Below the pieces are notes generated by a model. It searched no databases. It saw only the letters and a list, made by a program, of their open reading frames with translations, and had not been told where the DNA came from. A stretch of DNA of 64,000 nt, taken from Porticoccaceae bacterium (GTDB lineage Bacteria; Pseudomonadota; Gammaproteobacteria; Pseudomonadales; Porticoccaceae). A program made the translations under genes and the position numbers. Positions within the stretch are counted from its first letter, which is position 1. Each line of letters starts with the position of its first letter. The stretch is taken from assembly GCA_024644595.1 (NCBI GenBank), contig JAHEHL010000005.1, positions 124,001 to 188,000 on the forward strand. Direction: 5' to 3'. Positions 1-64,000 of this stretch are shown piece after piece.

Positions 1-1104
1 GAGTGGTTCTCGGAGGAGTCCAAGCGCGCATATGGTGACACCATTCCGCAACCGTCGAATGACAAGCGTATCGTGGTGATCAAACAGCCAGTGGGTGTGG
101 TTGCGTGCATTACGCCATGGAATTTCCCCAATGCGATGCTAACACGCAAGATTGCTCCGGCCATTGCCGCTGGTTGTGCCGTGGTCTGCAAGCCGGCTAA
201 TGCCACCCCGTTATCGGCTCTGGCATTAATGGAGTTGGCGGTCAGAGCCGGCTTCCCTCCGGGTTTGATGAACATTGTTACCGGCCGCACCACTGAGATC
301 GGTGCTGAGATAACCAGCAACCCACTGGTGCGCAAAGTGACCTTTACCGGATCCACGCCAGTTGGAAAGCAACTGATGGCGGAATGCGCGCAAACGGTTA
401 AGCGCACCTCCATGGAGCTTGGTGGCAACGCGCCTTTTATTGTCTTCGATGATGCCGATATCGACGCCGCGGTACAGGGTGCCATGGTGTCTAAATACCG
501 CAATGCCGGGCAAACCTGTGTCTGTTCCAATCGATTGCTTGTGCAAGCTGGCGTATATGATGAATTCACTCGCAGGTTAGTGGCCGCTGTCGAGCAGCTA
601 AAGATCGGCAATGGCGCCGACGATGGCGTATCGGTGGGGCCATTGATCGACGACAAGGCTGCCAACACAGTCTGTGAATTTATCGAGGATGCGGTGTCCA
701 AAGGCGCCAATGTCGTTGTTGGTGGTGGTCGCAGTGAGCTCGGTGGTTCATTTGTTGAGCCGACTATTTTGACCAATGTCAGCCGCGATATGCGGGTTTT
801 CTCTGAGGAAATCTTTGGTCCGGTGGCGCCAATTTTCAGCTTTGAAACGGAAGAGGATGTGGTCGAGATGGCCAATGACACTGAATTTGGTCTTGCTGCG
901 TATTTCTATTCGCGTGATATCGGCCGCGTATGGCGCGTTGCCGAGCAGCTCGAGTACGGCATTGTCGGCGTTAACGAGGGCATTATCTCTAATGAGATGG
1001 CGCCTTTTGGTGGCGTTAAAGAATCGGGCAGTGGCCGCGAAGGCTCCAAGTACGGTATGGACGACTATATGGATATCAAATATATCTGTATGGGTGGTAT
1101 CTGA
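1..1104 (+). CDS. gabD: NAD(P)-dependent succinate-semialdehyde dehydrogenase, 3' part
   Basis: The gene is cut by the left window edge; 367 C-terminal residues are visible and about 115 N-terminal residues are missing compared with the usual ~480. It belongs to the aldehyde dehydrogenase superfamily. The visible part shows the NAD-binding TPWNFP segment, the FTGSTPVGK turn, the catalytic general-base motif MELGGNAPF (Glu near fragment residue 139) and the nucleophile motif NAGQTC (Cys near 173). The Cys-x-Cys after GQT is typical of the GabD subgroup, which oxidises succinate semialdehyde to succinate. The class III aminotransferase that follows 96 bases downstream suggests a GABA or putrescine degradation pair feeding the TCA cycle. 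The substrate is inferred; another semialdehyde is possible. Confidence 0.85.
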
Positions 1105-1200
1105 TTAACAGGGTATCAGTCAGTATTATGTCATCCAAAATAATAGCGTGGCTCAGAACAGTAGCCTAACCCAAAACAATAATAACGAGCACAATCAATC

Positions 1201-2559
1201 ATGAGTAAGACAAATCATTTGATTTACCCGACCACCAATTTCAAGGCGATTGAACAGATCAATATAGCCCGTGGTGAGGGCTGCTATGTCTGGGATGACA
1301 AAGGCAATAAATACCTCGAAGGAATGGCCGGGCTCTGGTGCACCGCGCTGGGTTATGGCAATCAGGAGTTGATCGACACGGCCGCCGAACAGATGAAAAC
1401 ATTAACCTTTAGTCATATGTTTGGCGGCAAGACTCACCCGGTAGCGATTGAACTGGCCGACACACTCGCCGAGATGATTCCGATGCAGGATGCGATACTC
1501 TCGTTTGGCAGCTCAGGCAGTGATGCCAATGACACCCACATCAAACTGTTGCGTTACTATCACGAGGCCATAGGCAAACCGGAACGGCGTAAAATTATCG
1601 CCCGTGAACGCTCCTATCACGGTGTGACTGTCGCGGCGTCATCATTGACTGGATTGCCTGTGACTCAGAAGCACTTCGATCTACCGGTCGATGCTCTGGG
1701 TATTCTGCGCACCGATCACCCACACTATTACCGCGGCAGGCAGGGCAATGAAACGGAAGCGGAGTTTGTTGAGCGTATTGTCGGCAATCTTGAAAAAATG
1801 ATTCTGTCGGAAGGGCCCGAGACGATTGCCGCTTTTATTGCCGAGCCAATTACCGGTGCCAGCGGCGTGATTGTTCCACCCCCGGGCTATTACGAAAAGG
1901 TTCAGGCGCTGCTCAATAAACATGACATCATGTTCTGGGCCGATGAAGTGATCACCGGTTTTGGTCGCACCGGCAGCGATTTTGGTTGCACCACTATGGG
2001 CATTGAATCGCCGGATTTGATGACGTTTGCCAAGCAGTTGTCGTCGGCATATATCCCGATCAGTGCCTCGGCGATTCGCCGTGAAATGTATGATGCTATG
2101 GTCGAGCAGAGTGCGGCCGCCGGTGTCTTTGGTCATGGTTATACCTATTCAGGCCATCCGGTGGCCTGTGCCGTGGCGCTCAAAGTGCTGCAGATTTATG
2201 AGCGCGATCAGATCTTTGCAAAAGCCGCGGTGACCGGACATTACCTGCAACAACGCCTGGCAGAATTTGCCGATCATCCGCTGGTGGGCGAGGTGCGTGG
2301 GTCGGGTCTAATCGGGGCGATTGAACTGGTCGCGAATAAAGAGACCGGTGAAGCCTTTGTCGGTGGTGCAGTGGGCGGGTACCTTCAGAAAGCAGTCCAA
2401 GATGAAGGCGTGTTACTGCGTATTGTGGCGGGTTCGTCACTCGCATTCTGTCCGCCGTTGATTATCACCGAGCCACAGATTGATGAAATTATTGAAGCTA
2501 CCGGGCGCGCGTTGGATAAAACTCTCGAGCACTGTAAACAAGAACGTTTGTTAGTATGA
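1201..2559 (+). CDS. Class III PLP-dependent aminotransferase (omega-amino acid/putrescine:pyruvate type)
   Basis: This 452-residue protein is full length for the class III aminotransferase family, which moves an amino group from an omega-amine to an oxo acid. Visible landmarks are the ENGLEGMAG-like start region LEGMAGLWC (about 39-47), the phosphate-binding GSSGSDAND (about 103-111), the PLP-contact ADEV (Asp about 248) and the Schiff-base lysine in FAKQLSSAY (Lys about 278). The N-terminal layout resembles SpuC-type putrescine- or beta-alanine-pyruvate transaminases. Together with the upstream semialdehyde dehydrogenase it would convert an amine such as putrescine or GABA to an acid. The exact amine cannot be told from sequence alone. 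The cytoplasmic location is inferred from the lack of a signal peptide. Confidence 0.85.
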   Translation: MSKTNHLIYPTTNFKAIEQINIARGEGCYVWDDKGNKYLEGMAGLWCTALGYGNQELIDTAAEQMKTLTFSHMFGGKTHPVAIELADTLAEMIPMQDAILSFGSSGSDANDTHIKLLRYYHEAIGKPERRKIIARERSYHGVTVAASSLTGLPVTQKHFDLPVDALGILRTDHPHYYRGRQGNETEAEFVERIVGNLEKMILSEGPETIAAFIAEPITGASGVIVPPPGYYEKVQALLNKHDIMFWADEVITGFGRTGSDFGCTTMGIESPDLMTFAKQLSSAYIPISASAIRREMYDAMVEQSAAAGVFGHGYTYSGHPVACAVALKVLQIYERDQIFAKAAVTGHYLQQRLAEFADHPLVGEVRGSGLIGAIELVANKETGEAFVGGAVGGYLQKAVQDEGVLLRIVAGSSLAFCPPLIITEPQIDEIIEATGRALDKTLEHCKQERLLV

Positions 2560-2597
2560 CCGCGGGTTTTTAAAATACGAGTTGAGAGGCAGATAAA

Positions 2598-3059
2598 ATG
2601 ATCAGACAGATACAGGCATTTTTGATTTCGCTATTGATCGCGACGTTTTTACTGGTGACTCATACCACTGCGACCAATTTAGTATGGCTGAGCAGTATTG
2701 GCATGCCCGTGGATCTAGCGGTTAGTGTCTCGGCGCTGGTGACCGATCTAGCGGGGATGAACTCCAGAGGTGAGTTTCCTGCCTTCGGCTTGATATTTGT
2801 CGGTCTGCTGATTGCCTTTATTACCGCACGGATTATTAGTATTTGGAGCAGCCTCAAAAAGCCTTATCTCTATGCGCTGGCCGGTGGCGCAGCTATGTTA
2901 GCGATCGTTATTTTGATGCCCTTGGCATTTTATCATCTCGATATTATCGCCGGAGCCCGCACTCTGGCAGGCAAGGTCTATCTGACCTGTGCCGGTGTTG
3001 TTGCCGGGTATTATTTCGGCAGTCATCCACAACCAGGAGATTCTAATGAAAAGCACTAA
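2598..3059 (+). CDS. Four-helix membrane protein of unknown function
   Basis: I do not recognise the family. The 153-residue product has four hydrophobic stretches, roughly residues 6-28, 58-80, 92-113 and 125-143, separated by short loops, and it ends in a short polar tail. It is very likely an integral inner-membrane protein. The start ATG follows a GAGAGG ribosome site about 8 bases upstream. Its last 14 bases overlap the start of the PQQ-type sugar dehydrogenase, whose own ribosome site lies inside this gene, so the two are probably translationally coupled. A role as membrane partner, such as a quinone-side subunit or anchor for the dehydrogenase, is only an inference: no haem or quinone motif is evident. 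Confidence 0.75.
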   Translation: MIRQIQAFLISLLIATFLLVTHTTATNLVWLSSIGMPVDLAVSVSALVTDLAGMNSRGEFPAFGLIFVGLLIAFITARIISIWSSLKKPYLYALAGGAAMLAIVILMPLAFYHLDIIAGARTLAGKVYLTCAGVVAGYYFGSHPQPGDSNEKH

Positions 3060-4170
3060 AACAGGATTATTGGCTTTCAGTTCACTGCTTTGCGGTGGCT
3101 TGGTTGTCAGTGTGTTAGCAATGGCTAGCAATGATAATCTCGATACTCAAATCCTCGCCGAGGGTCTCGATCATCCTTGGAGCATGGCCTTTATTTCCGA
3201 CAGCGAGATGCTAGTAACCGAAGCATCTGGGACACTGCGTCGAGTATCGAATGGGGTGCTGGATCCACAGCCTGTAGCCGGTGTACCTGAGGTCTTATTC
3301 CGCAGCCAAGGCGGACTGTCTGAAGTGCGTATCGATCCCAATTTTTTAGACAACCAGCGCATCTATCTGTCGTTTCCAGCGCCCGATGACGAGCAACCAG
3401 AGCTCAATCGACTGCATGTCATTTCAGCCCGTCTTGAGGGCAATACACTGGTCGATCAGCAAACTATTTTCCAGTCTCACCCGCCGCGCAAGACCGCTGC
3501 CCACTACGGTGCGCGATTGGGTTTTCTCGCTGATGGCACATTGTTGATTACCTCCGGAGACGGCTTTAATTACCGCGAAAAGGCCCAGGCTCTGGATAAC
3601 CATTTTGGCAAGATCCTGCGCTTTAATACAGATGGGTCGGTTCCCCAGGATAATCCTTTTGTTAACACCCCGGGGGCACTCCCAGAGATCTGGTCATACG
3701 GCCACCGAAACCCGCAGGGGCTGGTGATTACTAACGATGGCAAGGTCTACCAGCATGAGCATGGCCCCAAAGGTGGTGATGAGCTCAATCTGATTCAGCC
3801 CGGTAACAACTATGGATGGCCCGCCATCACCTACGGCATCGATTACAGCGGCGCGATGATTTCTCCGTTTACCGAGCAGCCCGGCATGGAACAACCCCTA
3901 AAGTATTGGGTCCCCTCAATTGCTCCGGCCGGAATGACGCTTTATAGCGGCGAGATGTTCCCCGAGTGGCAGGGCAGTCTGTTTATCGCGGCGCTGGTTC
4001 CCGGTGATGTGCGACGCATTGAGATCGACGATAACCTGGTGGTAACTGAAGAAATTTTATTGTCTGAATTCGGCCGAATTCGAAATATTATTGCGGCGCC
4101 AGATGGCAGCCTGATTCTTGCCACCGACGGAAAAGAGGGCAAACTGATCAGAGTGACTGCGAAACAGTAA
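3046..4170 (+). CDS. Exported PQQ-dependent aldose sugar dehydrogenase-like protein
   Basis: The ATG at 3046 is chosen over a possible upstream start at 2989 because AGGAGA lies just before it and the protein then opens with a signal peptide (KSTKTG, then a hydrophobic stretch to about residue 27). The mature part is a six-bladed propeller of the soluble glucose dehydrogenase/YliI (Asd) family: LDHPWSMAF near the start, the AHYGARLGF segment, YGHRNPQG, HGPKGGDELN and NYGWPAITYG are family landmarks that shape the PQQ and calcium site. At 374 residues it has normal length. It would oxidise aldose sugars in the periplasm, passing electrons to the respiratory chain. It overlaps the upstream membrane gene by 14 bases. 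PQQ synthesis genes are not in the window. Confidence 0.85.
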   Translation: MKSTKTGLLAFSSLLCGGLVVSVLAMASNDNLDTQILAEGLDHPWSMAFISDSEMLVTEASGTLRRVSNGVLDPQPVAGVPEVLFRSQGGLSEVRIDPNFLDNQRIYLSFPAPDDEQPELNRLHVISARLEGNTLVDQQTIFQSHPPRKTAAHYGARLGFLADGTLLITSGDGFNYREKAQALDNHFGKILRFNTDGSVPQDNPFVNTPGALPEIWSYGHRNPQGLVITNDGKVYQHEHGPKGGDELNLIQPGNNYGWPAITYGIDYSGAMISPFTEQPGMEQPLKYWVPSIAPAGMTLYSGEMFPEWQGSLFIAALVPGDVRRIEIDDNLVVTEEILLSEFGRIRNIIAAPDGSLILATDGKEGKLIRVTAKQ

Positions 4171-4229
4171 TCAAGTATGCCTTGCCACTAAAAAAGCATT
4201 CTCCATAAAAACATAACAGGACAGATGAC

Positions 4230-5057
4230 ATGCTGAGCTCTTTCGAAAATAAAACCGTCATTATCACCGGCGCCTCGGCTGGTGTTGGCGCCGCCTGCGC
4301 GCGCACCTTTGCCGCGCTTAAAGCCAAACTGGTTCTGGTCGCCCGCGGTGAAGAGGCATTAAATAAAATTGCCGATGAACTACGTCCACAGTGTGAAGTG
4401 TTGACAGTGGTAATGAATGTGGCCAGTAATGAGGATTGTCTGGCACTGCTGGAGCAGGCTGAATCGACTTTTGGTGCAGTGCATGTGGTGGTTAACAATG
4501 CCGGTATGCACTCGCGTGGTGATCTCGAAAAAGTGCCGGTCAATGATGTCGCCGCTATGGTCGATATTAATATGCGCGCGCCGTTGTTGTTGTCAGCAGC
4601 CGCGATTCCCTATTTGCGTCGTGCCGGAGAGGGCGCAATCGTGAATGTTGGTTCGCTGGCGGGTCGCGCACCGCTGCAGGGGGCCGCCACTTATTCTGCT
4701 ACCAAGGCCGGCTTGCGTGCATTTAGTTATGCGCTGGCGGATGAATTGCGCGATAGCGGTATCAGCGTGGGGGTGGTCTCTCCGGGGCCGATCGACACGG
4801 GCTTTATTATGGATGAAATTGATCTGGTGGAAGATATTGTCTTCTCACAGCCAATGAGCAGCGCCCAGCAGGTAGCTGATGGTATTGTCGAAATTGCCGC
4901 CGGCAGACAGGTCGAAGTGGTGCTGCCTGCAGCCAGTGCCAAACTCACTCATCTGAGTTATCTGTTCCCCAATCTGCGCAGAAAGATTCGTCCTAAATTG
5001 TATGAGCAGGGTCGCAAGAACAAAGAGAAATATCGCAATCGACAGGCGACCAAGTAA
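4230..5057 (+). CDS. Short-chain dehydrogenase/reductase (SDR)
   Basis: This is a classical SDR of 275 residues. It has the NAD(P)-binding TGASAGVG (about 13-20), the NNAG structural motif (about 89-92) and the catalytic triad Ser142, Tyr155 and Lys159 in YSATK. A PG motif (SPGPIDTGF) follows the active site as expected. The C-terminus carries an extra basic tail that ends in a run of Lys/Arg and Asn, which resembles members that sit at the membrane surface, but no clear transmembrane helix is present. The substrate is unknown. It lies 59 bases after the sugar dehydrogenase and 48 bases before an alpha/beta hydrolase on the same strand, so it may be co-transcribed with either. Confidence 0.8.
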   Translation: MLSSFENKTVIITGASAGVGAACARTFAALKAKLVLVARGEEALNKIADELRPQCEVLTVVMNVASNEDCLALLEQAESTFGAVHVVVNNAGMHSRGDLEKVPVNDVAAMVDINMRAPLLLSAAAIPYLRRAGEGAIVNVGSLAGRAPLQGAATYSATKAGLRAFSYALADELRDSGISVGVVSPGPIDTGFIMDEIDLVEDIVFSQPMSSAQQVADGIVEIAAGRQVEVVLPAASAKLTHLSYLFPNLRRKIRPKLYEQGRKNKEKYRNRQATK

Positions 5058-5105
5058 GCTTCCTCGCAATCAAACCAAACCGAAACGAGCCAATGGCAGT
5101 TCAAT

Positions 5106-5876
5106 ATGAAGCTTAATTACAGGGAAGAGGGCAGTGGTCCGGCAGTGATCTTGATCCACGGTATGTTCGGTTCGCTGAGCAATCTCGGGGGGTTGGCAAG
5201 AGCGCTGGCCGAGCAGTATCGGGTGATCAGTGTCGATATGCGTAACCACGGCGACTCGCCCCATGAACTGCAAATGGATCTGCCGAGCATGGCCGACGAT
5301 ATTGTCGAGCTGCTCGACGATCTCAATCTGCCCAGCGCTATTTTGATCGGCCATTCACTGGGCGGCAAAGTGGCCATGCAGGTTGCGCTAAATAAGCCGT
5401 CGCGAGTGAGTCGTCTGGTGGTGATCGATATCTCGCCAGTTACTTACACCAGCCTACAAGATACTGCGCTCGACGCGTTGAACCGTCTCGCGGCCAATCC
5501 CGCCGCCAGCCGCGCTGAAGCAGATAGTATGATCAGTGGAAAGATCGTCGACCCCGCCACACGAGCCTTCTTGCTGAAAACTCTGGCCCGCGATGATCAG
5601 GGCCAGCTGCGCCCCAAGTTGAACCTAGCGTCGATTAATCAGAACTACGCCACCAGTTTAGTCGCCGCGCCCAGCGGTCAACCCTACAGTGGTGCCACGC
5701 TGTTTTTAAAGGGCGAGCACTCGGCCTATATCCAGCAAAAACACCGCCCGATTATCCAGCAGTTATTCCCGGCCTCGCAGGTCGAAGTAGTGGCCGATTG
5801 TGGTCACTGGTTGCACGCTGAGAAGCCGGCTGAGGTGAATGGTTTAATAGAGGCGTTTATTGGGACAAATCGGTGA
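5106..5876 (+). CDS. Alpha/beta hydrolase, YbfF-type esterase
   Basis: The 256-residue protein has the compact alpha/beta hydrolase plan of the YbfF esterase group. The oxyanion motif IHGMFGSLSN is at about 17-26, MRNHGDSPH at about 45-53, the nucleophile elbow GHSLGG has Ser at about 84, and the C-terminal catalytic histidine is in CGHWLHAEKP. No signal peptide is seen, so it should be cytoplasmic. YbfF homologues hydrolyse short acyl esters and thioesters in vitro; the physiological substrate is not known. It is followed by 85 bases without a gene and then the aminotransferase at 5962. Confidence 0.8.
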   Translation: MKLNYREEGSGPAVILIHGMFGSLSNLGGLARALAEQYRVISVDMRNHGDSPHELQMDLPSMADDIVELLDDLNLPSAILIGHSLGGKVAMQVALNKPSRVSRLVVIDISPVTYTSLQDTALDALNRLAANPAASRAEADSMISGKIVDPATRAFLLKTLARDDQGQLRPKLNLASINQNYATSLVAAPSGQPYSGATLFLKGEHSAYIQQKHRPIIQQLFPASQVEVVADCGHWLHAEKPAEVNGLIEAFIGTNR

Positions 5877-5961
5877 CAAAGTCATAAACAAATCTGTGTA
5901 GACATAGTAGAATTCCCGGCTGTCGAAACCTGCAATTTTCCCTTTGATAGGAAACCACCCA

Positions 5962-7155
5962 ATGTTTGAAAGTTTAAAGCCCTTAGCTGCTGACCCGATT
6001 CTCGGCTTGATGGCGGCTTTTCGTGAAGATCCGCGTGACCATAAAATCGATTTAGGCGTTGGCGTCTATATGAATGACCGTGGTCAAACCCCGGTGATGG
6101 ATGCGGTGAAACGTGCCGAAGCGAAACTGGCGGAGCTGGAAAACACCAAATCCTATCAGGGCATTGCTGGTGACGCCGAATACAACAGGCTGATGCTCGA
6201 ACTGCTGTTTGGCAGCAACCACAGCGTACTCGGTAGCGGCCGCGTTAAAAGCCTTCAGGCGCCCGGTGGTTCCGGCTCGCTGCGAGTTGGTGCTGAAGTC
6301 ATTCGTCGCGCCCGTCCAGAAGCCAAACTCTGGGTTGGCACACCAACCTGGCCCAATCATATCCCACTGCTCGGAAGCGCCGGTTTCGAGATCGAAGAGT
6401 ACCCCTACTATGACACGGCCACTCGCGAAGTGAAGTTTGAGTTGATGCTCGACACCCTGCGCGAGGTACCCGCCGGCGATGTGGTGCTGCTGCATGGCTG
6501 TTGTCACAACCCCACCGGAGCTGATCTAAGCAATGCGCAGTGGGATCAAATTACCGAGATCGCAATGGAGCGCGGCTTTTTACCGTTTATCGATATCGCC
6601 TACCAGGGTCTCGGTGACGGCCTTGATGAGGATGCCTATGGCGTGCGTCTGATGGCCGAGAAACTGCCGGAGTTGGTAATTGCGTCAAGCTGCTCAAAAA
6701 ACTTTGGTCTCTACCGCGAGCGTACTGGATCGATTACCTTTATCGCGCAAACGCCAGAGCAGGCGAATATTGTTGCTGGTCAGGCTATGTCGATCGCGCG
6801 CCAGATGTACTCCATGCCACCGGCTCACGGAGCACTGTTGGTCTCGTTGATTCTCGGTGACCAACAGCTTTGTGGAGACTGGAAAGCGGAGCTGGAAGAA
6901 GTGCGTCAGCGGATTATCTCCATGCGCACACTGTTGGCAGACAATATTCAAAATAATGCGCAGGGCGTCGACTTTAGCCATATTAAGCGGCAGAAGGGTA
7001 TGTTTTCGTTCTTGGGAATTACGCCCGAGCAATTGACCCGCTTACGTGAAGAGTTTGGAATCTATATTGTCTCGTCAACGCGAATCAATCTGGCCGGCAT
7101 CAACTCAAGCAACGTTGACTACTTGGCTGATTCAATTCGCACAGTGCTAGAGTAG
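5962..7155 (+). CDS. Aromatic/aspartate aminotransferase (class I)
   Basis: The start is placed at ATG 5962 because family members begin MFESLKPLAADPILGLM; an in-frame TTG six codons upstream is less likely. The 397-residue product matches the TyrB/AspC subfamily Ia in length. It shows NTKSYQGIAG (about 61-70), the pyridoxal-stacking PTWPNH (Trp about 130), the cofactor-contact CCHNPTGAD (Asn about 183), the DIAYQGLGDG segment (about 211-220) and the PLP-binding lysine in SSCSKNFGLYRERTG (Lys about 246). It transfers amino groups between aspartate or aromatic amino acids and 2-oxoglutarate. Whether it prefers tyrosine or aspartate cannot be read directly. It stands alone and converges on the shikimate kinase gene, which lies 49 bases further on the other strand. 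Confidence 0.88.
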   Translation: MFESLKPLAADPILGLMAAFREDPRDHKIDLGVGVYMNDRGQTPVMDAVKRAEAKLAELENTKSYQGIAGDAEYNRLMLELLFGSNHSVLGSGRVKSLQAPGGSGSLRVGAEVIRRARPEAKLWVGTPTWPNHIPLLGSAGFEIEEYPYYDTATREVKFELMLDTLREVPAGDVVLLHGCCHNPTGADLSNAQWDQITEIAMERGFLPFIDIAYQGLGDGLDEDAYGVRLMAEKLPELVIASSCSKNFGLYRERTGSITFIAQTPEQANIVAGQAMSIARQMYSMPPAHGALLVSLILGDQQLCGDWKAELEEVRQRIISMRTLLADNIQNNAQGVDFSHIKRQKGMFSFLGITPEQLTRLREEFGIYIVSSTRINLAGINSSNVDYLADSIRTVLE

Positions 7156-7204
7156 TTCTAGATAAGCTGCTTTGGTTAGCTGCTCTGATTAGCCGCGGGG
7201 ACAC

Positions 7205-7726
7205 CTAACCCTGAAAAGCTTCAAGTTGCCACAGCACTGAATCAAGCGTTTGCTGCAGCGACTGCTGGTCAGCGTCGATGCGAAGGTCGGCATACTTCTT
7301 ATACAGCGCTCGGCGCTCCTCAAATAACGACTCCAGGCTCTGGTTGGGTTTGCGAGCAATGCCGCGGCTATCAAAGTTGCTGATGCGCTGACGCAAAGCC
7401 GACAGCGGAACATCCAGAAAAACAATCGTCGCTGCGCTCTTTAGACGAGCCATACCGGCCGCGGAATAGACTGCACTGCCGCCAGTGGCCACTACCTTGC
7501 CGCTGATCTCCTCGGACAATAAAACCTGTTCCTCAATCTCTCGCAGCTGCAGATAGTCACTGCCGTCGAGAATTTCCTGCAGCGACTTACCTTCACGAAC
7601 CTGAATCGCCACATCAGTATCGATAAACCCCAGCCCCAATTCTTTGGCCAGCAGAATACCCACGGTACTTTTACCCGCACCCGGCATACCGATTAAAACA
7701 ACGCTATTGGATTTGTTAACAGTCAT
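7205..7726 (-). CDS. Shikimate kinase family protein
   Basis: The 173-residue protein has the shikimate kinase fold: Walker A loop GMPGAGKST at about 13-21, the shikimate-binding Asp in FIDTD (about 34-38), an Arg in LREIEEQVL, the glycine pair in VVATGGSAV and the LID arginine in RGIARKP. It would phosphorylate shikimate at the 3-hydroxyl using ATP, the fifth step of chorismate synthesis. It is not in the usual aroK-aroB operon; here it stands next to a glutathione-transferase gene, so it may be a second copy (aroL-like) or the only one. A related kinase specificity is possible because the surrounding genes do not belong to the pathway. No good ribosome site is seen before the ATG. Confidence 0.75.
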   Translation of the reverse strand: MTVNKSNSVVLIGMPGAGKSTVGILLAKELGLGFIDTDVAIQVREGKSLQEILDGSDYLQLREIEEQVLLSEEISGKVVATGGSAVYSAAGMARLKSAATIVFLDVPLSALRQRISNFDSRGIARKPNQSLESLFEERRALYKKYADLRIDADQQSLQQTLDSVLWQLEAFQG

Positions 7727-7735
7727 GCCGGCATC

Positions 7736-7879
7736 TTATCTGGAGTCCCCAGCTATGTCATCCAGAGCGATGCCGAAGGATTCAAAGAACTGGTCCAGCA
7801 ACTTATCGGCAGATTTCAGCCCACTCAAGTAAAGTCTCTCGACGTCGCTCGGGCTGACGGAATGGAGGTTTATCTCCAA
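7736..7879 (-). CDS. Possible 47-residue small protein, doubtful
   Basis: Between shikimate kinase and the transferase gene an open frame on the minus strand starts at TTG 7879 and stops at 7736. Third codon positions are mostly G or C, as in nearby real genes. The product is acidic and amphipathic, with a segment LKSADKLLDQFFESF. Against it: the start is TTG, no clear ribosome site is seen, the family is not recognised, and the last third overlaps what looks like a copy of a dispersed repeat (7739-7783). I list it only because nothing else occupies the gap. Confidence 0.2.
   Translation of the reverse strand: MEINLHSVSPSDVERLYLSGLKSADKLLDQFFESFGIALDDIAGDSR
7739..7783. repeat. Copy of dispersed GTCATCC repeat
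   Basis: The stretch contains GTCATCC followed by AGAGCGATGCCGAAGGAT, which fits the pattern GTCATCC-x-GAGCG-GxCGAAGGAT seen in degenerate form at 13028, 19101 and 60311. An imperfect left arm (TCTGGAGTC, 7739-7747) could pair with GTCATCCAGA (7757-7766). This is the most degenerate of the four copies and its assignment is tentative. Confidence 0.35.
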
Positions 7880-7892
7880 CCCATTATCACAG

Positions 7893-8540
7893 CTACAGCT
7901 TCGCTAACATCTTGGCCACCGCCGCGTCACGCTCATCATCGACCAGTTTGACCAACGGCCGCTGGGACATCAAACGCAGCCAATCGCGCAAACCATCAAC
8001 ATCATCAATAAAATTCCAATCCCAGACTTTCTTGGCAATTGGCGCTGCGACTTTAAAGCAGTAATAGGTATAGAAATCCGCAATAGTTAATTCTTCACCG
8101 AGCAGATAGGGCGAACAGCTCGCCAACCGATTAAACGCCGCAACCCCTTTAGTCACAACCGGCTTCACCTCATCAGCCACCGCCTGATTCAACGGTTTGC
8201 CAAAAAACGCGTAGCCCATCAACCGTGACGACTCGATCGCAATATATAGCTCCACCACCTTGATCAACTCGGCCATTTTCGCGCGCCGAAAGCCTTCTCG
8301 CTCAGTCATTGGCAGGTCCGGAATACAGCTCTCCAGAAAACCGAGAATAGCAGTGGTTTCGCTGAGATAACCCTCGTCAACCTCAACGCAGGGAATCTTT
8401 CCCATTGGGCTCAACTCCAGGTAGGGCTCGGCGTAAGCGGGGGCGATATAAATCTCCTCGAAGTCAAATCCCTTCTCTAACATAAACACCTTTGTCATCG
8501 CGTAATAATGACTTATGGGACTGCCGTATAACTTGATCAT
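7893..8540 (-). CDS. Glutathione S-transferase-like protein
   Basis: The 215-residue product has a thioredoxin-like N-terminal domain with the family signature SPMGKIPCVEVDEG (about 44-57, including the cis-proline) and the glutathione gamma-glutamyl contact SETTAI (about 59-64). An all-helical C-terminal domain follows, with the N-capping box LTIADFYTYY near residues 150-159. It would use glutathione to conjugate or reduce small molecules in the cytoplasm, but the substrate is unknown. The first residues lack a clear catalytic Cys, and a Ser or Tyr in SPISHYYAM may serve. It is transcribed in the same direction as the shikimate kinase gene. Confidence 0.75.
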   Translation of the reverse strand: MIKLYGSPISHYYAMTKVFMLEKGFDFEEIYIAPAYAEPYLELSPMGKIPCVEVDEGYLSETTAILGFLESCIPDLPMTEREGFRRAKMAELIKVVELYIAIESSRLMGYAFFGKPLNQAVADEVKPVVTKGVAAFNRLASCSPYLLGEELTIADFYTYYCFKVAAPIAKKVWDWNFIDDVDGLRDWLRLMSQRPLVKLVDDERDAAVAKMLAKL

Positions 8541-8760
8541 GATGAATTACTCGCGGTTAAATGAAGTAGCCAGCTCAGTATAGCGCTAGCGGTTTTATTA
8601 ATAACCAATATCAAGCATCAATCTGTCAATAAAAGACATATTCGCGTACACTCTGCCTCGCAAATTTTCGCCCTCACTGCAGTCCATCAACGCACAAGAG
8701 ATGGCTGACAGGATCAGGCGAAAAACCGAATTATCACACTATCCAAAGGAGATTCCAGCT

Positions 8761-11382
8761 GTGTTAGAAGCCTATCGCGCTCACGTCGCTGAACGTCAAT
8801 TACAGGGCATTCCACCCAAAGCGCTCACCCCCGAGTGGACTGCTGGTCTGGTCGAACTGTTAAAAACCCCACCCGCCGGTGAAGAGGCGTTTCTGCTCGA
8901 CCTGTTGGCCAATCGCGTTCCCCCAGGGGTAGACGAAGCCGCTTATGTCAAAGCGAGCTTTTTAAGTGCTTTAGTTAAAGGCGAAGTATCGAGCCCGATT
9001 ATTAATCGCAGCGACGCTGTAACACTGCTCGGCAATATGCACGGCGGCTATAACGTCGCCACCCTGGTCGCGCTTCTGGATGACGCAGAGCTTGCCGGTC
9101 AAGCCGCAGAGCAGCTCAAGAGCACGCTGCTGGTTTTTGATGCATTCCACGATGTTGCAGAAAAAGCTGACGCCGGCAACGCCAGCGCCAAAGACGTTAT
9201 GCAGTCATGGGCCGACGCCGAATGGTTTACCTCGAACGATTCAGTGCCAGAGAGCATCAAAGTTGCCGTGTTTAAAGTCACTGGTGAAATTAATACCGAC
9301 GACCTCTCTCCGGCACAGGATGCCTGGTCGCGTCCTGATATTCCGCTGCACGCCCGCGCCATGTTTAAAATGGCTCGTGAAGGCATCGAGCCAGAAGAGC
9401 AGGGCGTAACAGGCCCCATGGCAGCGATTGAAGAACTTAAAGACCGCGGTCTGCCCGTTGCCTTTGTTGGCGACGTCGTGGGTACAGGTTCATCACGTAA
9501 GTCAGCAACCAACTCAGTTTTGTGGTTCTTCGGTGAAGACATGCCGGGCGTGCCCAACAAGCGCTCTGGCGGTATCTGTATTGGCAGCAAAGTTGCACCG
9601 ATCTTTTTTAACACCATGGAAGACGCCGGCGCACTGGTCTTTGAAGCTCCAGTTGAAAAACTCAATTACGGCGATGTGATTGAAATCCGCCCTTACGAAG
9701 GCAAAATCCTCAGCGAGAGCGGTGATGTACTCTCCGAGTTTGAAATCAAATCTGATGTGATCTTCGATGAAGTGCAGGCCGATGGCCGCATCAACCTGAT
9801 TGTTGGCCGTGGCCTTACTCAGCGCGCGCGTGAACATATGGGTCTGGCGCCTTCAGATGTATTCCGTCACCCAACCGCACCAATTGAATCTGATGCCGGC
9901 TACACCCTGGCGCAGAAGATGGTGGGCAAGGCCTGTGGCGTTGAAGGCGTCCGCCCCGGCACCTATTGCGAACCCAAGATGACTACCGTAGGTTCACAGG
10001 ACACCACCGGTCCAATGACTCGTGATGAACTGAAAGATTTGGCTTGTCTGGGTTTTTCATCTGACCTGGTTATGCAGTCTTTCTGTCACACCGCGGCCTA
10101 TCCCAAGCCCGTAGATATCGACACCCAACACAGCCTGCCAGACTTTATTATGAACCGTGGCGGTGTTTCGCTGCGACCTGGTGATGGCATTATCCACAGC
10201 TGGTTGAACCGCATGTTGTTGCCTGACACCGTAGGCACCGGTGGCGATTCGCACACCCGTTTCCCAATGGGCATCTCATTCCCTGGCGGATCTGGATTGG
10301 TTGCCTTTGCGGCAGCCACCGGCGTGATGCCATTGGATATGCCTGAGTCAGTGCTGGTGCGCTTTAAAGGCAAAATGCAGCCCGGCATTACGCTGCGGGA
10401 TTTGGTGCATGCGATTCCCTATTACGGCATCAAACAGGGTCTGCTGACCGTTGAGAAAAAAGGCAAGAAAAACTTCTTTTCAGGCCGCATCCTCGAGATT
10501 GAAGGTGAAGGCATTGAGAGTCTCACAGTGGAACAGGCCTTTGAATTGTCTGACGCCTCAGCCGAGCGCTCTGCCGCCGGTTGTACCATTAAATTAAGTG
10601 AAGACTCAGTGGGTGAATACCTGCGTTCCAATGTTACATTGCTGCGCTGGATGATCGCCGAAGGCTATGGCGATGTGCGCACCCTCGAGCGCCGTGTGCG
10701 CAAGATGGAAGAGTGGCTGGCCACTCCAAGCCTGATGTCTGCTGATGCCAACGCTGAATACGCCGCGGTGATCGAGATTGATCTGGCAGAAATCAAAGAG
10801 CCTATTGTCTGTTGCCCGAATGACCCTGACGATGCCAGGCTGTTGTCTGATGTGGCGGGTGACAAGGTTGATGAGGTGTTTATCGGGTCGTGCATGACCA
10901 ACATCGGTCACTTCCGCGCCGCCGGCAAATTGCTCGACCAAGCCGGTAAGGTCGACAGCCGATTCTGGATCTGCCCTCCAACCCGTATGGACGCTCACAC
11001 CCTGATGGAAGAAGGCTACTACAACATCTACGGCAAAGTCGGTGCCCGCACTGAAATGCCCGGCTGTTCGTTGTGCATGGGTAATCAGGCGCGGGTGTTG
11101 GCCGGTGCGACGGTGCTCTCTACTTCGACTCGTAACTTCCCCAACCGTCTGGGTGATGGTGCCAATGTCTATTTGACCTCGGCAGAGCTTGCCGCAGTTG
11201 GTGGCATTCTTGGTCGATTGCCCACTCCAGCGGAGTACATGGAATATGCCAGCAAGATCGAATCCATGTCATCAGAGATTTACCGCTATATGAACTTCGA
11301 CCAGATCGAGTCTTTCCAGAAGTCAGCGGAGAAAGGAAAGCTGATTGCTGCAGAGCAGATCGTGGAAGTGACTGGGGTTTAA
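8761..11382 (+). CDS. acnB: Aconitate hydratase B
   Basis: The GTG at 8761 is chosen as start because AAAGGAG lies 9 bases upstream and the product then begins LEAYRAHVAERQLQGIPPK, which matches AcnB proteins; an ATG 60 bases upstream lacks both. The product has 873 residues (about 865 in E. coli). The order is HEAT-like N-terminal domain, swivelling domain (VAFVGDVVGTGSSRKSATN) and then the [4Fe-4S] catalytic domains. The cluster cysteines are at about 711 (GSCMTNIGHF), 769 and 772 (GCSLCMGNQ). AcnB interconverts citrate and isocitrate and, in E. coli, binds mRNA when its cluster is lost. It is a single-gene unit ended by a strong terminator at 11452. Confidence 0.97.
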   Translation: MLEAYRAHVAERQLQGIPPKALTPEWTAGLVELLKTPPAGEEAFLLDLLANRVPPGVDEAAYVKASFLSALVKGEVSSPIINRSDAVTLLGNMHGGYNVATLVALLDDAELAGQAAEQLKSTLLVFDAFHDVAEKADAGNASAKDVMQSWADAEWFTSNDSVPESIKVAVFKVTGEINTDDLSPAQDAWSRPDIPLHARAMFKMAREGIEPEEQGVTGPMAAIEELKDRGLPVAFVGDVVGTGSSRKSATNSVLWFFGEDMPGVPNKRSGGICIGSKVAPIFFNTMEDAGALVFEAPVEKLNYGDVIEIRPYEGKILSESGDVLSEFEIKSDVIFDEVQADGRINLIVGRGLTQRAREHMGLAPSDVFRHPTAPIESDAGYTLAQKMVGKACGVEGVRPGTYCEPKMTTVGSQDTTGPMTRDELKDLACLGFSSDLVMQSFCHTAAYPKPVDIDTQHSLPDFIMNRGGVSLRPGDGIIHSWLNRMLLPDTVGTGGDSHTRFPMGISFPGGSGLVAFAAATGVMPLDMPESVLVRFKGKMQPGITLRDLVHAIPYYGIKQGLLTVEKKGKKNFFSGRILEIEGEGIESLTVEQAFELSDASAERSAAGCTIKLSEDSVGEYLRSNVTLLRWMIAEGYGDVRTLERRVRKMEEWLATPSLMSADANAEYAAVIEIDLAEIKEPIVCCPNDPDDARLLSDVAGDKVDEVFIGSCMTNIGHFRAAGKLLDQAGKVDSRFWICPPTRMDAHTLMEEGYYNIYGKVGARTEMPGCSLCMGNQARVLAGATVLSTSTRNFPNRLGDGANVYLTSAELAAVGGILGRLPTPAEYMEYASKIESMSSEIYRYMNFDQIESFQKSAEKGKLIAAEQIVEVTGV

Positions 11383-11451
11383 GCCCAGTTGCCCGCGCCT
11401 GACTTTGTCTGGATAAGTTATATTCAGTCATAGTGACCAATCAGCACGACC

Positions 11452-11479
11452 AAAAAACCCCGCTCACGCGGGGTTTTTT
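11452..11479 (+). terminator. Rho-independent terminator of acnB
   Basis: A perfect 12-base stem (AAAAAACCCCGC with GCGGGGTTTTTT) encloses a four-base loop TCAC and ends in six T. The flanking A and T tracts make it work on either strand. It lies 70 bases after the acnB stop. Confidence 0.92.
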
Positions 11480-11678
11480 ATGCGTACAAAACAGCCTCAA
11501 CAAAGTGCCCTATTCAAGCACAGCCAGCGTGCCATTTTTTTCGTCCTATAGCGGATTGCATTGCCATTACCAGGCTGGTACTCGAGAGTTTTTGGCAAAA
11601 AACATCTCGTTTGTCATATTTCCGACTATTCTTGTCAGGGTGGGTGCGAGCTCGTTTATGGCGATGTCACAGAACGCT
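11480..11678. other. Intergenic stretch without recognisable gene
   Basis: Between the acnB terminator and the 12-bp tandem repeat I see no convincing gene. Open frames here lack homology-like features and ribosome sites. The stretch is the likely promoter region of the former thiolase operon, which now reads into the SDR gene at 12038. Confidence 0.4.
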
Positions 11679-11750
11679 CAATTCACTTTTCAATTCACCT
11701 CACAATTCATCTTTCAATTCATCTTTCAATTCACTTTTCAATTCATCTCA
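11679..11750 (+). repeat. 12-bp tandem repeat, six copies
   Basis: Six consecutive 12-base units run from 11679: CAATTCACTTTT, CAATTCACCTCA, CAATTCATCTTT (twice), CAATTCACTTTT and CAATTCATCTCA. A degenerate seventh unit follows. In one frame the array would read as four-residue IHFS/IHLT/IHLS units, but it has no credible start, so it is probably non-coding. It ends 26 bases before the start of the thiolase relic, which places it in the former leader region. Confidence 0.9.
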
Positions 11751-11776
11751 CAAATTCGCCGCTCAAGGACAATAAA

Positions 11777-12027
11777 ATGAAAGAAGCTGTAATTGTTGCC
11801 ACTGCTTGCACGCCGATCGGCAAAGCCTATCGGGGTGTCTTTAATAGCCGCTTTGGCGCGACATTGATTGATGATATCGGACTGTGGGAATTGAGTGAGG
11901 CCTTCGCGGTGCGCGAATGGCCGGACATGCCTTGATTGAGGGCAGGCGCCGTGGCGTTATATATGTGGTAATTACAATGTGTGTTGGCGGTGGCATGGGT
12001 GCCGCTGGCTTGTTTGAAGTCTGTTAA
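11777..12027 (+). pseudogene. Thiolase (acetyl-CoA acyltransferase) relic
   Basis: Three pieces of one thiolase remain in about 250 bases instead of about 1,200. The first is a good N-terminus (MKEAVIVATACTPIGKAYRG, 11777-11866). It is joined in frame to [16 protein letters not shown], which normally lies more than 300 residues further on. After a frameshift near 11915 comes the C-terminal segment [12 protein letters not shown]...[16 protein letters not shown], ending at TAA 12025-12027. The nucleophilic cysteine of the N-terminal domain and the GHP histidine are both lost, so no activity is possible. The stop is 10 bases before the ATG of the SDR gene, so the two were once an operon for beta-oxidation-type chemistry. 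An intact paralogue elsewhere would explain the loss. Confidence 0.9.
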
Positions 12028-12037
12028 GGAGGACGTT

Positions 12038-12946
12038 ATGACAGTTAGATTTGATGGCCAGGTGGCCATTGTTACCGGTGCGGGAAATGGATTGGGACGC
12101 TCTCATGCGCTGGCGCTGGCTGCTCGCGGGGCCAAGGTGCTGGTCAACGATTTGGGCGCTGCAAGGGATGGTACGGGCGGTTCATCAGCAGCGGCCCAAG
12201 AGGTGGTTGCACTGATTAAAGAGCGCGGCGGTGAAGCGATTGCCAATGGTGCCAATGTTGCGCTAATTGGCGATGTAGAGCAGATGGTGGCGGAGGCGAT
12301 GGTGGCCTGGGGCCGAGTGGATATTCTGGTTAACAATGCGGGTATCTTGCGCGATAAAACGTTTGCCAAGATGGATCTGGTTGATTTTGATCTGGTGATG
12401 AATGTGCATCTTTCCGGCAGTGTTAATTGCACCAAAGCGGTGTGGGAAATCATGCGTGAGCAGAATTATGGCCGCATTGTGATGACAACGTCTTCCAGTG
12501 GATTGTATGGCAACTTTGGTCAGTCTAATTATGGCGCTGCCAAGATGGCCGTGATTGGGCTGATGAATACGTTGGTGCTGGAAGGGCAAAAATACAATAT
12601 TCATGTCAATGCGCTGGCACCTGCGGCGGCAACCCGAATGACTGAAGATTTGGGTATAGATGAAGCGGCGCTGTCACTGATGAAACCGGAGGCAGTAACT
12701 GCGGGCCTGCTGACGCTATGCCACGACAAGGCGCCGTCGCGCTTTATCCTCTGTGCCGGGGCGGGTGGTTATGCCAGCACCCAGATCTATGAGACGGACG
12801 GTATTTTTCTGCCACCGGAGGAACAGACTCCAGAAGCGATTATGGCTCGCTGGTCGGAAGTGGCCGACCCGAAGGGGCAGGCGGTATTACACAGCGGGGC
12901 GGAGCAGTCGGAGAAGTTTTTGAAGAAGGCTATGATGCAAAAGTAG
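12038..12946 (+). CDS. SDR of the MFE-2 (3-hydroxyacyl-CoA dehydrogenase) type
   Basis: The start is ATG 12038, directly behind AAGGAGG; an upstream in-frame start at 11981 would lie inside the thiolase relic. The 302-residue protein has the features of the dehydrogenase domain of peroxisomal multifunctional enzyme type 2 and of bacterial relatives: FDGQVAIVTGAGNGLGRSHA at about 5-24, VLVNDLGAARDGTGGSS, the NNAGILRDKTFAKM segment (about 96-109), Ser in MTTSSSGLYG, and YGAAKM with catalytic Tyr and Lys. It should oxidise a 3-hydroxyacyl-CoA with NAD. Its former upstream partner, a thiolase, is now a relic. The gene looks intact and is probably transcribed from upstream of the relic. Confidence 0.85.
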   Translation: MTVRFDGQVAIVTGAGNGLGRSHALALAARGAKVLVNDLGAARDGTGGSSAAAQEVVALIKERGGEAIANGANVALIGDVEQMVAEAMVAWGRVDILVNNAGILRDKTFAKMDLVDFDLVMNVHLSGSVNCTKAVWEIMREQNYGRIVMTTSSSGLYGNFGQSNYGAAKMAVIGLMNTLVLEGQKYNIHVNALAPAAATRMTEDLGIDEAALSLMKPEAVTAGLLTLCHDKAPSRFILCAGAGGYASTQIYETDGIFLPPEEQTPEAIMARWSEVADPKGQAVLHSGAEQSEKFLKKAMMQK

Positions 12947-12975
12947 AGCGGTTCCTCCACTCACTGCGTTTGATT

Positions 12976-13050
12976 GGGATGACAAACAACAGGGCGCAGT
13001 GGGTTGGAGTAGTTCTGGCTGATACAGGTCATCCCGACCTTAGCCGGCGG
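12976..13050. repeat. Dispersed inverted repeat, copy between SDR and miaE
   Basis: GGGATGAC (12976-12983) and GTCATCCC (13028-13035) form perfect inverted arms 44 bases apart. The right arm continues as GACCTTAGCCGGCGGAT, which fits the dispersed repeat pattern seen at 19079 and 60291. The element sits between two convergent genes and may act in transcript ends. Confidence 0.6.
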
Positions 13051-13064
13051 ATATTACCCTGTAC

Positions 13065-13679
13065 TCAAACAGCTACCATTGGCCCTGAATGAAAACGAAA
13101 TTCCGTGTCTGGGCTCTCAACCAATTCGCGCTCTTTTTCTGCGATCACGGCAATTCTTTTATCGATATCTTCGTTATTTCCAGCAACAGTTTTTGCCAGC
13201 TTTAAATAATCCTGATAGTGCCGCGATTCGGATTTCAGCAGCGAGGTATAAAACTTTTCCAGTTCTGTATCCAGATGCGGTGCCAGGCGCGCAAAACGTT
13301 CGCAGGAGCGGGCTTCAATAAAGGCGCCAATAACCAGTACGTCGACTAGTTTACCGGGTTCGCCTTTGCGGGCGAGGTCGCGCAGACCGGTGGCATAGCG
13401 CGAGGCGGTGACGTGTTGGTAGGCGATACCGCGGCGTTTCATAATGGCGATCACTTGTTCAAAGTGGCGCATCTCTTCTCGTGCCAGGCGTGACATTTTG
13501 TTCAACAGATCAAAGTTATCGGTGTAGCGGTTAATCAGACTGAGCGCGGTATTGGCGGCCTTCTTTTCACAGTTGGCGTGATCGATCAGCATTAGAGTGG
13601 GGTTGGCTAATGCATTTTCAATCCAGCTGTCGGGTGTTGGACAGGGGAGAAAAGCCTGTATCTCGTCGAGTGCGCTCAT
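13065..13679 (-). CDS. miaE: tRNA-(ms2io6A37) hydroxylase
   Basis: The 204-residue protein is a ferritin-like non-haem di-iron monooxygenase of the MiaE family. Carboxylate and histidine ligands are visible in DHANCEKKAA (about 33-42), REEMRHFEQV (about 68-77), IEARSCERFA (about 118-127) and KSESRHYQDYL (about 149-159). This gives the repeated ExxH pattern of two iron-binding helix pairs. MiaE hydroxylates the isopentenyl group of ms2i6A at position 37 of tRNAs that read codons beginning with U, using oxygen. It stands alone and converges on the SDR gene, and is divergent from the large amidohydrolase at 13874. Confidence 0.92.
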   Translation of the reverse strand: MSALDEIQAFLPCPTPDSWIENALANPTLMLIDHANCEKKAANTALSLINRYTDNFDLLNKMSRLAREEMRHFEQVIAIMKRRGIAYQHVTASRYATGLRDLARKGEPGKLVDVLVIGAFIEARSCERFARLAPHLDTELEKFYTSLLKSESRHYQDYLKLAKTVAGNNEDIDKRIAVIAEKERELVESPDTEFRFHSGPMVAV

Positions 13680-13873
13680 GGACGGTTGTCTATCTCATAT
13701 CTTGAGTGGAAGCAGCGCGAATCGTAGCACAGACCTGTGTGTTATTGGGGCCTGAATCTGGCGGATAATGTCCTGAACTTGGGGGCAATTTTAACTGTTT
13801 TCATGTCTCTGTTTGGGGTAACCTTCCGTGCTTCAAATTATAAAAAGTAGCTAACTACTTGCGGAGCATCATC

Positions 13874-16800
13874 ATGACGACTTTTCCCTTGCGGCGGCTG
13901 TTTGCCGTGTGTTTCTGTGCATCTCTTTTGTTTTTTAATCCGCCAATTATCGCGGACGGTCATCCGGAGGAAGACCAAGAGTCAAAAGACTGGGATGTAA
14001 CGCAGCCTCAGGGTGAGTTGAAAACCATTACCATCGACACCACCGAAAGCACCTGGTCCAATCTCAGTGTTAGCCCGGATGGCTCAACGTTGGTGTTTGA
14101 TATGCTCGGCGATATTTACACGATGCCAATTACCGGTGGTCATGCAGAACCATTGGTTCATGGGTTTGACTGGAATATGCAGCCGGCCTATAGCCCGGAC
14201 GGCAAGAGCATTGCGTTTATCAGTGATCGAGATGGTGCGACTAATCTGTGGTTGATGGATGCCAATGGTGAAAATCCGCGTCCGGTTACAACCGAAACAA
14301 CAGCGTTGGTGCACACTCCGGCCTGGAGTCCGGATGGCGATTATATTGCTGTGACTAAGGGGTTTATGTCATCGCGCTCAATTCCCGCCGGTGAAATATG
14401 GATGTATCACCGCTCCGGTGGCGATGGTGTGATGATAACCAAGCGTGCTTATGGACCACATACACAGAAAAATATGACCGATCCAGCGTTCTCGCCCGAC
14501 GGCAAATACCTCTATTACACCGATGATGTGACTGAGGGTCGGATTTGGGAATACGGCAAAAACGCCACGACGGAACTGTTCAATATTGTTCGCTACGAAC
14601 TCGAGTCAGGTGAGAGCACGCGTTATATCGGTGGAGCAGGTGGCGCGATTGTGGCAACGCCGTCGCCAGACGGTAAACAAATGGCCTATCTCAAGCGCGA
14701 GGATACCAAAACTGTGCTCTACCTGAAGGATCTCAAGTCGGGCGTTGACCGCCGATTGTCGACCGAGATGGAGCGCGATCATCAAGAGACGTTTGGCTCT
14801 GAGGGAAACTTTGCCCACTTTGACTGGACACCAGATGGCGAAAATATTATTTACTGGACGGGTGGCAAGTTCCACAAACTCAATGTGGCAACCCTGGATG
14901 AGTCGGTTATTCCGATGCATGTCCGGGTAGAAAAACAGGTTCAGAAGCCGCCACGTTTTGCTGTGGATGTGGCACCGGACCAGTTTGATGTCAAGATGAT
15001 TCGCTGGGCGAGCATGTCGCCGAGCGGTGATCGGGTTGTCTATCAGGCGCTGGGCAAACTTTATATCCGCGATAGCAAAAGTGGTCGGGTGAAGCGATTG
15101 ACCAAACAGGATAGCGAAGATGAGTTTTATCCGAGCTTCTCCCGGGACGGCAAATCGATTGTCTACACCACTTGGAATGATAAAAATTTGGGCGCGGTAA
15201 AAGTGGTTTCGGCCAGCGGTGGCCGCGGGGTTAGCGTGACCACTGAGCCAGGTATTTATATCGAGCCGAAGTTCTCGCCGAGTGGTGAAAAAGTGGTGTT
15301 TCAGCGTTTGACCGGGGGCTATCTGCTGTCGCCGGAATGGTCCATGGAACCGGGTGTCTACCTTGCTGATCGCAATGCCAAGACCATGGAGAAAGTGTTG
15401 GACTACGGTTTTAACGTCCATTTTTCTGCTAGTGAAGAGCGCATTTACTACACCAGTTATGAGCCGGAAAGCAAAGGTACTGAGCTTGAGTTGTTGAGTG
15501 TGAATCTTGGCGGTGAAGATCAGCGCAAGATCCTTCAAGGCAAGATGGTGACCGAATACCAGCTCTCGCCGGACGGCAGATGGGTGGCCTATACACATCA
15601 GAATAATGCCTATATTGCGCCACTGTTAGAGACTGGCCGCCAGCAAACTGTTGGCACCAAAACCGGCGGTTTGCCCGTTGCTCAAGTGTCCAGTCGTGCC
15701 GGGGAGTATTTGCACTGGTCTGCCGATAGCCGTCAGCTGCACTGGTCGCATGCGGCGACACTGTTTAGCCGCGAGTTAAATCAGGCGTTCAGCTTTCTCG
15801 ATGGTGCACCGGAAGAATTGCCAGAGCCCGTCGCCGAGGGGTTAAATCTGAGCTTTGCGACGGCTGCGGATAAGCCTGCTTCAACCATTGCTCTGGTGGG
15901 CGGTCAGGTTGTCACCATGCGCAATGCGGACAGCGAGCAGGAAGTGATCGAAAATGGCGTAGTTGTGGTTGAGCAAAACCGCATTGTTGCGGTTGGCAAG
16001 GTGGGTGAAGTCACTATTCCCGCCGGCGCCAAGCGCGTCGATGTGACCGGCAAAACACTGGTGCCGGGTTTGATCGATGCACACGCTCACGGTGCTCAGG
16101 CCAATTCAGGCATTATTCCGCAGCAAAACTGGAAAAACCTCTCGAGTCTGGCGTTTGGTGTTACCACCATTCATGACCCGTCAAATAATAGTTCCGAGAT
16201 TTTCTCTGCGTCCGAAATGCAGCGCAGCGGTCAGATTTTGGCACCGCGATTATTTTCAACTGGAACCATTGTCTACGGTGCCAACTCGCCGCGAGCTCAT
16301 GCGACCATCGATAGTTATGAGGATGCATTTTTCCATCTGCAGCGCTTGAAAGATATGGGTGCCATTTCTGTTAAGAGTTACAACCAGCCGCGCCGCAATC
16401 AGCGTCAGCAGGTGCTGAAGGCAGCGCGTGATCTGCGCTTAATGGTAGTGCCTGAGGGTGGCGGCAAGCTTTATCAAAATATGTCCATGATGGCGGATGG
16501 CCACACCACGCTCGAGCATTCGTTAAATATTGCTACAGGCTATAGCGACCTGACCCAGTTCTGGAGTCAGACCGAGATGGCGTATAACCCGACTTTGGTG
16601 GTGGCCTACGGCGGCCTGGAAGGCGAGAAGTTCTGGTATGACCGCACCAATGTTTGGGAAAACCCTCGTCTGATGCGCTATGTGCCGCGCTATATCATTG
16701 AGCCTGATTCAATCCGTCGCTTTAAAGCGCCGGATGATCACTACAACCATATCAAGGTTGCAAAGTATGCCAAGCAGTTGCGTGACGCCGGCGTGCGGGT

Positions 16801-17203
16801 GCTGATAGGTGCTCATGGTCAGCGTGAAGGGCTGGCGGCGCACTGGGAGATGTGGATGCTCAATCAGGGTGGCTTTACGCCGTGGGAAGCGCTGCGTGCG
16901 GCGACCGCTGATGGGGCGGCGGCATTGGCTATGAATGGCGATATCGGCTCGATTGAAGTCGGCAAGTTGGCGGATATTGTGGTGATGGATGGTGAGGTTC
17001 TGACTGACATGCGACGCAGTGAGCTGATCTCGAAGACCATGATTAATGGTCGTCTCTACGATGTTGCCGATATGTCTGAGCAGGTCAGCGGTGATGCAAA
17101 ACTGCAACCACTGTTTTTTGAGCGCCTAAATGTCAATGCGATGCCTGCTGCTACCGCGAAAGCGGTTGCCGAAAAGGCCAAACGCCATCACTGGGTGCAT
17201 TGA
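13874..17203 (+). CDS. Exported TolB-like propeller/amidohydrolase hybrid
   Basis: The start is ATG 13874 because GCGGAG lies 8 bases upstream; an in-frame TTG at 13859 is the alternative. The 1,109-residue product begins with a signal peptide to about residue 32 (GHPEEDQ follows). Residues about 50-620 are a string of TolB/PD40-type repeats, recognisable from recurring SPDG, WTPDG and SPSG turns. From about 660 an amidohydrolase barrel follows, with LVPGLIDAHAHG (metal His about 737 and 739), a lysine in ISVKSYN, HTTLEHSLN, LIGAHGQ, and the closing NGDIGSIEVGKLADIVVMDG typical of imidazolonepropionase-like enzymes. It is probably a periplasmic metal-dependent hydrolase of peptides or amides. 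The substrate is unknown. The DUF885 peptidase gene follows 54 bases downstream. Confidence 0.9.
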   Translation: MTTFPLRRLFAVCFCASLLFFNPPIIADGHPEEDQESKDWDVTQPQGELKTITIDTTESTWSNLSVSPDGSTLVFDMLGDIYTMPITGGHAEPLVHGFDWNMQPAYSPDGKSIAFISDRDGATNLWLMDANGENPRPVTTETTALVHTPAWSPDGDYIAVTKGFMSSRSIPAGEIWMYHRSGGDGVMITKRAYGPHTQKNMTDPAFSPDGKYLYYTDDVTEGRIWEYGKNATTELFNIVRYELESGESTRYIGGAGGAIVATPSPDGKQMAYLKREDTKTVLYLKDLKSGVDRRLSTEMERDHQETFGSEGNFAHFDWTPDGENIIYWTGGKFHKLNVATLDESVIPMHVRVEKQVQKPPRFAVDVAPDQFDVKMIRWASMSPSGDRVVYQALGKLYIRDSKSGRVKRLTKQDSEDEFYPSFSRDGKSIVYTTWNDKNLGAVKVVSASGGRGVSVTTEPGIYIEPKFSPSGEKVVFQRLTGGYLLSPEWSMEPGVYLADRNAKTMEKVLDYGFNVHFSASEERIYYTSYEPESKGTELELLSVNLGGEDQRKILQGKMVTEYQLSPDGRWVAYTHQNNAYIAPLLETGRQQTVGTKTGGLPVAQVSSRAGEYLHWSADSRQLHWSHAATLFSRELNQAFSFLDGAPEELPEPVAEGLNLSFATAADKPASTIALVGGQVVTMRNADSEQEVIENGVVVVEQNRIVAVGKVGEVTIPAGAKRVDVTGKTLVPGLIDAHAHGAQANSGIIPQQNWKNLSSLAFGVTTIHDPSNNSSEIFSASEMQRSGQILAPRLFSTGTIVYGANSPRAHATIDSYEDAFFHLQRLKDMGAISVKSYNQPRRNQRQQVLKAARDLRLMVVPEGGGKLYQNMSMMADGHTTLEHSLNIATGYSDLTQFWSQTEMAYNPTLVVAYGGLEGEKFWYDRTNVWENPRLMRYVPRYIIEPDSIRRFKAPDDHYNHIKVAKYAKQLRDAGVRVLIGAHGQREGLAAHWEMWMLNQGGFTPWEALRAATADGAAALAMNGDIGSIEVGKLADIVVMDGEVLTDMRRSELISKTMINGRLYDVADMSEQVSGDAKLQPLFFERLNVNAMPAATAKAVAEKAKRHHWVH

Positions 17204-17257
17204 GACGGGCAATGAATAAACCTGGATTATTTTTTTGTAAAACAATGAGGGATAAGA

Positions 17258-19057
17258 ATGAAAGCTAAATCGATTACATGGTTAACCTTGCCATTGGTGG
17301 CAGCCGCTATTTTGCTGGCGGCTTGCGGTCCGCAGCAGTCGCCTTCCGAACAGGCCAATGCGACCTTTGATGCGTTGTTTGATGAGAGTCTTAAAACCAG
17401 CCCTGAGTTTATGACTTATCTGGGGATGCGCGAGCGTTACGATGAGTGGGATGACAATTCTGAACAGGCTTATCAGGACTCTGTGGCGTTGACCCAGAAG
17501 CACCTCGAGACCTTGAAGGCCATTGATGCCAGTGCTCTGGATAAAGTGTCAGCGCTGAGCCTTAAGCTATATAAGCAGCGTTTGGAAAACGGCCTAGAAG
17601 ACACCCAGTGGCGCTATCATGGTTACCCGGTTAACCAGATGTTTGGTACTCACTCCAGTATTCCGAGCTTTTTGATCAACCAGCACCTGATTGCTAATCC
17701 GGATGAAGCCAAAGCCTATGTTGCACGTGTCAAGGCGGTGCCGCTGGTACTGGACGAGCTGATCTCGGATCTGTCCATTCGTGCCGACAAAGGCATTATT
17801 GCACCGAAGTTTGTCTTCGCACACAGCATTCGCGACAGTCAGAATATTATTGCCGGTATCGGCGAGGAGTCTGAAGAAGAGAATCCTCTGGTGGCTGATT
17901 TTAAAGCCAAGGTCGATAAGCTGGCCCTCGAGGAGTCTGTCGCAGCGCAACTGATGACTGAGCTGAATGCTGCGCTGGTCAATCAGTTTGTGCCGGCTTA
18001 TGAAAAGCTGATTGCCACGTTGGAGCAGCTCGAAGCGCGTTCAGAGGGCAACTTTGGCGCCTGGAAATTGCCCGATGGCGCTGACTATTACGCCAATGCA
18101 TTGCAGCGTATTACCACCACCGACCTGACTGCAGATCAGATTCACGAGCTGGGCCTCAGTGAAGTGGCGCGTATTCACGATGAAATGCGAGCCATTATGC
18201 AGCAGGTGGAGTTTGACGGTGATCTGCAGGCGTTCTTTGAATTTATGCGCACTGATCCGCAGTTCTATCTAGATAACAGCGAAGAAGGGCGAGCGGCCTA
18301 TATTGCTGAGGCGGACCGTATTATTGCCGATATGAACTCCCGTCTCGACGAGCTGTTTATCACTAAGCCAAAGGCTGATTTGATCGTTAAAGCGGTTGAA
18401 CCATTCCGCGAAAAATCTGCGGGCCGTGCTTTCTATCAACGTGCGGCGCCAGATGGTTCACGTCCTGGCACTTACTATGCCAACCTCTATCGCATGGAAG
18501 ACATGCCAACCTACGATTTGGAAGCGCTTGCCTATCACGAGGGAATTCCGGGCCACCATATGCAGGGTTCAATTTCTCAAGAGCAGGATGCTCTGCCCAA
18601 GTTCCGTCGCTTCGGTGGTTACACCGCTTACTCTGAAGGTTGGGGGCTCTATTCAGAGTTCATTCCCAAGGAAATGGGCCTCTACACCGACCCATACTCC
18701 GACTTTGGTCGCCTGAGTATGGAGCTGTGGCGAGCTTGTCGTTTGGTGGTTGATACCGGTGTGCATCACAAACGCTGGACTCGTGAGCAGGCAATTAACT
18801 ACCTGAATGACAATACCTCAAGTTCTGAAGAGGCCAACACCAAGGCGATTGAGCGTTATATGGTTATGCCGGGCCAGGCCACGGCTTACAAAGTGGGTAT
18901 GCTAAAGATTCTCGAGCTGCGCGAGAAGGCCCGCGCCGAGCTCGGTGAGCAGTTTGATATCCGTGCCTATCATGACGTGGTGCTGGGCAACGGCGCCGTG
19001 CCGCTGAATGTTCTTGAAGACCTGGTTGCGGAGTGGGTTGCGGCGACCAGGGGATGA
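17258..19057 (+). CDS. DUF885 family lipoprotein, predicted metallopeptidase
   Basis: The 599-residue product starts with a lipoprotein signal peptide and lipobox LLAAC (Cys about 23), so it should be anchored in the outer or inner membrane facing the periplasm. DUF885 proteins are predicted zinc peptidases. The expected motif is here as HEGIPGHH at about 427-434, together with the downstream GGYTAYSEGWGLYSE segment that supplies the glutamate ligand, and the MPGQATAYKVG stretch near the C-terminus. Length is normal for the family. Its position just after the exported amidohydrolase suggests the two act together on peptides in the periplasm; that link is inferred from context only. No ribosome site better than ATGAGGGAT before the ATG is seen. 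Confidence 0.88.
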   Translation: MKAKSITWLTLPLVAAAILLAACGPQQSPSEQANATFDALFDESLKTSPEFMTYLGMRERYDEWDDNSEQAYQDSVALTQKHLETLKAIDASALDKVSALSLKLYKQRLENGLEDTQWRYHGYPVNQMFGTHSSIPSFLINQHLIANPDEAKAYVARVKAVPLVLDELISDLSIRADKGIIAPKFVFAHSIRDSQNIIAGIGEESEEENPLVADFKAKVDKLALEESVAAQLMTELNAALVNQFVPAYEKLIATLEQLEARSEGNFGAWKLPDGADYYANALQRITTTDLTADQIHELGLSEVARIHDEMRAIMQQVEFDGDLQAFFEFMRTDPQFYLDNSEEGRAAYIAEADRIIADMNSRLDELFITKPKADLIVKAVEPFREKSAGRAFYQRAAPDGSRPGTYYANLYRMEDMPTYDLEALAYHEGIPGHHMQGSISQEQDALPKFRRFGGYTAYSEGWGLYSEFIPKEMGLYTDPYSDFGRLSMELWRACRLVVDTGVHHKRWTREQAINYLNDNTSSSEEANTKAIERYMVMPGQATAYKVGMLKILELREKARAELGEQFDIRAYHDVVLGNGAVPLNVLEDLVAEWVAATRG

Positions 19058-19078
19058 TGGATAGGGGTTTTTAATGGC

Positions 19079-19128
19079 GCGTTCGGGATGACTGAGAAGG
19101 GTCATCTCGAGCGCAGTAGAGGGATTTT
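19079..19128. repeat. Dispersed inverted repeat, copy after DUF885 gene
   Basis: GCGTTCGGGATGAC (19079-19092) and GTCATCTCGAGCGC (19101-19114) pair with two mismatches across an 8-base loop. The right arm continues as AGTAGAGGGAT, matching the consensus GTCATCCCGAGCGCAG-CGAGGGAT of the family. It lies between the DUF885 gene and the bidirectional terminator. Confidence 0.7.
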
Positions 19129-19194
19129 ATTGCTTGATGGACGCCACAACCATCCAAATAACTCGGCTAAACAACCCATCCAAACAATCAAAAC

Positions 19195-19223
19195 AAAAAA
19201 AGGCAGCCTAGGCTGCCTTTTTT
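19195..19223. terminator. Bidirectional terminator between DUF885 gene and gltA
   Basis: A perfect 18-base palindrome AGGCAGCCTAGGCTGCCT (19201-19218) is flanked by a run of A on the left and T on the right. This gives a terminator for both convergent genes: the DUF885 gene on the plus strand and gltA on the minus strand, whose stop is at 19243. Confidence 0.9.
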
Positions 19224-19242
19224 GTTGTCTCCATGAATCGGC

Positions 19243-20529
19243 TTAACGCTTATCCACGGGGACATAATCACGCACATCAGCACCGGTGTAGAGCTGGCGT
19301 GGACGACCAATACGGTAGGGGTGTTTGATCATCTCATTCCAGTGAGAAATCCAGCCGACGGTGCGGCCAGTGGCGAAGATAACGGTGAACATCTCAACCG
19401 GGATTCCCAGTGCCTTCAGGATAATGCCGGAGTAGAAGTCGACATTGGGGTAGAGTTTCTTGCTGACAAAATATTCATCTTCAAGGGCAATGGTTTCGAG
19501 CTTCTTGGCCAGGCGGAACAGTGGGTCGTTCTCCAGTCCCAGAACCGCCAACACTTCGTTGCAGCTTTCACGCATGACAGTCGCCCGCGGGTCGTAATTT
19601 TTATAGACACGGTGACCAAAGCCCATTAAGCGGAAAGGATCATTTTTGTCTTTGGCTTTGGCGATAAAGGCTTCGATATTGTCTTCGTGACCAATCTCTT
19701 CAAGCATATCCAGAACCGCTTCGTTGGCGCCGCCGTGAGCGGGTCCCCAGAGTGCTGCAATACCCGCGGCGATACAGGAGAACGGGTTGGCGCCGGTTGA
19801 GCCGGCAAGGCGCACGGTGGAGGTCGATGCATTCTGTTCATGGTCGGCATGAAGCAGGAAGATACGGTCCATTGCACGCGCGATAGCGGGCTCTACTTTA
19901 TAGGGCTCGCACGGTGTGCCAAACATCATATGCAGGAAGTTCTCGGAGTAAGAGAGAGAATTGTCCGGATAGATAAATGGCTGGCCGGTAAAGTGCTTGT
20001 GACACATGGCGGCAATAGTTGGGATCTTGGCGATCAGGCGATGAGCGGAAATTTTGCGATGCTCTTCATTATTAATGTCCAGCGAGTCATGATAAAACGA
20101 TGACATGGCGCCAACCACACCGCAGAGCATAGCCATTGGGTGCGCGTCGTAACGGAAGCCGGCAATAAAGTGCTCAATCGAACGATTCACCATTGTGTGA
20201 TAGCGAATATTATTTTCGAACTCAGTCTTCTGCTGTGCCGATGGCAGGGCACCTTCCAAAAGTAGATAGCAGGTTTCGAGGTAGTCAGATTTTTCAGCCA
20301 ATTGTTCAATCGGGTAGCCTCGATGCAGCAGGATGCCTTTGTCGCCATCAATAAAGGTAATGTCTGACTGACAGGACGCTGTAGCCGAGAATCCGGGGTC
20401 GTACGTAAAGATGTTGTGCGAGCCGAGGGTGCCGATATCTATAACGTCCTGGCCCAGGGTGCCTTCCAGAATGGGTAGCTCAATTGGAGCCTGGCCTTCA
20501 ATGGATAGGGTAGCTTTACGGTTACTCAT
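19243..20529 (-). CDS. gltA: Citrate synthase, type II (hexameric, Gram-negative type)
   Basis: The 428-residue protein matches the type II citrate synthases of Gram-negative bacteria in length and sequence: an N-terminal beta-rich extension, then [20 protein letters not shown] near residues 43-62, the catalytic histidines in [14 protein letters not shown] and [15 protein letters not shown], and the aspartate in the SGI segment near the C-terminus. It condenses acetyl-CoA and oxaloacetate to citrate and is probably inhibited allosterically by NADH like its relatives. The start ATG has AGAGGA 7 bases upstream. It is divergent from the sdh-suc operon, and the two share a 411-base control region. 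Confidence 0.97.
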
Positions 20530-20580
20530 GCAGGGTCCTCTGGTGAAGCGTAGTGGGTGGAGCAGAAATTTAGATGGGCA

Positions 20581-20608
20581 ACTATAGATGTTCGGTGCCG
20601 ATTGTCAA
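20581..20608 (-). promoter_or_regulatory. Sigma-70-type promoter of gltA
   Basis: On the minus strand a perfect TTGACA (20608-20603) is separated by 16 bases from TATAGT (20586-20581). Transcription would begin near 20574, giving a leader of about 45 bases before the gltA ATG. Confidence 0.65.
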
Positions 20609-20774
20609 TACTGGCGACCAACCAGACGATCGCCTAGTGCTGTTATAGCGGCTTGTTTTGTTGCTCTGGAGAGACATGGCAGTCTTGCTTTATATGCCGT
20701 TTTGATGTTGCGAAAAAACTGCATGGTGTCTCCCGCGAAGAGCGCGAATTTTAATTTTAGGCTGGCAATCCCAA

Positions 20775-20803
20775 TTGAATTTAGCTGGGCTTGTATCTAT
20801 ACT
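20775..20803 (+). promoter_or_regulatory. Possible sigma-70-type promoter of the sdh-suc operon
   Basis: TTGAAT (20775-20780) and TATACT (20798-20803) are spaced by 17 bases on the plus strand. The sdhC GTG is 138 bases further on, so the leader would include the palindrome at 20877. Confidence 0.4.
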
Positions 20804-20876
20804 GCTGCGCCATCAAACCGCTCGGCGCTTTCGTTGCCACCGCCCAGCGTTAGATTACTTTAAGTTGCTGTACGTT

Positions 20877-20890
20877 AAGTGAATTCACTT
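20877..20890. promoter_or_regulatory. Perfect 14-bp palindrome upstream of sdhC
   Basis: AAGTGAATTCACTT is a perfect palindrome 50 bases before the sdhC start, and related TTAAGT/ACTTTAA words occur on both sides. It is a candidate operator for a dimeric regulator of the sdh-suc operon. The regulator is not identified. Confidence 0.4.
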
Positions 20891-20940
20891 TAAATTCATT
20901 TCCGTTTTTACGGATCATCACTTTTAAGGTAATACCCGTC

Positions 20941-21324
20941 GTGGATAAAAAAAGACCCGTTAATCTTGATATCGGAACCATTAGGTTGCCGATAACATCC
21001 TATGTATCGATTTTGCACCGGGCATCTGGTGTGATTTTATTTTTCTCAATTGCGGTGTTTCTCTGGTTGCTCGAGGGCAGTCTCGATTCCGAACAGAGCT
21101 TTAACGATGTCAAAGCGCTGTTTAACAATCCGCTGTGCCAATTTATTGTCTGGGCCAGTTTGGCTGCGCTTGCCTACCACGCGGTAGTCGGCATCCGTCA
21201 CCTGGTGATGGACTTTGGTCTTGGCGAAGATTCATTTGAAAGTGGTCGCACGACAGCCTGGGTTGCTCTGGTTGTTGCCGTGGTCGTTATCGCACTAGTC
21301 ACAGGGTGGGTTTACTTATGGTAA
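20941..21324 (+). CDS. sdhC: Succinate dehydrogenase cytochrome b556 subunit
   Basis: The 127-residue membrane subunit starts at GTG 20941 with TAAGGT about 9 bases upstream. It shows the SdhC signature RPVNLDI at the N-terminus and the conserved LHRASGVILFF (about 28-38), where Ser and Arg line the quinone site. The haem ligand histidine is expected in the second helix, within YHAVVGIRHLVMDFG (about 80-94). Three transmembrane helices are evident (about 26-46, 65-87 and 105-126). It anchors the SdhAB catalytic pair in the inner membrane and passes electrons to ubiquinone. It overlaps sdhD by 7 bases. Confidence 0.95.
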   Translation: MDKKRPVNLDIGTIRLPITSYVSILHRASGVILFFSIAVFLWLLEGSLDSEQSFNDVKALFNNPLCQFIVWASLAALAYHAVVGIRHLVMDFGLGEDSFESGRTTAWVALVVAVVVIALVTGWVYLW

Positions 21325-21686
21325 CTACAGTTACGAGTCTTGGCCGAAGTGGCCTTTCCGATTGGATGATCCAGCGCGTCTCGGCGTTTGTGATGACCGC
21401 ATATCTGGTGTTTATTGTCGCTTATCTGATGACTACGCCAGACCTGACATACACCCAGTGGGCGGCCCTGCACAGCACTCTGCCGATGCGCATGTTTAGT
21501 CTACTGACAATTCTCTCGATTGCGGCTCACGCCTGGATCGGGATGTGGTGTGTTCTCACAGACTATATAACCGTGCGCCTGATTGGGCCAAAGGCCACTG
21601 CGCTGCGTATCTTTTTTCAACTGGGCATGATGGCAGTTACGCTGCTGTATGTGGTCTGGGCTATCGATATTCTCTGGGGAATCTAA
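21318..21686 (+). CDS. sdhD: Succinate dehydrogenase hydrophobic anchor subunit
   Basis: The ATG at 21318 overlaps the sdhC stop in ATGGTAA and is preferred over a GTG 12 bases upstream; this gives 122 residues, close to E. coli SdhD (115). Three transmembrane helices are visible. The conserved features are the N-terminal SGLSDWMIQRVSAFVM, with Arg near the quinone site, and AAHAWIGMWCVLTDYI (about 67-82), which carries the haem-ligand histidine and the Asp-Tyr pair near the quinone. It follows the normal sdhCDAB order and is four bases from sdhA. Confidence 0.95.
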   Translation: MVTTVTSLGRSGLSDWMIQRVSAFVMTAYLVFIVAYLMTTPDLTYTQWAALHSTLPMRMFSLLTILSIAAHAWIGMWCVLTDYITVRLIGPKATALRIFFQLGMMAVTLLYVVWAIDILWGI

Positions 21687-21690
21687 GTAA

Positions 21691-23466
21691 ATGGCTAACA
21701 TCAGAACAATGAGTTTCGACGCCGTTATTGTCGGCGGTGGTGGGTCCGGTATGCGCGCAGCGCTTCAGCTTGCACAGTCCGGATACAAAACAGCAGTAAT
21801 CACTAAAGTGTTCCCAACGCGCTCTCACACCGTATCAGCTCAGGGTGGTATTACCTGTGCAATTGCCAGTGATGATCCCAATGATCAGTGGCAGTGGCAT
21901 ATGTATGACACAATCAAGGGCTCCGATTATATCGGTGATCAAGAAGCGATTGAATATATGTGTCAGACCGGCCCGGAAGCAGTATTTGAGCTCGAGCATA
22001 TGGGACTGCCTTTCTCGCGCACCGAAGAGGGTCGCATCTATCAGCGTCCGTTCGGTGGTCAGTCAAAAGATTTTGGTGAGGGCGGTCAGGCCGCCCGTAC
22101 CTGTGCAGCGGCTGACCGAACCGGTCACGCACTGTTGCACACGCTCTATCAGGGCAACCTGAAAAATGAGACCACATTTCTCAACGAGTGGTTCGCTGTC
22201 GATATCGTCAAGAATGCTGACAATGCTGTAGTCGGTGTTGTGGCGATTAATATCGAGTCCGGCGAGACGGTTTATGTAAAAGCCAAGGCGACGGTATTTG
22301 CCACGGGTGGAGCGGGGCGTATCTATGCCTCGACGACCAATGCCCATATCTGTACTGGCGATGGCATTGGCATGGCGCTGCGTGCAGGCTTCCCGGTTCA
22401 GGATATTGAAATGTGGCAGTTCCACCCCACCGGTATCCACGGTGCCGGTACCCTGGTTACTGAAGGGTGTCGAGGTGAGGGCGGCTATCTGGTGAATAAA
22501 GATGGCGAGCGCTTTATGGAGCGCTATGCGCCAAATGCCAAAGATCTGGCTGGCCGCGATGTGGTCGCCCGCTCGATGGTTCTGGAGATTCTTGAAGGTC
22601 GCGGTTGCGGCCCCAATGGTGATCACGTCTATCTCAAGCTCGATCACCTCGGTGAAGAGACGCTGAATGCGAAGTTGCCGGGTATTCTTGAATTGTCACG
22701 CACCTTTGCTCATGCCGATCCGGTTAAAGAGCCGATTCCGGTTGTTCCCACCTGTCACTATATGATGGGCGGCATTCCAACCAATGTGAACGGTCAGGCT
22801 TTGACCATCGACAGTGAAGGCAATGACCAGGTAATCGAAGGCTTTTATGCCTGTGGTGAAGCGGCCTGTGTTTCGGTCCACGGTGCCAACCGTCTCGGTG
22901 GTAACTCGCTGTTGGATCTGGTGGTATTTGGTCGCGCCTCGGGAATGTTTATCGAGAAGCAGTTGCGCGAAGGTATCGATCTTAAAGATGCCAGTGAAGC
23001 GGATATTGAGGCGGCAATGGTTGGCCTGAACCGGCTTAATAATTCAGCTGGTACCGGTGAAGGGGCCGCTGCTCTGCGTGCCGAGCTGCAGACGATTATG
23101 CAGAACTACTTCGGTGTATTCCGTCGCGGTGATTATATGCAGGAAGGTATCGCCAAGCTGGCTGAGCTGCGTCCGCGTATTGAAAATGTTGCGCTGGGTG
23201 ACAAGAGCAATGCGTTCAATACCTCTCGTATCGAGGCCTTGGAGTTGCAGAACCTGTTTGAAGTGGCCGAGGCAACTGCTATCACGGCTGAAGCGCGCAC
23301 CGAGAGCCGCGGCGCTCACGCGCGCGACGATTTCAAAGAGCGCGATGATGAAAATTGGCTGTGTCATTCTGTGTTTTTCCCGAGCGACAAGCGGGTTGGC
23401 AAACGCGGCGTGAACTTTACGCTGAAAACGCGCGAGGCATTCCAGCCCAAAATTCGCACCTACTAA
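21691..23466 (+). CDS. sdhA: Succinate dehydrogenase flavoprotein subunit
   Basis: At 591 residues this matches SdhA (588 in E. coli). It has the FAD dinucleotide-binding [12 protein letters not shown] near residue 14, the covalent flavin histidine in [10 protein letters not shown] (about 45-54), the substrate site [21 protein letters not shown] (about 243-263) and the capping and closing motifs [15 protein letters not shown] near residue 400 and AHARDDF near 541. It oxidises succinate to fumarate on the cytoplasmic face of the inner membrane. It sits between sdhD and sdhB as expected. Confidence 0.97.
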
Positions 23467-23496
23467 TTTGCACCGAAAGTAAGGGGTCATTAGACA

Positions 23497-24201
23497 ATGT
23501 TAGACGTTAGTATTTATCGCTATAACCCGGAAGTGGATCAAGAACCCTATATGCAGGACTTCAAGATCGACACAGAGGGTAAAGACATTATGGTTCTGGA
23601 TGTGCTTGAGAAGCTCAAGGCTGAAGATCCAACATTGGTTTTTCGTCGCTCATGCCGTGAAGGTGTCTGCGGTTCTGACGGTATGAATATCTCCGGTAAA
23701 AATGGCCTGGCCTGTGTTACGCCGCTTTCTGAAGCAGTGAAAAACAACAAGCTTGTGATTCGCCCGCTGCCTGGCCTGCCGGTGATTCGCGATCTGGTGA
23801 TCGACATGAGCCAGTTCTATGCCCAGTACGAAAAGATTCAGCCATACATGATTAACAATACGCCGGCGCCGGCTATTGAGCGTCTGCAGTCTCCAGAGGA
23901 ACGTGCCAAGCTGGACGGTCTCTACGAGTGTATTCTATGCGCCTGTTGCTCAACGGCCTGTCCGTCGTTCTGGTGGAATCCCGACAAGTTTATCGGGCCA
24001 TCCGGTCTGCTGCAGGCCTACCGCTTTTTGGCGGACAGTCGTGATACGGCAACGGAACAGCGTCTTGCTAACCTCGATGATCCCTTCAGCGTGTTTCGCT
24101 GCCATGGCATCATGAACTGTGTTCAGGTTTGCCCAAAAGGCCTGAATCCGACTAAAGCGATTGGCCATATTCGTAATATGTTGATCAGAAGTGCCACTTG
24201 A
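23497..24201 (+). CDS. sdhB: Succinate dehydrogenase iron-sulfur subunit
   Basis: The 234-residue subunit carries all three clusters. The [2Fe-2S] cysteines are in CREGVCGSDGMNISG and the following GLAC (about 53-77), the [4Fe-4S] cysteines in CILCACCSTACP (about 147-158), and the last set, for [3Fe-4S], in CHGIMNCVQVCPKGLNPT (about 205-222). Ser and Trp (PSFWWN) next to the second motif are conserved near the quinone site. It carries electrons from SdhA to the membrane anchor. The ribosome site AAGGGG lies 13 bases upstream. Confidence 0.97.
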   Translation: MLDVSIYRYNPEVDQEPYMQDFKIDTEGKDIMVLDVLEKLKAEDPTLVFRRSCREGVCGSDGMNISGKNGLACVTPLSEAVKNNKLVIRPLPGLPVIRDLVIDMSQFYAQYEKIQPYMINNTPAPAIERLQSPEERAKLDGLYECILCACCSTACPSFWWNPDKFIGPSGLLQAYRFLADSRDTATEQRLANLDDPFSVFRCHGIMNCVQVCPKGLNPTKAIGHIRNMLIRSAT

Positions 24202-24249
24202 TCGCTAAATAACCCTTTAATCAAGGGTATTAGTGATTTGCTTTGACTT

Positions 24250-24273
24250 AACGGCCAGTTTTTACTGGCCGTT
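24250..24273 (+). terminator. Hairpin between sdhB and sucA
   Basis: AACGGCCAGT and ACTGGCCGTT form a perfect 10-base stem with a TTTT loop. Only three T follow, so termination is likely to be weak. It may separate sdhCDAB from sucA partially or stabilise processed transcript ends. Confidence 0.5.
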
Positions 24274-24345
24274 TCAGCGTCAGAGGTTTAGAATATGCGC
24301 CCATCAAACAGCCTGTCCTGACTACTTGAAAGGGGAATACCAGTA

Positions 24346-27183
24346 ATGCCTGAGGGCCCTATGGAGCACTTTCTTCGCTCCTCACACTTCTCCGGTGGTA
24401 ACGCTGCATATATCGAAGATCTATACGAGACCTATTTGCATGATCGCAATGGTGTCCCTGAGCAGTGGAGCAACTTTTTTGATACCTTGCCGCGCACCAA
24501 CGGCAGCGTTGCTCCCGATATTTCCCACGCCACAATCGTAAAACATTTCGAGCTGCTCGGTCGCCGTCAAGCGCGGCCCACGCCCGCACCTGGTTCAGGT
24601 GGTATTCACCTGGAGCACGAGCGCAAGCAGGTCAAGGTTGTTCAGTTAATCAGCTCTTATCGTTTTCGTGGTCACCAGAAAGCCAATCTCGATCCGCTCG
24701 GGTTGATGGTTCGCGAAAAAGTGCCCGATCTGGATTTGCACTTTCACGGTCTTACCGAAGCGGATCTGGATACCACTTTTCAGACCAGCCCGATGTATAT
24801 CGGCAAGCCTGAAGCGACGCTGCGCGAGATTGTTGATTCACTTGAAGAGACGTACTGTGGATCGCTTGGCGCCGAGTTTATGCATATCACCTCGTTTGCT
24901 GAGAAGCAGTGGCTGGCGCAGCGCTTTGAAAGTGTGCGTTCCAAGCCAACCTACGGCAATGAAGCGCGCGTCGACGTGCTTGGTCGACTGACCGCTGCCG
25001 AGGGGCTTGAAAAACACCTCGATTCGAAATATCCCGGCACCAAGCGTTTTGGTCTTGAGGGCGGTGAAAGTTTAATTCCATTGCTCGATTGCCTCGTGCG
25101 CCGAGCCGGCGAGTATGGCGGCAAAGAGATTGTTATGGCCATGGCCCACCGCGGTCGTCTCAACGTGCTGGTCAATATCCTCGGTAAAAATCCGTCGGAA
25201 CTGTTTGAAGAGTTTGAAGGCAAGCGCCTGGTCAATACCTCCGGTGATGTGAAGTACCATCAGGGTTTCTCGTCCAACGTGATGACCCCGGGCGGCGAAG
25301 TCCATTTGGCGCTAGGCTTTAATCCGTCGCACCTTGAAATTTCCTGCCCGGTTGTGATCGGCTCCGGACGTGCCCGTCAGGATCGTCGTGATGATCGCAC
25401 CGGCGAGAAAGTGCTGCCTATCCTGATGCACGGCGATGCCGCATTTGCCGGTCAGGGGGTAGTGATGGAGACCTTCCAGCTGTCCCAGACACGGGCTTAT
25501 AAGACCGGTGGATCGATTCATATTGTGATTAACAATCAGGTTGGCTTCACCACCAGCCGCCAGGACGATGCCCGTTCGACTGAATATTGTACCGATATCG
25601 CCAAGATGGTTCAGGCGCCTATTCTGCATGTCAATGGCGATAACCCAGATGCGGTGATGTTCGCTGCGATGCTGGCGATGGATTATCGCTATGAGTTCGG
25701 TAAAGACGTCGTAATCGATCTGGTCTGTTACCGCCGTCGCGGCCACAATGAAACCGATGAGCCTTCGACCACACAGCCATTGATGTACGAACTGATTCGC
25801 AAGCATTCCACCACCCGCGATCTGTACTCCCAAAAGCTGGTCGGTGAGGGTGTGCTGAATCAGGATCAGGCCAATGAAATGGCCAATGCTTATCGTGCCA
25901 GCCTCGACAATGGCGATTTTGTGGTCCATAACCTGGTGCGTGAGCCGGATACCAGTCTGTTTGTCGACTGGACTCCCTACCTCAATCACGACTGGCGCAC
26001 GCCGGCGAATACCGGTATCGATCTCGGTGTGTTACAGGATGTAGCCAATCGCCTCAACCATATCCCGGACGGTATTAAAGTACAGCGTCAGGTGACCAAA
26101 ATTTACGATGACCGTCGCAAAATGGCGGGCGGTGCCTTGCCCCTGAATTGGGGTATGGCTGAACTGCTGGCATACGGCACGTTGCTGGAAGAGGGCTATC
26201 CGATCCGCATTACCGGTCAGGATGTACGCCGCGGCACGTTCTCCCACCGCCATGCGGTAGTGTTCAACCAGAAAGACGGTGAAGCGTATCTGCCCATGGC
26301 CAATCTCTCTGAGGGACAGCCACAGTTTGATATCTATGACTCGGTACTGTCAGAAGAGGCGGTGCTGGCGTTTGAATATGGTTATGCCACCACTGCACCC
26401 AAGGGTTTGATTATCTGGGAAGCGCAGTTTGGTGACTTCGCCAATGGCGCACAGGTGGTTATCGATCAGTTTATTGCCAGTGGCGAGCATAAGTGGGGCC
26501 GCCTTTCAGGCCTGACTATGTTGCTGCCGCACGGTTTTGAAGGGCAGGGACCAGAGCACAGCTCGGCACGTCTTGAGCGCTTTCTGCAGCTCTGTGCAGA
26601 GCACAATATGCAGATCTGTATTCCGACCACTCCGGCACAGATCTTCCATATTCTCCGCCGCCAGGCTATTCGCCCAATGCGTCGTCCGCTGGTGATCATG
26701 AGCCCGAAATGGATTCTGCGGCACAAACTGGCGACTTCGTCCTTGGAAGAGCTCGCGAAAGGAGAGTTCCAGAACGTGATTGGCGACAGTGAAATTGACC
26801 CGGCTAAAGCCACTCGAGTGGTTCTCTGTTCTGGTAAGGTTTATTACCACCTGTTGGAAGAGCGTATGGCACGTGGAATCGATAACATTGCTCTGATTCG
26901 TATCGAGCAGCTTTATCCATTCCCTGATCTCGAGCTGGAAGAGGTGTTGAAGCCATACAGCAAGATACAAGACGTTGTCTGGTGTCAGGAAGAGCCAATT
27001 AATCAAGGCGCCTGGTATAGCAGTCAGCACCATATGCGGCAAGTGCTGCAGCGTATAGACCCCATGCTCCACTTGCGTTATGTCGGCCGCGCGGCTTCTG
27101 CTGCACCGGCCTGCGGTTATATGTCCACGCACTTGGAAGAACAAAAACAGTTTATTGATGAAGCTCTCGGTACCCAAGACTAA
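24346..27183 (+). CDS. sucA: 2-oxoglutarate dehydrogenase E1 component
   Basis: The 945-residue product is slightly longer than E. coli SucA (933). It begins with the N-terminal helix (FSGGNAAYIEDLYETYL) that binds the E2/E3 core, followed by the thiamine-diphosphate region: AMAHRGRLNVLVNILGK (about 266-282), HGDAAFAGQGV (about 362-372) and the transketolase-like half with RRGTFSHRHAV and GFEGQGPEHSSARLERFLQL. It decarboxylates 2-oxoglutarate and transfers the succinyl group to the lipoyl arm of SucB. The ATG at 24346 has AAAGGGGAA 11 bases upstream; a second in-frame ATG at 24361 is less well placed. It is followed by sucB after 43 bases. Confidence 0.97.
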   Translation: MPEGPMEHFLRSSHFSGGNAAYIEDLYETYLHDRNGVPEQWSNFFDTLPRTNGSVAPDISHATIVKHFELLGRRQARPTPAPGSGGIHLEHERKQVKVVQLISSYRFRGHQKANLDPLGLMVREKVPDLDLHFHGLTEADLDTTFQTSPMYIGKPEATLREIVDSLEETYCGSLGAEFMHITSFAEKQWLAQRFESVRSKPTYGNEARVDVLGRLTAAEGLEKHLDSKYPGTKRFGLEGGESLIPLLDCLVRRAGEYGGKEIVMAMAHRGRLNVLVNILGKNPSELFEEFEGKRLVNTSGDVKYHQGFSSNVMTPGGEVHLALGFNPSHLEISCPVVIGSGRARQDRRDDRTGEKVLPILMHGDAAFAGQGVVMETFQLSQTRAYKTGGSIHIVINNQVGFTTSRQDDARSTEYCTDIAKMVQAPILHVNGDNPDAVMFAAMLAMDYRYEFGKDVVIDLVCYRRRGHNETDEPSTTQPLMYELIRKHSTTRDLYSQKLVGEGVLNQDQANEMANAYRASLDNGDFVVHNLVREPDTSLFVDWTPYLNHDWRTPANTGIDLGVLQDVANRLNHIPDGIKVQRQVTKIYDDRRKMAGGALPLNWGMAELLAYGTLLEEGYPIRITGQDVRRGTFSHRHAVVFNQKDGEAYLPMANLSEGQPQFDIYDSVLSEEAVLAFEYGYATTAPKGLIIWEAQFGDFANGAQVVIDQFIASGEHKWGRLSGLTMLLPHGFEGQGPEHSSARLERFLQLCAEHNMQICIPTTPAQIFHILRRQAIRPMRRPLVIMSPKWILRHKLATSSLEELAKGEFQNVIGDSEIDPAKATRVVLCSGKVYYHLLEERMARGIDNIALIRIEQLYPFPDLELEEVLKPYSKIQDVVWCQEEPINQGAWYSSQHHMRQVLQRIDPMLHLRYVGRAASAAPACGYMSTHLEEQKQFIDEALGTQD

Positions 27184-27226
27184 TACAGAGATCTAATCCA
27201 GACTCGTAACAAAGGAAATGATAAAG

Positions 27227-28429
27227 ATGGCCATTGAAATCAAAGCGCCCACATACCCGGAATCCGTTCAGGAAGGTTCGCTGGCAACCTGGCACAAACA
27301 GATTGGTGAGAGCGTTAAGCGCGACGAGTTAATTGTCGATATTGAAACCGATAAAGTAGTGTTGGAAGTGGTTGCACCGGTCGACGGTGTGCTGGCCGAA
27401 ATCCTTAAAGCAGAAGGTGATATTGTCGTCAGCAACGAAGTGATTGCCCGGATTGAAGAGGGGGCGCAAGCCTCAACTCCAGCCGCTGCAAGCACTGCAA
27501 AAGCTGTCGAAGAGCCCGAGACCACTGAGTCTGGCGGCTTGATTAATCCAGCGGCACGCAAGCTCGCTGACGAGCGTGGCATTGATGTCAGTCAAATTTC
27601 CGGTACCGGCAAAGGCGGGCGTATCACCAAAGAGGATGTGGTCAATTTTGCGCCGGCCTCAACCGCCCCATCATCACCCGTCGCCCCTGTGGCAGCGGTT
27701 AGCGACACAGTTATCGAGGTCGGTGATCGGGTAGAGCGCCGTGTGGCCATGACACGTATGCGCTCACGTATTGCCGAGCGGCTGCTGGAAGTAACTCAGA
27801 CTACTGCGTCATTGACGACCTTTAACGAGGTAGATATGTCGGCATTGATGAATCTGCGCTCACAGTACAAAGATGAATTTACCAAGATCCACAACGGTAC
27901 CCGTCTTGGTTTTATGGGTTTCTTTGTCAAGGCAGCGGTTGAAGCGCTGAAGCGTTTCCCCTCGGTTAATGCCTCAATTGATGGCAGCGACATTGTCTAT
28001 CACGGCTACCAGGATGTCGGCGTAGCGGTGTCCACTGATCGCGGTCTAGTTGTGCCAGTCTTGCGCAATGCCGAAAATATGAGCATTGCCAATATCGAAA
28101 ACGGTATCTATGACTACGCGATGAAAGCGCGCGATGGCAAGTTGACCATCGACGAGATGACCGGCGGCACCTTTACCATCACCAACGGTGGTGTTTATGG
28201 CTCGCTGATTTCCACGCCAATTATCAACCCGCCACAGTCGGCTATTCTGGGAATGCACAAGATTCAAGAACGTCCCGTAGCCATTAATGGTGAAGTGGTT
28301 ATTCGACCGATGATGTACCTGGCCATGTCCTATGACCATCGTTTAATCGATGGTAAAGGTGCAGTGCAGTTTTTGGTAACGATCAAGGAATTGATCGAAG
28401 ATCCAGCTAAGATACTACTTGAGATTTAA
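27227..28429 (+). CDS. sucB: Dihydrolipoyllysine succinyltransferase (E2)
   Basis: ATG 27227 is preferred over ATG 27218 because AAAGGA (27211-27216) is too close to the latter. The 400-residue protein has one lipoyl domain (residues 1-77, with the modified lysine in ETDKVVLEV at about 43), an Ala/Pro-rich linker, a peripheral subunit-binding domain ([17 protein letters not shown], about 104-120, to GRITKEDV), a second linker, and the catalytic core that ends with [15 protein letters not shown], containing the active-site histidine at about 372. It forms the core of the 2-oxoglutarate dehydrogenase complex. It lies between sucA and lpd. Confidence 0.97.
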
Positions 28430-28436
28430 AATTTAA

Positions 28437-29903
<1,467 letters not shown>

Positions 29904-29920
29904 TTCTAGAAGTTTTCAAG

Positions 29921-29952
29921 CGGAGCTACCCCTAGGTAGCTCCGTTGTTTTA
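29921..29952 (+). terminator. Terminator or attenuator between lpd and sucC
   Basis: CGGAGCTACC and GGTAGCTCCG make a perfect 10-base stem around a four-base loop CCTA, followed by TTGTTTTATTT. It lies 18 bases after lpd and would limit read-through from sucAB-lpd into sucCD. Confidence 0.75.
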
Positions 29953-29982
29953 TTTATTCAACACATTAACGGGAAGTAAAGT

Positions 29983-31149
29983 ATGAACCTGCACGAATAT
30001 CAGGGTAAGCAGCTTTTTGCCGAATATGGACTGCCAGTTTCCAAAGGCATTGCCGCCTCAACAGCGGCCGAAGCAGTTGCTGCTGCCGACACTATCGGTG
30101 GTGAGCGCTGGGTGGTTAAAGCTCAGGTCCACGCCGGTGGCCGCGGTAAAGCTGGCGGCGTTAAATTGGTTAGTTCAAAGCAAGAGATTGAAGCATTTGC
30201 CAACAACTGGCTGGGCAAAAACCTCGTCACCTACCAGACCGATGCCAATGGTCAACCGGTCAGCCGTATTTTGGTTGAGACCTGTACCGACATCGATCAA
30301 GAGCTGTATCTGGGTGCGGTGGTTGATCGTGCTACTCGCCGTATCATCTTTATGGCCTCCACCGAAGGCGGTGTTGAGATTGAGAAAGTTGCGGAAGAGA
30401 CACCCGAAAAAATTCTCAAGGCAATCATTGACCCTCTGACAGGCGCACAGCCTTATCAGGGCCGTGATCTAGCCTTTAAGCTCGGCCTTAAAGGCGCTCA
30501 GGTTAATCAGTTTGTAAAAATCTTTTTGGGTCTGGCCAAAATGTTCAAAGAGAAAGACCTTGAGCTGTTGGAGATTAACCCACTGGTTATTACCGACGAA
30601 GGCAACCTTCACTGCCTGGATGCCAAAGTGATTATTGATGGCAATGCGTTGTACCGTCAGCCAGCGATTAAGGCGATGCATGATCCTTCACAGGAAGATG
30701 CGCGGGAAGCTCATGCTGCGTCATTTGAGCTGAACTATGTTGCCCTAGATGGCAATATTGGTTGCATGGTCAATGGCGCAGGTTTGGCCATGGGTACCAT
30801 GGACATAGTGCACCTGCACGGTGGCTCACCGGCCAACTTCCTCGACGTAGGGGGCGGAGCAACTAAAGAGCGCGTTGTAGAAGCCTTTAAAATCATTCTG
30901 TCCGACAGCAATGTCAAAGCCGTACTGATCAATATCTTTGGCGGTATTGTGCGCTGTGACCTGATCGCCGATGGCGTAATTGGCGCGGTAGAAGAAGTAG
31001 GCGTAAAGATTCCAGTGGTTGTTCGCCTCGAAGGTAACAATGCCGAACTGGGTACAAAAAAGCTGGCCGAATCTGGCCTCGCCATTATCGCCGCAACCAG
31101 CTTGACTGATGCAGCACAACAAGCAGTTAAAGCTGCCGGAGGTAACTAA
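29983..31149 (+). CDS. sucC: Succinyl-CoA ligase (ADP-forming) beta subunit
   Basis: The 388-residue protein has exactly the E. coli SucC length. It opens with [19 protein letters not shown], includes the ATP-grasp nucleotide-binding region [17 protein letters not shown] (about 46-62), the metal-binding LLEINPLVI (about 196-204) and the power-helix segment [14 protein letters not shown] (about 264-277). With SucD it converts succinyl-CoA to succinate with formation of ATP. The stop codon overlaps the sucD ATG by one base (TAATG), so translation is coupled. Confidence 0.98.
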
Positions 31150-32021
31150 TGTCTATCTTGATCAATAGCGATACTAAGGTTATCTGTCAGGGCTTTACTG
31201 GCGGGCAGGGTACCTTCCACTCAGAGCAAGCTCTCGAGTATGGTACAAAAATGGTTGGCGGAGTCACCCCAGGCAAAGGTGGTACTACCCATCTTGGTCT
31301 ACCCGTGTTCAATACTGTTGCAGAAGCCGTAGAAGCCACAGGCGCAGAAGCCTCGGTGATCTATGTACCTGCACCATTCTGTAAGGATTCAATTCTAGAA
31401 GCGGCTAACGCTGGCCTAAAGTTGGTTGTCTGTATTACTGAAGGCATTCCGACTCAGGACATGCTTGACTGTAAAGTAGTTTGCGACACGTTGGGCGTGC
31501 GCCTGATCGGACCCAACTGTCCAGGTGTGATCACCCCAGGCGAATGCAAAATCGGCATCATGCCTGGCCATATTCACCTGCCGGGCAAAGTCGGCATCGT
31601 GTCTCGTTCGGGTACACTGACGTATGAAGCGGTTAAGCAGACCACCGACTATGGTTTTGGCCAGTCTACCTGTGTAGGAATTGGTGGCGATCCGATTCCA
31701 GGTTCAAGTTTTATCGATATTCTAGAGCTGTTTGAAAAAGATCCTGCTACCGAAGCGATCGTGATGATTGGTGAGATCGGCGGCACGGCTGAAGAAGAAG
31801 CAGCGGCTTATATCAAAGCCAACGTAACCAAGCCTGTTGTGTCTTATATCGCTGGTGTTACTGCACCTGCTGGCAAGCGCATGGGTCATGCTGGTGCGAT
31901 TGTTTCAGGTGGTAAAGGCACTGCAGATGAGAAATTTGCGGCACTTGAAGACGCTGGTGTTAAGACAGTTCGCAGCCTGGCTGACATCGGTGCTGGCCTG
32001 AAAGAAATTACCGGTTGGTAA
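31149..32021 (+). CDS. sucD: Succinyl-CoA ligase alpha subunit
   Basis: The 290-residue subunit has the CoA-binding Rossmann fold with [14 protein letters not shown] (about 16-29), the [13 protein letters not shown] segment (about 120-132) and the phosphorylated active-site histidine in [17 protein letters not shown] (about 247-263). It binds CoA and succinyl phosphate and is phosphorylated during catalysis. It completes the TCA operon sdhCDAB-sucAB-lpd-sucCD. Its stop is followed by a terminator at 32038. Confidence 0.98.
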
Positions 32022-32037
32022 GGTCTTGAGTGGTTTT

Positions 32038-32065
32038 AAAAAAGCGGCTTTCGGGCCGCTTTTTT
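32038..32065 (+). terminator. Terminator of the TCA operon
   Basis: AAAAAAGCGGC and GCCGCTTTTTT form an 11-base stem with a six-base loop, ending in six T, 17 bases after the sucD stop. The A tract may let it work on the other strand too. Confidence 0.92.
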
Positions 32066-32192
32066 ATGCCCGTAAAGTTTATGCAAACTTTATATTCAAG
32101 CAGTGCAACTGGAACGCCCAATATAGCGTGTTTAAATACAATAACTGGTAAACTGCCGCCCTTTAACGTTTTGTCTGACGAAAAAATACTCT

Positions 32193-32723
32193 ATGGCATT
32201 TGATATGACTATGGCGCTCTATCGACCGGCGCTGCGATACGCTCTGCAACATAATGGCCACGGCGCCGCGCTGGGCATTACTCTTGATCGTCTTGAGCGG
32301 GGAGAGACCTATCTTACCCTCCCTTACAGCGAGGCTATTGTCGGTAATCCGATCACCGGAGTGGTTCATGGCGGCACGATTGTCAGCCTGTTGGATACTG
32401 CTTGTGGCTGCGCGGCAATGACCATTTTAAAACGTCCCTCGGTAACGCCTACCATGGATCTGCGCCTGGACTATATGCGCCCGGCGCAGCCCCACAAGCC
32501 TATTCACGTCGAAGCAAGAGTCTATCGCCAATCATCTAATGTGATTTTTTGTCGTGGTCTTGCCTGGCAGGATGATAAAGAGAGCCCAATTGCTCACTGC
32601 GTAGCTAACTTTATGAAGGTGGATTCAACAAGCATTCAGTTTCGAAGTATTGCGGCAAAAAAGTTGCGCCGTTTACTGCCCTGGAGCCAACGTCCGCTAA
32701 ATCGAGAGGACGCTAACCGATGA
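32193..32723 (+). CDS. PaaI-type hotdog thioesterase
   Basis: This 176-residue protein has the single hotdog-domain plan of the PaaI/YdiI family of acyl-CoA thioesterases. The active-site motif is VVHGGTIVSLLDTACGCAAM at about 53-72, with the HGG and the following acidic Asp, and the later beta strands MDLRLDYMRPAQP and IHVEARVYRQSSNVIFC. The C-terminal 25 residues are basic and extend past the usual domain end. It would hydrolyse an unidentified acyl-CoA in the cytoplasm. It overlaps the next thioesterase by four bases (ATGA), so the two are coupled and may form a heteromer. Confidence 0.82.
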   Translation: MAFDMTMALYRPALRYALQHNGHGAALGITLDRLERGETYLTLPYSEAIVGNPITGVVHGGTIVSLLDTACGCAAMTILKRPSVTPTMDLRLDYMRPAQPHKPIHVEARVYRQSSNVIFCRGLAWQDDKESPIAHCVANFMKVDSTSIQFRSIAAKKLRRLLPWSQRPLNREDANR

Positions 32724-33181
32724 CCGCTGAAAACAGCAGTAATCCAGTGTTACTGGATTGGCAAGAACGCGTTGTGGCAGCCCGGCTGGAGAGAGACCCA
32801 CAGTCGATAATGGATTTAATTCCCTATGCCTCGTTTATCGGTGCCGAAACCAAGACGGAAGATAATCGCGTGTTGTACTGGCTGGATAAACGCCCATCTA
32901 ATATCGGCAATCCATCGCTGCCCGCGATTCACGGTGGTGTGATTGGTGGTTTTCTCGAACTGTCGGCAACCATCGAGGCGATTTATTCGCTGGATATTAT
33001 CGATATGCCTAAGGTAGTCGATTTCTCGCTCGACTATCTGCGTCCGGGACGCTTTAAAACCATCTACGCTCGCTGTCAGGTTCTGCGGCAGGGCAAGAAT
33101 TTGCTCAATGTTTCGGCGACAGCCTGGCAGGATGATGAGCAAATCCCGATTGCTACCGCGCGCTGCCATTTTCTGATCTAG
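32720..33181 (+). CDS. Second PaaI-type hotdog thioesterase
   Basis: The 153-residue protein is a paralogue of the preceding gene. It keeps the motif AIHGGVIGGFLELSATIEAI (about 72-91), where a Glu replaces the Asp of the first copy, and the strands VVDFSLDYLRPGRFKTIYA and GKNLLNVSATAWQDD. The start ATG overlaps the upstream stop. The presence of two overlapping hotdog genes with different acid residues suggests divergence of substrate or a mixed oligomer. The substrate is unknown. The gene is followed by the heat-shock promoter of htpG. Confidence 0.82.
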   Translation: MTAENSSNPVLLDWQERVVAARLERDPQSIMDLIPYASFIGAETKTEDNRVLYWLDKRPSNIGNPSLPAIHGGVIGGFLELSATIEAIYSLDIIDMPKVVDFSLDYLRPGRFKTIYARCQVLRQGKNLLNVSATAWQDDEQIPIATARCHFLI

Positions 33182-33222
33182 CTAAAGTCTTTTGTATTTT
33201 CGCCTGAAGCTTAACTCAAGAG

Positions 33223-33250
33223 CTTGAAATATTTCTCTGCGCCCCCATCT
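33223..33250 (+). promoter_or_regulatory. Sigma-32 (heat-shock) promoter of htpG
   Basis: CTTGAAA (33223-33229) and CCCCATCT (33243-33250) are separated by 13 bases. This matches the E. coli RpoH consensus CTTGAAA-N11-16-CCCCATnT at every defined position. Transcription would begin near 33257, giving a leader of about 50 bases before the htpG ATG, which has AGGAG at 33291-33295. Confidence 0.88.
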
Positions 33251-33306
33251 GACTAGTCATAGCACGCAGCCTATGTACATAAAATCAGACAGGAGAGTTT
33301 TAGAAT

Positions 33307-35259
33307 ATGACTGCCAAAGCCGACGCGACAAGCAACAATTCAACCAACGCCGAAACCCTGGGTTTCCAAACCGAAGCCAAACAGCTTCTGCACCTTATGA
33401 TTCACTCGCTCTACTCCAACAAGGAGATTTTTCTGCGCGAGCTGATTTCCAATGCTTCCGATGCAACCGATAAGCTTCGCGTTGAGGCGCTGGAAAATTC
33501 TTCGCTCTATGAAGATGATGGTGAGCTGCATATTCGTATTGGGGTCGATGAAGACGCCAAAACCATTACCATCTCCGATAACGGTATTGGCATGTCTCGG
33601 GAAGAAGTGATTGCAAATCTGGGTACCATTGCGCGCTCTGGAACGTCCGAATTTATGAAAAACCTCACCGGGGATCAAAAGAAAGATTCCCAGCTGATTG
33701 GTCAATTTGGTGTGGGTTTCTATTCGTCGTTTATTGTTGCTGACCGTGTGATCGTGGAAACTCGTCGCGCGGGTGCCGCTGCAGGTGAAGCGATTCGCTG
33801 GAGCTGTGAAGGCGAGGCCGATTATCAGATTGAAGCGATCGAGCGTGCCGATCGCGGAACGTCGATTACGCTGTATATCAAGAGTGATGAGCAGGAATTC
33901 TGCAACGACTGGCGTCTGCGTAGCATCGTTAAAAAATATTCCGACCATATTGCTATTCCAGTTGAGATGATCAAGCCGGCGATGCCTTCGAGCGACGATG
34001 ACAACGATCAGAAGGACCAGGATAAAGCGCCTGAGTGGGAAGCCGTCAATGACGCTAAGGCGCTGTGGACCCGTTCGCGCCAAGATATCAGTGACGATGA
34101 ATACAAAGAATTCTATCGTATGGTGTCACACGATTTTGCTGAGCCGCTGGCCTGGAGTCACAACCGCGTTGAAGGCAAGCAGGATTACACCAGTTTGCTG
34201 TATGTTCCCGGCATGGCGCCGATGGATCTCTATCAACGTGAAGCGGTGCGCGGTATCAAACTGTATATCAAACGCACCTTCATCATGGATGACGCCGAAC
34301 AGTTTATGCCGATGTACCTGCGTTTTGTTAAAGGTGTTCTCGACAGTGCCGATTTGCCGTTGAATGTCTCGCGCGAAATTCTGCAGAAGACGCCTCTGGT
34401 TGACAGTATTCGCACCGCGCTCACCAAGCGTGTGCTGGACATGCTTGGCAAGATGGCCACCAACGAGCCGGAAAAATACGCGACATTCTGGAGCCAGTTT
34501 GGTCCAGTTTTGAAAGAGGGTCCCAGTGAAGATCACAGCAATATTGAGAAAATCGCCAAGCTGTTCCGCTTTGCCAGCTCTACCAGCGACTCGGCGTCGC
34601 CTGATGTCAGCCTGACTGATTACGTTAGCCGCATGGTGGAAGGCCAGGATAAAATCTATTACCTTACGGGTGATAGCTATTCTGTTATCAACAATAGCCC
34701 CTATTTGGAAGTGTTCCGCAAGCATGGCATTGAAGTGTTGCTGATGTCAGATCGTATAGACGAATGGATGATGGGATACCTGTCTGAGTTTGATGGTAAA
34801 TCTTTTCAGGATATTGCGCGCGGTGAATTAGACCTCAGCAAAATTACCGGTGAAGAGCCGAAAGCCGATGCTGCTGACAAAGAGACGGATGGCGACAAGC
34901 CGCAGGACGCTCTGCTTGAGCGGCTGAAAACACTGCTTGTAGACCGAGTTGAAGAGGTGCGCACAACCACTCGCCTAACCAGTTCTCCAGCCTGTCTGGT
35001 CGTGGGAGCTAACGATATGGGCGAACAGATGCGCAAAATCATGGCCGCTGCCGGTCAGCCAGTTCCAGAGGCCAAACCGATTCTTGAAATCAATGCTGAG
35101 CACCCACTGGTGATCAAGCTAGATGGCGAGTCTGATGAAGACAAAGCCAAGGTGTTAGCCAGTGTGTTGTTTGATCAGGCGGCTTTATCAGCCGGCCGCG
35201 CGCTGGAAAATCCGGCGCAGTTTGTTCAGCAGCTCAACCGTTTGATGTTTGAGTCGTAA
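33307..35259 (+). CDS. htpG: Molecular chaperone HtpG (Hsp90)
   Basis: The 650-residue chaperone is a little longer than E. coli HtpG (624). The N-terminal GHKL ATPase domain shows [23 protein letters not shown]-type sequence (about 29-52), the ATP-binding DNGIGMS (about 97-103), [10 protein letters not shown] and the lid [15 protein letters not shown] (about 137-151). The middle domain has KLYIKRTFI and [11 protein letters not shown] with the catalytic Arg. The C-terminal dimerisation domain carries a short acidic Asp/Lys insert near residue 540 before it. It folds client proteins during stress. Transcription from a sigma-32 promoter fits this role, and a terminator follows. Confidence 0.97.
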
Positions 35260-35289
35260 TCCATCGTAAACCGAATGCCCTGCAGGTTG

Positions 35290-35340
35290 GCGCTCATCAG
35301 GCCAGGTCGTAATGACTCACGGCCTGATGAGCGCTTTTTT
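35290..35340 (+). terminator. Terminator of htpG
   Basis: GCGCTCATCAGGCC (35290-35303) and GGCCTGATGAGCGC (35321-35334) make a perfect 14-base stem with a 17-base loop, followed by six T. It lies 31 bases after the htpG stop. Confidence 0.9.
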
Positions 35341-35420
35341 AATTCTGCCGGCTGTCACTGCATCGCACATCCCCTTATAATGCCATTCTCGTCATTTTAT
35401 CCATCTGGAGCAGGGTCTCT

Positions 35421-36455
35421 GTGAGAGCCGATAATAATCATAAAATTGCGGTGTTGGGTGCGGGTAGCTTTGGCACTGTAATTGCCAATATGCTGGCTGC
35501 CAACGGTCATGCCACAACCCTGTGGATGCGCAGCGAAAAACAACTGCAACAGATACTCGACAGCGGCGAAAATGCTGCCTATCTTCCCGGCTATCAATTC
35601 GACCCGAGACTGGCGTTTAGCACCGACCTGCAAGAGGCGCTGGAGGGCGCAGACAGCGTCTTTTTTGCCGTCCCCAGCAGCGCTTTGCGGGTCGTAGCGA
35701 AACATGCCGAGGCCTGGATTGCCAGCGACGCGATGCTGATCAGCACCGCCAAAGGAATTGAAGCCGACAGCTTCGCACTGCCGAGCCAGATTATCGAGCA
35801 GGAGTTGCCTGGCCGTGAGGTGGGCGTGATCAGTGGACCCAATCTGGCGAAAGAGATCGCTAACTACGAAATTACCGCAACTGTGATCGCCAGTGAATAC
35901 GACAGTGTTTGCCAGCGTGTGCAGGAATTGCTGGCGTCAAAGTATTTCCGTATCTATGCCAATCACGATCGTTATGGCGTTGAGCTGGCAGGTGCTCTAA
36001 AAAATATTTACGCTATTGTTGCTGGGATTGCCGAAGCGATGAAGGTCGGGCAGAACACCAAGAGTGTGGTGTTGACTCGCAGCCTCGCGGAGATGAGCCG
36101 CTTCGCCAGCAAGCTCGGGGCGGACCCGTTGACCTTTTTGGGCTTGAGTGGAGTGGGTGATCTCTATGTGACCTGCAGCTCGCCGCTGAGTCGTAACTTT
36201 CGAATTGGCCTGGCGCTGGGCGAGGGCAAAAGTCTCGAGCAGGCGATAGTTGATGTTGGGCAAGTGGCCGAGGGTGTAAATACGACTAAACTGGTTAAAG
36301 AGAGGGCAGACAAATTGGGTATCTATATGCCTCTGGCCTCCGCTGTGTATGCCAACATGTTTGAGCAGAGACCGATTCAGGAGTCTTTGCGTACAATGAT
36401 GGTGGCGGAACAAAACACTGATGTTGAATTTATGGTGAAACCAAATGAGCGATAA
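35421..36455 (+). CDS. gpsA: Glycerol-3-phosphate dehydrogenase [NAD(P)+]
   Basis: The 344-residue protein has normal GpsA length. The start is GTG 35421 with GGAG 10 bases upstream. It has the NAD-binding GAGSFGTVIANMLAANGH (about 14-31), the SGPNLAKEIA segment (about 140-149), the catalytic lysine in ELAGALKNIYAIVAGI (about 188-203) and the LSGVGDLYVTCSSPLSRN segment (about 241-258). It reduces dihydroxyacetone phosphate to sn-glycerol-3-phosphate, the backbone of phospholipids. It overlaps the following DUF4389 gene by 11 bases. Confidence 0.96.
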   Translation: MRADNNHKIAVLGAGSFGTVIANMLAANGHATTLWMRSEKQLQQILDSGENAAYLPGYQFDPRLAFSTDLQEALEGADSVFFAVPSSALRVVAKHAEAWIASDAMLISTAKGIEADSFALPSQIIEQELPGREVGVISGPNLAKEIANYEITATVIASEYDSVCQRVQELLASKYFRIYANHDRYGVELAGALKNIYAIVAGIAEAMKVGQNTKSVVLTRSLAEMSRFASKLGADPLTFLGLSGVGDLYVTCSSPLSRNFRIGLALGEGKSLEQAIVDVGQVAEGVNTTKLVKERADKLGIYMPLASAVYANMFEQRPIQESLRTMMVAEQNTDVEFMVKPNER

Positions 36456-36855
36456 TAAAATGTCTATAACCAATTCTAATACGTGGATTCGTGGCGCCTA
36501 CATGCTACTGTTCTGTCTGTTGCTGGCCGCCGCACGGCTGTTAGTCAGTCTGGTTATTCTGGTGCAGTTTGTATTTGTACTAATAGCAGGGTCCGACAAT
36601 AACAACCTGCGAAATCTCGGTCAGGGACTCGGCAAGTGGATCTACCAAGCGGTGATGTTTCTCACCTTTAACAGCGATAAAAAACCATTCCCGTTTGATG
36701 AGTGGCCGACAACCGATGCAACTGAGGGTTATTCTGTGCGTCCGGTTGAAACAGTTGACGATGCTGAAATTGTCGAGGTCGAAGAGGTGATTGACGACGA
36801 TATTCCCTCGTTCACCACCGATCAGTCTGATCGCGGCAACCGAAAATCCGATTAA
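36445..36855 (+). CDS. DUF4389 membrane protein
   Basis: The 136-residue protein is a member of DUF4389. It has two close transmembrane helices (about 16-34 and 36-52), then the conserved segment NLGQGLGKWIYQAVMFLTFNSD and KPFPFDEWP, and a highly acidic C-terminal tail (EVEEVIDDDIPS). The role of the family is unknown. It overlaps the end of gpsA and has no separate promoter, so it is co-transcribed with it. A link to membrane lipid synthesis is possible but rests on position only. The start at 36445 is preferred to ATG 36460 because GGTGA lies before it. Confidence 0.8.
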   Translation: MSDNKMSITNSNTWIRGAYMLLFCLLLAAARLLVSLVILVQFVFVLIAGSDNNNLRNLGQGLGKWIYQAVMFLTFNSDKKPFPFDEWPTTDATEGYSVRPVETVDDAEIVEVEEVIDDDIPSFTTDQSDRGNRKSD

Positions 36856-36931
36856 TGAACCCGGTTTGGGCGTCCCCGCGTTAGGCTGAATGGCTACGGG
36901 ACAAAAATTCCCGCTGAATTGTATAACCTAT

Positions 36932-36962
36932 CCGCCGGCTTAAGCAGGCTGGCGGTTTTTTT
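36932..36962 (+). terminator. Terminator after gpsA-DUF4389 operon
   Basis: CCGCCGGCT and AGGCTGGCGG form a stem of about 9 bases with two G-T pairs around the loop TAAGC, followed by seven T. It lies 76 bases after the DUF4389 stop. Confidence 0.8.
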
Positions 36963-37042
36963 ACGTTGCGAAATAGATCGAGGGACCGTTTTAGCAACCC
37001 ATAAACAGAGCAAGGATTGGCTTAAAAATAACGGAATCTACT

Positions 37043-37903
37043 ATGTCTCTCGATTTTATCTGCGAAAGAACCTTTCAGGTTAACGGCTTGACTCTCAGCG
37101 CCAAAGAATGGGGTTCTCCGGGCTATACGCCAGTGATTGCGTTGCATGGCTGGTTGGATAATGCAGCCAGCTTTGATCTGATGATGCCGCACCTCAGCGA
37201 TATGCATGTAATTGCCCTAGACTGCGCTGGGCACGGTAACAGTGGCTGGCGCTCGGCTGACTCGGGCTACAATATCTGGCAGGATATCGGCGAGGTTTTT
37301 GCGGTTGCAGATCAGCTCGGCTGGAGCCAGTTCGGCCTGCTCGGACACTCGCGCGGGGCGATTATCTCAACGCTGATTGCCGGCACTTTCCCGGAGCGTG
37401 TTACTCACGCGGCACTCATTGACGGTTATCTGCCAGGTCTTGCTGATACCACTGGCTCGGCCAAGCAGATGGCCAAGTCGGTCTATGAAAACAAACGCTT
37501 CAGTGCTTCGACGCCGAGCTTTTTTCCTGATTATGACAGCGCGGTTCAAGCACGCATGAGCGGTTTTATTTCACTCAACCAAGAGGCTGCCACAGTGCTT
37601 GCCAAGCGAGGGGTGCGCGAGCACGAACGCGGATTTTACTGGCATACAGACCAGCGTTTGAAAGCAGCATCACAGATTAAATTAACCCGTGGCCATATTC
37701 AGGATTTTTTCTCTGCTATTACCGCGCAGGTGATGTTGATTCAGGCCGAAGACAGCGGTTTTACCCCTGATCAGCAGCAGGATGAAACCTTCTCTTGGCT
37801 CTCCAGTTTCCGTCTGTTACGTATGCCTGGTTCGCACCATTTGCATATGGAAGACCAGGCCCAGCAAGTGGCGGAACAGGTCCAGTCGTTTTTAGTGTCT
37901 TAG
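37043..37903 (+). CDS. Alpha/beta hydrolase
   Basis: The 286-residue protein is a cytoplasmic alpha/beta hydrolase. It shows LHGWLDNAASFDLMMPHL (about 34-51), the LDCAGHGNSGWR loop (about 59-70), the nucleophile elbow GHSRGA (Ser about 102) and the catalytic His in GSHHLHMED (about 266-268). This arrangement resembles serine hydrolase-like (SERHL) proteins of unknown substrate. It is followed directly by a DUF2164 gene that starts 11 bases after its stop. Confidence 0.8.
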   Translation: MSLDFICERTFQVNGLTLSAKEWGSPGYTPVIALHGWLDNAASFDLMMPHLSDMHVIALDCAGHGNSGWRSADSGYNIWQDIGEVFAVADQLGWSQFGLLGHSRGAIISTLIAGTFPERVTHAALIDGYLPGLADTTGSAKQMAKSVYENKRFSASTPSFFPDYDSAVQARMSGFISLNQEAATVLAKRGVREHERGFYWHTDQRLKAASQIKLTRGHIQDFFSAITAQVMLIQAEDSGFTPDQQQDETFSWLSSFRLLRMPGSHHLHMEDQAQQVAEQVQSFLVS

Positions 37904-37914
37904 GTGATTTGAGG

Positions 37915-38169
37915 TTGGCTACTATTGAATTTAATGAGTCTGAGAAAGCGGAAATAGTCGACAAGATAAAGCGCTATTTTCAGCAGGAGCTGGATCAGGA
38001 TATCGCCCAGTTTGATGCCGAATTCCTGCTCGATTTCTTCTCCGAGCAAGTTGGCGGATATTTTTATAACCGGGCGCTTGAAGATGCGCGAACGATTCTT
38101 GAAGACAAGCTTGAAACGATTGCTGATGCTTTTTATGAGATTGAAAAACCGGTCGACCATCGGCGTTAG
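37915..38169 (+). CDS. DUF2164 family protein with TTG start
   Basis: The 84-residue protein matches DUF2164: FNESEKAEIVDKIKRYF, then ELDQDIAQFDAEFLLDFFSEQVG, then FYNRALEDA and a helical tail. No ATG or GTG exists between the previous stop (37903) and the conserved start region. TTG 37915 has AGGTGA (37902-37907) with seven bases of spacing; TTG 37909 is the alternative. The ribosome site overlaps the stop of the hydrolase gene, so translation is probably coupled. The family function is unknown. An automatic start at an ATG inside the upstream gene (37795) would add 40 false residues. Confidence 0.82.
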   Translation: MATIEFNESEKAEIVDKIKRYFQQELDQDIAQFDAEFLLDFFSEQVGGYFYNRALEDARTILEDKLETIADAFYEIEKPVDHRR

Positions 38170-38197
38170 TCTGACTCGCGGTTAAAGCCGTTAGCGG

Positions 38198-38572
38198 TTA
38201 GGCGTTGTATAAGCTCCAACCCACACTTAACCAAACAATACTGCATATCAGCAGCGCGAAGAAGACAGCCGCCGATCCAGTATCTTTGGCAAGCCCCGAG
38301 AGCTCGTGGTGTTCCAAACCAATTCGGTCGACAGCCGCTTCGATTGCAGTGTTCAGTAGCTCGACAATAATCACAAGTAATACCGAGCAGACCATTAGCA
38401 GACGCTCGCTCAATGACACGTCCAGCCAGCAGGCCAGCGGGATCAAAAAAAGCGCGGCAATCACTTCTTGTCGGATGGCGGCCTCATGAATAATGTTGTG
38501 TTTAAGTCCGCGGTAGGAATACACCGTGGCATAGGCAATGCGGCTGATTCCAGTGCGTTTCTTTAATTCCAT
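38198..38572 (-). CDS. dgkA: Diacylglycerol kinase
   Basis: The 124-residue membrane enzyme matches the small trimeric DgkA family (122 in E. coli). It has an amphipathic N-terminal helix (GISRIAYATVYSYRGLK), a catalytic acidic residue near EAAIRQE, and the conserved VELLNTAIEAAVDRIG (about 69-84), with Glu, Asn and Asp for ATP and magnesium. Three transmembrane helices follow the expected pattern. It phosphorylates diacylglycerol to phosphatidate. It overlaps the PAP2 gene by 10 bases and is the last gene of the eptA operon, where it would recycle the diacylglycerol released by EptA. Confidence 0.95.
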   Translation of the reverse strand: MELKKRTGISRIAYATVYSYRGLKHNIIHEAAIRQEVIAALFLIPLACWLDVSLSERLLMVCSVLLVIIVELLNTAIEAAVDRIGLEHHELSGLAKDTGSAAVFFALLICSIVWLSVGWSLYNA

Positions 38573-39288
38573 TTTGTGTCTCCGTCAGTTGTTGTTGCTG
38601 CGCCGCTGTCGGCAAAAACACAAAAGCGGGGATAGAGAAGCATAGGCACAAACCAGCAGATTGCCAGTGTCCAGATATCGTGGGAGAGAAAATGCGCTCC
38701 CCGCAGTTGCTGGGCGACACCGTAAATAATACCTAGTGTAAGGCCAAAAAATAACGCTGGATACTTGCTTGCGGGGCGCAACATAAGTGCGACAAAATAG
38801 AGTGCCACCCAAGCATAGCCCGCGCTGGCATGTCCGGCAGGAAAGCATCCGGACTCGCCATTAAAACCATTAAACCACTCAATCATATGTTGGCTGCCGC
38901 CGAATGCTGCGACCGACCAGGGGCAGGGAATACCGGAGAATTTTTTTAGTAGGTTAATTGTGATAATCGAAACGAAGACACTCAGCGTCAGGTATTTCAG
39001 CGGTTGACGATAAGTTCTGCCCGCCGGTAAAAAGCACAGTGCCAGCGCAGTCAAAAACAGCAGCGCAGTAAACTGTCGCCCCCCTTTATGAATAATATCT
39101 TCAAGCAGGAAACTGTTGCGCAGTTGCCAGTTCGGCGCATGACTGTTAAATATCATTGAGGCCAGCGTTTCGTCTACTTGCAACCGATTCACCAGCGCTA
39201 AAACAAACGCCAGTAGCAGGGCCGGTAAGAGGCCATGATAGAGATAAAAGTTCTCTGGTAGCTGAGTTCTTAGAGGAGCTTGGTTCAT
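38563..39288 (-). CDS. PAP2-superfamily membrane phosphatase
   Basis: The 241-residue protein has about six transmembrane helices and the three PAP2 phosphatase motifs: KKFSGIPCPW (about 115-124), CFPAGHASAGY with the conserved GH (about 147-157) and RGAHFLSHDIW (about 194-204), with the nucleophilic histidine. Members act on lipid A, undecaprenyl diphosphate or phosphatidate. Its place between eptA and dgkA in one operon suggests a lipid A or lipid-phosphate role. A similar pairing is known for the mcr-1-pap2 cassette. The end of eptA overlaps its start by four bases. The specific lipid cannot be assigned. Confidence 0.88.
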   Translation of the reverse strand: MNQAPLRTQLPENFYLYHGLLPALLLAFVLALVNRLQVDETLASMIFNSHAPNWQLRNSFLLEDIIHKGGRQFTALLFLTALALCFLPAGRTYRQPLKYLTLSVFVSIITINLLKKFSGIPCPWSVAAFGGSQHMIEWFNGFNGESGCFPAGHASAGYAWVALYFVALMLRPASKYPALFFGLTLGIIYGVAQQLRGAHFLSHDIWTLAICWFVPMLLYPRFCVFADSGAATTTDGDTKWN

Positions 39289-40940
39289 GACTGATGTTTG
39301 CAGTTGCGGAAAATATCCATGGCAGGGTCGTAAACCGTACTCTCTATGCTGAGCATTCCGAGTATCGAACTAAACAGATTGTCATGGGAGATCGGTTTGG
39401 CGGCATCGCGCTTGAGACACTCTTTCTCGATATCGAAGCGCTCGGCGAAGCTGTCAGACAACCAGGCCAGCATTGGGATACCGACCTGCTCGCTGGGCGC
39501 CATAAAATAGGGCGCTGCGTGTAAGTAGATACCCTTTTCGCCCAATGACTCGCCGTGATCTGACAGATAGATGACTGCTGTATGGTAGGTTTTGCTGAGC
39601 TCATCAAGTCGTTCGATAACCTTGGAGACGAACAGATCGGTGTATAAGATCGTATTGTCGTAGGCGTTGACGATTTGCTCATGGGAGCAATCCTGAAGCT
39701 GGCTGGTTTTGCAGGTCGGGGTGAATTGTGCAGCTTCTTCCGGCACCTGCTTATAGTAGGCCGGACCGTGACTTCCCTGCTGGTGCATAACAATAACCTG
39801 ATCCTGCGGATCAGGCTGATCTAGCGCTTGAAGCATAACCATATCAAAGCAGTGCTCACTGTCACAGTTAGCGGGGTCATTGGCGATGGGGATTTGTCGA
39901 GTGCGTACACAGACGCCTTTGCAGCCGCTGTTGTTATCGATCCAGGCGACATCAAGTCCGGCATGGTCGATCAGGTCGAGCAGGTTTTCACTCGCCGCTG
40001 CAGCTTTACGAGAGAAATTGGCTCGTTGCTGCGCAGCAAACATACAGGGCAGCGATACCGCAGTTGAGGTGCCGCAGGCGCTAACATTTGGGAAATAGAT
40101 AATATCCTTGCTTGCTAGATTAGGATTGGTGTTGCGGGCATATTTCGACAGCGAAAAATTGGCTGCGCGTGCGGTTTCGCCGACAATAAGAACAAACAGC
40201 AGCGGCTTTTCGCTGGGTTGTTTCCAGAGCTCATTGAGGTGGGCAGAGTCGTCCAGTGGACTGACCTGCTGCGTGATCTTTTCCGATTCAGAAACTGCTT
40301 TAGCAACGCCGTAAACAATATTGCTCGGCGTTACCAGATAGCGAATCTCCTTGTGCGTGCGCATTACTGAGGCTAGGGTCTGATAGCTGGGTAGGCAAAG
40401 CGCCAGCGCCATAATCAGGCCTGTCAGCGACATCAAGGTTTTTTTGATCAGACCTTTTGTGCTGTGGTCCTGAGTGATATCTAGCCGGTAAAGAACGAAT
40501 GCTGGGATCAGGGCGTAGACAGTAAAGTGCAGTAGATATGACGGAGTAAACAACTCTAAGGCTTCACGGCGGTCAGTTTGCAGAACATTGGTGATCATTC
40601 CGGAGTCGATATAGACTCCGTATTGCTCGATAAAGTAAGAGCCCATTGCGGCACTGACCACCAATGTGATCAGACTGTATTTGTGCCAAGGTAGCAGAGC
40701 CGTAATCGTGAGCAGAAGAAAACAGACCGCTGTCGCTAGAACAAAAAAGGCAAAATAGAAATAGATTGATGATGCATTGTGAATGCCAACAATCTTGTAG
40801 AGGCTCAACCAGAGAGAGTCGTTATACAGTGCAGTTAGAAATATCGCCAGTAAGACATTAGCCGTGTTGTAACTAATTGTCTTGGTGTTAAAGAGTGAGG
40901 CGAGATTTTTCGTCAGTGAGATAATGAAGAGTTTGCGCAT
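39285..40940 (-). CDS. eptA: Phosphoethanolamine-lipid A transferase
   Basis: The 551-residue protein has five N-terminal transmembrane helices (to about residue 190) and a periplasmic alkaline-phosphatase-fold domain. The metal site is seen in VGETARAANFSL (Glu about 255), with the catalytic threonine in SACGTSTAVSLPC (Thr about 291) and YLSDHGESLGEKGIY (about 460-474). It transfers phosphoethanolamine from phosphatidylethanolamine to a lipid A phosphate, releasing diacylglycerol. It heads the operon eptA-PAP2-dgkA, and a PmrA-box-like element lies 44 bases upstream. Cys pairs in CKGVC and similar suggest the usual disulfides. Confidence 0.95.
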   Translation of the reverse strand: MRKLFIISLTKNLASLFNTKTISYNTANVLLAIFLTALYNDSLWLSLYKIVGIHNASSIYFYFAFFVLATAVCFLLLTITALLPWHKYSLITLVVSAAMGSYFIEQYGVYIDSGMITNVLQTDRREALELFTPSYLLHFTVYALIPAFVLYRLDITQDHSTKGLIKKTLMSLTGLIMALALCLPSYQTLASVMRTHKEIRYLVTPSNIVYGVAKAVSESEKITQQVSPLDDSAHLNELWKQPSEKPLLFVLIVGETARAANFSLSKYARNTNPNLASKDIIYFPNVSACGTSTAVSLPCMFAAQQRANFSRKAAAASENLLDLIDHAGLDVAWIDNNSGCKGVCVRTRQIPIANDPANCDSEHCFDMVMLQALDQPDPQDQVIVMHQQGSHGPAYYKQVPEEAAQFTPTCKTSQLQDCSHEQIVNAYDNTILYTDLFVSKVIERLDELSKTYHTAVIYLSDHGESLGEKGIYLHAAPYFMAPSEQVGIPMLAWLSDSFAERFDIEKECLKRDAAKPISHDNLFSSILGMLSIESTVYDPAMDIFRNCKHQS

Positions 40941-40983
40941 TGTAAAACGTCTCTGAATTTTGCGCAGAGTCTATTTACAAAAC

Positions 40984-41000
40984 CTTAAGGCACTATTAAG
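40984..41000 (-). promoter_or_regulatory. PmrA-box-like operator upstream of eptA
   Basis: Read on the minus strand the site is CTTAAT-AGTGC-CTTAAG, two half-sites with five bases between, which fits the PmrA consensus HTTAAD-N5-HTTAAD. It lies 44 bases before the eptA ATG, where PmrA boxes sit in known pmrC/eptA promoters. It implies control of eptA-PAP2-dgkA by a PmrAB-like two-component system; no such genes are in this window. Confidence 0.65.
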
Positions 41001-41046
41001 TAAGGCTCATAAGTCGAGCTCATAAGTCGAGCTTGCAAGTCAGGCT
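40995..41046. repeat. 13-bp tandem repeat between eptA and phhB
   Basis: Two exact copies of CATAAGTCGAGCT (41008-41020 and 41021-41033) are followed by a related unit TGCAAGTCAGGCT and preceded by a degraded one (ATTAAGTAAGGCT). The array sits next to the PmrA-like box, between two divergent genes, and may affect either promoter. Confidence 0.75.
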
Positions 41047-41081
41047 TATTTTCAAGCTAATAATGAACGTGGAGAGTTGAG

Positions 41082-41420
41082 ATGATTGTGCTTAAACAGC
41101 AGCATTGTGAACTGAGTCGGTCTGACTCAGTGGCGGTTAGCGATACCGAGCTCAAAGGTTTTATCAATCAGATACCTGACTGGCAGATTTTAGAGCGCGA
41201 TAATATCAGACAGCTCGAAAGGACATTTCGGTTTGCAAGCTATCGCGCAGCGCTGGTATTTACCCAGCGCGTTGGCGAGTTGGCTGAAGCGGAGGATCAC
41301 CATCCGGTAATAGTCACCGAGTGGGGCAGGGTTCGTGTCAGCTGGTGGACGCACACCATTAGAGGCTTACATCTCAATGATCTGATCTGCGCCGCAAAGA
41401 CCGACCAGCTGGCAGATTAA
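41082..41420 (+). CDS. phhB: Pterin-4a-carbinolamine dehydratase
   Basis: The 112-residue protein matches PhhB/PCD. The active-site histidines are in [17 protein letters not shown] (about 69-85), followed by [15 protein letters not shown] (about 87-101). It dehydrates 4a-hydroxytetrahydrobiopterin during regeneration of the cofactor of phenylalanine hydroxylase; phhA is not in this window. It is convergent with folE, and the two stop codons share the tetranucleotide TTAA (41417-41420). Confidence 0.93.
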
Positions 41421-41962
41421 ACGTTATTTAACAGCGCCAAAAATTCCGTTCGCGTTGCCTGGTCAGTGCGGAAGGTCCCGAGCATAGCGGAGGTTTTCAT
41501 TGACGAATTTTGCTTTTCAACACCGCGCATCATCATGCACATATGCTTGGCTTCAACAATAACACCCACTCCGCGGGCATTGGTGACGTTTTGAATTGTT
41601 GAGGCAATCTGTTGCGCCAGAGCTTCTTGAATCTGCAGGCGGCGAGCAAACATGTCAACTACTCGAGCGACTTTGGATAGGCCCAAAACCTTGCCGTTCG
41701 GGATATAGGCAACATGACACTTGCCGATAAACGGCAAAAGATGATGTTCGCACAGAGAAAACAACTCAATATCTTTTACGATCACCATTTCTTCAGAGTC
41801 TGAGGGGAACAGGGCATCGTTGATGACTTCGTTGAGATCCATTTCATAACCGCTAGTTAGATAAGAGAACGCTTTGGCGGCTCGATCAGGGGTGTCCAGC
41901 AGACCCGGGCGGGTAATATCTTCGCCAGTGCTCTGAATAATCTTTTCGTATTGTTCTCTCAT
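41417..41962 (-). CDS. folE: GTP cyclohydrolase I
   Basis: The start at ATG 41962 gives 181 residues, beginning [15 protein letters not shown], which aligns with the FolE family; ATG 42010 would add 16 residues without a ribosome site. Conserved features are the zinc ligands in [21 protein letters not shown], with Cys and His, [21 protein letters not shown], and KHMCMMMRG with the third ligand Cys. It opens GTP to dihydroneopterin triphosphate for folate and pterin cofactors. Pterin use ties it to phhB, with which it overlaps at the stop codons. Confidence 0.93.
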
Positions 41963-42078
41963 GGAATGGGTTCCCGGCAGATAATGTTGAATAATTGTTA
42001 TGCGGGGCATTTTGTAACAAAGTCGACATTATTGCCAGTTACAGGGGTAAAATGATCGATCTGAGGAGATAAAAAGAT

Positions 42079-43026
42079 ATGCCAGATAAACACGCTAGCC
42101 CAGGAGTGGTGGACGCCGTGATATCCCCACCGCAACCTGCGACGCAAACCGTTGCCGAGATGCTCGAATATGGCCAGGCACTGTTTGAGCAAAATGCGGT
42201 GTACTTTGGCCACGGCACAGACAATGCCTGGGATGAAGCGGTTTATTTGCTCTCTTTTGTCCTTGAGCTAGCGCCGGATGTCGATCGCAGTGTACTTGAG
42301 CGCTCCCTGTCGGAACAGCAGCAAGCGGCCATTTTAGCGCTATTTCAGCGCCGTATCGATGAGCGTATACCGGCGGCTTACCTCACTGGTCGTGCATGGT
42401 TTTGCGGCCTTCCGTTTAATGTTGATGAGCGAGTGATTATTCCACGCTCACCGATTGCGGAATTAATTGTCAATGGCTTTCAGCCATGGTGCGCTGCAGA
42501 GCCCAGTCGCGTGCTGGATCTCTGTGCAGGTAGTGGTTGCATTGGCATTGCCTGTGCCTACGCATTTGAGAACGCTGAAGTGGTGCTGAGTGATATTTCG
42601 CCTGCGGCACTCGAGGTGGCTGAGGCCAATATTGCGCTGCACAAGTTTGCCTATCGTGTCTCGGCGCTGGAGTCGGATCTGTTTGCCGGTTTGTCGCGTG
42701 AGCAGTTTGATTTAATTGTCAGTAATCCACCCTATGTGGATGCCGAGGACTTCGCAGAGATGCCCGATGAGTATCATCACGAACCGGAGTTGGCACTGGT
42801 CTCGGGCGATGATGGGCTAGATTTTACTCGCCGGCTACTCCGCGAGGCATCGGATCACCTCATGCCTGAGGGGGTTCTGGTAGTGGAAGTGGGAAATTCA
42901 TGGGTGGCGCTGGAAAATAGTTTTCCGAGCGTACCGTTTTTGTGGCTTGAATTTAGTGAAGGCGATGGTGGGGTATTTCTCCTGACTCGAGAACAGTTAG
43001 TCGAACACCGCGATTCTTTTCACTAA
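42079..43026 (+). CDS. prmB: Ribosomal protein uL3 glutamine methyltransferase
   Basis: The 315-residue protein has the PrmB arrangement: an N-terminal helical domain (to about residue 105), then LTGRAWFCGLPFNVDERVIIPRSPIAELI, the SAM-binding LDLCAGSGCIGIACAYA (about 149-165) and the glutamine-binding SNPPYVDAEDFAEMPDEY (NPPY about 216-219). It methylates Gln150 of ribosomal protein uL3 using S-adenosylmethionine. It lies directly before aroC, an order found in many gammaproteobacteria, with a TATAAT at 43033 that may give aroC its own promoter. Confidence 0.93.
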   Translation: MPDKHASPGVVDAVISPPQPATQTVAEMLEYGQALFEQNAVYFGHGTDNAWDEAVYLLSFVLELAPDVDRSVLERSLSEQQQAAILALFQRRIDERIPAAYLTGRAWFCGLPFNVDERVIIPRSPIAELIVNGFQPWCAAEPSRVLDLCAGSGCIGIACAYAFENAEVVLSDISPAALEVAEANIALHKFAYRVSALESDLFAGLSREQFDLIVSNPPYVDAEDFAEMPDEYHHEPELALVSGDDGLDFTRRLLREASDHLMPEGVLVVEVGNSWVALENSFPSVPFLWLEFSEGDGGVFLLTREQLVEHRDSFH

Positions 43027-43032
43027 GTTACG

Positions 43033-43038
43033 TATAAT
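43033..43038 (+). promoter_or_regulatory. Possible -10 element of aroC
   Basis: A consensus TATAAT lies 7 bases after the prmB stop and about 50 bases before the aroC ATG. No good -35 sequence is seen 16-18 bases upstream, so the promoter is uncertain. Confidence 0.3.
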
Positions 43039-43088
43039 CGACGCTCAGGAACGTTTTTACAGCAACTTATTTAAGGTCTCACTGCACT

Positions 43089-44186
43089 ATGTCCGGAAAC
43101 ACCATAGGAAAACTCTTTACCGTTACCAGCTTTGGCGAAAGTCATGGTCTGGCGATTGGCTGTATTGTCGATGGTTGTCCTCCAGGTCTCGAAATCAGTG
43201 CCGCCGATCTGCAGCCGGATCTGGACCGTCGCAAGCCGGGCCAGTCGCGCTATACCACTCAGCGCCGCGAAGACGATGAAGTAAAGATTTTATCCGGTGT
43301 CTTTGAAGGCAGAACCACCGGCGCAGCAATTGGCATGATGATCGAAAATAAAGATCAGAAATCAAAAGATTATAGTAATATCAAAGACTTATTCAGACCT
43401 TCTCATGCAGATTATACGTATCATCAGAAGTATGGTGAGCGTGATTATCGCGGTGGAGGGCGCAGCTCGGCCCGTGAAACGGCAATGCGGGTCGCCGCTG
43501 GCGGCATCGCCAAAAAGTACTTGAAGGAGCGCCTTGGCGTCGACATCTACGGTTATGTCTCGCAACTGGGGCCGATTATTGCCGAGGGTTTTGAGCGCGC
43601 CGAAATCGAAAATAACCCATTCTTCTTTCCCGATGCCAGTAAGGTCAGCGAGCTCGAAACCTACATGCAGGCCCTCAGTAAAGAAGGTAATTCCGTCGGT
43701 GCTCAGGTTACTGTGGTTGCAGAACAGGTGCCGGTCGGATTGGGCGAGCCGGTATTTGACCGTCTCGATGCCGATATTGCTCATGCGCTTATGGGTATCA
43801 ATGCAGTCAAGGGCGTTGAAATTGGTGCCGGGTTTGAGTCCGTCAGTCAGAAGGGCACCGAACACCGCGATGAAATGTCTCCCGAGGGTTTTCTGTCGAA
43901 TAATTCTGGCGGTATTCTTGGCGGTATCTCGTCCGGTCAGAGTATCGTCGCTAATCTGGCGCTTAAACCCACCTCGAGTCTGCGTATTCCCGGGCAGTCA
44001 ATCAATACCTCTGGCGACTCCGTAGAGGTGGTTACTACAGGTCGTCACGATCCCTGCGTGGGTATTCGCGCGGTGCCGATTGCCGAAGCGATGCTGGCGA
44101 TAACCTTGATGGACCACTATCTGCGCAATCGCGGTCAAAATGGCGATGTCGACAGTGGCCTCAAGGCGATTGGAGCGGAATCATAG
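43089..44186 (+). CDS. aroC: Chorismate synthase
   Basis: The 365-residue protein has all three AroC signatures: [18 protein letters not shown] (about 18-35), [24 protein letters not shown] (about 119-142), and the C-terminal [17 protein letters not shown] (about 319-335). It eliminates phosphate from EPSP to give chorismate, using reduced FMN, and is the last step of the shikimate pathway. A shikimate kinase for the same pathway lies at 7205. It is followed by 48 bases before the convergent hydrolase gene. Confidence 0.97.
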
Positions 44187-44234
44187 TCCGGCGCAATACG
44201 CGCCCCTGTTGCAGGATTTAAGTGTTTTTGATAT

Positions 44235-45170
44235 CTAGGTCAACGTCTTCAGCCAATCGACTAAATCGCGATAGACCAATTGATTATTCGGCTCGTTGAA
44301 GATCTCGTGGCGGCCGCCGTCATAGAGGCGACACGCAACCCGCTTAACACCGGCAGCTTCTAACACCGACGCGAGTTTTTTCACTCCTTTGCCCTGACCG
44401 CCAACCGGGTCGAGAGCGCCCGAGAGTAAATAGATCGGCAGCTCACTGTGTATTTTTGCCATGGCGTCGACTGAGGAGAGCTCGGCAAGACCGCGCAAAA
44501 AGTCATACCAGGATTGTGTCGTGAGCGTGCCACCGCAAAGCGGGTCGGCGATGTAACGGTCGACCACAGACTCGTCGCTTGAGATCCAGTCTTTGTCGGT
44601 GCGTACCGGTTTAAAGGCATTATTAAAACTGCCGGTGGACATTGCTTCGAGTAGCTTGCTCACTGCGCGGCCACCGAGTCGTGCACGTTCAATCCGGGCA
44701 ATCTGACTGGCGCTGCGACAAAACCAGGCCGGTGCGTAGTTGGATCCGGAGAGCACCAACCCTTGCAGGCGCTTTGAGAGCTGCGCGCTGTAACGTTGAC
44801 AGAGATGGGTGGCGATAAATGAGCCCATGCTGTGACCGATAATGATCAGCGGTGCGGATTGTTGGCTGCCAATATGTTCAATCAGCTGCAGTTGATCATC
44901 AACCATCTGATTCCAGCCATCATTGTCTGCGAAATGGAACAGATTGTGATTGGCTTCGCCGGTTTTGCCATGACCACGGTGATCGTCGGCACTGACATGA
45001 TAGCCTTGCTGATTAAGGTACTCAGCGAGATCGCTGTAGCGTCCACTGTGCTCGGCCATGCCATGCATTATATGGATCCAGGCTCTGGGCTGTTGGCTGG
45101 TTGCCGGCCACTCACGATAGTAGCAGGTGCCGGGTTCGCCGCTTGAAAAGGGGATGGAATTCAGGCTCAT
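44235..45170 (-). CDS. Alpha/beta hydrolase, monoglyceride lipase-like
   Basis: The hydrolase has the layout of the lysophospholipase/monoglyceride lipase family: IHIMHGMAEHSGRYSDLAEYL (near the N-terminus), SADDHRGHGKTG, the nucleophile elbow GHSMGSFIA, the Asp in LSGALDPVGG and the His in YDGGRHEIFNEP. It should hydrolyse monoacylglycerols or lysophospholipids. The start is uncertain: ATG 45170 (311 residues) is used here because homology-like sequence starts there; ATG 45185 and a GTG at 45230 are alternatives and none has a clear ribosome site. It lies between aroC and an orphan parA gene. Confidence 0.78.
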   Translation of the reverse strand: MSLNSIPFSSGEPGTCYYREWPATSQQPRAWIHIMHGMAEHSGRYSDLAEYLNQQGYHVSADDHRGHGKTGEANHNLFHFADNDGWNQMVDDQLQLIEHIGSQQSAPLIIIGHSMGSFIATHLCQRYSAQLSKRLQGLVLSGSNYAPAWFCRSASQIARIERARLGGRAVSKLLEAMSTGSFNNAFKPVRTDKDWISSDESVVDRYIADPLCGGTLTTQSWYDFLRGLAELSSVDAMAKIHSELPIYLLSGALDPVGGQGKGVKKLASVLEAAGVKRVACRLYDGGRHEIFNEPNNQLVYRDLVDWLKTLT

Positions 45171-45287
45171 GGTTTTTATTATCATTGAAGTTTGATTAGT
45201 TACCCGGGAACTACCGCCACGCCGCTGCACTTGATTGGGACAATAGTGGCTGTCCCGATACTCTAAATCCCGAGCTATCCCGAATCG

Positions 45288-46070
45288 CTATGATTTCTTT
45301 TTGCGTCTCTTTTTCGCCAGATGATCAAACAGCGCAATATATTGTCCGGTGAGCTTGTGCGACGGCGCCAGATGAATCAGCGGGACACACTCATTGTGCG
45401 ATTCTTTCATCTTGACTGACTGATTAAGATAGGCCGGTACAATCGGCAGCTTCTCTTTCTTCATTTCGTCAATCAGACGGGAGGGCAGTGACGCAGTCGG
45501 CTGGAACTGGTTGACCACAATTCCGCCAATGCTCAAACCCTCATTGTGGTCTTCGCGAATTTCGTAAATCACATCCAGAATGGAGTAGAGCGCCTGGCGG
45601 GAGAAGGCATCGCAATCAAAGGGAATAAGAACATTGTCGGCGGCGATGAGTGCCGAACGAGTATAAAAATTCAGCGCTGGCGCAGTGTCGATATAGATCT
45701 CATCAAAGTATTCGTCGAGCTTATTGAGCAGGTCGCGCAGCTTGTAGATTTTTTGTCTGGTCTCGAGCTTGTGTTCCAGGGCCAGCAGATTGATGCTCGA
45801 CGGCAATACATAGAGCTCTTCAAAGGGCGTTTCATGAACATAGTCGAGTGGTTCATTGAGATTTGATGAAAATTCCAGTGTGCCCTCGAAATAGTCGGCA
45901 ACGGTGCCTTCTTCGGGGATCTCGCCGAGCAGGTAGTGAGTTGAGTTACATTGCGAGTCGAGATCGACCACCAGCGTGCGTTTACCGCGAGAGGCACTGA
46001 TTGCAGCCAAATTACAGGTGATGCTGGATTTCCCGACACCGCCTTTTTCATTAAAAATTACTCTTCGCAC
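45288..46070 (-). CDS. Orphan ParA/MinD-type ATPase
   Basis: The 260-residue protein is a Walker-type ParA ATPase: deviant Walker A EKGGVGKSSITCNLA (about 8-22, with the signature Lys), LVVDLDSQCNSTHYLLG (about 34-50), YIDTAPALNF (about 125-134) and IPFDCDAFSRQAL. A very basic KKRRKKK tail ends it. ParA proteins position DNA or protein cargo, but there is no parB next to it, so the cargo is unknown. It lies after the bat operon on the same strand, with its own -10-like TATAAT (46104-46099) upstream. It is not a plasmid relic on any visible evidence. Confidence 0.82.
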   Translation of the reverse strand: MRRVIFNEKGGVGKSSITCNLAAISASRGKRTLVVDLDSQCNSTHYLLGEIPEEGTVADYFEGTLEFSSNLNEPLDYVHETPFEELYVLPSSINLLALEHKLETRQKIYKLRDLLNKLDEYFDEIYIDTAPALNFYTRSALIAADNVLIPFDCDAFSRQALYSILDVIYEIREDHNEGLSIGGIVVNQFQPTASLPSRLIDEMKKEKLPIVPAYLNQSVKMKESHNECVPLIHLAPSHKLTGQYIALFDHLAKKRRKKKS

Positions 46071-46098
46071 TGGCCCAACTCCCTTTATTGAAACGACG

Positions 46099-46125
46099 AT
46101 TATAAAACCTGGCTATTTTTACCAA
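46099..46125 (-). promoter_or_regulatory. Possible promoter of the orphan parA
   Basis: On the minus strand TATAAT (46104-46099) is preceded at 15 bases by TTGGTA (46125-46120). The ATG is 29 bases downstream. The -35 match and spacing are poor. Confidence 0.3.
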
Positions 46126-46164
46126 ACTTCACGCAGCAGCGCCAGTACTGCTTTGCTGACGACG

Positions 46165-47925
46165 CTAGGGTTCTGGGTAGAGCGGCTTAAGCCCTGTGTG
46201 GGTCGATCCGGTATTGGCGCGCTTGGGGACAATGGCGTTGCGCAATAAGTGCAGGGTCTGTTTAAGATCCGGCGCCTCACCATCGCCCTTGTAGAGTGCG
46301 CGGTCGAGCAGATCGAACTGTGCCTGCAGCGGCGGTTGTTGCAGCAGTGCGGCGATCTCGGCCAGTGTCTTGATAGATTGATCGGGGAACATGCAGCGTC
46401 CCCAGGCAAGGATTCCCTCACGCACGGCGCCGAGGTCAGAGCGCTTGACGGCGCGCTCGATCTTGCTCAGTTGTTGTTTGAGCTCGAGTCTGGCGCTGTG
46501 GCGGTCGGAGTCATCGCGACGGATGGCTTTGGCAGCAGTGGGTCGGCGCAACAGCAGAACCAGCAATACCAGCAACATCAGTCCGTTAATCGCCAGTGAC
46601 AGCTGCAGTGCTCGGGATGCCCGAAGCTCGTCGAGTAGTGACCGTTCGCTGGTCTCTATCAATTTTGCCTCGAGCTGACTGGTGGTAGCCACAGCGCCAC
46701 TATCCTGGGGCTCAGTGGCACCGGCTGCAGTTGGGGAGGTGTTGATATTGGCTTGTGTTACTTGCAGTGTTACGGCCTCGATACTGGCGGTCTGCATACG
46801 CTGATTAGCCGTGTCCCACCAGCGGACTTTGATCTCCGGCAGGGTAATTTTACCCGGCTGATTGGGAACCAGAGCAAATGACTCCCGACGAATGCCGGTG
46901 ACACCGGAGGCATCGACGCGCTCATCAAGCTGTGGCTGATCTGGATAAATCTTGTAATCATCGCTATCACCACTCGGCAGGGGCAGGATCTGAGCTGCGG
47001 TTAAGCCCTTGGCGGTTATCCTGATAGTTCGAGTAATCGGCTCACCAACACGGAGTTGGTCAAGCTCGCCACTCCACTCCTGTTGCAATGACAGATTGCT
47101 GGCTGGCATCCAATTGTCGATATCAATATGCGCTGGCCGCGCCATCACATCGATGGTTTTGGCATCGGTACTGCGAATAATCCGGTTGCCTCGCGAACTG
47201 AAGCCACCGAAGCGACTGTTGCTGGCCTCGTAGGCGGCAAACCGTAGGGCGGGGATCTCGAGCTTGCCGCTGAGTTGCGGGAAGAGGGCGTAGATAATCT
47301 CTACCACCAGATAGTTTTTGCCACCGACAGTTTTCTGAAACTGGGTCTCGGAGACCTTCTGCACCAAAGCGTCATCGATTTTGAGTTCATCGAGCCCGAG
47401 ATCGCTGAGCCGAACCGAGGTATACAGACGGTGAGTCAGTAGTAGCTGTTCCTGAATATAAACGGCCGACTTGTCGACCAATGTTTCGGTGTAGACCGGC
47501 TGTCCGGCCGCTGAGGCACTGGTTGCTTGACGCACGGTGATTTCAATCGCATCGCTGATATCGTTTTTATAGTTGATCGACGGGATCAGTAATCTACCGC
47601 TGCGTTTTGGTGCCAGCACCAGATTCCAGTCGGTAAATGACTGCGATTCTCCATTGACCCGTGAATACTGTTGCTGACGACTGGTTGATAGGATTTCGAA
47701 ATCGTTTTCCAGCACAGAGAACTCGGGTTCGCCAAGCAGAGCTTGAGAGTCGAGACGGACGAGCAGTTGAAGGGTTTCATTGCTTGAGATCACGGTGCGA
47801 TCGGCGGTCGCTGTCAGTGTTGCCCAGCTCGGTGTCGCTGCCACGATTGCGAGGGTGAAGAGCACTAACAAAGCCAGTATTCGAGCTGTGCGTGGGGTGT
47901 TGGTGGGCATTTTGGTTGGGTTCAT
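46165..47925 (-). CDS. batD: BatD family protein
   Basis: The start is ATG 47925, where AAAGAGAG lies before it and the protein then opens with a signal peptide (NPTKMPTNTPRTARILALLV to ATPSWA); upstream in-frame starts at 48030 or 48117 would overlap the previous gene. The 586-residue product has the BatD order: signal, TLTATADRTVISSNETLQL, beta-rich domains, a C-terminal transmembrane helix (LSLAINGLMLLVLLVLLLRR) and a cytoplasmic helical tail. BatD belongs to the Bat (Bacteroides aerotolerance) system, whose exact function is unsettled but includes stress tolerance. It is the last gene of the operon. Confidence 0.88.
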   Translation of the reverse strand: MNPTKMPTNTPRTARILALLVLFTLAIVAATPSWATLTATADRTVISSNETLQLLVRLDSQALLGEPEFSVLENDFEILSTSRQQQYSRVNGESQSFTDWNLVLAPKRSGRLLIPSINYKNDISDAIEITVRQATSASAAGQPVYTETLVDKSAVYIQEQLLLTHRLYTSVRLSDLGLDELKIDDALVQKVSETQFQKTVGGKNYLVVEIIYALFPQLSGKLEIPALRFAAYEASNSRFGGFSSRGNRIIRSTDAKTIDVMARPAHIDIDNWMPASNLSLQQEWSGELDQLRVGEPITRTIRITAKGLTAAQILPLPSGDSDDYKIYPDQPQLDERVDASGVTGIRRESFALVPNQPGKITLPEIKVRWWDTANQRMQTASIEAVTLQVTQANINTSPTAAGATEPQDSGAVATTSQLEAKLIETSERSLLDELRASRALQLSLAINGLMLLVLLVLLLRRPTAAKAIRRDDSDRHSARLELKQQLSKIERAVKRSDLGAVREGILAWGRCMFPDQSIKTLAEIAALLQQPPLQAQFDLLDRALYKGDGEAPDLKQTLHLLRNAIVPKRANTGSTHTGLKPLYPEP

Positions 47926-48007
47926 TGGGCTCTCTTTCACTTGATCTTTTACTGTATCTTTTGCTGTATCGCTCTTTCTATTGGGCTTGCCATTGCGCTT
48001 GTTGCTC

Positions 48008-49927
48008 TTACCAGCGCTGCCGCTGGTCATCATCAGGAGGCGCTGGACGACGGCGCTCCAGTGCACGCTGCCGCGACTGATAACGGAATTTCTCGCGAAG
48101 TAGGCCGCCTGGATCATCCGGAACTCGCCGCAGCCACTGCTCTAGTTCCTGTTGTGCCTGTTTCTCTTGTTCGCTCTCTGGCGCATTCTCCAAAGTGTTT
48201 TGGGTCTCACTGGCTTGCTGCTCTGGTTTCTGCTCTTGGGATTCCTGTTGCTCTGGTTTCTGCTCTTGGGATTCCTGCTCTTGGGATTCCTGCTCTTGCG
48301 ACTCTTGTTCGCCAGACGATTGCTGCTCTTGCTGTGGCGGCTTTTGAGGCTGATCGGCTGGCTGCTGAGATTGCGAAGTGTCTGACTGCGCCTGATTTTG
48401 CTGATCCGTCTCCTGTTGCTGTGAGGAATCTTGTTGCTGTTGCGATGAGTCAGACTGCTCCTGTTTCTGGGAGGAATCCTGCTGCTGTTGCTGTTTTAGC
48501 TGTTCCAACAATGCTTTATTGGCTGCGGCATCTTCCATATCTGGGTCGAGTTTCAGGGCTTGATTGTAGGCCTCGATTGCCGCGTCGAGATCACCGGTAT
48601 GAGCCAGCGCGTTGCCGCGATTGTAGTGCCCATCGGCGCTGTCAAATTGAATAAAATCATCAACTGCCGCTTGATAATCGCCGGCTTGATAGGCGGCACT
48701 GGCGCGCCACTGGGGGTTTTCAAATAGCGACTGTGCAGTAACCGGATCGCCGGCTTGCAGCGCGTCACTGGCCTGCTGATCCGGGGTTTGCCAAAGGCCT
48801 CGCCAAATATCGCCAGCCAAGCTTGAGCCTCGGTCAGGCATTGGTTTCTGCCCAGAGGTCGATTCCTGGGCTGTCAGCGGATCCGAAAACAGCAACGGGG
48901 CACAGAATACAACGACTGCAATATTACCTTTGCGAAAACTTAGCAAGAGGGCAGGGAGCAGCACGAATATAAGCCAATAACCCTGGTCATCCCAGAGGTC
49001 AAAAGCGCGTTCGAGCTCTTTGGTTGCGTCTGGGAAAAGTGTATCGGTGGCATCCAGCAACGCTTCAATATCACTGTCGTCGGCGCTCAGTCCGCGATAG
49101 ATGCCACCATTGTTGGCGGCCAGCATTGCCAGCGACGCGGACGATAATTTGGGGATAATAATTGCGCCATCAGCATCCTTGGCAAAACCGCCTGCACCTG
49201 TGGGAATCGGTGCACCCTGATCGGTGCCAACACCCAGAATAGAGAGTCTGAAATTACCCGCTCTGGCGATCATTGATTGAATACGGGCAAAGGCTGAGCG
49301 CGATACTTCGTCGGTAATCAGCAACAGATCAGCCTGCTGATAGCCACCGTTAACCGCCAGTTCCAGTGCGGTTTCAATGGCCGCTTCGGTATTGCTGCCA
49401 TACTCTGGCAGTAATGTCGGATGCAGCACCGGCACCAGACTGACAATAGTGTTGTTGTCTTCGGTCAATGGCGCCAGGGTGTAGGCTTCGCCCGCGTAGA
49501 CCACCAAGGCGGTAAAACCCTCTTCGCGAGTATTGAGAATATCGATTAGCTTAAAGCGCGCCCGCGCCAGGCGGCTGGGTTTAACATCCTCGGCCAGCAT
49601 CGAGGGGGACAGATCCATAATTAAAATCAGCGCGGAATCCTGTTTATGCACGGGTTGCGGCAACTGCTGCCAGGTCGGCCCGGCCAGTGCAACACAGGTA
49701 ATCACCCAGGCCAGTAGTGCCCAGATAATCCCGTGCTGGTTACGGGTTTCATCTCCCTGCATTAAATAGGGTAGCAACTGTGGATTGATCACTTTTTCCC
49801 AGTTGCCGGCACTGCGCTTGCGCCAGTGCGCAAGGCCGGCCAGCACAAGCGCCGGGACTAGCCCAAACAGCGCCAGCGGCCGCAGCAGATGAAGCTGAGT
49901 GAAATCGATACCGAGAAGCTCAGGCAT
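48008..49927 (-). CDS. BatB/BatC fusion: von Willebrand A domain with TPR and low-complexity tail
   Basis: The 639-residue protein starts with two transmembrane helices, then a von Willebrand factor A domain with the MIDAS motif MDLSPSM (about 99-105) and TEAAIETALELA, then another membrane helix. It is followed by TPR-like repeats (AAYQAGDYQAAVDDF and GDLDAAIEAYNQALKLDPD), and a ~110-residue Gln/Ser/Glu-rich tract with QESQE repeats. The end has the conserved BatC segment QWLRRVPDDPGGLLREKFRYQ. BatB and BatC are two genes in Bacteroides but fused here. It overlaps batA by eight bases. The repeat tract is at 48221-48310. Confidence 0.88.
   Translation of the reverse strand: MPELLGIDFTQLHLLRPLALFGLVPALVLAGLAHWRKRSAGNWEKVINPQLLPYLMQGDETRNQHGIIWALLAWVITCVALAGPTWQQLPQPVHKQDSALILIMDLSPSMLAEDVKPSRLARARFKLIDILNTREEGFTALVVYAGEAYTLAPLTEDNNTIVSLVPVLHPTLLPEYGSNTEAAIETALELAVNGGYQQADLLLITDEVSRSAFARIQSMIARAGNFRLSILGVGTDQGAPIPTGAGGFAKDADGAIIIPKLSSASLAMLAANNGGIYRGLSADDSDIEALLDATDTLFPDATKELERAFDLWDDQGYWLIFVLLPALLLSFRKGNIAVVVFCAPLLFSDPLTAQESTSGQKPMPDRGSSLAGDIWRGLWQTPDQQASDALQAGDPVTAQSLFENPQWRASAAYQAGDYQAAVDDFIQFDSADGHYNRGNALAHTGDLDAAIEAYNQALKLDPDMEDAAANKALLEQLKQQQQQDSSQKQEQSDSSQQQQDSSQQQETDQQNQAQSDTSQSQQPADQPQKPPQQEQQSSGEQESQEQESQEQESQEQKPEQQESQEQKPEQQASETQNTLENAPESEQEKQAQQELEQWLRRVPDDPGGLLREKFRYQSRQRALERRRPAPPDDDQRQRW
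48221..48310. repeat. 30-bp and 15-bp in-frame tandem repeats in the BatB/C gene
   Basis: Two 30-base units (48221-48250 and 48251-48280) differ by two bases, and two 15-base units (48281-48310) follow. They encode QESQE/QKPEQ repeats in the BatB/C low-complexity tract. All units are multiples of three, so copy-number change would alter only tract length. Confidence 0.85.
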
Positions 49928-50912
49928 AAGACGTCCTCAGGCTTCTGAGCAGCCCAATCAGCAAGCTTAAAATAAAGGCCAGTGCCAGAGGCCAGTAATA
50001 GAGTGCAGCGATAGGGCGAATGGTTTCGGCATCCTGCTCTACTGGTTCCAGACGATTGAGCTCGTCGTAGATTGCGGTCAATTCTTCGGGATTACGAGCG
50101 CGAAAGTATTTGCCGCCCGTGGTTGCGGCAATCTCGCTGAGTGTTTTTTCATCGAGGTCTGCCGAAGGGTTGGTGACGCGCTTGCCGAATAACCCCCAGG
50201 TCTCCTGAGTTTCGGCGCCGACACCAATGGTGTAGATTTTTACGCCGATGCGGTTGGCCAGTTCTGCGGCTTGGAGGGGCTCGAGCTCACCGGCATTATT
50301 GGCCCCGTCGGTGAGCAGAATCACAACCCGGTGATTTTCCGGGCGATCCTGCAGGCGCTTCACAGAGAGGCCAATGGCGTCACCGATCGCGGTGCCGTTG
50401 CCGGCAAAACCAAGTTGCGCCTCATAGAGGAGGGTCTGCATGGTTTTGCGGTCGAAGGTCAATGGTGTCTGCAGATAGGCGCGCTCGCCAAACAGAATCA
50501 AGCCCAGCCGATCACCTTCGCGCTGGGTGACAAATTCACCGACCACGGCTTTTACCGCAATCAGACGGTTAACAGTGTTGCCACGCAGTTGCATATCCTC
50601 GCGTTCCATACTCCCCGAGATATCTACCGCCAGCAAAATGTCACGGCCGCTGGTGGGCAGCGCTACCGGCTCTCCAATCCACACTGGGCGTGCCAGGGCC
50701 AGCAAAGTACACAGCCAAATAGTCGTCAGAAGTGTAAGCAGCAGCAATTTGTGCCAAGAGGCTGCACCTGCCGCCTGCTTAGCGGCTGCAACCTGAACAA
50801 GTAATGGTGCACGCAGGGCACGCATCTGGACTGCTGCCGGTTTGCGCAACCAGCGGTAGAGAAGCGGTAGGGGCGCGAGTACCAGCGCCCATGGCCATAT
50901 CAGGTCGAGCAT
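49920..50912 (-). CDS. batA: BatA: von Willebrand A-domain membrane protein
   Basis: The 330-residue protein has the Aerotolerance N-terminal helix (LDLIWPWALVLAPLPLLYRWL), a second membrane helix, then a von Willebrand A domain with the intact metal site AVDISGSMEREDM (about 91-103), a Thr in LTDGANNAGEL and the DRLGLILFG segment. It ends with a C-terminal membrane helix (YYWPLALAFILSLLIGLL). BatA probably assembles with BatB/C and is a partner of the MoxR ATPase. It shares its start region with the DUF4381 stop by one base, and overlaps the BatB/C start by 8 bases. Confidence 0.92.
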   Translation of the reverse strand: MLDLIWPWALVLAPLPLLYRWLRKPAAVQMRALRAPLLVQVAAAKQAAGAASWHKLLLLTLLTTIWLCTLLALARPVWIGEPVALPTSGRDILLAVDISGSMEREDMQLRGNTVNRLIAVKAVVGEFVTQREGDRLGLILFGERAYLQTPLTFDRKTMQTLLYEAQLGFAGNGTAIGDAIGLSVKRLQDRPENHRVVILLTDGANNAGELEPLQAAELANRIGVKIYTIGVGAETQETWGLFGKRVTNPSADLDEKTLSEIAATTGGKYFRARNPEELTAIYDELNRLEPVEQDAETIRPIAALYYWPLALAFILSLLIGLLRSLRTSYA

Positions 50913-51433
50913 CAGTGGTCGTGCTCCAGCTTATGTTCAGGACAATGCTGTTTAATCCACCGTTGCGCATCCTCAAACAGCAGCCCAAGGTCGGGCTCAG
51001 GCATGCTCGTTTGTTCCTGTGCGTAAAGCAGTCGTTGCAGATCGGTATCCAGCGCATTGAATACTGGCTCTGTGCAGCTGTCTTGCAGGAACAGCACAAA
51101 CTGCTCAATCCCTAAACTGGCCGGGAGGCGCTTGGGATAGGCGTAATTAGCCGTCTGTTTTAGGACTACAAACAGCTCCTGAACCTGTGTTTGAGCGCAG
51201 CCGCCAGACACGCTTTGAGATGATAACCGTGCCACCTGATGCAGAGCCTGGCGCCGATAGAGATTGGCACTGTAACGACGAGAGAGCCACAGTAGTAACC
51301 AGGCGAGCAGAACAACACAGGCCAGTGCCAGAAGCCACCACCCGGGTGCCAGCGGCCACCAGGATATCGGTTCCGGTAAATGAATATCACGCAGTTGCTC
51401 GAGAGGGTTGGGCGATTGAGGTGCAGTGGCCAT
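50912..51433 (-). CDS. DUF4381 family protein
   Basis: The 173-residue protein is a member of DUF4381. It shows the family opening LRDIHLPEPISWWPLAPGWW (about 14-33) followed directly by a transmembrane helix (LLALACVVLLAWLLLWL), and then a cytoplasmic helical domain. Members are encoded between DUF58 and the BatA gene in this operon type and may link the vWA proteins to the ATPase. Both ends overlap neighbouring genes by one base, so translation is coupled along the operon. Confidence 0.88.
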   Translation of the reverse strand: MATAPQSPNPLEQLRDIHLPEPISWWPLAPGWWLLALACVVLLAWLLLWLSRRYSANLYRRQALHQVARLSSQSVSGGCAQTQVQELFVVLKQTANYAYPKRLPASLGIEQFVLFLQDSCTEPVFNALDTDLQRLLYAQEQTSMPEPDLGLLFEDAQRWIKQHCPEHKLEHDH

Positions 51434-52374
51434 CAGTTGCGCCGTCCCTTGCGTCGTTTGCCAAACGCCTGAGCGAGCACCGTCATGACTGGTTCAGAGC
51501 TGTTAAATGCCAGCAGCCCGGCGGAGAGTTGCTGGCTGAAGCGTTTGAGCCGCTGACTGCGATCGATAAATGCCTGCTCAAACTGGCTGCGCAGTTTGCC
51601 GTCAGCAGTATTCAAAAGGGTCTGGTTATCGCCGTCACTGACTGCATAGACTGCCGGCGCTGGCAGTTCGGTCTCCATCGAATCGTAGACATGGCAAAAA
51701 TTCAGATCGCTGTGCCGCGCCAGCTCAAACAGTTGACGTTCACAGTCATCGGTTACATCGTGGAAGTCGCTGACGATGAACACGGTGGTGCCAGGCAGGG
51801 CGTAGCGGCGCGCTTCTTCGAGCATGTCGGTCAGAGCAAACTGGTCGTGGCTCGGTTGCAACAGCTGTTCACTGTAGTCTTGCAGTTGGTGAATAAACTG
51901 CAGCACCGCATGGTGACTGCGGCGCGGTTTTACCTCGGCCTGATGTTGAGGGCCAAAAACCAGGCTGCCAACGCGGTCATTGGCATTGAGTCCGGCCCAG
52001 GCCAGTGCTGCGGCAACCTCGCAGGCAACCACCGACTTGAGGCGTTGACTGCCAAAGAACATTGGACTGCGCAGGTCGCAGACAACCAGCACTGGGCGCT
52101 CGCGCTCTTCGCGGAATATTTTTGTGTGCGGGGTTTGAGTCTTGGCCGTTACCCGCCAGTCAATGCTGCGCACATCGTCGCCGGGCTGATAGATACGCAC
52201 TTCATCAAAGTCCATACCACGGCCGCGAAAGCGAGAGCGGTGGCCGCCGGCCATCATCTGCCTCGCCTGCACCTGCGGGAAGCCCGTCAGCTCACGAGCA
52301 CCATAGCGCAGCCTGACCATTTCACTGAGGCTGGCGATGGCGTGGTGATTGCTGTGCTCTGGGTTTTCAGTCAT
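51433..52374 (-). CDS. DUF58 family protein
   Basis: The 313-residue protein has the DUF58 pattern: GHRSRFRGRGMDFDEVRIYQPGDDVRSIDWRVTAKT (about 45-80) and the vWA-like region with VVCDLRSPMFFGS. The MIDAS is degenerate but has Asp and Ser. The partner MoxR gene directly follows upstream with a one-base overlap. In characterised MoxR systems such proteins help the ATPase act on vWA or metal-loaded targets. It is soluble and cytoplasmic by sequence. Confidence 0.9.
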   Translation of the reverse strand: MTENPEHSNHHAIASLSEMVRLRYGARELTGFPQVQARQMMAGGHRSRFRGRGMDFDEVRIYQPGDDVRSIDWRVTAKTQTPHTKIFREERERPVLVVCDLRSPMFFGSQRLKSVVACEVAAALAWAGLNANDRVGSLVFGPQHQAEVKPRRSHHAVLQFIHQLQDYSEQLLQPSHDQFALTDMLEEARRYALPGTTVFIVSDFHDVTDDCERQLFELARHSDLNFCHVYDSMETELPAPAVYAVSDGDNQTLLNTADGKLRSQFEQAFIDRSQRLKRFSQQLSAGLLAFNSSEPVMTVLAQAFGKRRKGRRN

Positions 52375-53327
52375 CAGGCGGAGGCTACAGAGTCCAGTAA
52401 GCTATCGATAACCTGGTTGGTCGTCACGCCACTGGCTTCGGCTTCAAAGCTAAGAATCAAGCGGTGACGCAAGGCATCATGGGCAACGGCGCGGACATCA
52501 TCCGGGGTGACAAAATCGCGGCCCTGTAACCAGGCCAGTGCACGACTGCAGCGGTCGAGTGCAATGGTCGCTCGCGGGCTGGCGCCGTAGTCGAGCCAGT
52601 GGGCAAGATCGCCGCCATAGCGCTTGGCATCGCGCGTAGCGAGAATCAGTTGCACCAGATATTCCTCGACTGGTTCGGCCATATGCACGGCCAGGGCCTG
52701 TTTGCGTGCTGCAAAAAGGGTTGCCTGATCCAGCTCTGAGATGGCGCTGCGAGTTTGCTGCAGCGCTTCGCTGCGTGAGAGTGCGAGAATCGTGCGTTCA
52801 GTTTCGGGCGCTGGATAGTCGACCATAATGTGCATCAAGAAGCGGTCCATTTGCGCTTCTGGAAGGGGGTAGGTGCCTTCCTGTTCAATCGGGTTTTGCG
52901 TCGCCATTACCAAAAACAGCTCAGGCAGTTGATAGGTGGTGCCGCCGACCGAAACCTGCCGTTCGGCCATCGCTTCGAGCAGTGCTGACTGGACCTTGGC
53001 CGGGGCGCGGTTAATTTCGTCGGCCAGCACCAGATTGTGAAACAACGGGCCGGCCTGAAATTCAAACTTGCCTTGTTCAGGACGGTAGATATCACTGCCG
53101 GTGATATCGGCGGGCAACAGATCCGGGGTAAATTGGACACGCTGGAAATTGCCTTCGATCCCCTCGGAGAGAGTTTTGATGGCTTTGGTTTTGGCCAGTC
53201 CTGGCGCACCTTCAACCAGCAGATGGCCATCGGCGAGCAGGGCGATAATCAAACGTTCAACAAGATGATCCTGGCCAACGATTTGGGTATTTAGCCAGTC
53301 TTTGAGCAAGTGGATTTTCTGATGCAA
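52374..53327 (-). CDS. MoxR-type AAA+ ATPase
   Basis: The 317-residue ATPase has the MoxR arrangement: QDHLVERLIIALLADGHLLVEGAPGLAKT (Walker A at about 36-44), GSDIYRPEQGKFEFQAGPLFHNLVLADEINRAPAKVQ (Walker B at about 103-109), the sensor 1 region LVMATQNPIEQEGTYPLPEAQMDRF, and sensor 2 SPRATIALDRC. It heads the operon MoxR-DUF58-DUF4381-BatA-BatB/C-BatD, in which MoxR is believed to remodel or activate vWA-domain proteins. The start is set by the ATG at 53327, in front of a 190-base gap shared with the divergent gdh gene. Confidence 0.95.
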   Translation of the reverse strand: MHQKIHLLKDWLNTQIVGQDHLVERLIIALLADGHLLVEGAPGLAKTKAIKTLSEGIEGNFQRVQFTPDLLPADITGSDIYRPEQGKFEFQAGPLFHNLVLADEINRAPAKVQSALLEAMAERQVSVGGTTYQLPELFLVMATQNPIEQEGTYPLPEAQMDRFLMHIMVDYPAPETERTILALSRSEALQQTRSAISELDQATLFAARKQALAVHMAEPVEEYLVQLILATRDAKRYGGDLAHWLDYGASPRATIALDRCSRALAWLQGRDFVTPDDVRAVAHDALRHRLILSFEAEASGVTTNQVIDSLLDSVASA

Positions 53328-53517
53328 AACATACCTCTGATAAGCGTGTAGACAAGTGGATGGTCGGTGATTCTAGTGTCTATCATGACAACACACAAAT
53401 GGCCTTTTTGATTCGACTGCTGGTTGTGATTTCGCTATCCAGAACCAAATAAATTTTGTTACTCTAGGGCAACCCAAACACAGACTCACAAAACAGGAAA
53501 AGGTTGCAAAACCCTCC

Positions 53518-56500
53518 ATGGAAGTTAAAAAAAACAATAGCCAGCGCAGCAGTTTGATTGCAGCGCTGAACCAGGTTGCTGGTAAACACCTCAGTCACGC
53601 TCAGGCAAAGCAATTTGATAATTTTATTGCTAACGCCATGCACCATTATCCGGACGCAGAATATCTGGCACGACCGGTTGAGGATATTTTCTGGAATCTT
53701 TGGGGCCTGTGCCAGTTTAGCGCAGAGTCAATAAATGTTGGTAGCGATGCGACCAGTAAGGGTCGTGCGCGGGTGCGGGTGTTTAATCCCGAGTTTGAGT
53801 CTGATGGGTGGAGCAGCCCTCACACCACCATTTACATCAACCAGCGCGATATGCCGTTTCTGGTCGACTCGTTGCGCATTGTTCTCAATCGCCGTGGGCT
53901 TAATATTTTTACCTTGCAGAGTAATCCGGTCTGGGTTGTGCGCAACACGCAAGGTGTAATCGAGCAGATCTACGCTGAGTTTGCCGAACAGAGTCAGCGG
54001 GAAGCTTTTATTACCATTGAGATCGACCGGCATCTGGAGACCGAATTGGTCGACCTGCGCCGCGAACTGCTCTCTGTGCTCGATGACGTTGAGGTGGTAG
54101 TGGATGCCTTCGACCCGATGCGCAACCGGGTCAAGAGCCTGATCGATGAGCTGCAACACAATGCGCCGCGTCTGGAACATATCGAAGAATCACTGGAATT
54201 TTTGCGTTGGATTTATAACGGCTACTTTACGTTTACCGGCTGTGTCGATTTTGATCTCAAATATGATGGCGACAAAATGTATCTCAGTGAGGTGCCTGGC
54301 AGTCGTTATGGTCTGTTACAAAAATACATTGGTGAGCGTCGCGAAGGGTGGGTGGAAGAACTCAGCCCCGGTGTGCGCGCGCTGTATCAGGGTGACGAAT
54401 TATTAACTATCACCAAATCGTCGCAGCGCTCACGGGTGCACCGCGATGTCTACTCGGATTATGTGGTAGTCAAGCGTTTCGATGATGCTGGTCAGCCCTG
54501 TGGTGAAGTGCGCTTTATGGGGCTCTACACCTCGCAGTTCTACTCCTATAGCCCGCGCCGAATTCCGATATTGCGCAACAAGGTCAACTGGGTGATGGAA
54601 AATTCCGGCTTTGCGCCCAACAGCCATGACGGCAAAGCGCTGATGGCGATCCTTGACTTTCATCCCCGAGACGAACTCTTTTATGTCAGCAGTGAAAGTC
54701 TGGCGGAAACCGCGATCGGAATCTGGCAGATCTACGAGCGTCGGGTGATCAAGGTTTTTATGCACCCCGACCCGTTCGATAAATTTGTCAGCTGTATTGT
54801 CTACCTGCCGCGGGAAGCCTTTAGCACTCAGGCGCGGATGGCGATTCAACAGGCGATTGGCGATCGACTGGGCGCGGTTGAGAGCGAGTTCACCACTCAG
54901 TTTTTGCCGGAGTCGGTACTGGTGCGCATCTACCTGGTTTATCAGGTGCACAATAAACAGTATCTGGACGTTGACAGCAGTGCGCTGGAAACCATTGTTC
55001 GCGATGTCACTCGCAACTGGTCGGATGAGTTTGCTGCAGTCGCCACTGAGCAGTTTGGCGGCAATGAGGGCACTGCTATGGCGCGACGTTATCAGCGCGC
55101 TTTTCCTGGGTCCTATCGAGAGAGTTATTCGCCTCAGCAGGCAGTTCAGCATATCCAGTTATTTGACTGCCTCGACGGCAGCGGCGAACTGGCGATTGAT
55201 TTACAGCACAAACAGGCGGCTGAAACCAACCACTTGCAACTTCAGCTGTTTCACCGTGAGCAACCTCTGGAACTCTCGGATATGATTCCGATGCTGGAAA
55301 ATCTCGGCTTTCGCGTAGTGATGGAACATCCCTATCGGATTCAGCCCGAGGCCGATGGCGAGATCTGGATGCAGGAATTCCAGTTGGCATTTTCACTTGA
55401 TGTGAATGTTGATGTGGAAGCCGTTCAGGGCAGTTTTAAAGAAGCCTTGAGCACTATCTGGAAAGGCGATGCGGAGAATGACAGCTTTAATCGTTTGGTG
55501 GTGGGTGCACGCCTCGACTGGCGAGCAGTGGCCATGTTGCGATTGTATGCGCGTTATCTGAAGCAATTGGGAATTATGTATAGCCAGGAGTTTATTGCTG
55601 ACACACTGTCGCGTTATCTGGATATCACCCGCAATCTGGTGGCGCTGTTCAAGAGCTATTTTGATCCGCGTTATGCTGGCGACAATCGCAGTGAGCGCTC
55701 CCAGGGGCTGGTCACTAAAATTACTGAGGCGCTCGACGGCGTCAATAATATTAATCAAGATCACGTGTTTCGCAGTTATCTCGAAGTGATAGAAGCAACC
55801 CTGCGGACTAATTTTTTCCAGACGGTCGAAGACGGTAGCTATAAATCGTATATCTCGGTAAAGCTGCAATCACAGAACATCTCGCTCGCCCCCAAACCGC
55901 GCCCGGAATTTGAGATTTTTGTCTACTCTCCCCGTGTCGAAGGTGTGCACCTGCGGGGTGGTAAGGTCGCTCGCGGAGGCCTGCGCTGGTCAGATCGGCT
56001 TGAGGATTACCGTACCGAAGTGCTTGGCCTGGTCAAGGCACAGCAGGTGAAAAATGCGGTGATTGTGCCAACCGGGGCAAAGGGCGGATTTGTTGCCAAG
56101 CAGGCGTCTATGGCGTCCGGCCGCGATGCTTGGCTGCAGGAAGGCATTGCCAGTTATATGCTTTATATACAGGCTCTGCTTGATGTAACCGACAACCTGA
56201 TTGACGGTGAAATCGTGCCGCCGTTGGACGTGGTGCGCCGTGATGGTGATGATCCCTATCTGGTGGTTGCCGCGGACAAGGGCACTGCCACTTTCTCCGA
56301 TATTGCCAACGAAATTTCACTGGCGAATAATTTTTGGCTCGGTGATGCCTTCGCCTCTGGTGGCGGTAACGGCTATGACCACAAGGCTATGGGTATCACT
56401 GCACGCGGTGCCTGGGTGGCCGTGCGACGGCACTTCCATGAAATTGGCGTCGATATTCAGCAGCAGGACTTCACTGTCGTGGGTATCGGCGATATGGGCG

Positions 56501-58386
56501 GCGATGTGTTTGGCAATGGCATGTTGTTGTCAGAACATATCCAACTGGTTGCGGCGTTTAATCATCTGCATATTTTTGTCGACCCCAATCCCGATGCGGC
56601 GACAACCTTTGTCGAACGTAAGCGGCTCTATGATACACCGCGCACCACATGGGACGATTTTGATCGCGCGCTGATGTCTGAGGGCAGCGCGATCTATTCT
56701 CGCTCCGCGAAATCATTGCAGCTCACTCCGCAGATCAAACAGCGCTTTGGTATCGATCGCGATGAGCTGACGCCAACGGAGCTGATTAGTGCGATTCTGA
56801 AATCCCCGGTTGATTTAATCTGGAACGGCGGCATTGGTACCTATGTGAAATCCTCCGTGGAAAACAATGCCGATGTCGGCGATCGTGCCAACGATGGCTT
56901 GAGAGTTGATGGTCGCGACCTCAAATGCCGGGTAATCGGTGAGGGTGGCAATCTCGGTATGACCCAGCGCGGTCGCATTGAGTTCTGTCTTAACGGCGGG
57001 CTCTGCAACACCGACTTTATTGATAACGCAGCCGGTGTCGATTGCTCTGATCATGAAGTGAATATCAAAATTCTACTCAACAAGCAGCTTCTGGCAGGCG
57101 CGCTGAGCATGGATGAGCGGAATGCGTTTCTCGAGTCGATGACCGACAGTGTTGCCAAACTGGTCCTGCATCACAATCGACGACAGACCCAGGCGATCAG
57201 TCTGGCACTGCATCGCAGCGATCAGCAGCACGCCGAATATCAGCGCTTTATGGGGTGGCTGGAAAGTACAGGCAAACTCGATCGTGACCTGGAGTTCTTG
57301 CCCGGCGATGATCAGCTTAACGAGCGTATCAATCGCAATCAGCCGAGCTGGACCCGGCCGGAACTGGCGGTGCTGGTCTGCTATTCCAAGGTGATGCTCA
57401 AAGAGGCGCTGATCAAGGAAGAACTGATCTCAGAGCCCTATATCGCTGCATCGGTCAATCGGGCATATCCCCCGGCACTGGTTGAACGTTATGCCGACGA
57501 GGTGGCGAATCATCAGCTGCGCCAGGAAATTGCCGCCACTCAACTTGCCAATGATCTGGTTGATAGGGTTGGCTTTAGTTTCTTCTTCAGACAGATGGAG
57601 TCCACTGGCGCTTCGGCTGGGGATGTGATTCGCGCCTACACCATTGCTATGCAGGTACTCGGCATCGAAAGCCTTTGGCAAGAGATTGAAGACAGTGATC
57701 TACCAGCCAAAGGCCAGCTCGATCTGCTGCATATCCTGATTCGCATGGCGCGTCGCACTACCCGCTGGTTGTTGCGCAATCGCCGTCACAACCTCAACTG
57801 CTCCGAAATTATCGGTCAATTCACCGCGCCCATGCACTCGGTGCTGCAGCATATGGCTGACCTGCATGAGGTTGAATGGATTAACCTGTGGAGTGCCGAG
57901 AAAGCTAATCTTACCGATTTCGCTGTCGATGATCAGCTCGCCTCAAGGTTGGCGGCTTCGGACAGTATGTTCCTCAGTCTCGGCGTGGTCGACACGTCAC
58001 TGCAGCTGGATCGACCAGTGCAGCAGGTGGCAGAGCTTTATTTTAAGCTTGGCGAACACCTTTCGCTGGACTGGTTTATGGCCCAGATTGTTGCGCTGCA
58101 GCCGGATAACCGTTGGCAGGATCTGGCTCGCGAGTCCTATGTAGATGACCTCGAAGGGCAGCGCCGTCGCCTGACCGCAAGTCTGTTGCAGCACAGCGGC
58201 GATAACGACTTTACTGCGGTTCTTGAAGGCTGGCAGCAACAGCAGGCGCCCTTAATAAAACGCTGGAAGGTGATGGTTAAAGATCTGCGTCGGGGCCCGG
58301 CGCCGGATTTTGCCATGATCTCGGTGGCACTACGCGAATTGCTGGATCTGGTACAAGCCTCGATCGATGGTCGCGAGGAAGCTTAG
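53518..58386 (+). CDS. gdhB: NAD-specific glutamate dehydrogenase, large type
   Basis: At 1,622 residues this is the large ~180 kDa NAD-GDH class found in proteobacteria such as Pseudomonas. It has long N-terminal ACT-like regulatory regions with ERRVIKVFMHPDPFDKF (about 411), a central catalytic part with RGGLRWSDRLEDYRTEVLGL and the lysine in KNAVIVPTGAKGGFV (about 852-866), the nucleotide-binding GIGDMGGDVFGNGMLL, and a C-terminal helical region. It deaminates glutamate to 2-oxoglutarate, feeding the TCA genes in this window. It is divergent from the MoxR operon and has no close downstream partner. Confidence 0.95.
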   Translation: MEVKKNNSQRSSLIAALNQVAGKHLSHAQAKQFDNFIANAMHHYPDAEYLARPVEDIFWNLWGLCQFSAESINVGSDATSKGRARVRVFNPEFESDGWSSPHTTIYINQRDMPFLVDSLRIVLNRRGLNIFTLQSNPVWVVRNTQGVIEQIYAEFAEQSQREAFITIEIDRHLETELVDLRRELLSVLDDVEVVVDAFDPMRNRVKSLIDELQHNAPRLEHIEESLEFLRWIYNGYFTFTGCVDFDLKYDGDKMYLSEVPGSRYGLLQKYIGERREGWVEELSPGVRALYQGDELLTITKSSQRSRVHRDVYSDYVVVKRFDDAGQPCGEVRFMGLYTSQFYSYSPRRIPILRNKVNWVMENSGFAPNSHDGKALMAILDFHPRDELFYVSSESLAETAIGIWQIYERRVIKVFMHPDPFDKFVSCIVYLPREAFSTQARMAIQQAIGDRLGAVESEFTTQFLPESVLVRIYLVYQVHNKQYLDVDSSALETIVRDVTRNWSDEFAAVATEQFGGNEGTAMARRYQRAFPGSYRESYSPQQAVQHIQLFDCLDGSGELAIDLQHKQAAETNHLQLQLFHREQPLELSDMIPMLENLGFRVVMEHPYRIQPEADGEIWMQEFQLAFSLDVNVDVEAVQGSFKEALSTIWKGDAENDSFNRLVVGARLDWRAVAMLRLYARYLKQLGIMYSQEFIADTLSRYLDITRNLVALFKSYFDPRYAGDNRSERSQGLVTKITEALDGVNNINQDHVFRSYLEVIEATLRTNFFQTVEDGSYKSYISVKLQSQNISLAPKPRPEFEIFVYSPRVEGVHLRGGKVARGGLRWSDRLEDYRTEVLGLVKAQQVKNAVIVPTGAKGGFVAKQASMASGRDAWLQEGIASYMLYIQALLDVTDNLIDGEIVPPLDVVRRDGDDPYLVVAADKGTATFSDIANEISLANNFWLGDAFASGGGNGYDHKAMGITARGAWVAVRRHFHEIGVDIQQQDFTVVGIGDMGGDVFGNGMLLSEHIQLVAAFNHLHIFVDPNPDAATTFVERKRLYDTPRTTWDDFDRALMSEGSAIYSRSAKSLQLTPQIKQRFGIDRDELTPTELISAILKSPVDLIWNGGIGTYVKSSVENNADVGDRANDGLRVDGRDLKCRVIGEGGNLGMTQRGRIEFCLNGGLCNTDFIDNAAGVDCSDHEVNIKILLNKQLLAGALSMDERNAFLESMTDSVAKLVLHHNRRQTQAISLALHRSDQQHAEYQRFMGWLESTGKLDRDLEFLPGDDQLNERINRNQPSWTRPELAVLVCYSKVMLKEALIKEELISEPYIAASVNRAYPPALVERYADEVANHQLRQEIAATQLANDLVDRVGFSFFFRQMESTGASAGDVIRAYTIAMQVLGIESLWQEIEDSDLPAKGQLDLLHILIRMARRTTRWLLRNRRHNLNCSEIIGQFTAPMHSVLQHMADLHEVEWINLWSAEKANLTDFAVDDQLASRLAASDSMFLSLGVVDTSLQLDRPVQQVAELYFKLGEHLSLDWFMAQIVALQPDNRWQDLARESYVDDLEGQRRRLTASLLQHSGDNDFTAVLEGWQQQQAPLIKRWKVMVKDLRRGPAPDFAMISVALRELLDLVQASIDGREEA

Positions 58387-58528
58387 GGAATAGATTTTAA
58401 AGGGTTCTGTGGAGGGCCCGTCTGCCGCATGTCATAAACCGGTCGACGCTTCAGGGTTGTGTTGCTAACGATCATCATGCATTTTGAACGGCATACGCCA
58501 CTCCAATAAAAACCCAGAGAAGTCACCT

Positions 58529-60250
58529 ATGCTCGCCGTCTTGCCACCCAATGCTTTAAATGTGTTGCGTCTATTCCGACCCTTATTTCTGATTGTTCTG
58601 ATTACTTTATTGAGCGCTTGCGGCGGTGGGGGCAGCGCGGTTGAAGAGGATACGTCGGTGGCGCTGGACCCACCGACAAGCACTGATCCCCCGACGACTG
58701 ATCAGCCCACTATTCAAGAGCCGCCGGAGCAGCCAGCTGAGCCAGAGGATATTAGCGTTCCCCATGACACGCCACGTGTTGGTAGGGTGGCAGGCGTCAA
58801 CATCTGGCAGCTGCCTGATTCTCCGGATGGTGATCGCCCCGATCAGTGTTGGTTGGCCGTCGGTTCCGATGTCAGCGGTGAAATTTATATCTCGGGTCAC
58901 GATCATCAGACCAATTCGATGCTTTATCGTATGTATCAGTCCGATAACAGCCTGCGCTGGATCGGCGACGCGCGAACGGCCTCGCAAGAGGCGAACAATT
59001 GGTTGAGCAACGAGAGCGCAGAGAAATTTCACACCCGGCCTATTCATCACAATGGCAATGTCTATGTCGCGACCCTGGACAGTTCGGACATGAACAATAG
59101 CTATTTGAATACCAGAGGCTTCCATTGGTACGGCTATAATATCGCTGCCAATAGTTTCACCGATTTGAGTGCCACGGAACCTGATGGGGTAGGTGCTCAG
59201 ACTCTGCAGTTGGCGACTATCCAGAAAGACCCTTTACGTAATCTGCTGTATGGGATGTCGATTCCGGAAAATAAATTAGTGCGGTATGACATTGGTGCGG
59301 GCGAGACTACAGTGCTCGGCAAGCCCGACGCCTGGCAGAATTTTTTCTATACCAATCGCTTTATGTGGGTCGACTCACGTGGACGTGTCTACATCACCGG
59401 TGGCTCATCGCGAACTCAATGGAATCAGGGCGAATCAGCTTCGATCTTTAACCATGTCTGGTATTACGATCCCGTCACTGGCTTTGGTGAACTAAACGCA
59501 TTTCCTCTACGCGGCCCCAATGCGATGGAAGTCGGGCAGTGGGACCGCGAGCGCAAAAATCTCTATACCAGTGATGATCAGGGTAATATTTATCGCTTCA
59601 ATGATGCCGCTGCTAGCTGGCAATTCCTCGGTCGTCCGGACTTTTCCAGTGCGTTGAAAACGTGGGTTTTTCAGCTCTCGGCAGACGAGGAAAAAATCTA
59701 CATTGGTCTAAGTGACGGTTCTCGTCCAAATGCCATTTATGAATTTGATATCGCCACGGGACAGTCCTACGAGTTACTTAAGATGTCTGATCTGGATGAT
59801 ATGGCGGCCTCGGAAAATTTTATTACAGGCTACGACTCCTGGGATAGCTCAGGTAGTTTTTATATTTCCAGCTTTAGCATGTACGACGGAGATAATGTCT
59901 ATCTCGTGGGCATCAATCCGGTGGAGATTAAACTGGCGACAGGCGTTCTCTCCGAGCGAGTTGAAGTTTCATCAACGGTCGACGCTGGTGAGATTGTTGT
60001 CACGCGGACCGGTAATGGCAGTGGTGCTCTGGACGTTCTGTATGAAGTACGCGGATTCAACGCTACAGGGGAGTTGGTATCAACAGCTTATGGCGAGCTC
60101 GAGATTAGCGCCCAGAGCGATAGCCTGATCGTCGACCATGGTGGTTTAACTATGCCGTCTGGCGCATCAGTCGCCAGTAAAACATTTGTGCTGGTTGCTG
60201 ATGGCAATGATTACTTGCTTGGTGACGTCGAGACTATTTTGTTGCCTTGA
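58529..60250 (+). CDS. Predicted lipoprotein with a propeller-like domain
   Basis: The start is ATG 58529 (AGAGAAG upstream); an earlier TTG at 58484 would add 15 residues. The 573-residue product has a lipoprotein signal with lipobox LLSACGGGGS (Cys about 34), a Pro/Thr/Glu-rich linker of about 60 residues, and then a region with recurrent YNIAANSF, VYITGGSS, GNIYRFND and NAIYEFDIATG elements, suggestive of a beta-propeller. The C-terminal 100 residues (about 470 on) look like an immunoglobulin-like strand domain. I do not recognise the family. It is presumably surface or periplasm facing. It has no operon partner: gdhB ends 142 bases before, and nadK starts 191 bases after. Confidence 0.75.
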   Translation: MLAVLPPNALNVLRLFRPLFLIVLITLLSACGGGGSAVEEDTSVALDPPTSTDPPTTDQPTIQEPPEQPAEPEDISVPHDTPRVGRVAGVNIWQLPDSPDGDRPDQCWLAVGSDVSGEIYISGHDHQTNSMLYRMYQSDNSLRWIGDARTASQEANNWLSNESAEKFHTRPIHHNGNVYVATLDSSDMNNSYLNTRGFHWYGYNIAANSFTDLSATEPDGVGAQTLQLATIQKDPLRNLLYGMSIPENKLVRYDIGAGETTVLGKPDAWQNFFYTNRFMWVDSRGRVYITGGSSRTQWNQGESASIFNHVWYYDPVTGFGELNAFPLRGPNAMEVGQWDRERKNLYTSDDQGNIYRFNDAAASWQFLGRPDFSSALKTWVFQLSADEEKIYIGLSDGSRPNAIYEFDIATGQSYELLKMSDLDDMAASENFITGYDSWDSSGSFYISSFSMYDGDNVYLVGINPVEIKLATGVLSERVEVSSTVDAGEIVVTRTGNGSGALDVLYEVRGFNATGELVSTAYGELEISAQSDSLIVDHGGLTMPSGASVASKTFVLVADGNDYLLGDVETILLP

Positions 60251-60290
60251 GAGTGCCTGGCTACTTGTGTGAGTAGACCCTGCGACTGCA

Positions 60291-60328
60291 TTCGGGATGA
60301 CAGCAGCCTTGTTATCCCGAGCGACACT
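60291..60328. repeat. Dispersed inverted repeat, copy between lipoprotein gene and nadK
   Basis: TTCGGGATGAC (60291-60301) and GTTATCCCGAG (60311-60321) pair imperfectly across a nine-base loop. The right arm continues as CGACACTTTTT, which may help end the upstream transcript. It belongs to the same family as the copies at 12976 and 19079. Confidence 0.65.
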
Positions 60329-60405
60329 TTTTAGTTCAGGTCCCAGCTCAGGTTTCAATCACCAGATAATCTCCTCAAAAAAGAGTGAATTAGCGCGCGA
60401 CTCTG

Positions 60406-60411
60406 TATAAT
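60406..60411 (+). promoter_or_regulatory. Possible -10 element of nadK
   Basis: A consensus TATAAT lies 31 bases before the nadK ATG. The -35 region (GAGTGA) is poor, so activity is uncertain. Confidence 0.35.
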
Positions 60412-60441
60412 CCCGGAATTGATTTTCGGAGGCTTTACTCG

Positions 60442-61344
60442 ATGCCACATTTTCAACGTATCGGTCTGCTGGCCAGTCTCGACGTACCTGAGGTGCGCGA
60501 CTCGCTGAACAAGCTTGAAGCCTTTCTGTTAGCGCATGGGAGCGAGGTCGTCTATGAGCAACAGGCGGCGAAATTGGTCGATTGGAAAATAGATAAAGTT
60601 TTGCCGATCGAAGAATTTCCCGGCGCTGTGGATTTGGGTATTGTGGTTGGGGGCGATGGCAGCATGCTCAGCGCCAGCCGCAGCATGGCCGCGAGCAAGA
60701 TTCCATTGCTCGGTATCAACCGTGGGCGACTTGGCTTTTTAACTGATATCTCTCCCGATGAAATCGCCGAGCGCGTGCTGCCGGTTCTCTCCGGTGACTT
60801 TAAACAAACCAGCCGTTTTATCCTCGAAACCTCCATCACCCGACAGGGCGAATTAATTGGTGAAGGACTGGCCGTTAACGATATCGTCTTGCACCCCGGG
60901 CAGTCGGTGCGCATGATGGCGTTTGAGCTCTACGTCGATGGCGAATTCGTCTACAGTCAGCGCTCTGATGGCCTTATCGTGGCTACCCCCACCGGGTCAA
61001 CCGCCTATGCACTGTCTGCTGGCGGACCGCTGCTGTGTCCGGAGTTGGATGCGATGGTCGTCGTACCGCTCAATCCGCATACCCTGAGCAGCCGCCCGAT
61101 CGCTCTGCACGGTGACGCGCAGATCAAAATCAAGGTGAGTTCCCGCAATGAGTTGCATCCGTTGATCACCTGCGATGGTCACAATGATTATCAGACCGAG
61201 CCCGGTGATGTGATCGCCATTCGCAAGGCAGCTCATGAGATTATCTTGATCCATCCCAGCGACCATAATTTCTATAGCATCTGTCGCTCAAAACTGGGTT
61301 GGGGCAGTCGCCTTGACGCTGCCAAGCAGCAAGATGACAGCTGA
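60442..61344 (+). CDS. nadK: NAD kinase
   Basis: The 300-residue protein matches NadK. It has VVGGDGSMLSASR (GGDG about 70-73), NRGRLGFLTDI (about 93-103), NDIVLHPGQSVRM (about 147-159), the SDGLIVATPTGSTAYALSAGGPL segment (about 174-196) and the closing ISSRPIAL-like region. It phosphorylates NAD to NADP. The ribosome site GGAGG lies 8 bases upstream. The stop overlaps the start of the rhomboid gene by 11 bases, so nadK heads an operon with four small downstream genes. Confidence 0.96.
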   Translation: MPHFQRIGLLASLDVPEVRDSLNKLEAFLLAHGSEVVYEQQAAKLVDWKIDKVLPIEEFPGAVDLGIVVGGDGSMLSASRSMAASKIPLLGINRGRLGFLTDISPDEIAERVLPVLSGDFKQTSRFILETSITRQGELIGEGLAVNDIVLHPGQSVRMMAFELYVDGEFVYSQRSDGLIVATPTGSTAYALSAGGPLLCPELDAMVVVPLNPHTLSSRPIALHGDAQIKIKVSSRNELHPLITCDGHNDYQTEPGDVIAIRKAAHEIILIHPSDHNFYSICRSKLGWGSRLDAAKQQDDS

Positions 61345-61948
61345 GCCATCCCAGTCAGCCAGATGGCTGAGAGCCGCCAAGCAGCACCCAGTTACCAGTC
61401 TGCTAATGATGGCCAGTCTGGTCGGCTGGTTTATCGGTAGTTTTTTTTACCGCATTCCCGAACAATTTGTTTTTGGCGGTCTCGACAATGGACAACCCTG
61501 GCGTTTAATCACGCCTATTTTCATCCATTTCGGGCTGATGCACTTTGCCTTTAACGCTCTGTGGTTAAGCTTGCTGGGCTCGCGTGTTGAGCGCGCTCTC
61601 GGCCCGTTGCATCTATTTTTGCTGGTCGCGGTGAGTGCCGTGGTTTCTAATATGGCGCAATTTGTCTGGGCCGGCTCGGTCGCCTTCGGCGGCATGTCCG
61701 GAGTGATTTATGCGCTGCTCGGTTACCTCTGGATTCGCAACTGGCTGGCGCCACATCCTGTGCTGTGGCTGCCGAAAGAGTTAATTGGCTTTATGGTATT
61801 TTGGCTGCTGTTCTGCATGACTGGTATTCTCGATTTTTTAATCGGCGTCGGCATTGCCAATGCGGCCCACTTTGGTGGGCTGGTTACAGGTATGCTGCTG
61901 GGGCTGATTTTTGGCACAGTGAATTCATTCGGTAAGAGGTTGAAATAA
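61334..61948 (+). CDS. Rhomboid family intramembrane serine protease
   Basis: The start is ATG 61334, overlapping the nadK stop (ATGACAGCTGA); a TTG at 61313 is less likely. The 204-residue protein has six hydrophobic segments. The catalytic dyad of rhomboids is present: Ser in FGGMSGVIYALLG (about 121) and His in ANAAHFGGLVTGM (about 178), as well as HFGLMHFAFNALWL (the HxxxN region, about 61-74). It should cleave transmembrane substrates within the membrane. The substrate is unknown. It follows nadK and precedes a DUF1315 gene by three bases. Confidence 0.9.
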   Translation: MTAEPSQSARWLRAAKQHPVTSLLMMASLVGWFIGSFFYRIPEQFVFGGLDNGQPWRLITPIFIHFGLMHFAFNALWLSLLGSRVERALGPLHLFLLVAVSAVVSNMAQFVWAGSVAFGGMSGVIYALLGYLWIRNWLAPHPVLWLPKELIGFMVFWLLFCMTGILDFLIGVGIANAAHFGGLVTGMLLGLIFGTVNSFGKRLK

Positions 61949-61951
61949 ATT

Positions 61952-62197
61952 ATGGATCTGCGTCAGTTGCTGAGTAGCATCACTCCGGATATCTACGAAA
62001 ATTTAAAGCGCGCGGTCGAGCTTGGCAAATGGCCCGACGGACGGGCCCTTAGCGATGAGCAGAAAGCGCTCTGTATGCAGGCGATTATTGCCTATGACCA
62101 GCGCAAGCCTGAAGAACAGCGTACCGGTTATGTGCCGCCTAAAACGACGGCATGCACGCCGCCGCCAGATGAACAGCCACTGAAATGGCAGAATTGA
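61952..62197 (+). CDS. DUF1315 (YeaC-like) protein
   Basis: The 81-residue protein belongs to DUF1315, known from E. coli YeaC. It has the conserved opening LRQLLSSITPDIYENLKRAVELGKWPDGR, then LSDEQKALCMQAIIAYDQRK and a C-terminal GYVPP segment with a short polar tail. Its function is unknown. It lies three bases after the rhomboid stop and one base before the DUF2797 start, clearly in one operon. Confidence 0.88.
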   Translation: MDLRQLLSSITPDIYENLKRAVELGKWPDGRALSDEQKALCMQAIIAYDQRKPEEQRTGYVPPKTTACTPPPDEQPLKWQN

Positions 62198-62198
62198 T

Positions 62199-63044
62199 AT
62201 GAGTGCATCGGTTAAGGCTTCAGGCCACCTTGAAAAAATGTTGACCAGTCTCGGCGAGCAGGGCCAGGTGACGTATCAGTTGCCGGTTGATGATCAGCGT
62301 ATTGATATGAATAACCTGATCGGCAAGCCTATCGTGATTGAGCATCTCGGTGATATTCACTGCATTCACTGTGGGCGACGCTCAAAAAAGAGTTTTAGCC
62401 AAGGGTATTGTTACCCCTGTTTTACCTCGCTGCCACAGTGTGACAGCTGCATTATGAGCCCCGAGAAATGCCACTTTCATCACGGCACCTGCCGCGATCC
62501 GGAGTGGGGCGAAAAGTACTGTTTTACCGATCATTTTGTCTATCTTGCCAACTCCTCGGGGGTCAAGGTTGGTATCACCCGCGGCACGCAGTTGCCGACT
62601 CGCTGGATCGATCAGGGTGCAACCCAGGGGCTGCCGATTTTTCGCGTGCAGACACGCTATCAGGCCGGTTTAATTGAAGACTGTCTGCGTGAACACATTG
62701 CCGACAAAACGCACTGGCAGAAAATGCTTAAAGGCAATGCTGAGGATGTCGATTTGGGAGCGTTGCGAGATGAGTTAATGGCCAAATCCGAGCCCGGTCT
62801 GCAACTGCTTGAGCAAGAGTTTGGATTGCAGGCACTGCAGAGACTGTTTAACGAAAACATTACCCATATTGATTTCCCGGTCAGCCAGTGGCCGGAAAAA
62901 GTAAAAAGTTTTAACCTCGACAAACAGCCGCTGATTGAAGGGGTGTTGCTGGGCATTAAAGGCCAGTACCTGATGCTTGATACAGGGGTGATCAATATCC
63001 GTAAATACACCGCCTACAACGTACAGTTTTCCTCCGCTGCCTGA
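62199..63044 (+). CDS. DUF2797 family protein
   Basis: The 281-residue protein matches DUF2797. It has Cys-pair motifs in HCIHCGRRSKKSFSQGYCYPC (about 47-67) and PQCDSCIMSPEKCHFHHGTC (about 72-91), which look like metal sites of zinc-ribbon type, then the conserved VKVGITRGTQLPTRWIDQGATQGLPI (about 125-150). The function of the family is unknown; the last segment resembles GIY-YIG-nuclease-like cores, but I cannot confirm activity. It lies at the end of the nadK-rhomboid-DUF1315 unit, 45 bases before pepN. Nine or more cysteines and several histidines support metal binding. Confidence 0.85.
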   Translation: MSASVKASGHLEKMLTSLGEQGQVTYQLPVDDQRIDMNNLIGKPIVIEHLGDIHCIHCGRRSKKSFSQGYCYPCFTSLPQCDSCIMSPEKCHFHHGTCRDPEWGEKYCFTDHFVYLANSSGVKVGITRGTQLPTRWIDQGATQGLPIFRVQTRYQAGLIEDCLREHIADKTHWQKMLKGNAEDVDLGALRDELMAKSEPGLQLLEQEFGLQALQRLFNENITHIDFPVSQWPEKVKSFNLDKQPLIEGVLLGIKGQYLMLDTGVINIRKYTAYNVQFSSAA

Positions 63045-63088
63045 GCTGCTTACATAATCCACGCCAATAAACTCCCGGACAAATTTTC

Positions 63089-64000
63089 ATGAAAGACGCA
63101 CTGCCACAGACTATCTATTTGCAAGATTACAAACCATCCGCTTTTGAAATCGAAAAAACCGACCTGCTGTTTGAACTTGGCGAAGAGCACACCCGGGTAA
63201 CCGCCACATTAACCGTGGCGCGTAACGTACTCAGCGAAGAGCAAAATGCGGATCTGGTACTGCACGGCAGCCCCGGGCTCGATCTGCAGTCCGTTGCGGT
63301 GGATGGTCAGCCACTGGCCGAAGGCGGCTTTAGTCGCGACGATGAATCACTCACCATTCCCGGTCTCGGTGTCCGCGCAACCATCACCACCCAGGTATTG
63401 ATCAAGCCCCAGGACAATACCACCATGATGGGTCTGTACCGCTCGCGCACCATGTACTGCACCCAATGTGAGGCTGAGGGTTTCCGTGATATCACTTATT
63501 ACCTTGACCGCCCGGATGTGATGTCAACATTCACCACCAAAATTATCGCCGACAAAGCGCAGTATCCTGTTTTGCTCTCCAACGGTAACCCTATCGAGCG
63601 TGGTGAGCTGGATAATGGCCGCCACTTTGTCACCTGGCACGACCCGTTTAAAAAGCCCGCTTACCTGTTTGCCCTGGTTGCCGGCACCCTGAGCTGCGTC
63701 GAAGACAGCTTTACCACCATGTCCGGGCGCAACGTTAAATTACAGATTTTTGTTGAAGAAAAAGATCTCGATAAGTGCGATCACGCGATGATTTCACTGA
63801 AGCATTCCATGCGCTGGGACGAAGAAGCCTATGGCCGCGAATACGATCTGGATATCTTTATGATCGTCGCCGTCGATGACTTCAATATGGGCGCAATGGA
63901 AAACAAAGGGCTGAATATTTTTAACACCTCCGCGGTGTTGGCCAACCCCAAGACCACAACAGATGCCGCCTTTCAGCGCGTCGAGTCAATTGTTGCCCAC
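63089..64000 (+). CDS. pepN: Aminopeptidase N, 5' part
   Basis: The gene runs off the right window edge; 304 residues are visible of about 880. ATG 63089 starts MKDALPQTIYLQDYKPSAF, which is the normal PepN opening. The N-terminal beta domain is followed by the catalytic domain with QCEAEGFRDITYYLDRPDVM (about 130-149) and the substrate-binding GAMENKGLN (about 268-276). The sequence ends at VAH, where the HExxH zinc motif would begin (HEYFHNW in relatives). It is a cytoplasmic zinc aminopeptidase that takes N-terminal residues from peptides. It follows the DUF2797 gene by 44 bases and may be part of the same unit. Confidence 0.95.
   Translation, partial: MKDALPQTIYLQDYKPSAFEIEKTDLLFELGEEHTRVTATLTVARNVLSEEQNADLVLHGSPGLDLQSVAVDGQPLAEGGFSRDDESLTIPGLGVRATITTQVLIKPQDNTTMMGLYRSRTMYCTQCEAEGFRDITYYLDRPDVMSTFTTKIIADKAQYPVLLSNGNPIERGELDNGRHFVTWHDPFKKPAYLFALVAGTLSCVEDSFTTMSGRNVKLQIFVEEKDLDKCDHAMISLKHSMRWDEEAYGREYDLDIFMIVAVDDFNMGAMENKGLNIFNTSAVLANPKTTTDAAFQRVESIVAH

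What the first reader, a model, noticed from the sequence alone, without database searches (positions are those of the whole stretch)
38198..41000. Coupled eptA-PAP2-dgkA operon behind a PmrA-box-like operator
Three overlapping genes encode a phosphoethanolamine-lipid A transferase, a PAP2 lipid phosphatase and a diacylglycerol kinase. EptA releases diacylglycerol, and DgkA would return it to phosphatidate; the phosphatase could dephosphorylate lipid A or an undecaprenyl lipid. Upstream, CTTAAT-N5-CTTAAG matches the PmrA half-site pattern on the minus strand at 44 bases before eptA. The set looks like one regulated envelope-remodelling unit with built-in by-product recycling. The operon parts are known elsewhere; the combination and the operator in this lineage are the points of interest.
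Basis: partly seen in the sequence, partly recalled or inferred. Interest (0 to 1): 0.6.

Follow-up and report, generated by a model that had tools for sequence, protein, structure and literature searches.

The report
PmrA-type switch for lipid A operon
A small-genome bacterium carries a three-gene set that should decorate its outer membrane and recycle the waste lipid, behind a control site that relatives share and whose likely regulator sits in an iron-uptake operon bearing the same site; the gene set is known elsewhere, the wiring is the newer part.

Summary
On the minus strand, eptA (39285-40940), a PAP2 phosphatase (38563-39288) and dgkA (38198-38572) overlap, behind CTTAAT-N5-CTTAAG (40984-41000). 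The operator is not chance: a perfect CTTAA-N6-CTTAA pair precedes 37 of 80 eptA operons in the order, with none at spacings N0-N5 or N7-N14 and 16 of 2073 control windows, and a TAnnnT -10 element follows 10 nt on. The genome has two OmpR-type regulators: PhoB and a PmrA/QseB-type one. The latter lies in a T_hemolysin/acyl-ligase/SDR/RR/HK/cupredoxin/FTR1 operon headed by the same box, perfect or with one mismatch, in 5 of 5 genus genomes whose operon head was read and perfect in 30 of 40 sampled relatives. Congener G016 has the operon but neither box nor sensor kinase. The gene combination and DgkA recycling are published for mcr/eptA loci. The wiring (regulator operon plus eptA-PAP2-dgkA under one operator) was not found in my paper searches. 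Binding, signal and PAP2 substrate are untested; the sensor lacks an ExxE motif.

The parts
39285..40940 (-). eptA-like lipid A phosphoethanolamine transferase, 551 aa
   Evidence: NF028537 565 bits (cut-off 500); best PDB match 5fgn (lipooligosaccharide phosphoethanolamine transferase A) E 4.2e-107; E255, T293, H391, D461, H462, H474 invariant in 6 aligned sequences
38563..39288 (-). PAP2-family phosphatase, 241 aa, with HxxxH where the usual C3 motif has HxxxD
   Evidence: HxxxH in 38 of 41 PAP2 proteins of eptA loci, the motif not readable in the other 3
38198..38572 (-). dgkA, prokaryotic diacylglycerol kinase, 124 aa
   Evidence: aligns to E. coli DgkA with terminal gaps only, ELLNTAIEAAVDRIG stretch conserved
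40984..41000 (-). PmrA-type operator CTTAAT-N5-CTTAAG (direct repeat)
40968..40973 (-). putative -10 element TAGACT, 10 nt after the box
   Evidence: TAnnnT at the same distance in 41 aligned boxes, T .68, A .71, T .80; same geometry in 10 of 10 genus sites looked at (8, 2)
41082..41420 (+). flank: pterin-4a-carbinolamine dehydratase, divergent neighbour
   Evidence: same flank by eye in G002 and G023 and in the empty sites
37915..38169 (+). flank: DUF2164 gene, convergent neighbour

Best explanation
This is a PmrA/QseB-regulated envelope-remodelling operon. Inferred chain: a sensor kinase encoded elsewhere in the genome phosphorylates its OmpR-type response regulator, which binds the CTTAA direct repeat overlapping the -35 region and activates a sigma-70 promoter whose -10 lies 10 nt downstream. 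EptA moves phosphoethanolamine from phosphatidylethanolamine to lipid A phosphate, leaving diacylglycerol; DgkA rephosphorylates that diacylglycerol to phosphatidate; the PAP2 protein most likely trims a lipid A phosphate (for instance a 1-diphosphate) so that EptA has its acceptor. The same operator heads the operon that encodes the regulator pair together with an FTR1 iron permease, so the regulon is probably autoregulated and tied to metal uptake. Shown by sequence: genes, overlaps, operator, spacing, -10 geometry, conservation, a matching regulator and its own box, and absence of both box and kinase in G016. Inferred: binding, activation, signal, enzyme substrates.
For: Spacing-specific conservation, 37 of 80 operons, 13 families; in a second, partly overlapping set of named genomes 9 of 79 upstreams are perfect at N6 and 0 at every other spacing N0-N15; fixed -10. 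Only two OmpR-type regulators in the genome, PhoB and the PmrA/QseB type. Recognition helix SNALEVHIHNLR against TNTLEVHIHNLR in E. coli PmrA; of the K. pneumoniae PmrA contact residues named in PMC3973317 (passages), Arg171, Asn188, Glu191, Val192, His193, His195, Arg198 and Arg210 are kept, Thr187 is Ser and Lys153 is Arg. The regulator operon has the box in 5 of 5 genus genomes whose operon head was read, perfect in 2 and one-mismatch in 3, and perfect in 30 of 40 sampled order loci. Genus co-occurrence: kinase orthologue in 8 of 39 genomes, one of them a contig-edge fragment; in the 35 genomes searched for both, 5 of the 6 with an intact transferase have it (hypergeometric 9e-4; phylogeny not corrected). 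lpxC is present, so lipid A should be made. DgkA needed for EptA-type resistance in E. coli carrying a Vibrio operon: PMC12064563 (passages); PAP2 hypothesis: PMC7559476 (section 3).
Against: No binding or expression data. Regulator and kinase fall below the PmrA, QseB, QseC and PmrB cut-offs. 43 of 80 operons lack a perfect box, as do 70 of 79 in the named set and 10 of 40 T_hemolysin loci. G016 keeps the operon without box or kinase; G029 has the kinase with no transferase found. dgkA is far commoner than eptA (240 against 80 of 390 genomes) and survives alone at the locus in G001, so it may have other work. No ExxE motif in the sensor.
Confidence: 0.85

Rival explanations
1. The box is a chance A+T-rich match and the operon is constitutive.
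For: CTTAA-N6-CTTAA with up to one mismatch is not enriched in this genome (70 against 91); G016 has no box.
Against: 37 of 80 at N6 against 0 at N0-N5 and N7-N14; mononucleotide shuffles give a mean of 0.075 of 80; fixed -10 distance.
Confidence: 0.03
2. The operator is real but is read by a regulator other than the T_hemolysin-linked PmrA/QseB type, or by more than one.
For: Pseudomonas BqsR reads TTAAG-N6-TTAAG, the same pattern (PMC4682146, passages), so the motif is shared by several regulators; regulators of a separate clade sit beside eptA and the same kind of box in other families.
Against: Only PhoB is left as another OmpR-type regulator in this genome, which is 98.86% complete; box and kinase are both absent in G016.
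Confidence: 0.08
3. DgkA and PAP2 are not by-product partners of EptA; they are lipid housekeeping genes that merely share the transcript.
For: dgkA in 240 of 390 order genomes; G001 keeps dgkA at this locus without eptA and PAP2; G003 has dgkA with no EptA_B_N match.
Against: Of 80 eptA loci, 44 hold a PAP2 match, 18 a DgkA match and 15 both, at over 80 bits; different gene orders recur, which argues for repeated association; published dgkA requirement.
Confidence: 0.12
4. The PAP2 protein acts on undecaprenyl pyrophosphate or phosphatidate rather than on lipid A.
For: E. coli PAP2 enzymes use undecaprenyl pyrophosphate (PMC7559476, section 3).
Against: Same section: mcr-1-linked hPAP2, which also departs from the usual His-Asp-His triad, gave no bacitracin resistance; the best NCBIfam match here is the lipid A phosphatase model, though at 57 bits against a cut-off of 275; HxxxH in 38 of 41, 3 unreadable.
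Confidence: 0.3

Closest known systems
mcr-1-hpap2, mcr-3-dgkA and mcr-7 with both (PMC7559476, abstract and sections 2.1 and 3; PMC10285318, passages)
   Same: Phosphoethanolamine transferase linked to PAP2 and/or dgkA; PAP2 with an altered catalytic triad; DAG recycling proposed
   Different: PMC10285318 finds no specific regulator with the mcr families other than mcr-8; here one overlapping operon stands behind a PmrA-type operator, and EptA scores below every MCR cut-off
Vibrio dgkA-eptA operon under RstAB/CarRS (PMC12064563, passages)
   Same: Two-component control of a co-transcribed dgkA and eptA; PAP2-dgkA-eptA context noted in the Fluvialis clade
   Different: Different gene order; regulator near the operon instead of in an iron-permease operon; RstA sequence and site not compared here
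Enteric and Acinetobacter PmrA-eptA (pmrCAB) with YTTAAK or HTTAAD-N5-HTTAAD boxes (PMC10927774, PMC3973317, passages)
   Same: Same half-site, same N5 spacing, box at a similar distance (E. coli eptA -63; here -60)
   Different: In E. coli basRS lies next to eptA; here the pair is in a separate T_hemolysin/FTR1 operon
Pseudomonas aeruginosa BqsRS (PMC4682146, passages)
   Same: TTAAG-N6-TTAAG operator, one pentamer serving both BqsR and RNA polymerase; ferrous iron and cationic stress
   Different: No BqsR sequence was compared, so orthology is untested

Membership tests
Phosphoethanolamine--lipid A transferase (NF028537) | Curated score cut-off | tested here: met
   565 bits, cut-off 500
EptA equivalog (NF008619) | Curated score cut-off | tested here: not met
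   512.3 bits, cut-off 660
Any MCR family (NCBIfam) | Curated score cut-offs | tested here: not met
   all listed MCR models far below cut-off, best 392.2 of 1075
Phosphoethanolamine--lipid A transferase (NF028537) | Catalytic Thr and metal-binding Glu/Asp/His | tested here: met
   E255, T293, H391, D461, H462, H474 invariant in 6 sequences; the residue roles are recalled from MCR-1
PAP2 lipid A phosphatase (NF028538) | Curated score cut-off | tested here: not met
   57.4 bits, cut-off 275; MCR-1-linked PAP2 model NF028536 38.4 of 475
DAGK_prokar (PF01219) | Curated score cut-off | tested here: met
   113.7 bits, cut-off 22.3; close alignment to E. coli DgkA
PmrA regulon member | CTTAA-type direct repeat with N5 between hexamers upstream of the gene | tested here: met
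   40984-41000; conserved in relatives
PmrA regulon member | Regulator is PmrA by curated cut-off | tested here: not met
   PmrA model best but 231.2 of 330 bits; QseB 196.5 of 345
PmrA regulon member | Regulator binds the box in vitro | not testable with these tools
   only recognition-helix identity is available
PmrB-type ferric iron sensor | ExxE motif in the periplasmic domain (recalled) | tested here: not met
   absent in the own kinase; present in 6 of 24 T_hemolysin-linked kinases; domain limits set roughly

The most novel reading that the evidence does not exclude
Across the order there is an undescribed core regulon: a PmrA/QseB-type two-component pair encoded inside a T_hemolysin/AMP-ligase/haem-oxygenase-like/SDR/TPR/RR/HK/cupredoxin/FTR1 operon switches on its own operon and the eptA-PAP2(-dgkA) operon through one operator, coupling metal uptake and an unknown acyl-lipid pathway to lipid A decoration; where the kinase is missing (G016) the eptA operon has been set free of the operator.
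Probability: 0.6. Interest if true: 0.6.

Novelty: new variant of a known kind. Interest (0 to 1): 0.45.

Why it matters
It links lipid A modification, the recycling of its by-product and an iron-permease operon in environmental gammaproteobacteria through one readable operator, gives a simple tag (CTTAA-N6-CTTAA plus TAnnnT 10 nt on) for finding the regulon, and offers a natural pair (own genome against G016) for how an operon fares when regulator and operator are gone. It also gives the T_hemolysin-family operon, whose product is unknown to me, a regulatory context.

Tried and rejected
Genome-wide box counting in the own genome: 9 against 2 for the YTTAAK form but 70 against 91 for CTTAA-N6-CTTAA with up to one mismatch, so I relied on conservation and spacing controls. 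Other perfect own-genome boxes (C4:505851, C4:175033, C8:121322) were not pursued; the first lies just before an FKBP-like gene (judged by eye). The simple promoter scan did not list the -10 found by alignment, and its 2 hits were below the shuffle mean of 3.7. The PAP2 profile found no PDB relative at E 0.01. Paper searches for 'thermostable hemolysin' with PmrA (0), with two-component and iron permease (0), and with response regulator and histidine kinase (4 papers, listing only, none opened) showed no description of this operon. 'PmrA box' with dgkA and eptA gave 0 papers. Search 71 asked for either term and was uninformative. PHROGs gave only families of unknown function. The species name of the window was not determined.

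Rows dropped: from the places I left out those with E above 1e-10 and four fragments (G024:C56, later read as L202; two of G093; one of G148) and added G002; L055 was dropped for lack of upstream sequence. In one search, 40 of the places listed were taken, about every third, skipping one already held (G024) and one contig-edge fragment (G061). In one search one of 80 loci had too little upstream. Of the 11 DUF2164 loci, three (G021, G004, G030) lie in another context and say nothing on the site.
Full report
WHAT IS THERE. The window's minus strand holds eptA (39285-40940, 551 aa), a PAP2-family gene (38563-39288, 241 aa) and dgkA (38198-38572, 124 aa), overlapping by 4 and 10 nt. Families: EptA_B_N and Sulfatase, PAP2, DAGK_prokar, all above the Pfam cut-offs; EptA passes NF028537 (565 of 500 bits) but neither the EptA equivalog nor any MCR model. 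Residues invariant in six aligned EptA sequences include E255, T293, H391, D461, H462 and H474 (roles recalled from MCR-1). The flanks are a DUF2164 gene and an alpha/beta hydrolase on one side, and pterin dehydratase and folE on the other.

DISTRIBUTION. In the relatives search (56 genomes, 35 of the genus) the close orthologue (59-66% identity) occurs in own, G002, G016 and G023, each time as eptA-PAP2-dgkA. DUF2164 was found in 11 of 39 genus genomes: beside the operon in own, G002 and G023; next to pterin dehydratase with no operon in four (G034, G018, G032, G420); with only dgkA between them in G001; in another context in three (gene identities by eye). G016 has the operon without the DUF2164 flank. 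G007 has an eptA remnant beside a transposase-like gene and G024 another remnant. In the order sample EptA_B_N is in 80 of 390 genomes and DAGK_prokar in 240 of 390. Among 80 fetched eptA loci, 44 hold a PAP2 match, 18 a DgkA match and 15 both, at over 80 bits; the contiguous order eptA-PAP2-dgkA occurs only in the four genus loci, while DgkA-PAP2-EptA (L049, L061, L073, L094) and EptA-RR-HK-DgkA-PAP2 (L046, L048, L053, L054) also occur. Among 80 named loci, L271 (Methylibium MAG) has eptA-PAP2-dgkA, and L247 (Amphritea opalescens), L255 (Halomonas MAG) and L286 (Pseudoxanthomonas mexicana) have the three genes in other orders. The combination is therefore a recurrent one.

THE OPERATOR. CTTAAT-N5-CTTAAG lies at 40984-41000. 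In the own genome YTTAAK-N5-YTTAAK occurs 9 times against 2 for the reversed control, but CTTAA-N6-CTTAA with up to one mismatch 70 times against 91 (4 perfect). Across relatives the picture is plain. Within 250 nt of the first gene of 80 eptA operons, a perfect CTTAA-N6-CTTAA (either strand) occurs in 37, in 13 families by the table; at spacings N0-N5 and N7-N14 in none, at N15 in 1. Of 29 permuted half-sites the best has 9 (TTAAC, a shifted reading of the CTTAAC form), the next 3; windows elsewhere in the same loci give 16 of 2073; mononucleotide shuffles a mean of 0.075 of 80. In a second set, named genomes, 9 of 79 upstreams have it at N6 and none at any other spacing N0-N15; this set overlaps the first at least in L295 = L058. 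Related sequences are not independent events, so these counts are not probabilities. Aligning 41 boxes (half-sites NTTAA) shows T(.68)A(.71)nnnT(.80) at positions 11-16 after the box, i.e. a sigma-70-like -10 element with the box over the -35; in the window it is TAGACT. All 10 genus sites looked at have TAnnnT there (8, 2). Orthologues: G023 ATTAAGAAAACCTTAAT and G002 CTTCAGAAAACCTTAAG (one mismatch each), G016 none. E. coli eptA has CTTAAGGTTGGCTTAAT at -63. Published PmrA sites are HTTAAD-N5-HTTAAD in Acinetobacter and YTTAAK in Salmonella (PMC10927774, passages), and BqsR reads TTAAG-N6-TTAAG (PMC4682146, passages).

THE REGULATOR. Trans_reg_C finds two proteins in the genome: PhoB (337 of 296 bits) and a protein whose best model is PmrA (231 bits, cut-off 330), then QseB (196.5 of 345); its kinase scores best with QseC (189.9 of 475) and PmrB (177.9 of 314). 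In a 59-row tree the regulator falls in a supported clade of 20 T_hemolysin-linked regulators, inside a larger, partly unresolved group that also holds E. coli QseB, PmrA and, on a long branch, PhoP; 15 of the 22 eptA-linked regulators form a separate clade. Its recognition helix is SNALEVHIHNLR against TNTLEVHIHNLR in E. coli PmrA, keeping Asn188, His193 and His195 of the base contacts modelled for K. pneumoniae PmrA, with Thr187 as Ser and Lys153 as Arg (PMC3973317, passages).

ITS OWN OPERON. The regulator pair lies in a run of genes T_hemolysin, AMP-binding ligase, Haem_oxygenas_2, SDR, TPR, RR, HK, cupredoxin, FTR1 and one without a Pfam match. The head of this operon carries the box in own, G023, G002 (one mismatch each) and G024, G215 (perfect), which are the five genus genomes whose head was within the stretch read. 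In G024 and G215 a distant EptA_B_N gene next door carries a second box (perfect and one mismatch). Of 40 T_hemolysin loci sampled from 126 positive genomes among 390, 30 have a perfect N6 box within 250 nt, 4 a pair at N5, none at other spacings N0-N15; 22 have the RR on the same strand within the stretch. In the genus, the kinase orthologue (at least 59% identity) is in 7 of 39 genomes plus a contig-edge fragment in G001; G016 has none, and no T_hemolysin. In the 35 genomes searched for both genes, 6 have an intact transferase (own, G002, G023, G016 and the distant type in G024 and G033) and 5 of these have the kinase: hypergeometric 9e-4, or 1e-4 if the G007 remnant is counted (relatedness not corrected). 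G029 has the kinase with no transferase found.

MECHANISM. Shown: gene content, overlaps, operator, spacing, promoter geometry, conservation, presence and own box of a matching regulator. Inferred: phosphorylated regulator activates both operons; EptA makes diacylglycerol, DgkA recycles it. [quoted passage not shown] coli laboratory strain (PMC12064563, passages), and linked hpap2 or dgkA gave maximal resistance with mcr-1 or mcr-3 (PMC7559476, abstract). The PAP2 protein, like hPAP2, departs from the His-Asp-His triad (HxxxH in 38 of 41 from eptA loci, 3 unreadable; PMC7559476 section 3); for hPAP2 the authors propose removal of an extra lipid A 1-phosphate. The signal is unknown: the own sensor lacks ExxE, though the FTR1 and cupredoxin neighbours point to metal.

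VERDICT. The genes are a known kind; the finding gains from the regulator operon, which shares the operator across the order and which my literature searches did not find described. Lipid A is expected because lpxC is present.

Noticed in passing
L190:8205-16748 (own genome C3), and L191, L192, L195, L198, L203-L242: T_hemolysin/AMP-ligase/haem-oxygenase-like/SDR/TPR/RR/HK/cupredoxin/FTR1 operon, often headed by the same operator; the product of its first four enzymes is unknown.
   Followed up: partly
L186:1260-1715 (G001): dgkA kept alone at the locus, with eptA and PAP2 missing, directly beside pterin dehydratase.
   Followed up: partly
L201:5831-7875 (G007); L202:4317-4838 (G024): eptA remnants, the first beside a transposase-like gene, suggesting decay of the transferase in the genus.
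   Followed up: no
window 41006-41044: Tandem repeat of 13 nt (CTCATAAGTCGAG twice, then a degenerate copy) just upstream of the box, between the two divergent genes.
   Followed up: no
L046, L048, L050, L053, L054, L062, L068, L070, L072: One family (f36) uses the form CTTAAC-N5-CTTAAC, outside the YTTAAK consensus, beside a regulator of a different clade.
   Followed up: partly
own genome C4:505851-505866, C4:175033-175048, C8:121322-121337: Three further perfect CTTAA-N6-CTTAA sites in the own genome; targets not established.
   Followed up: partly
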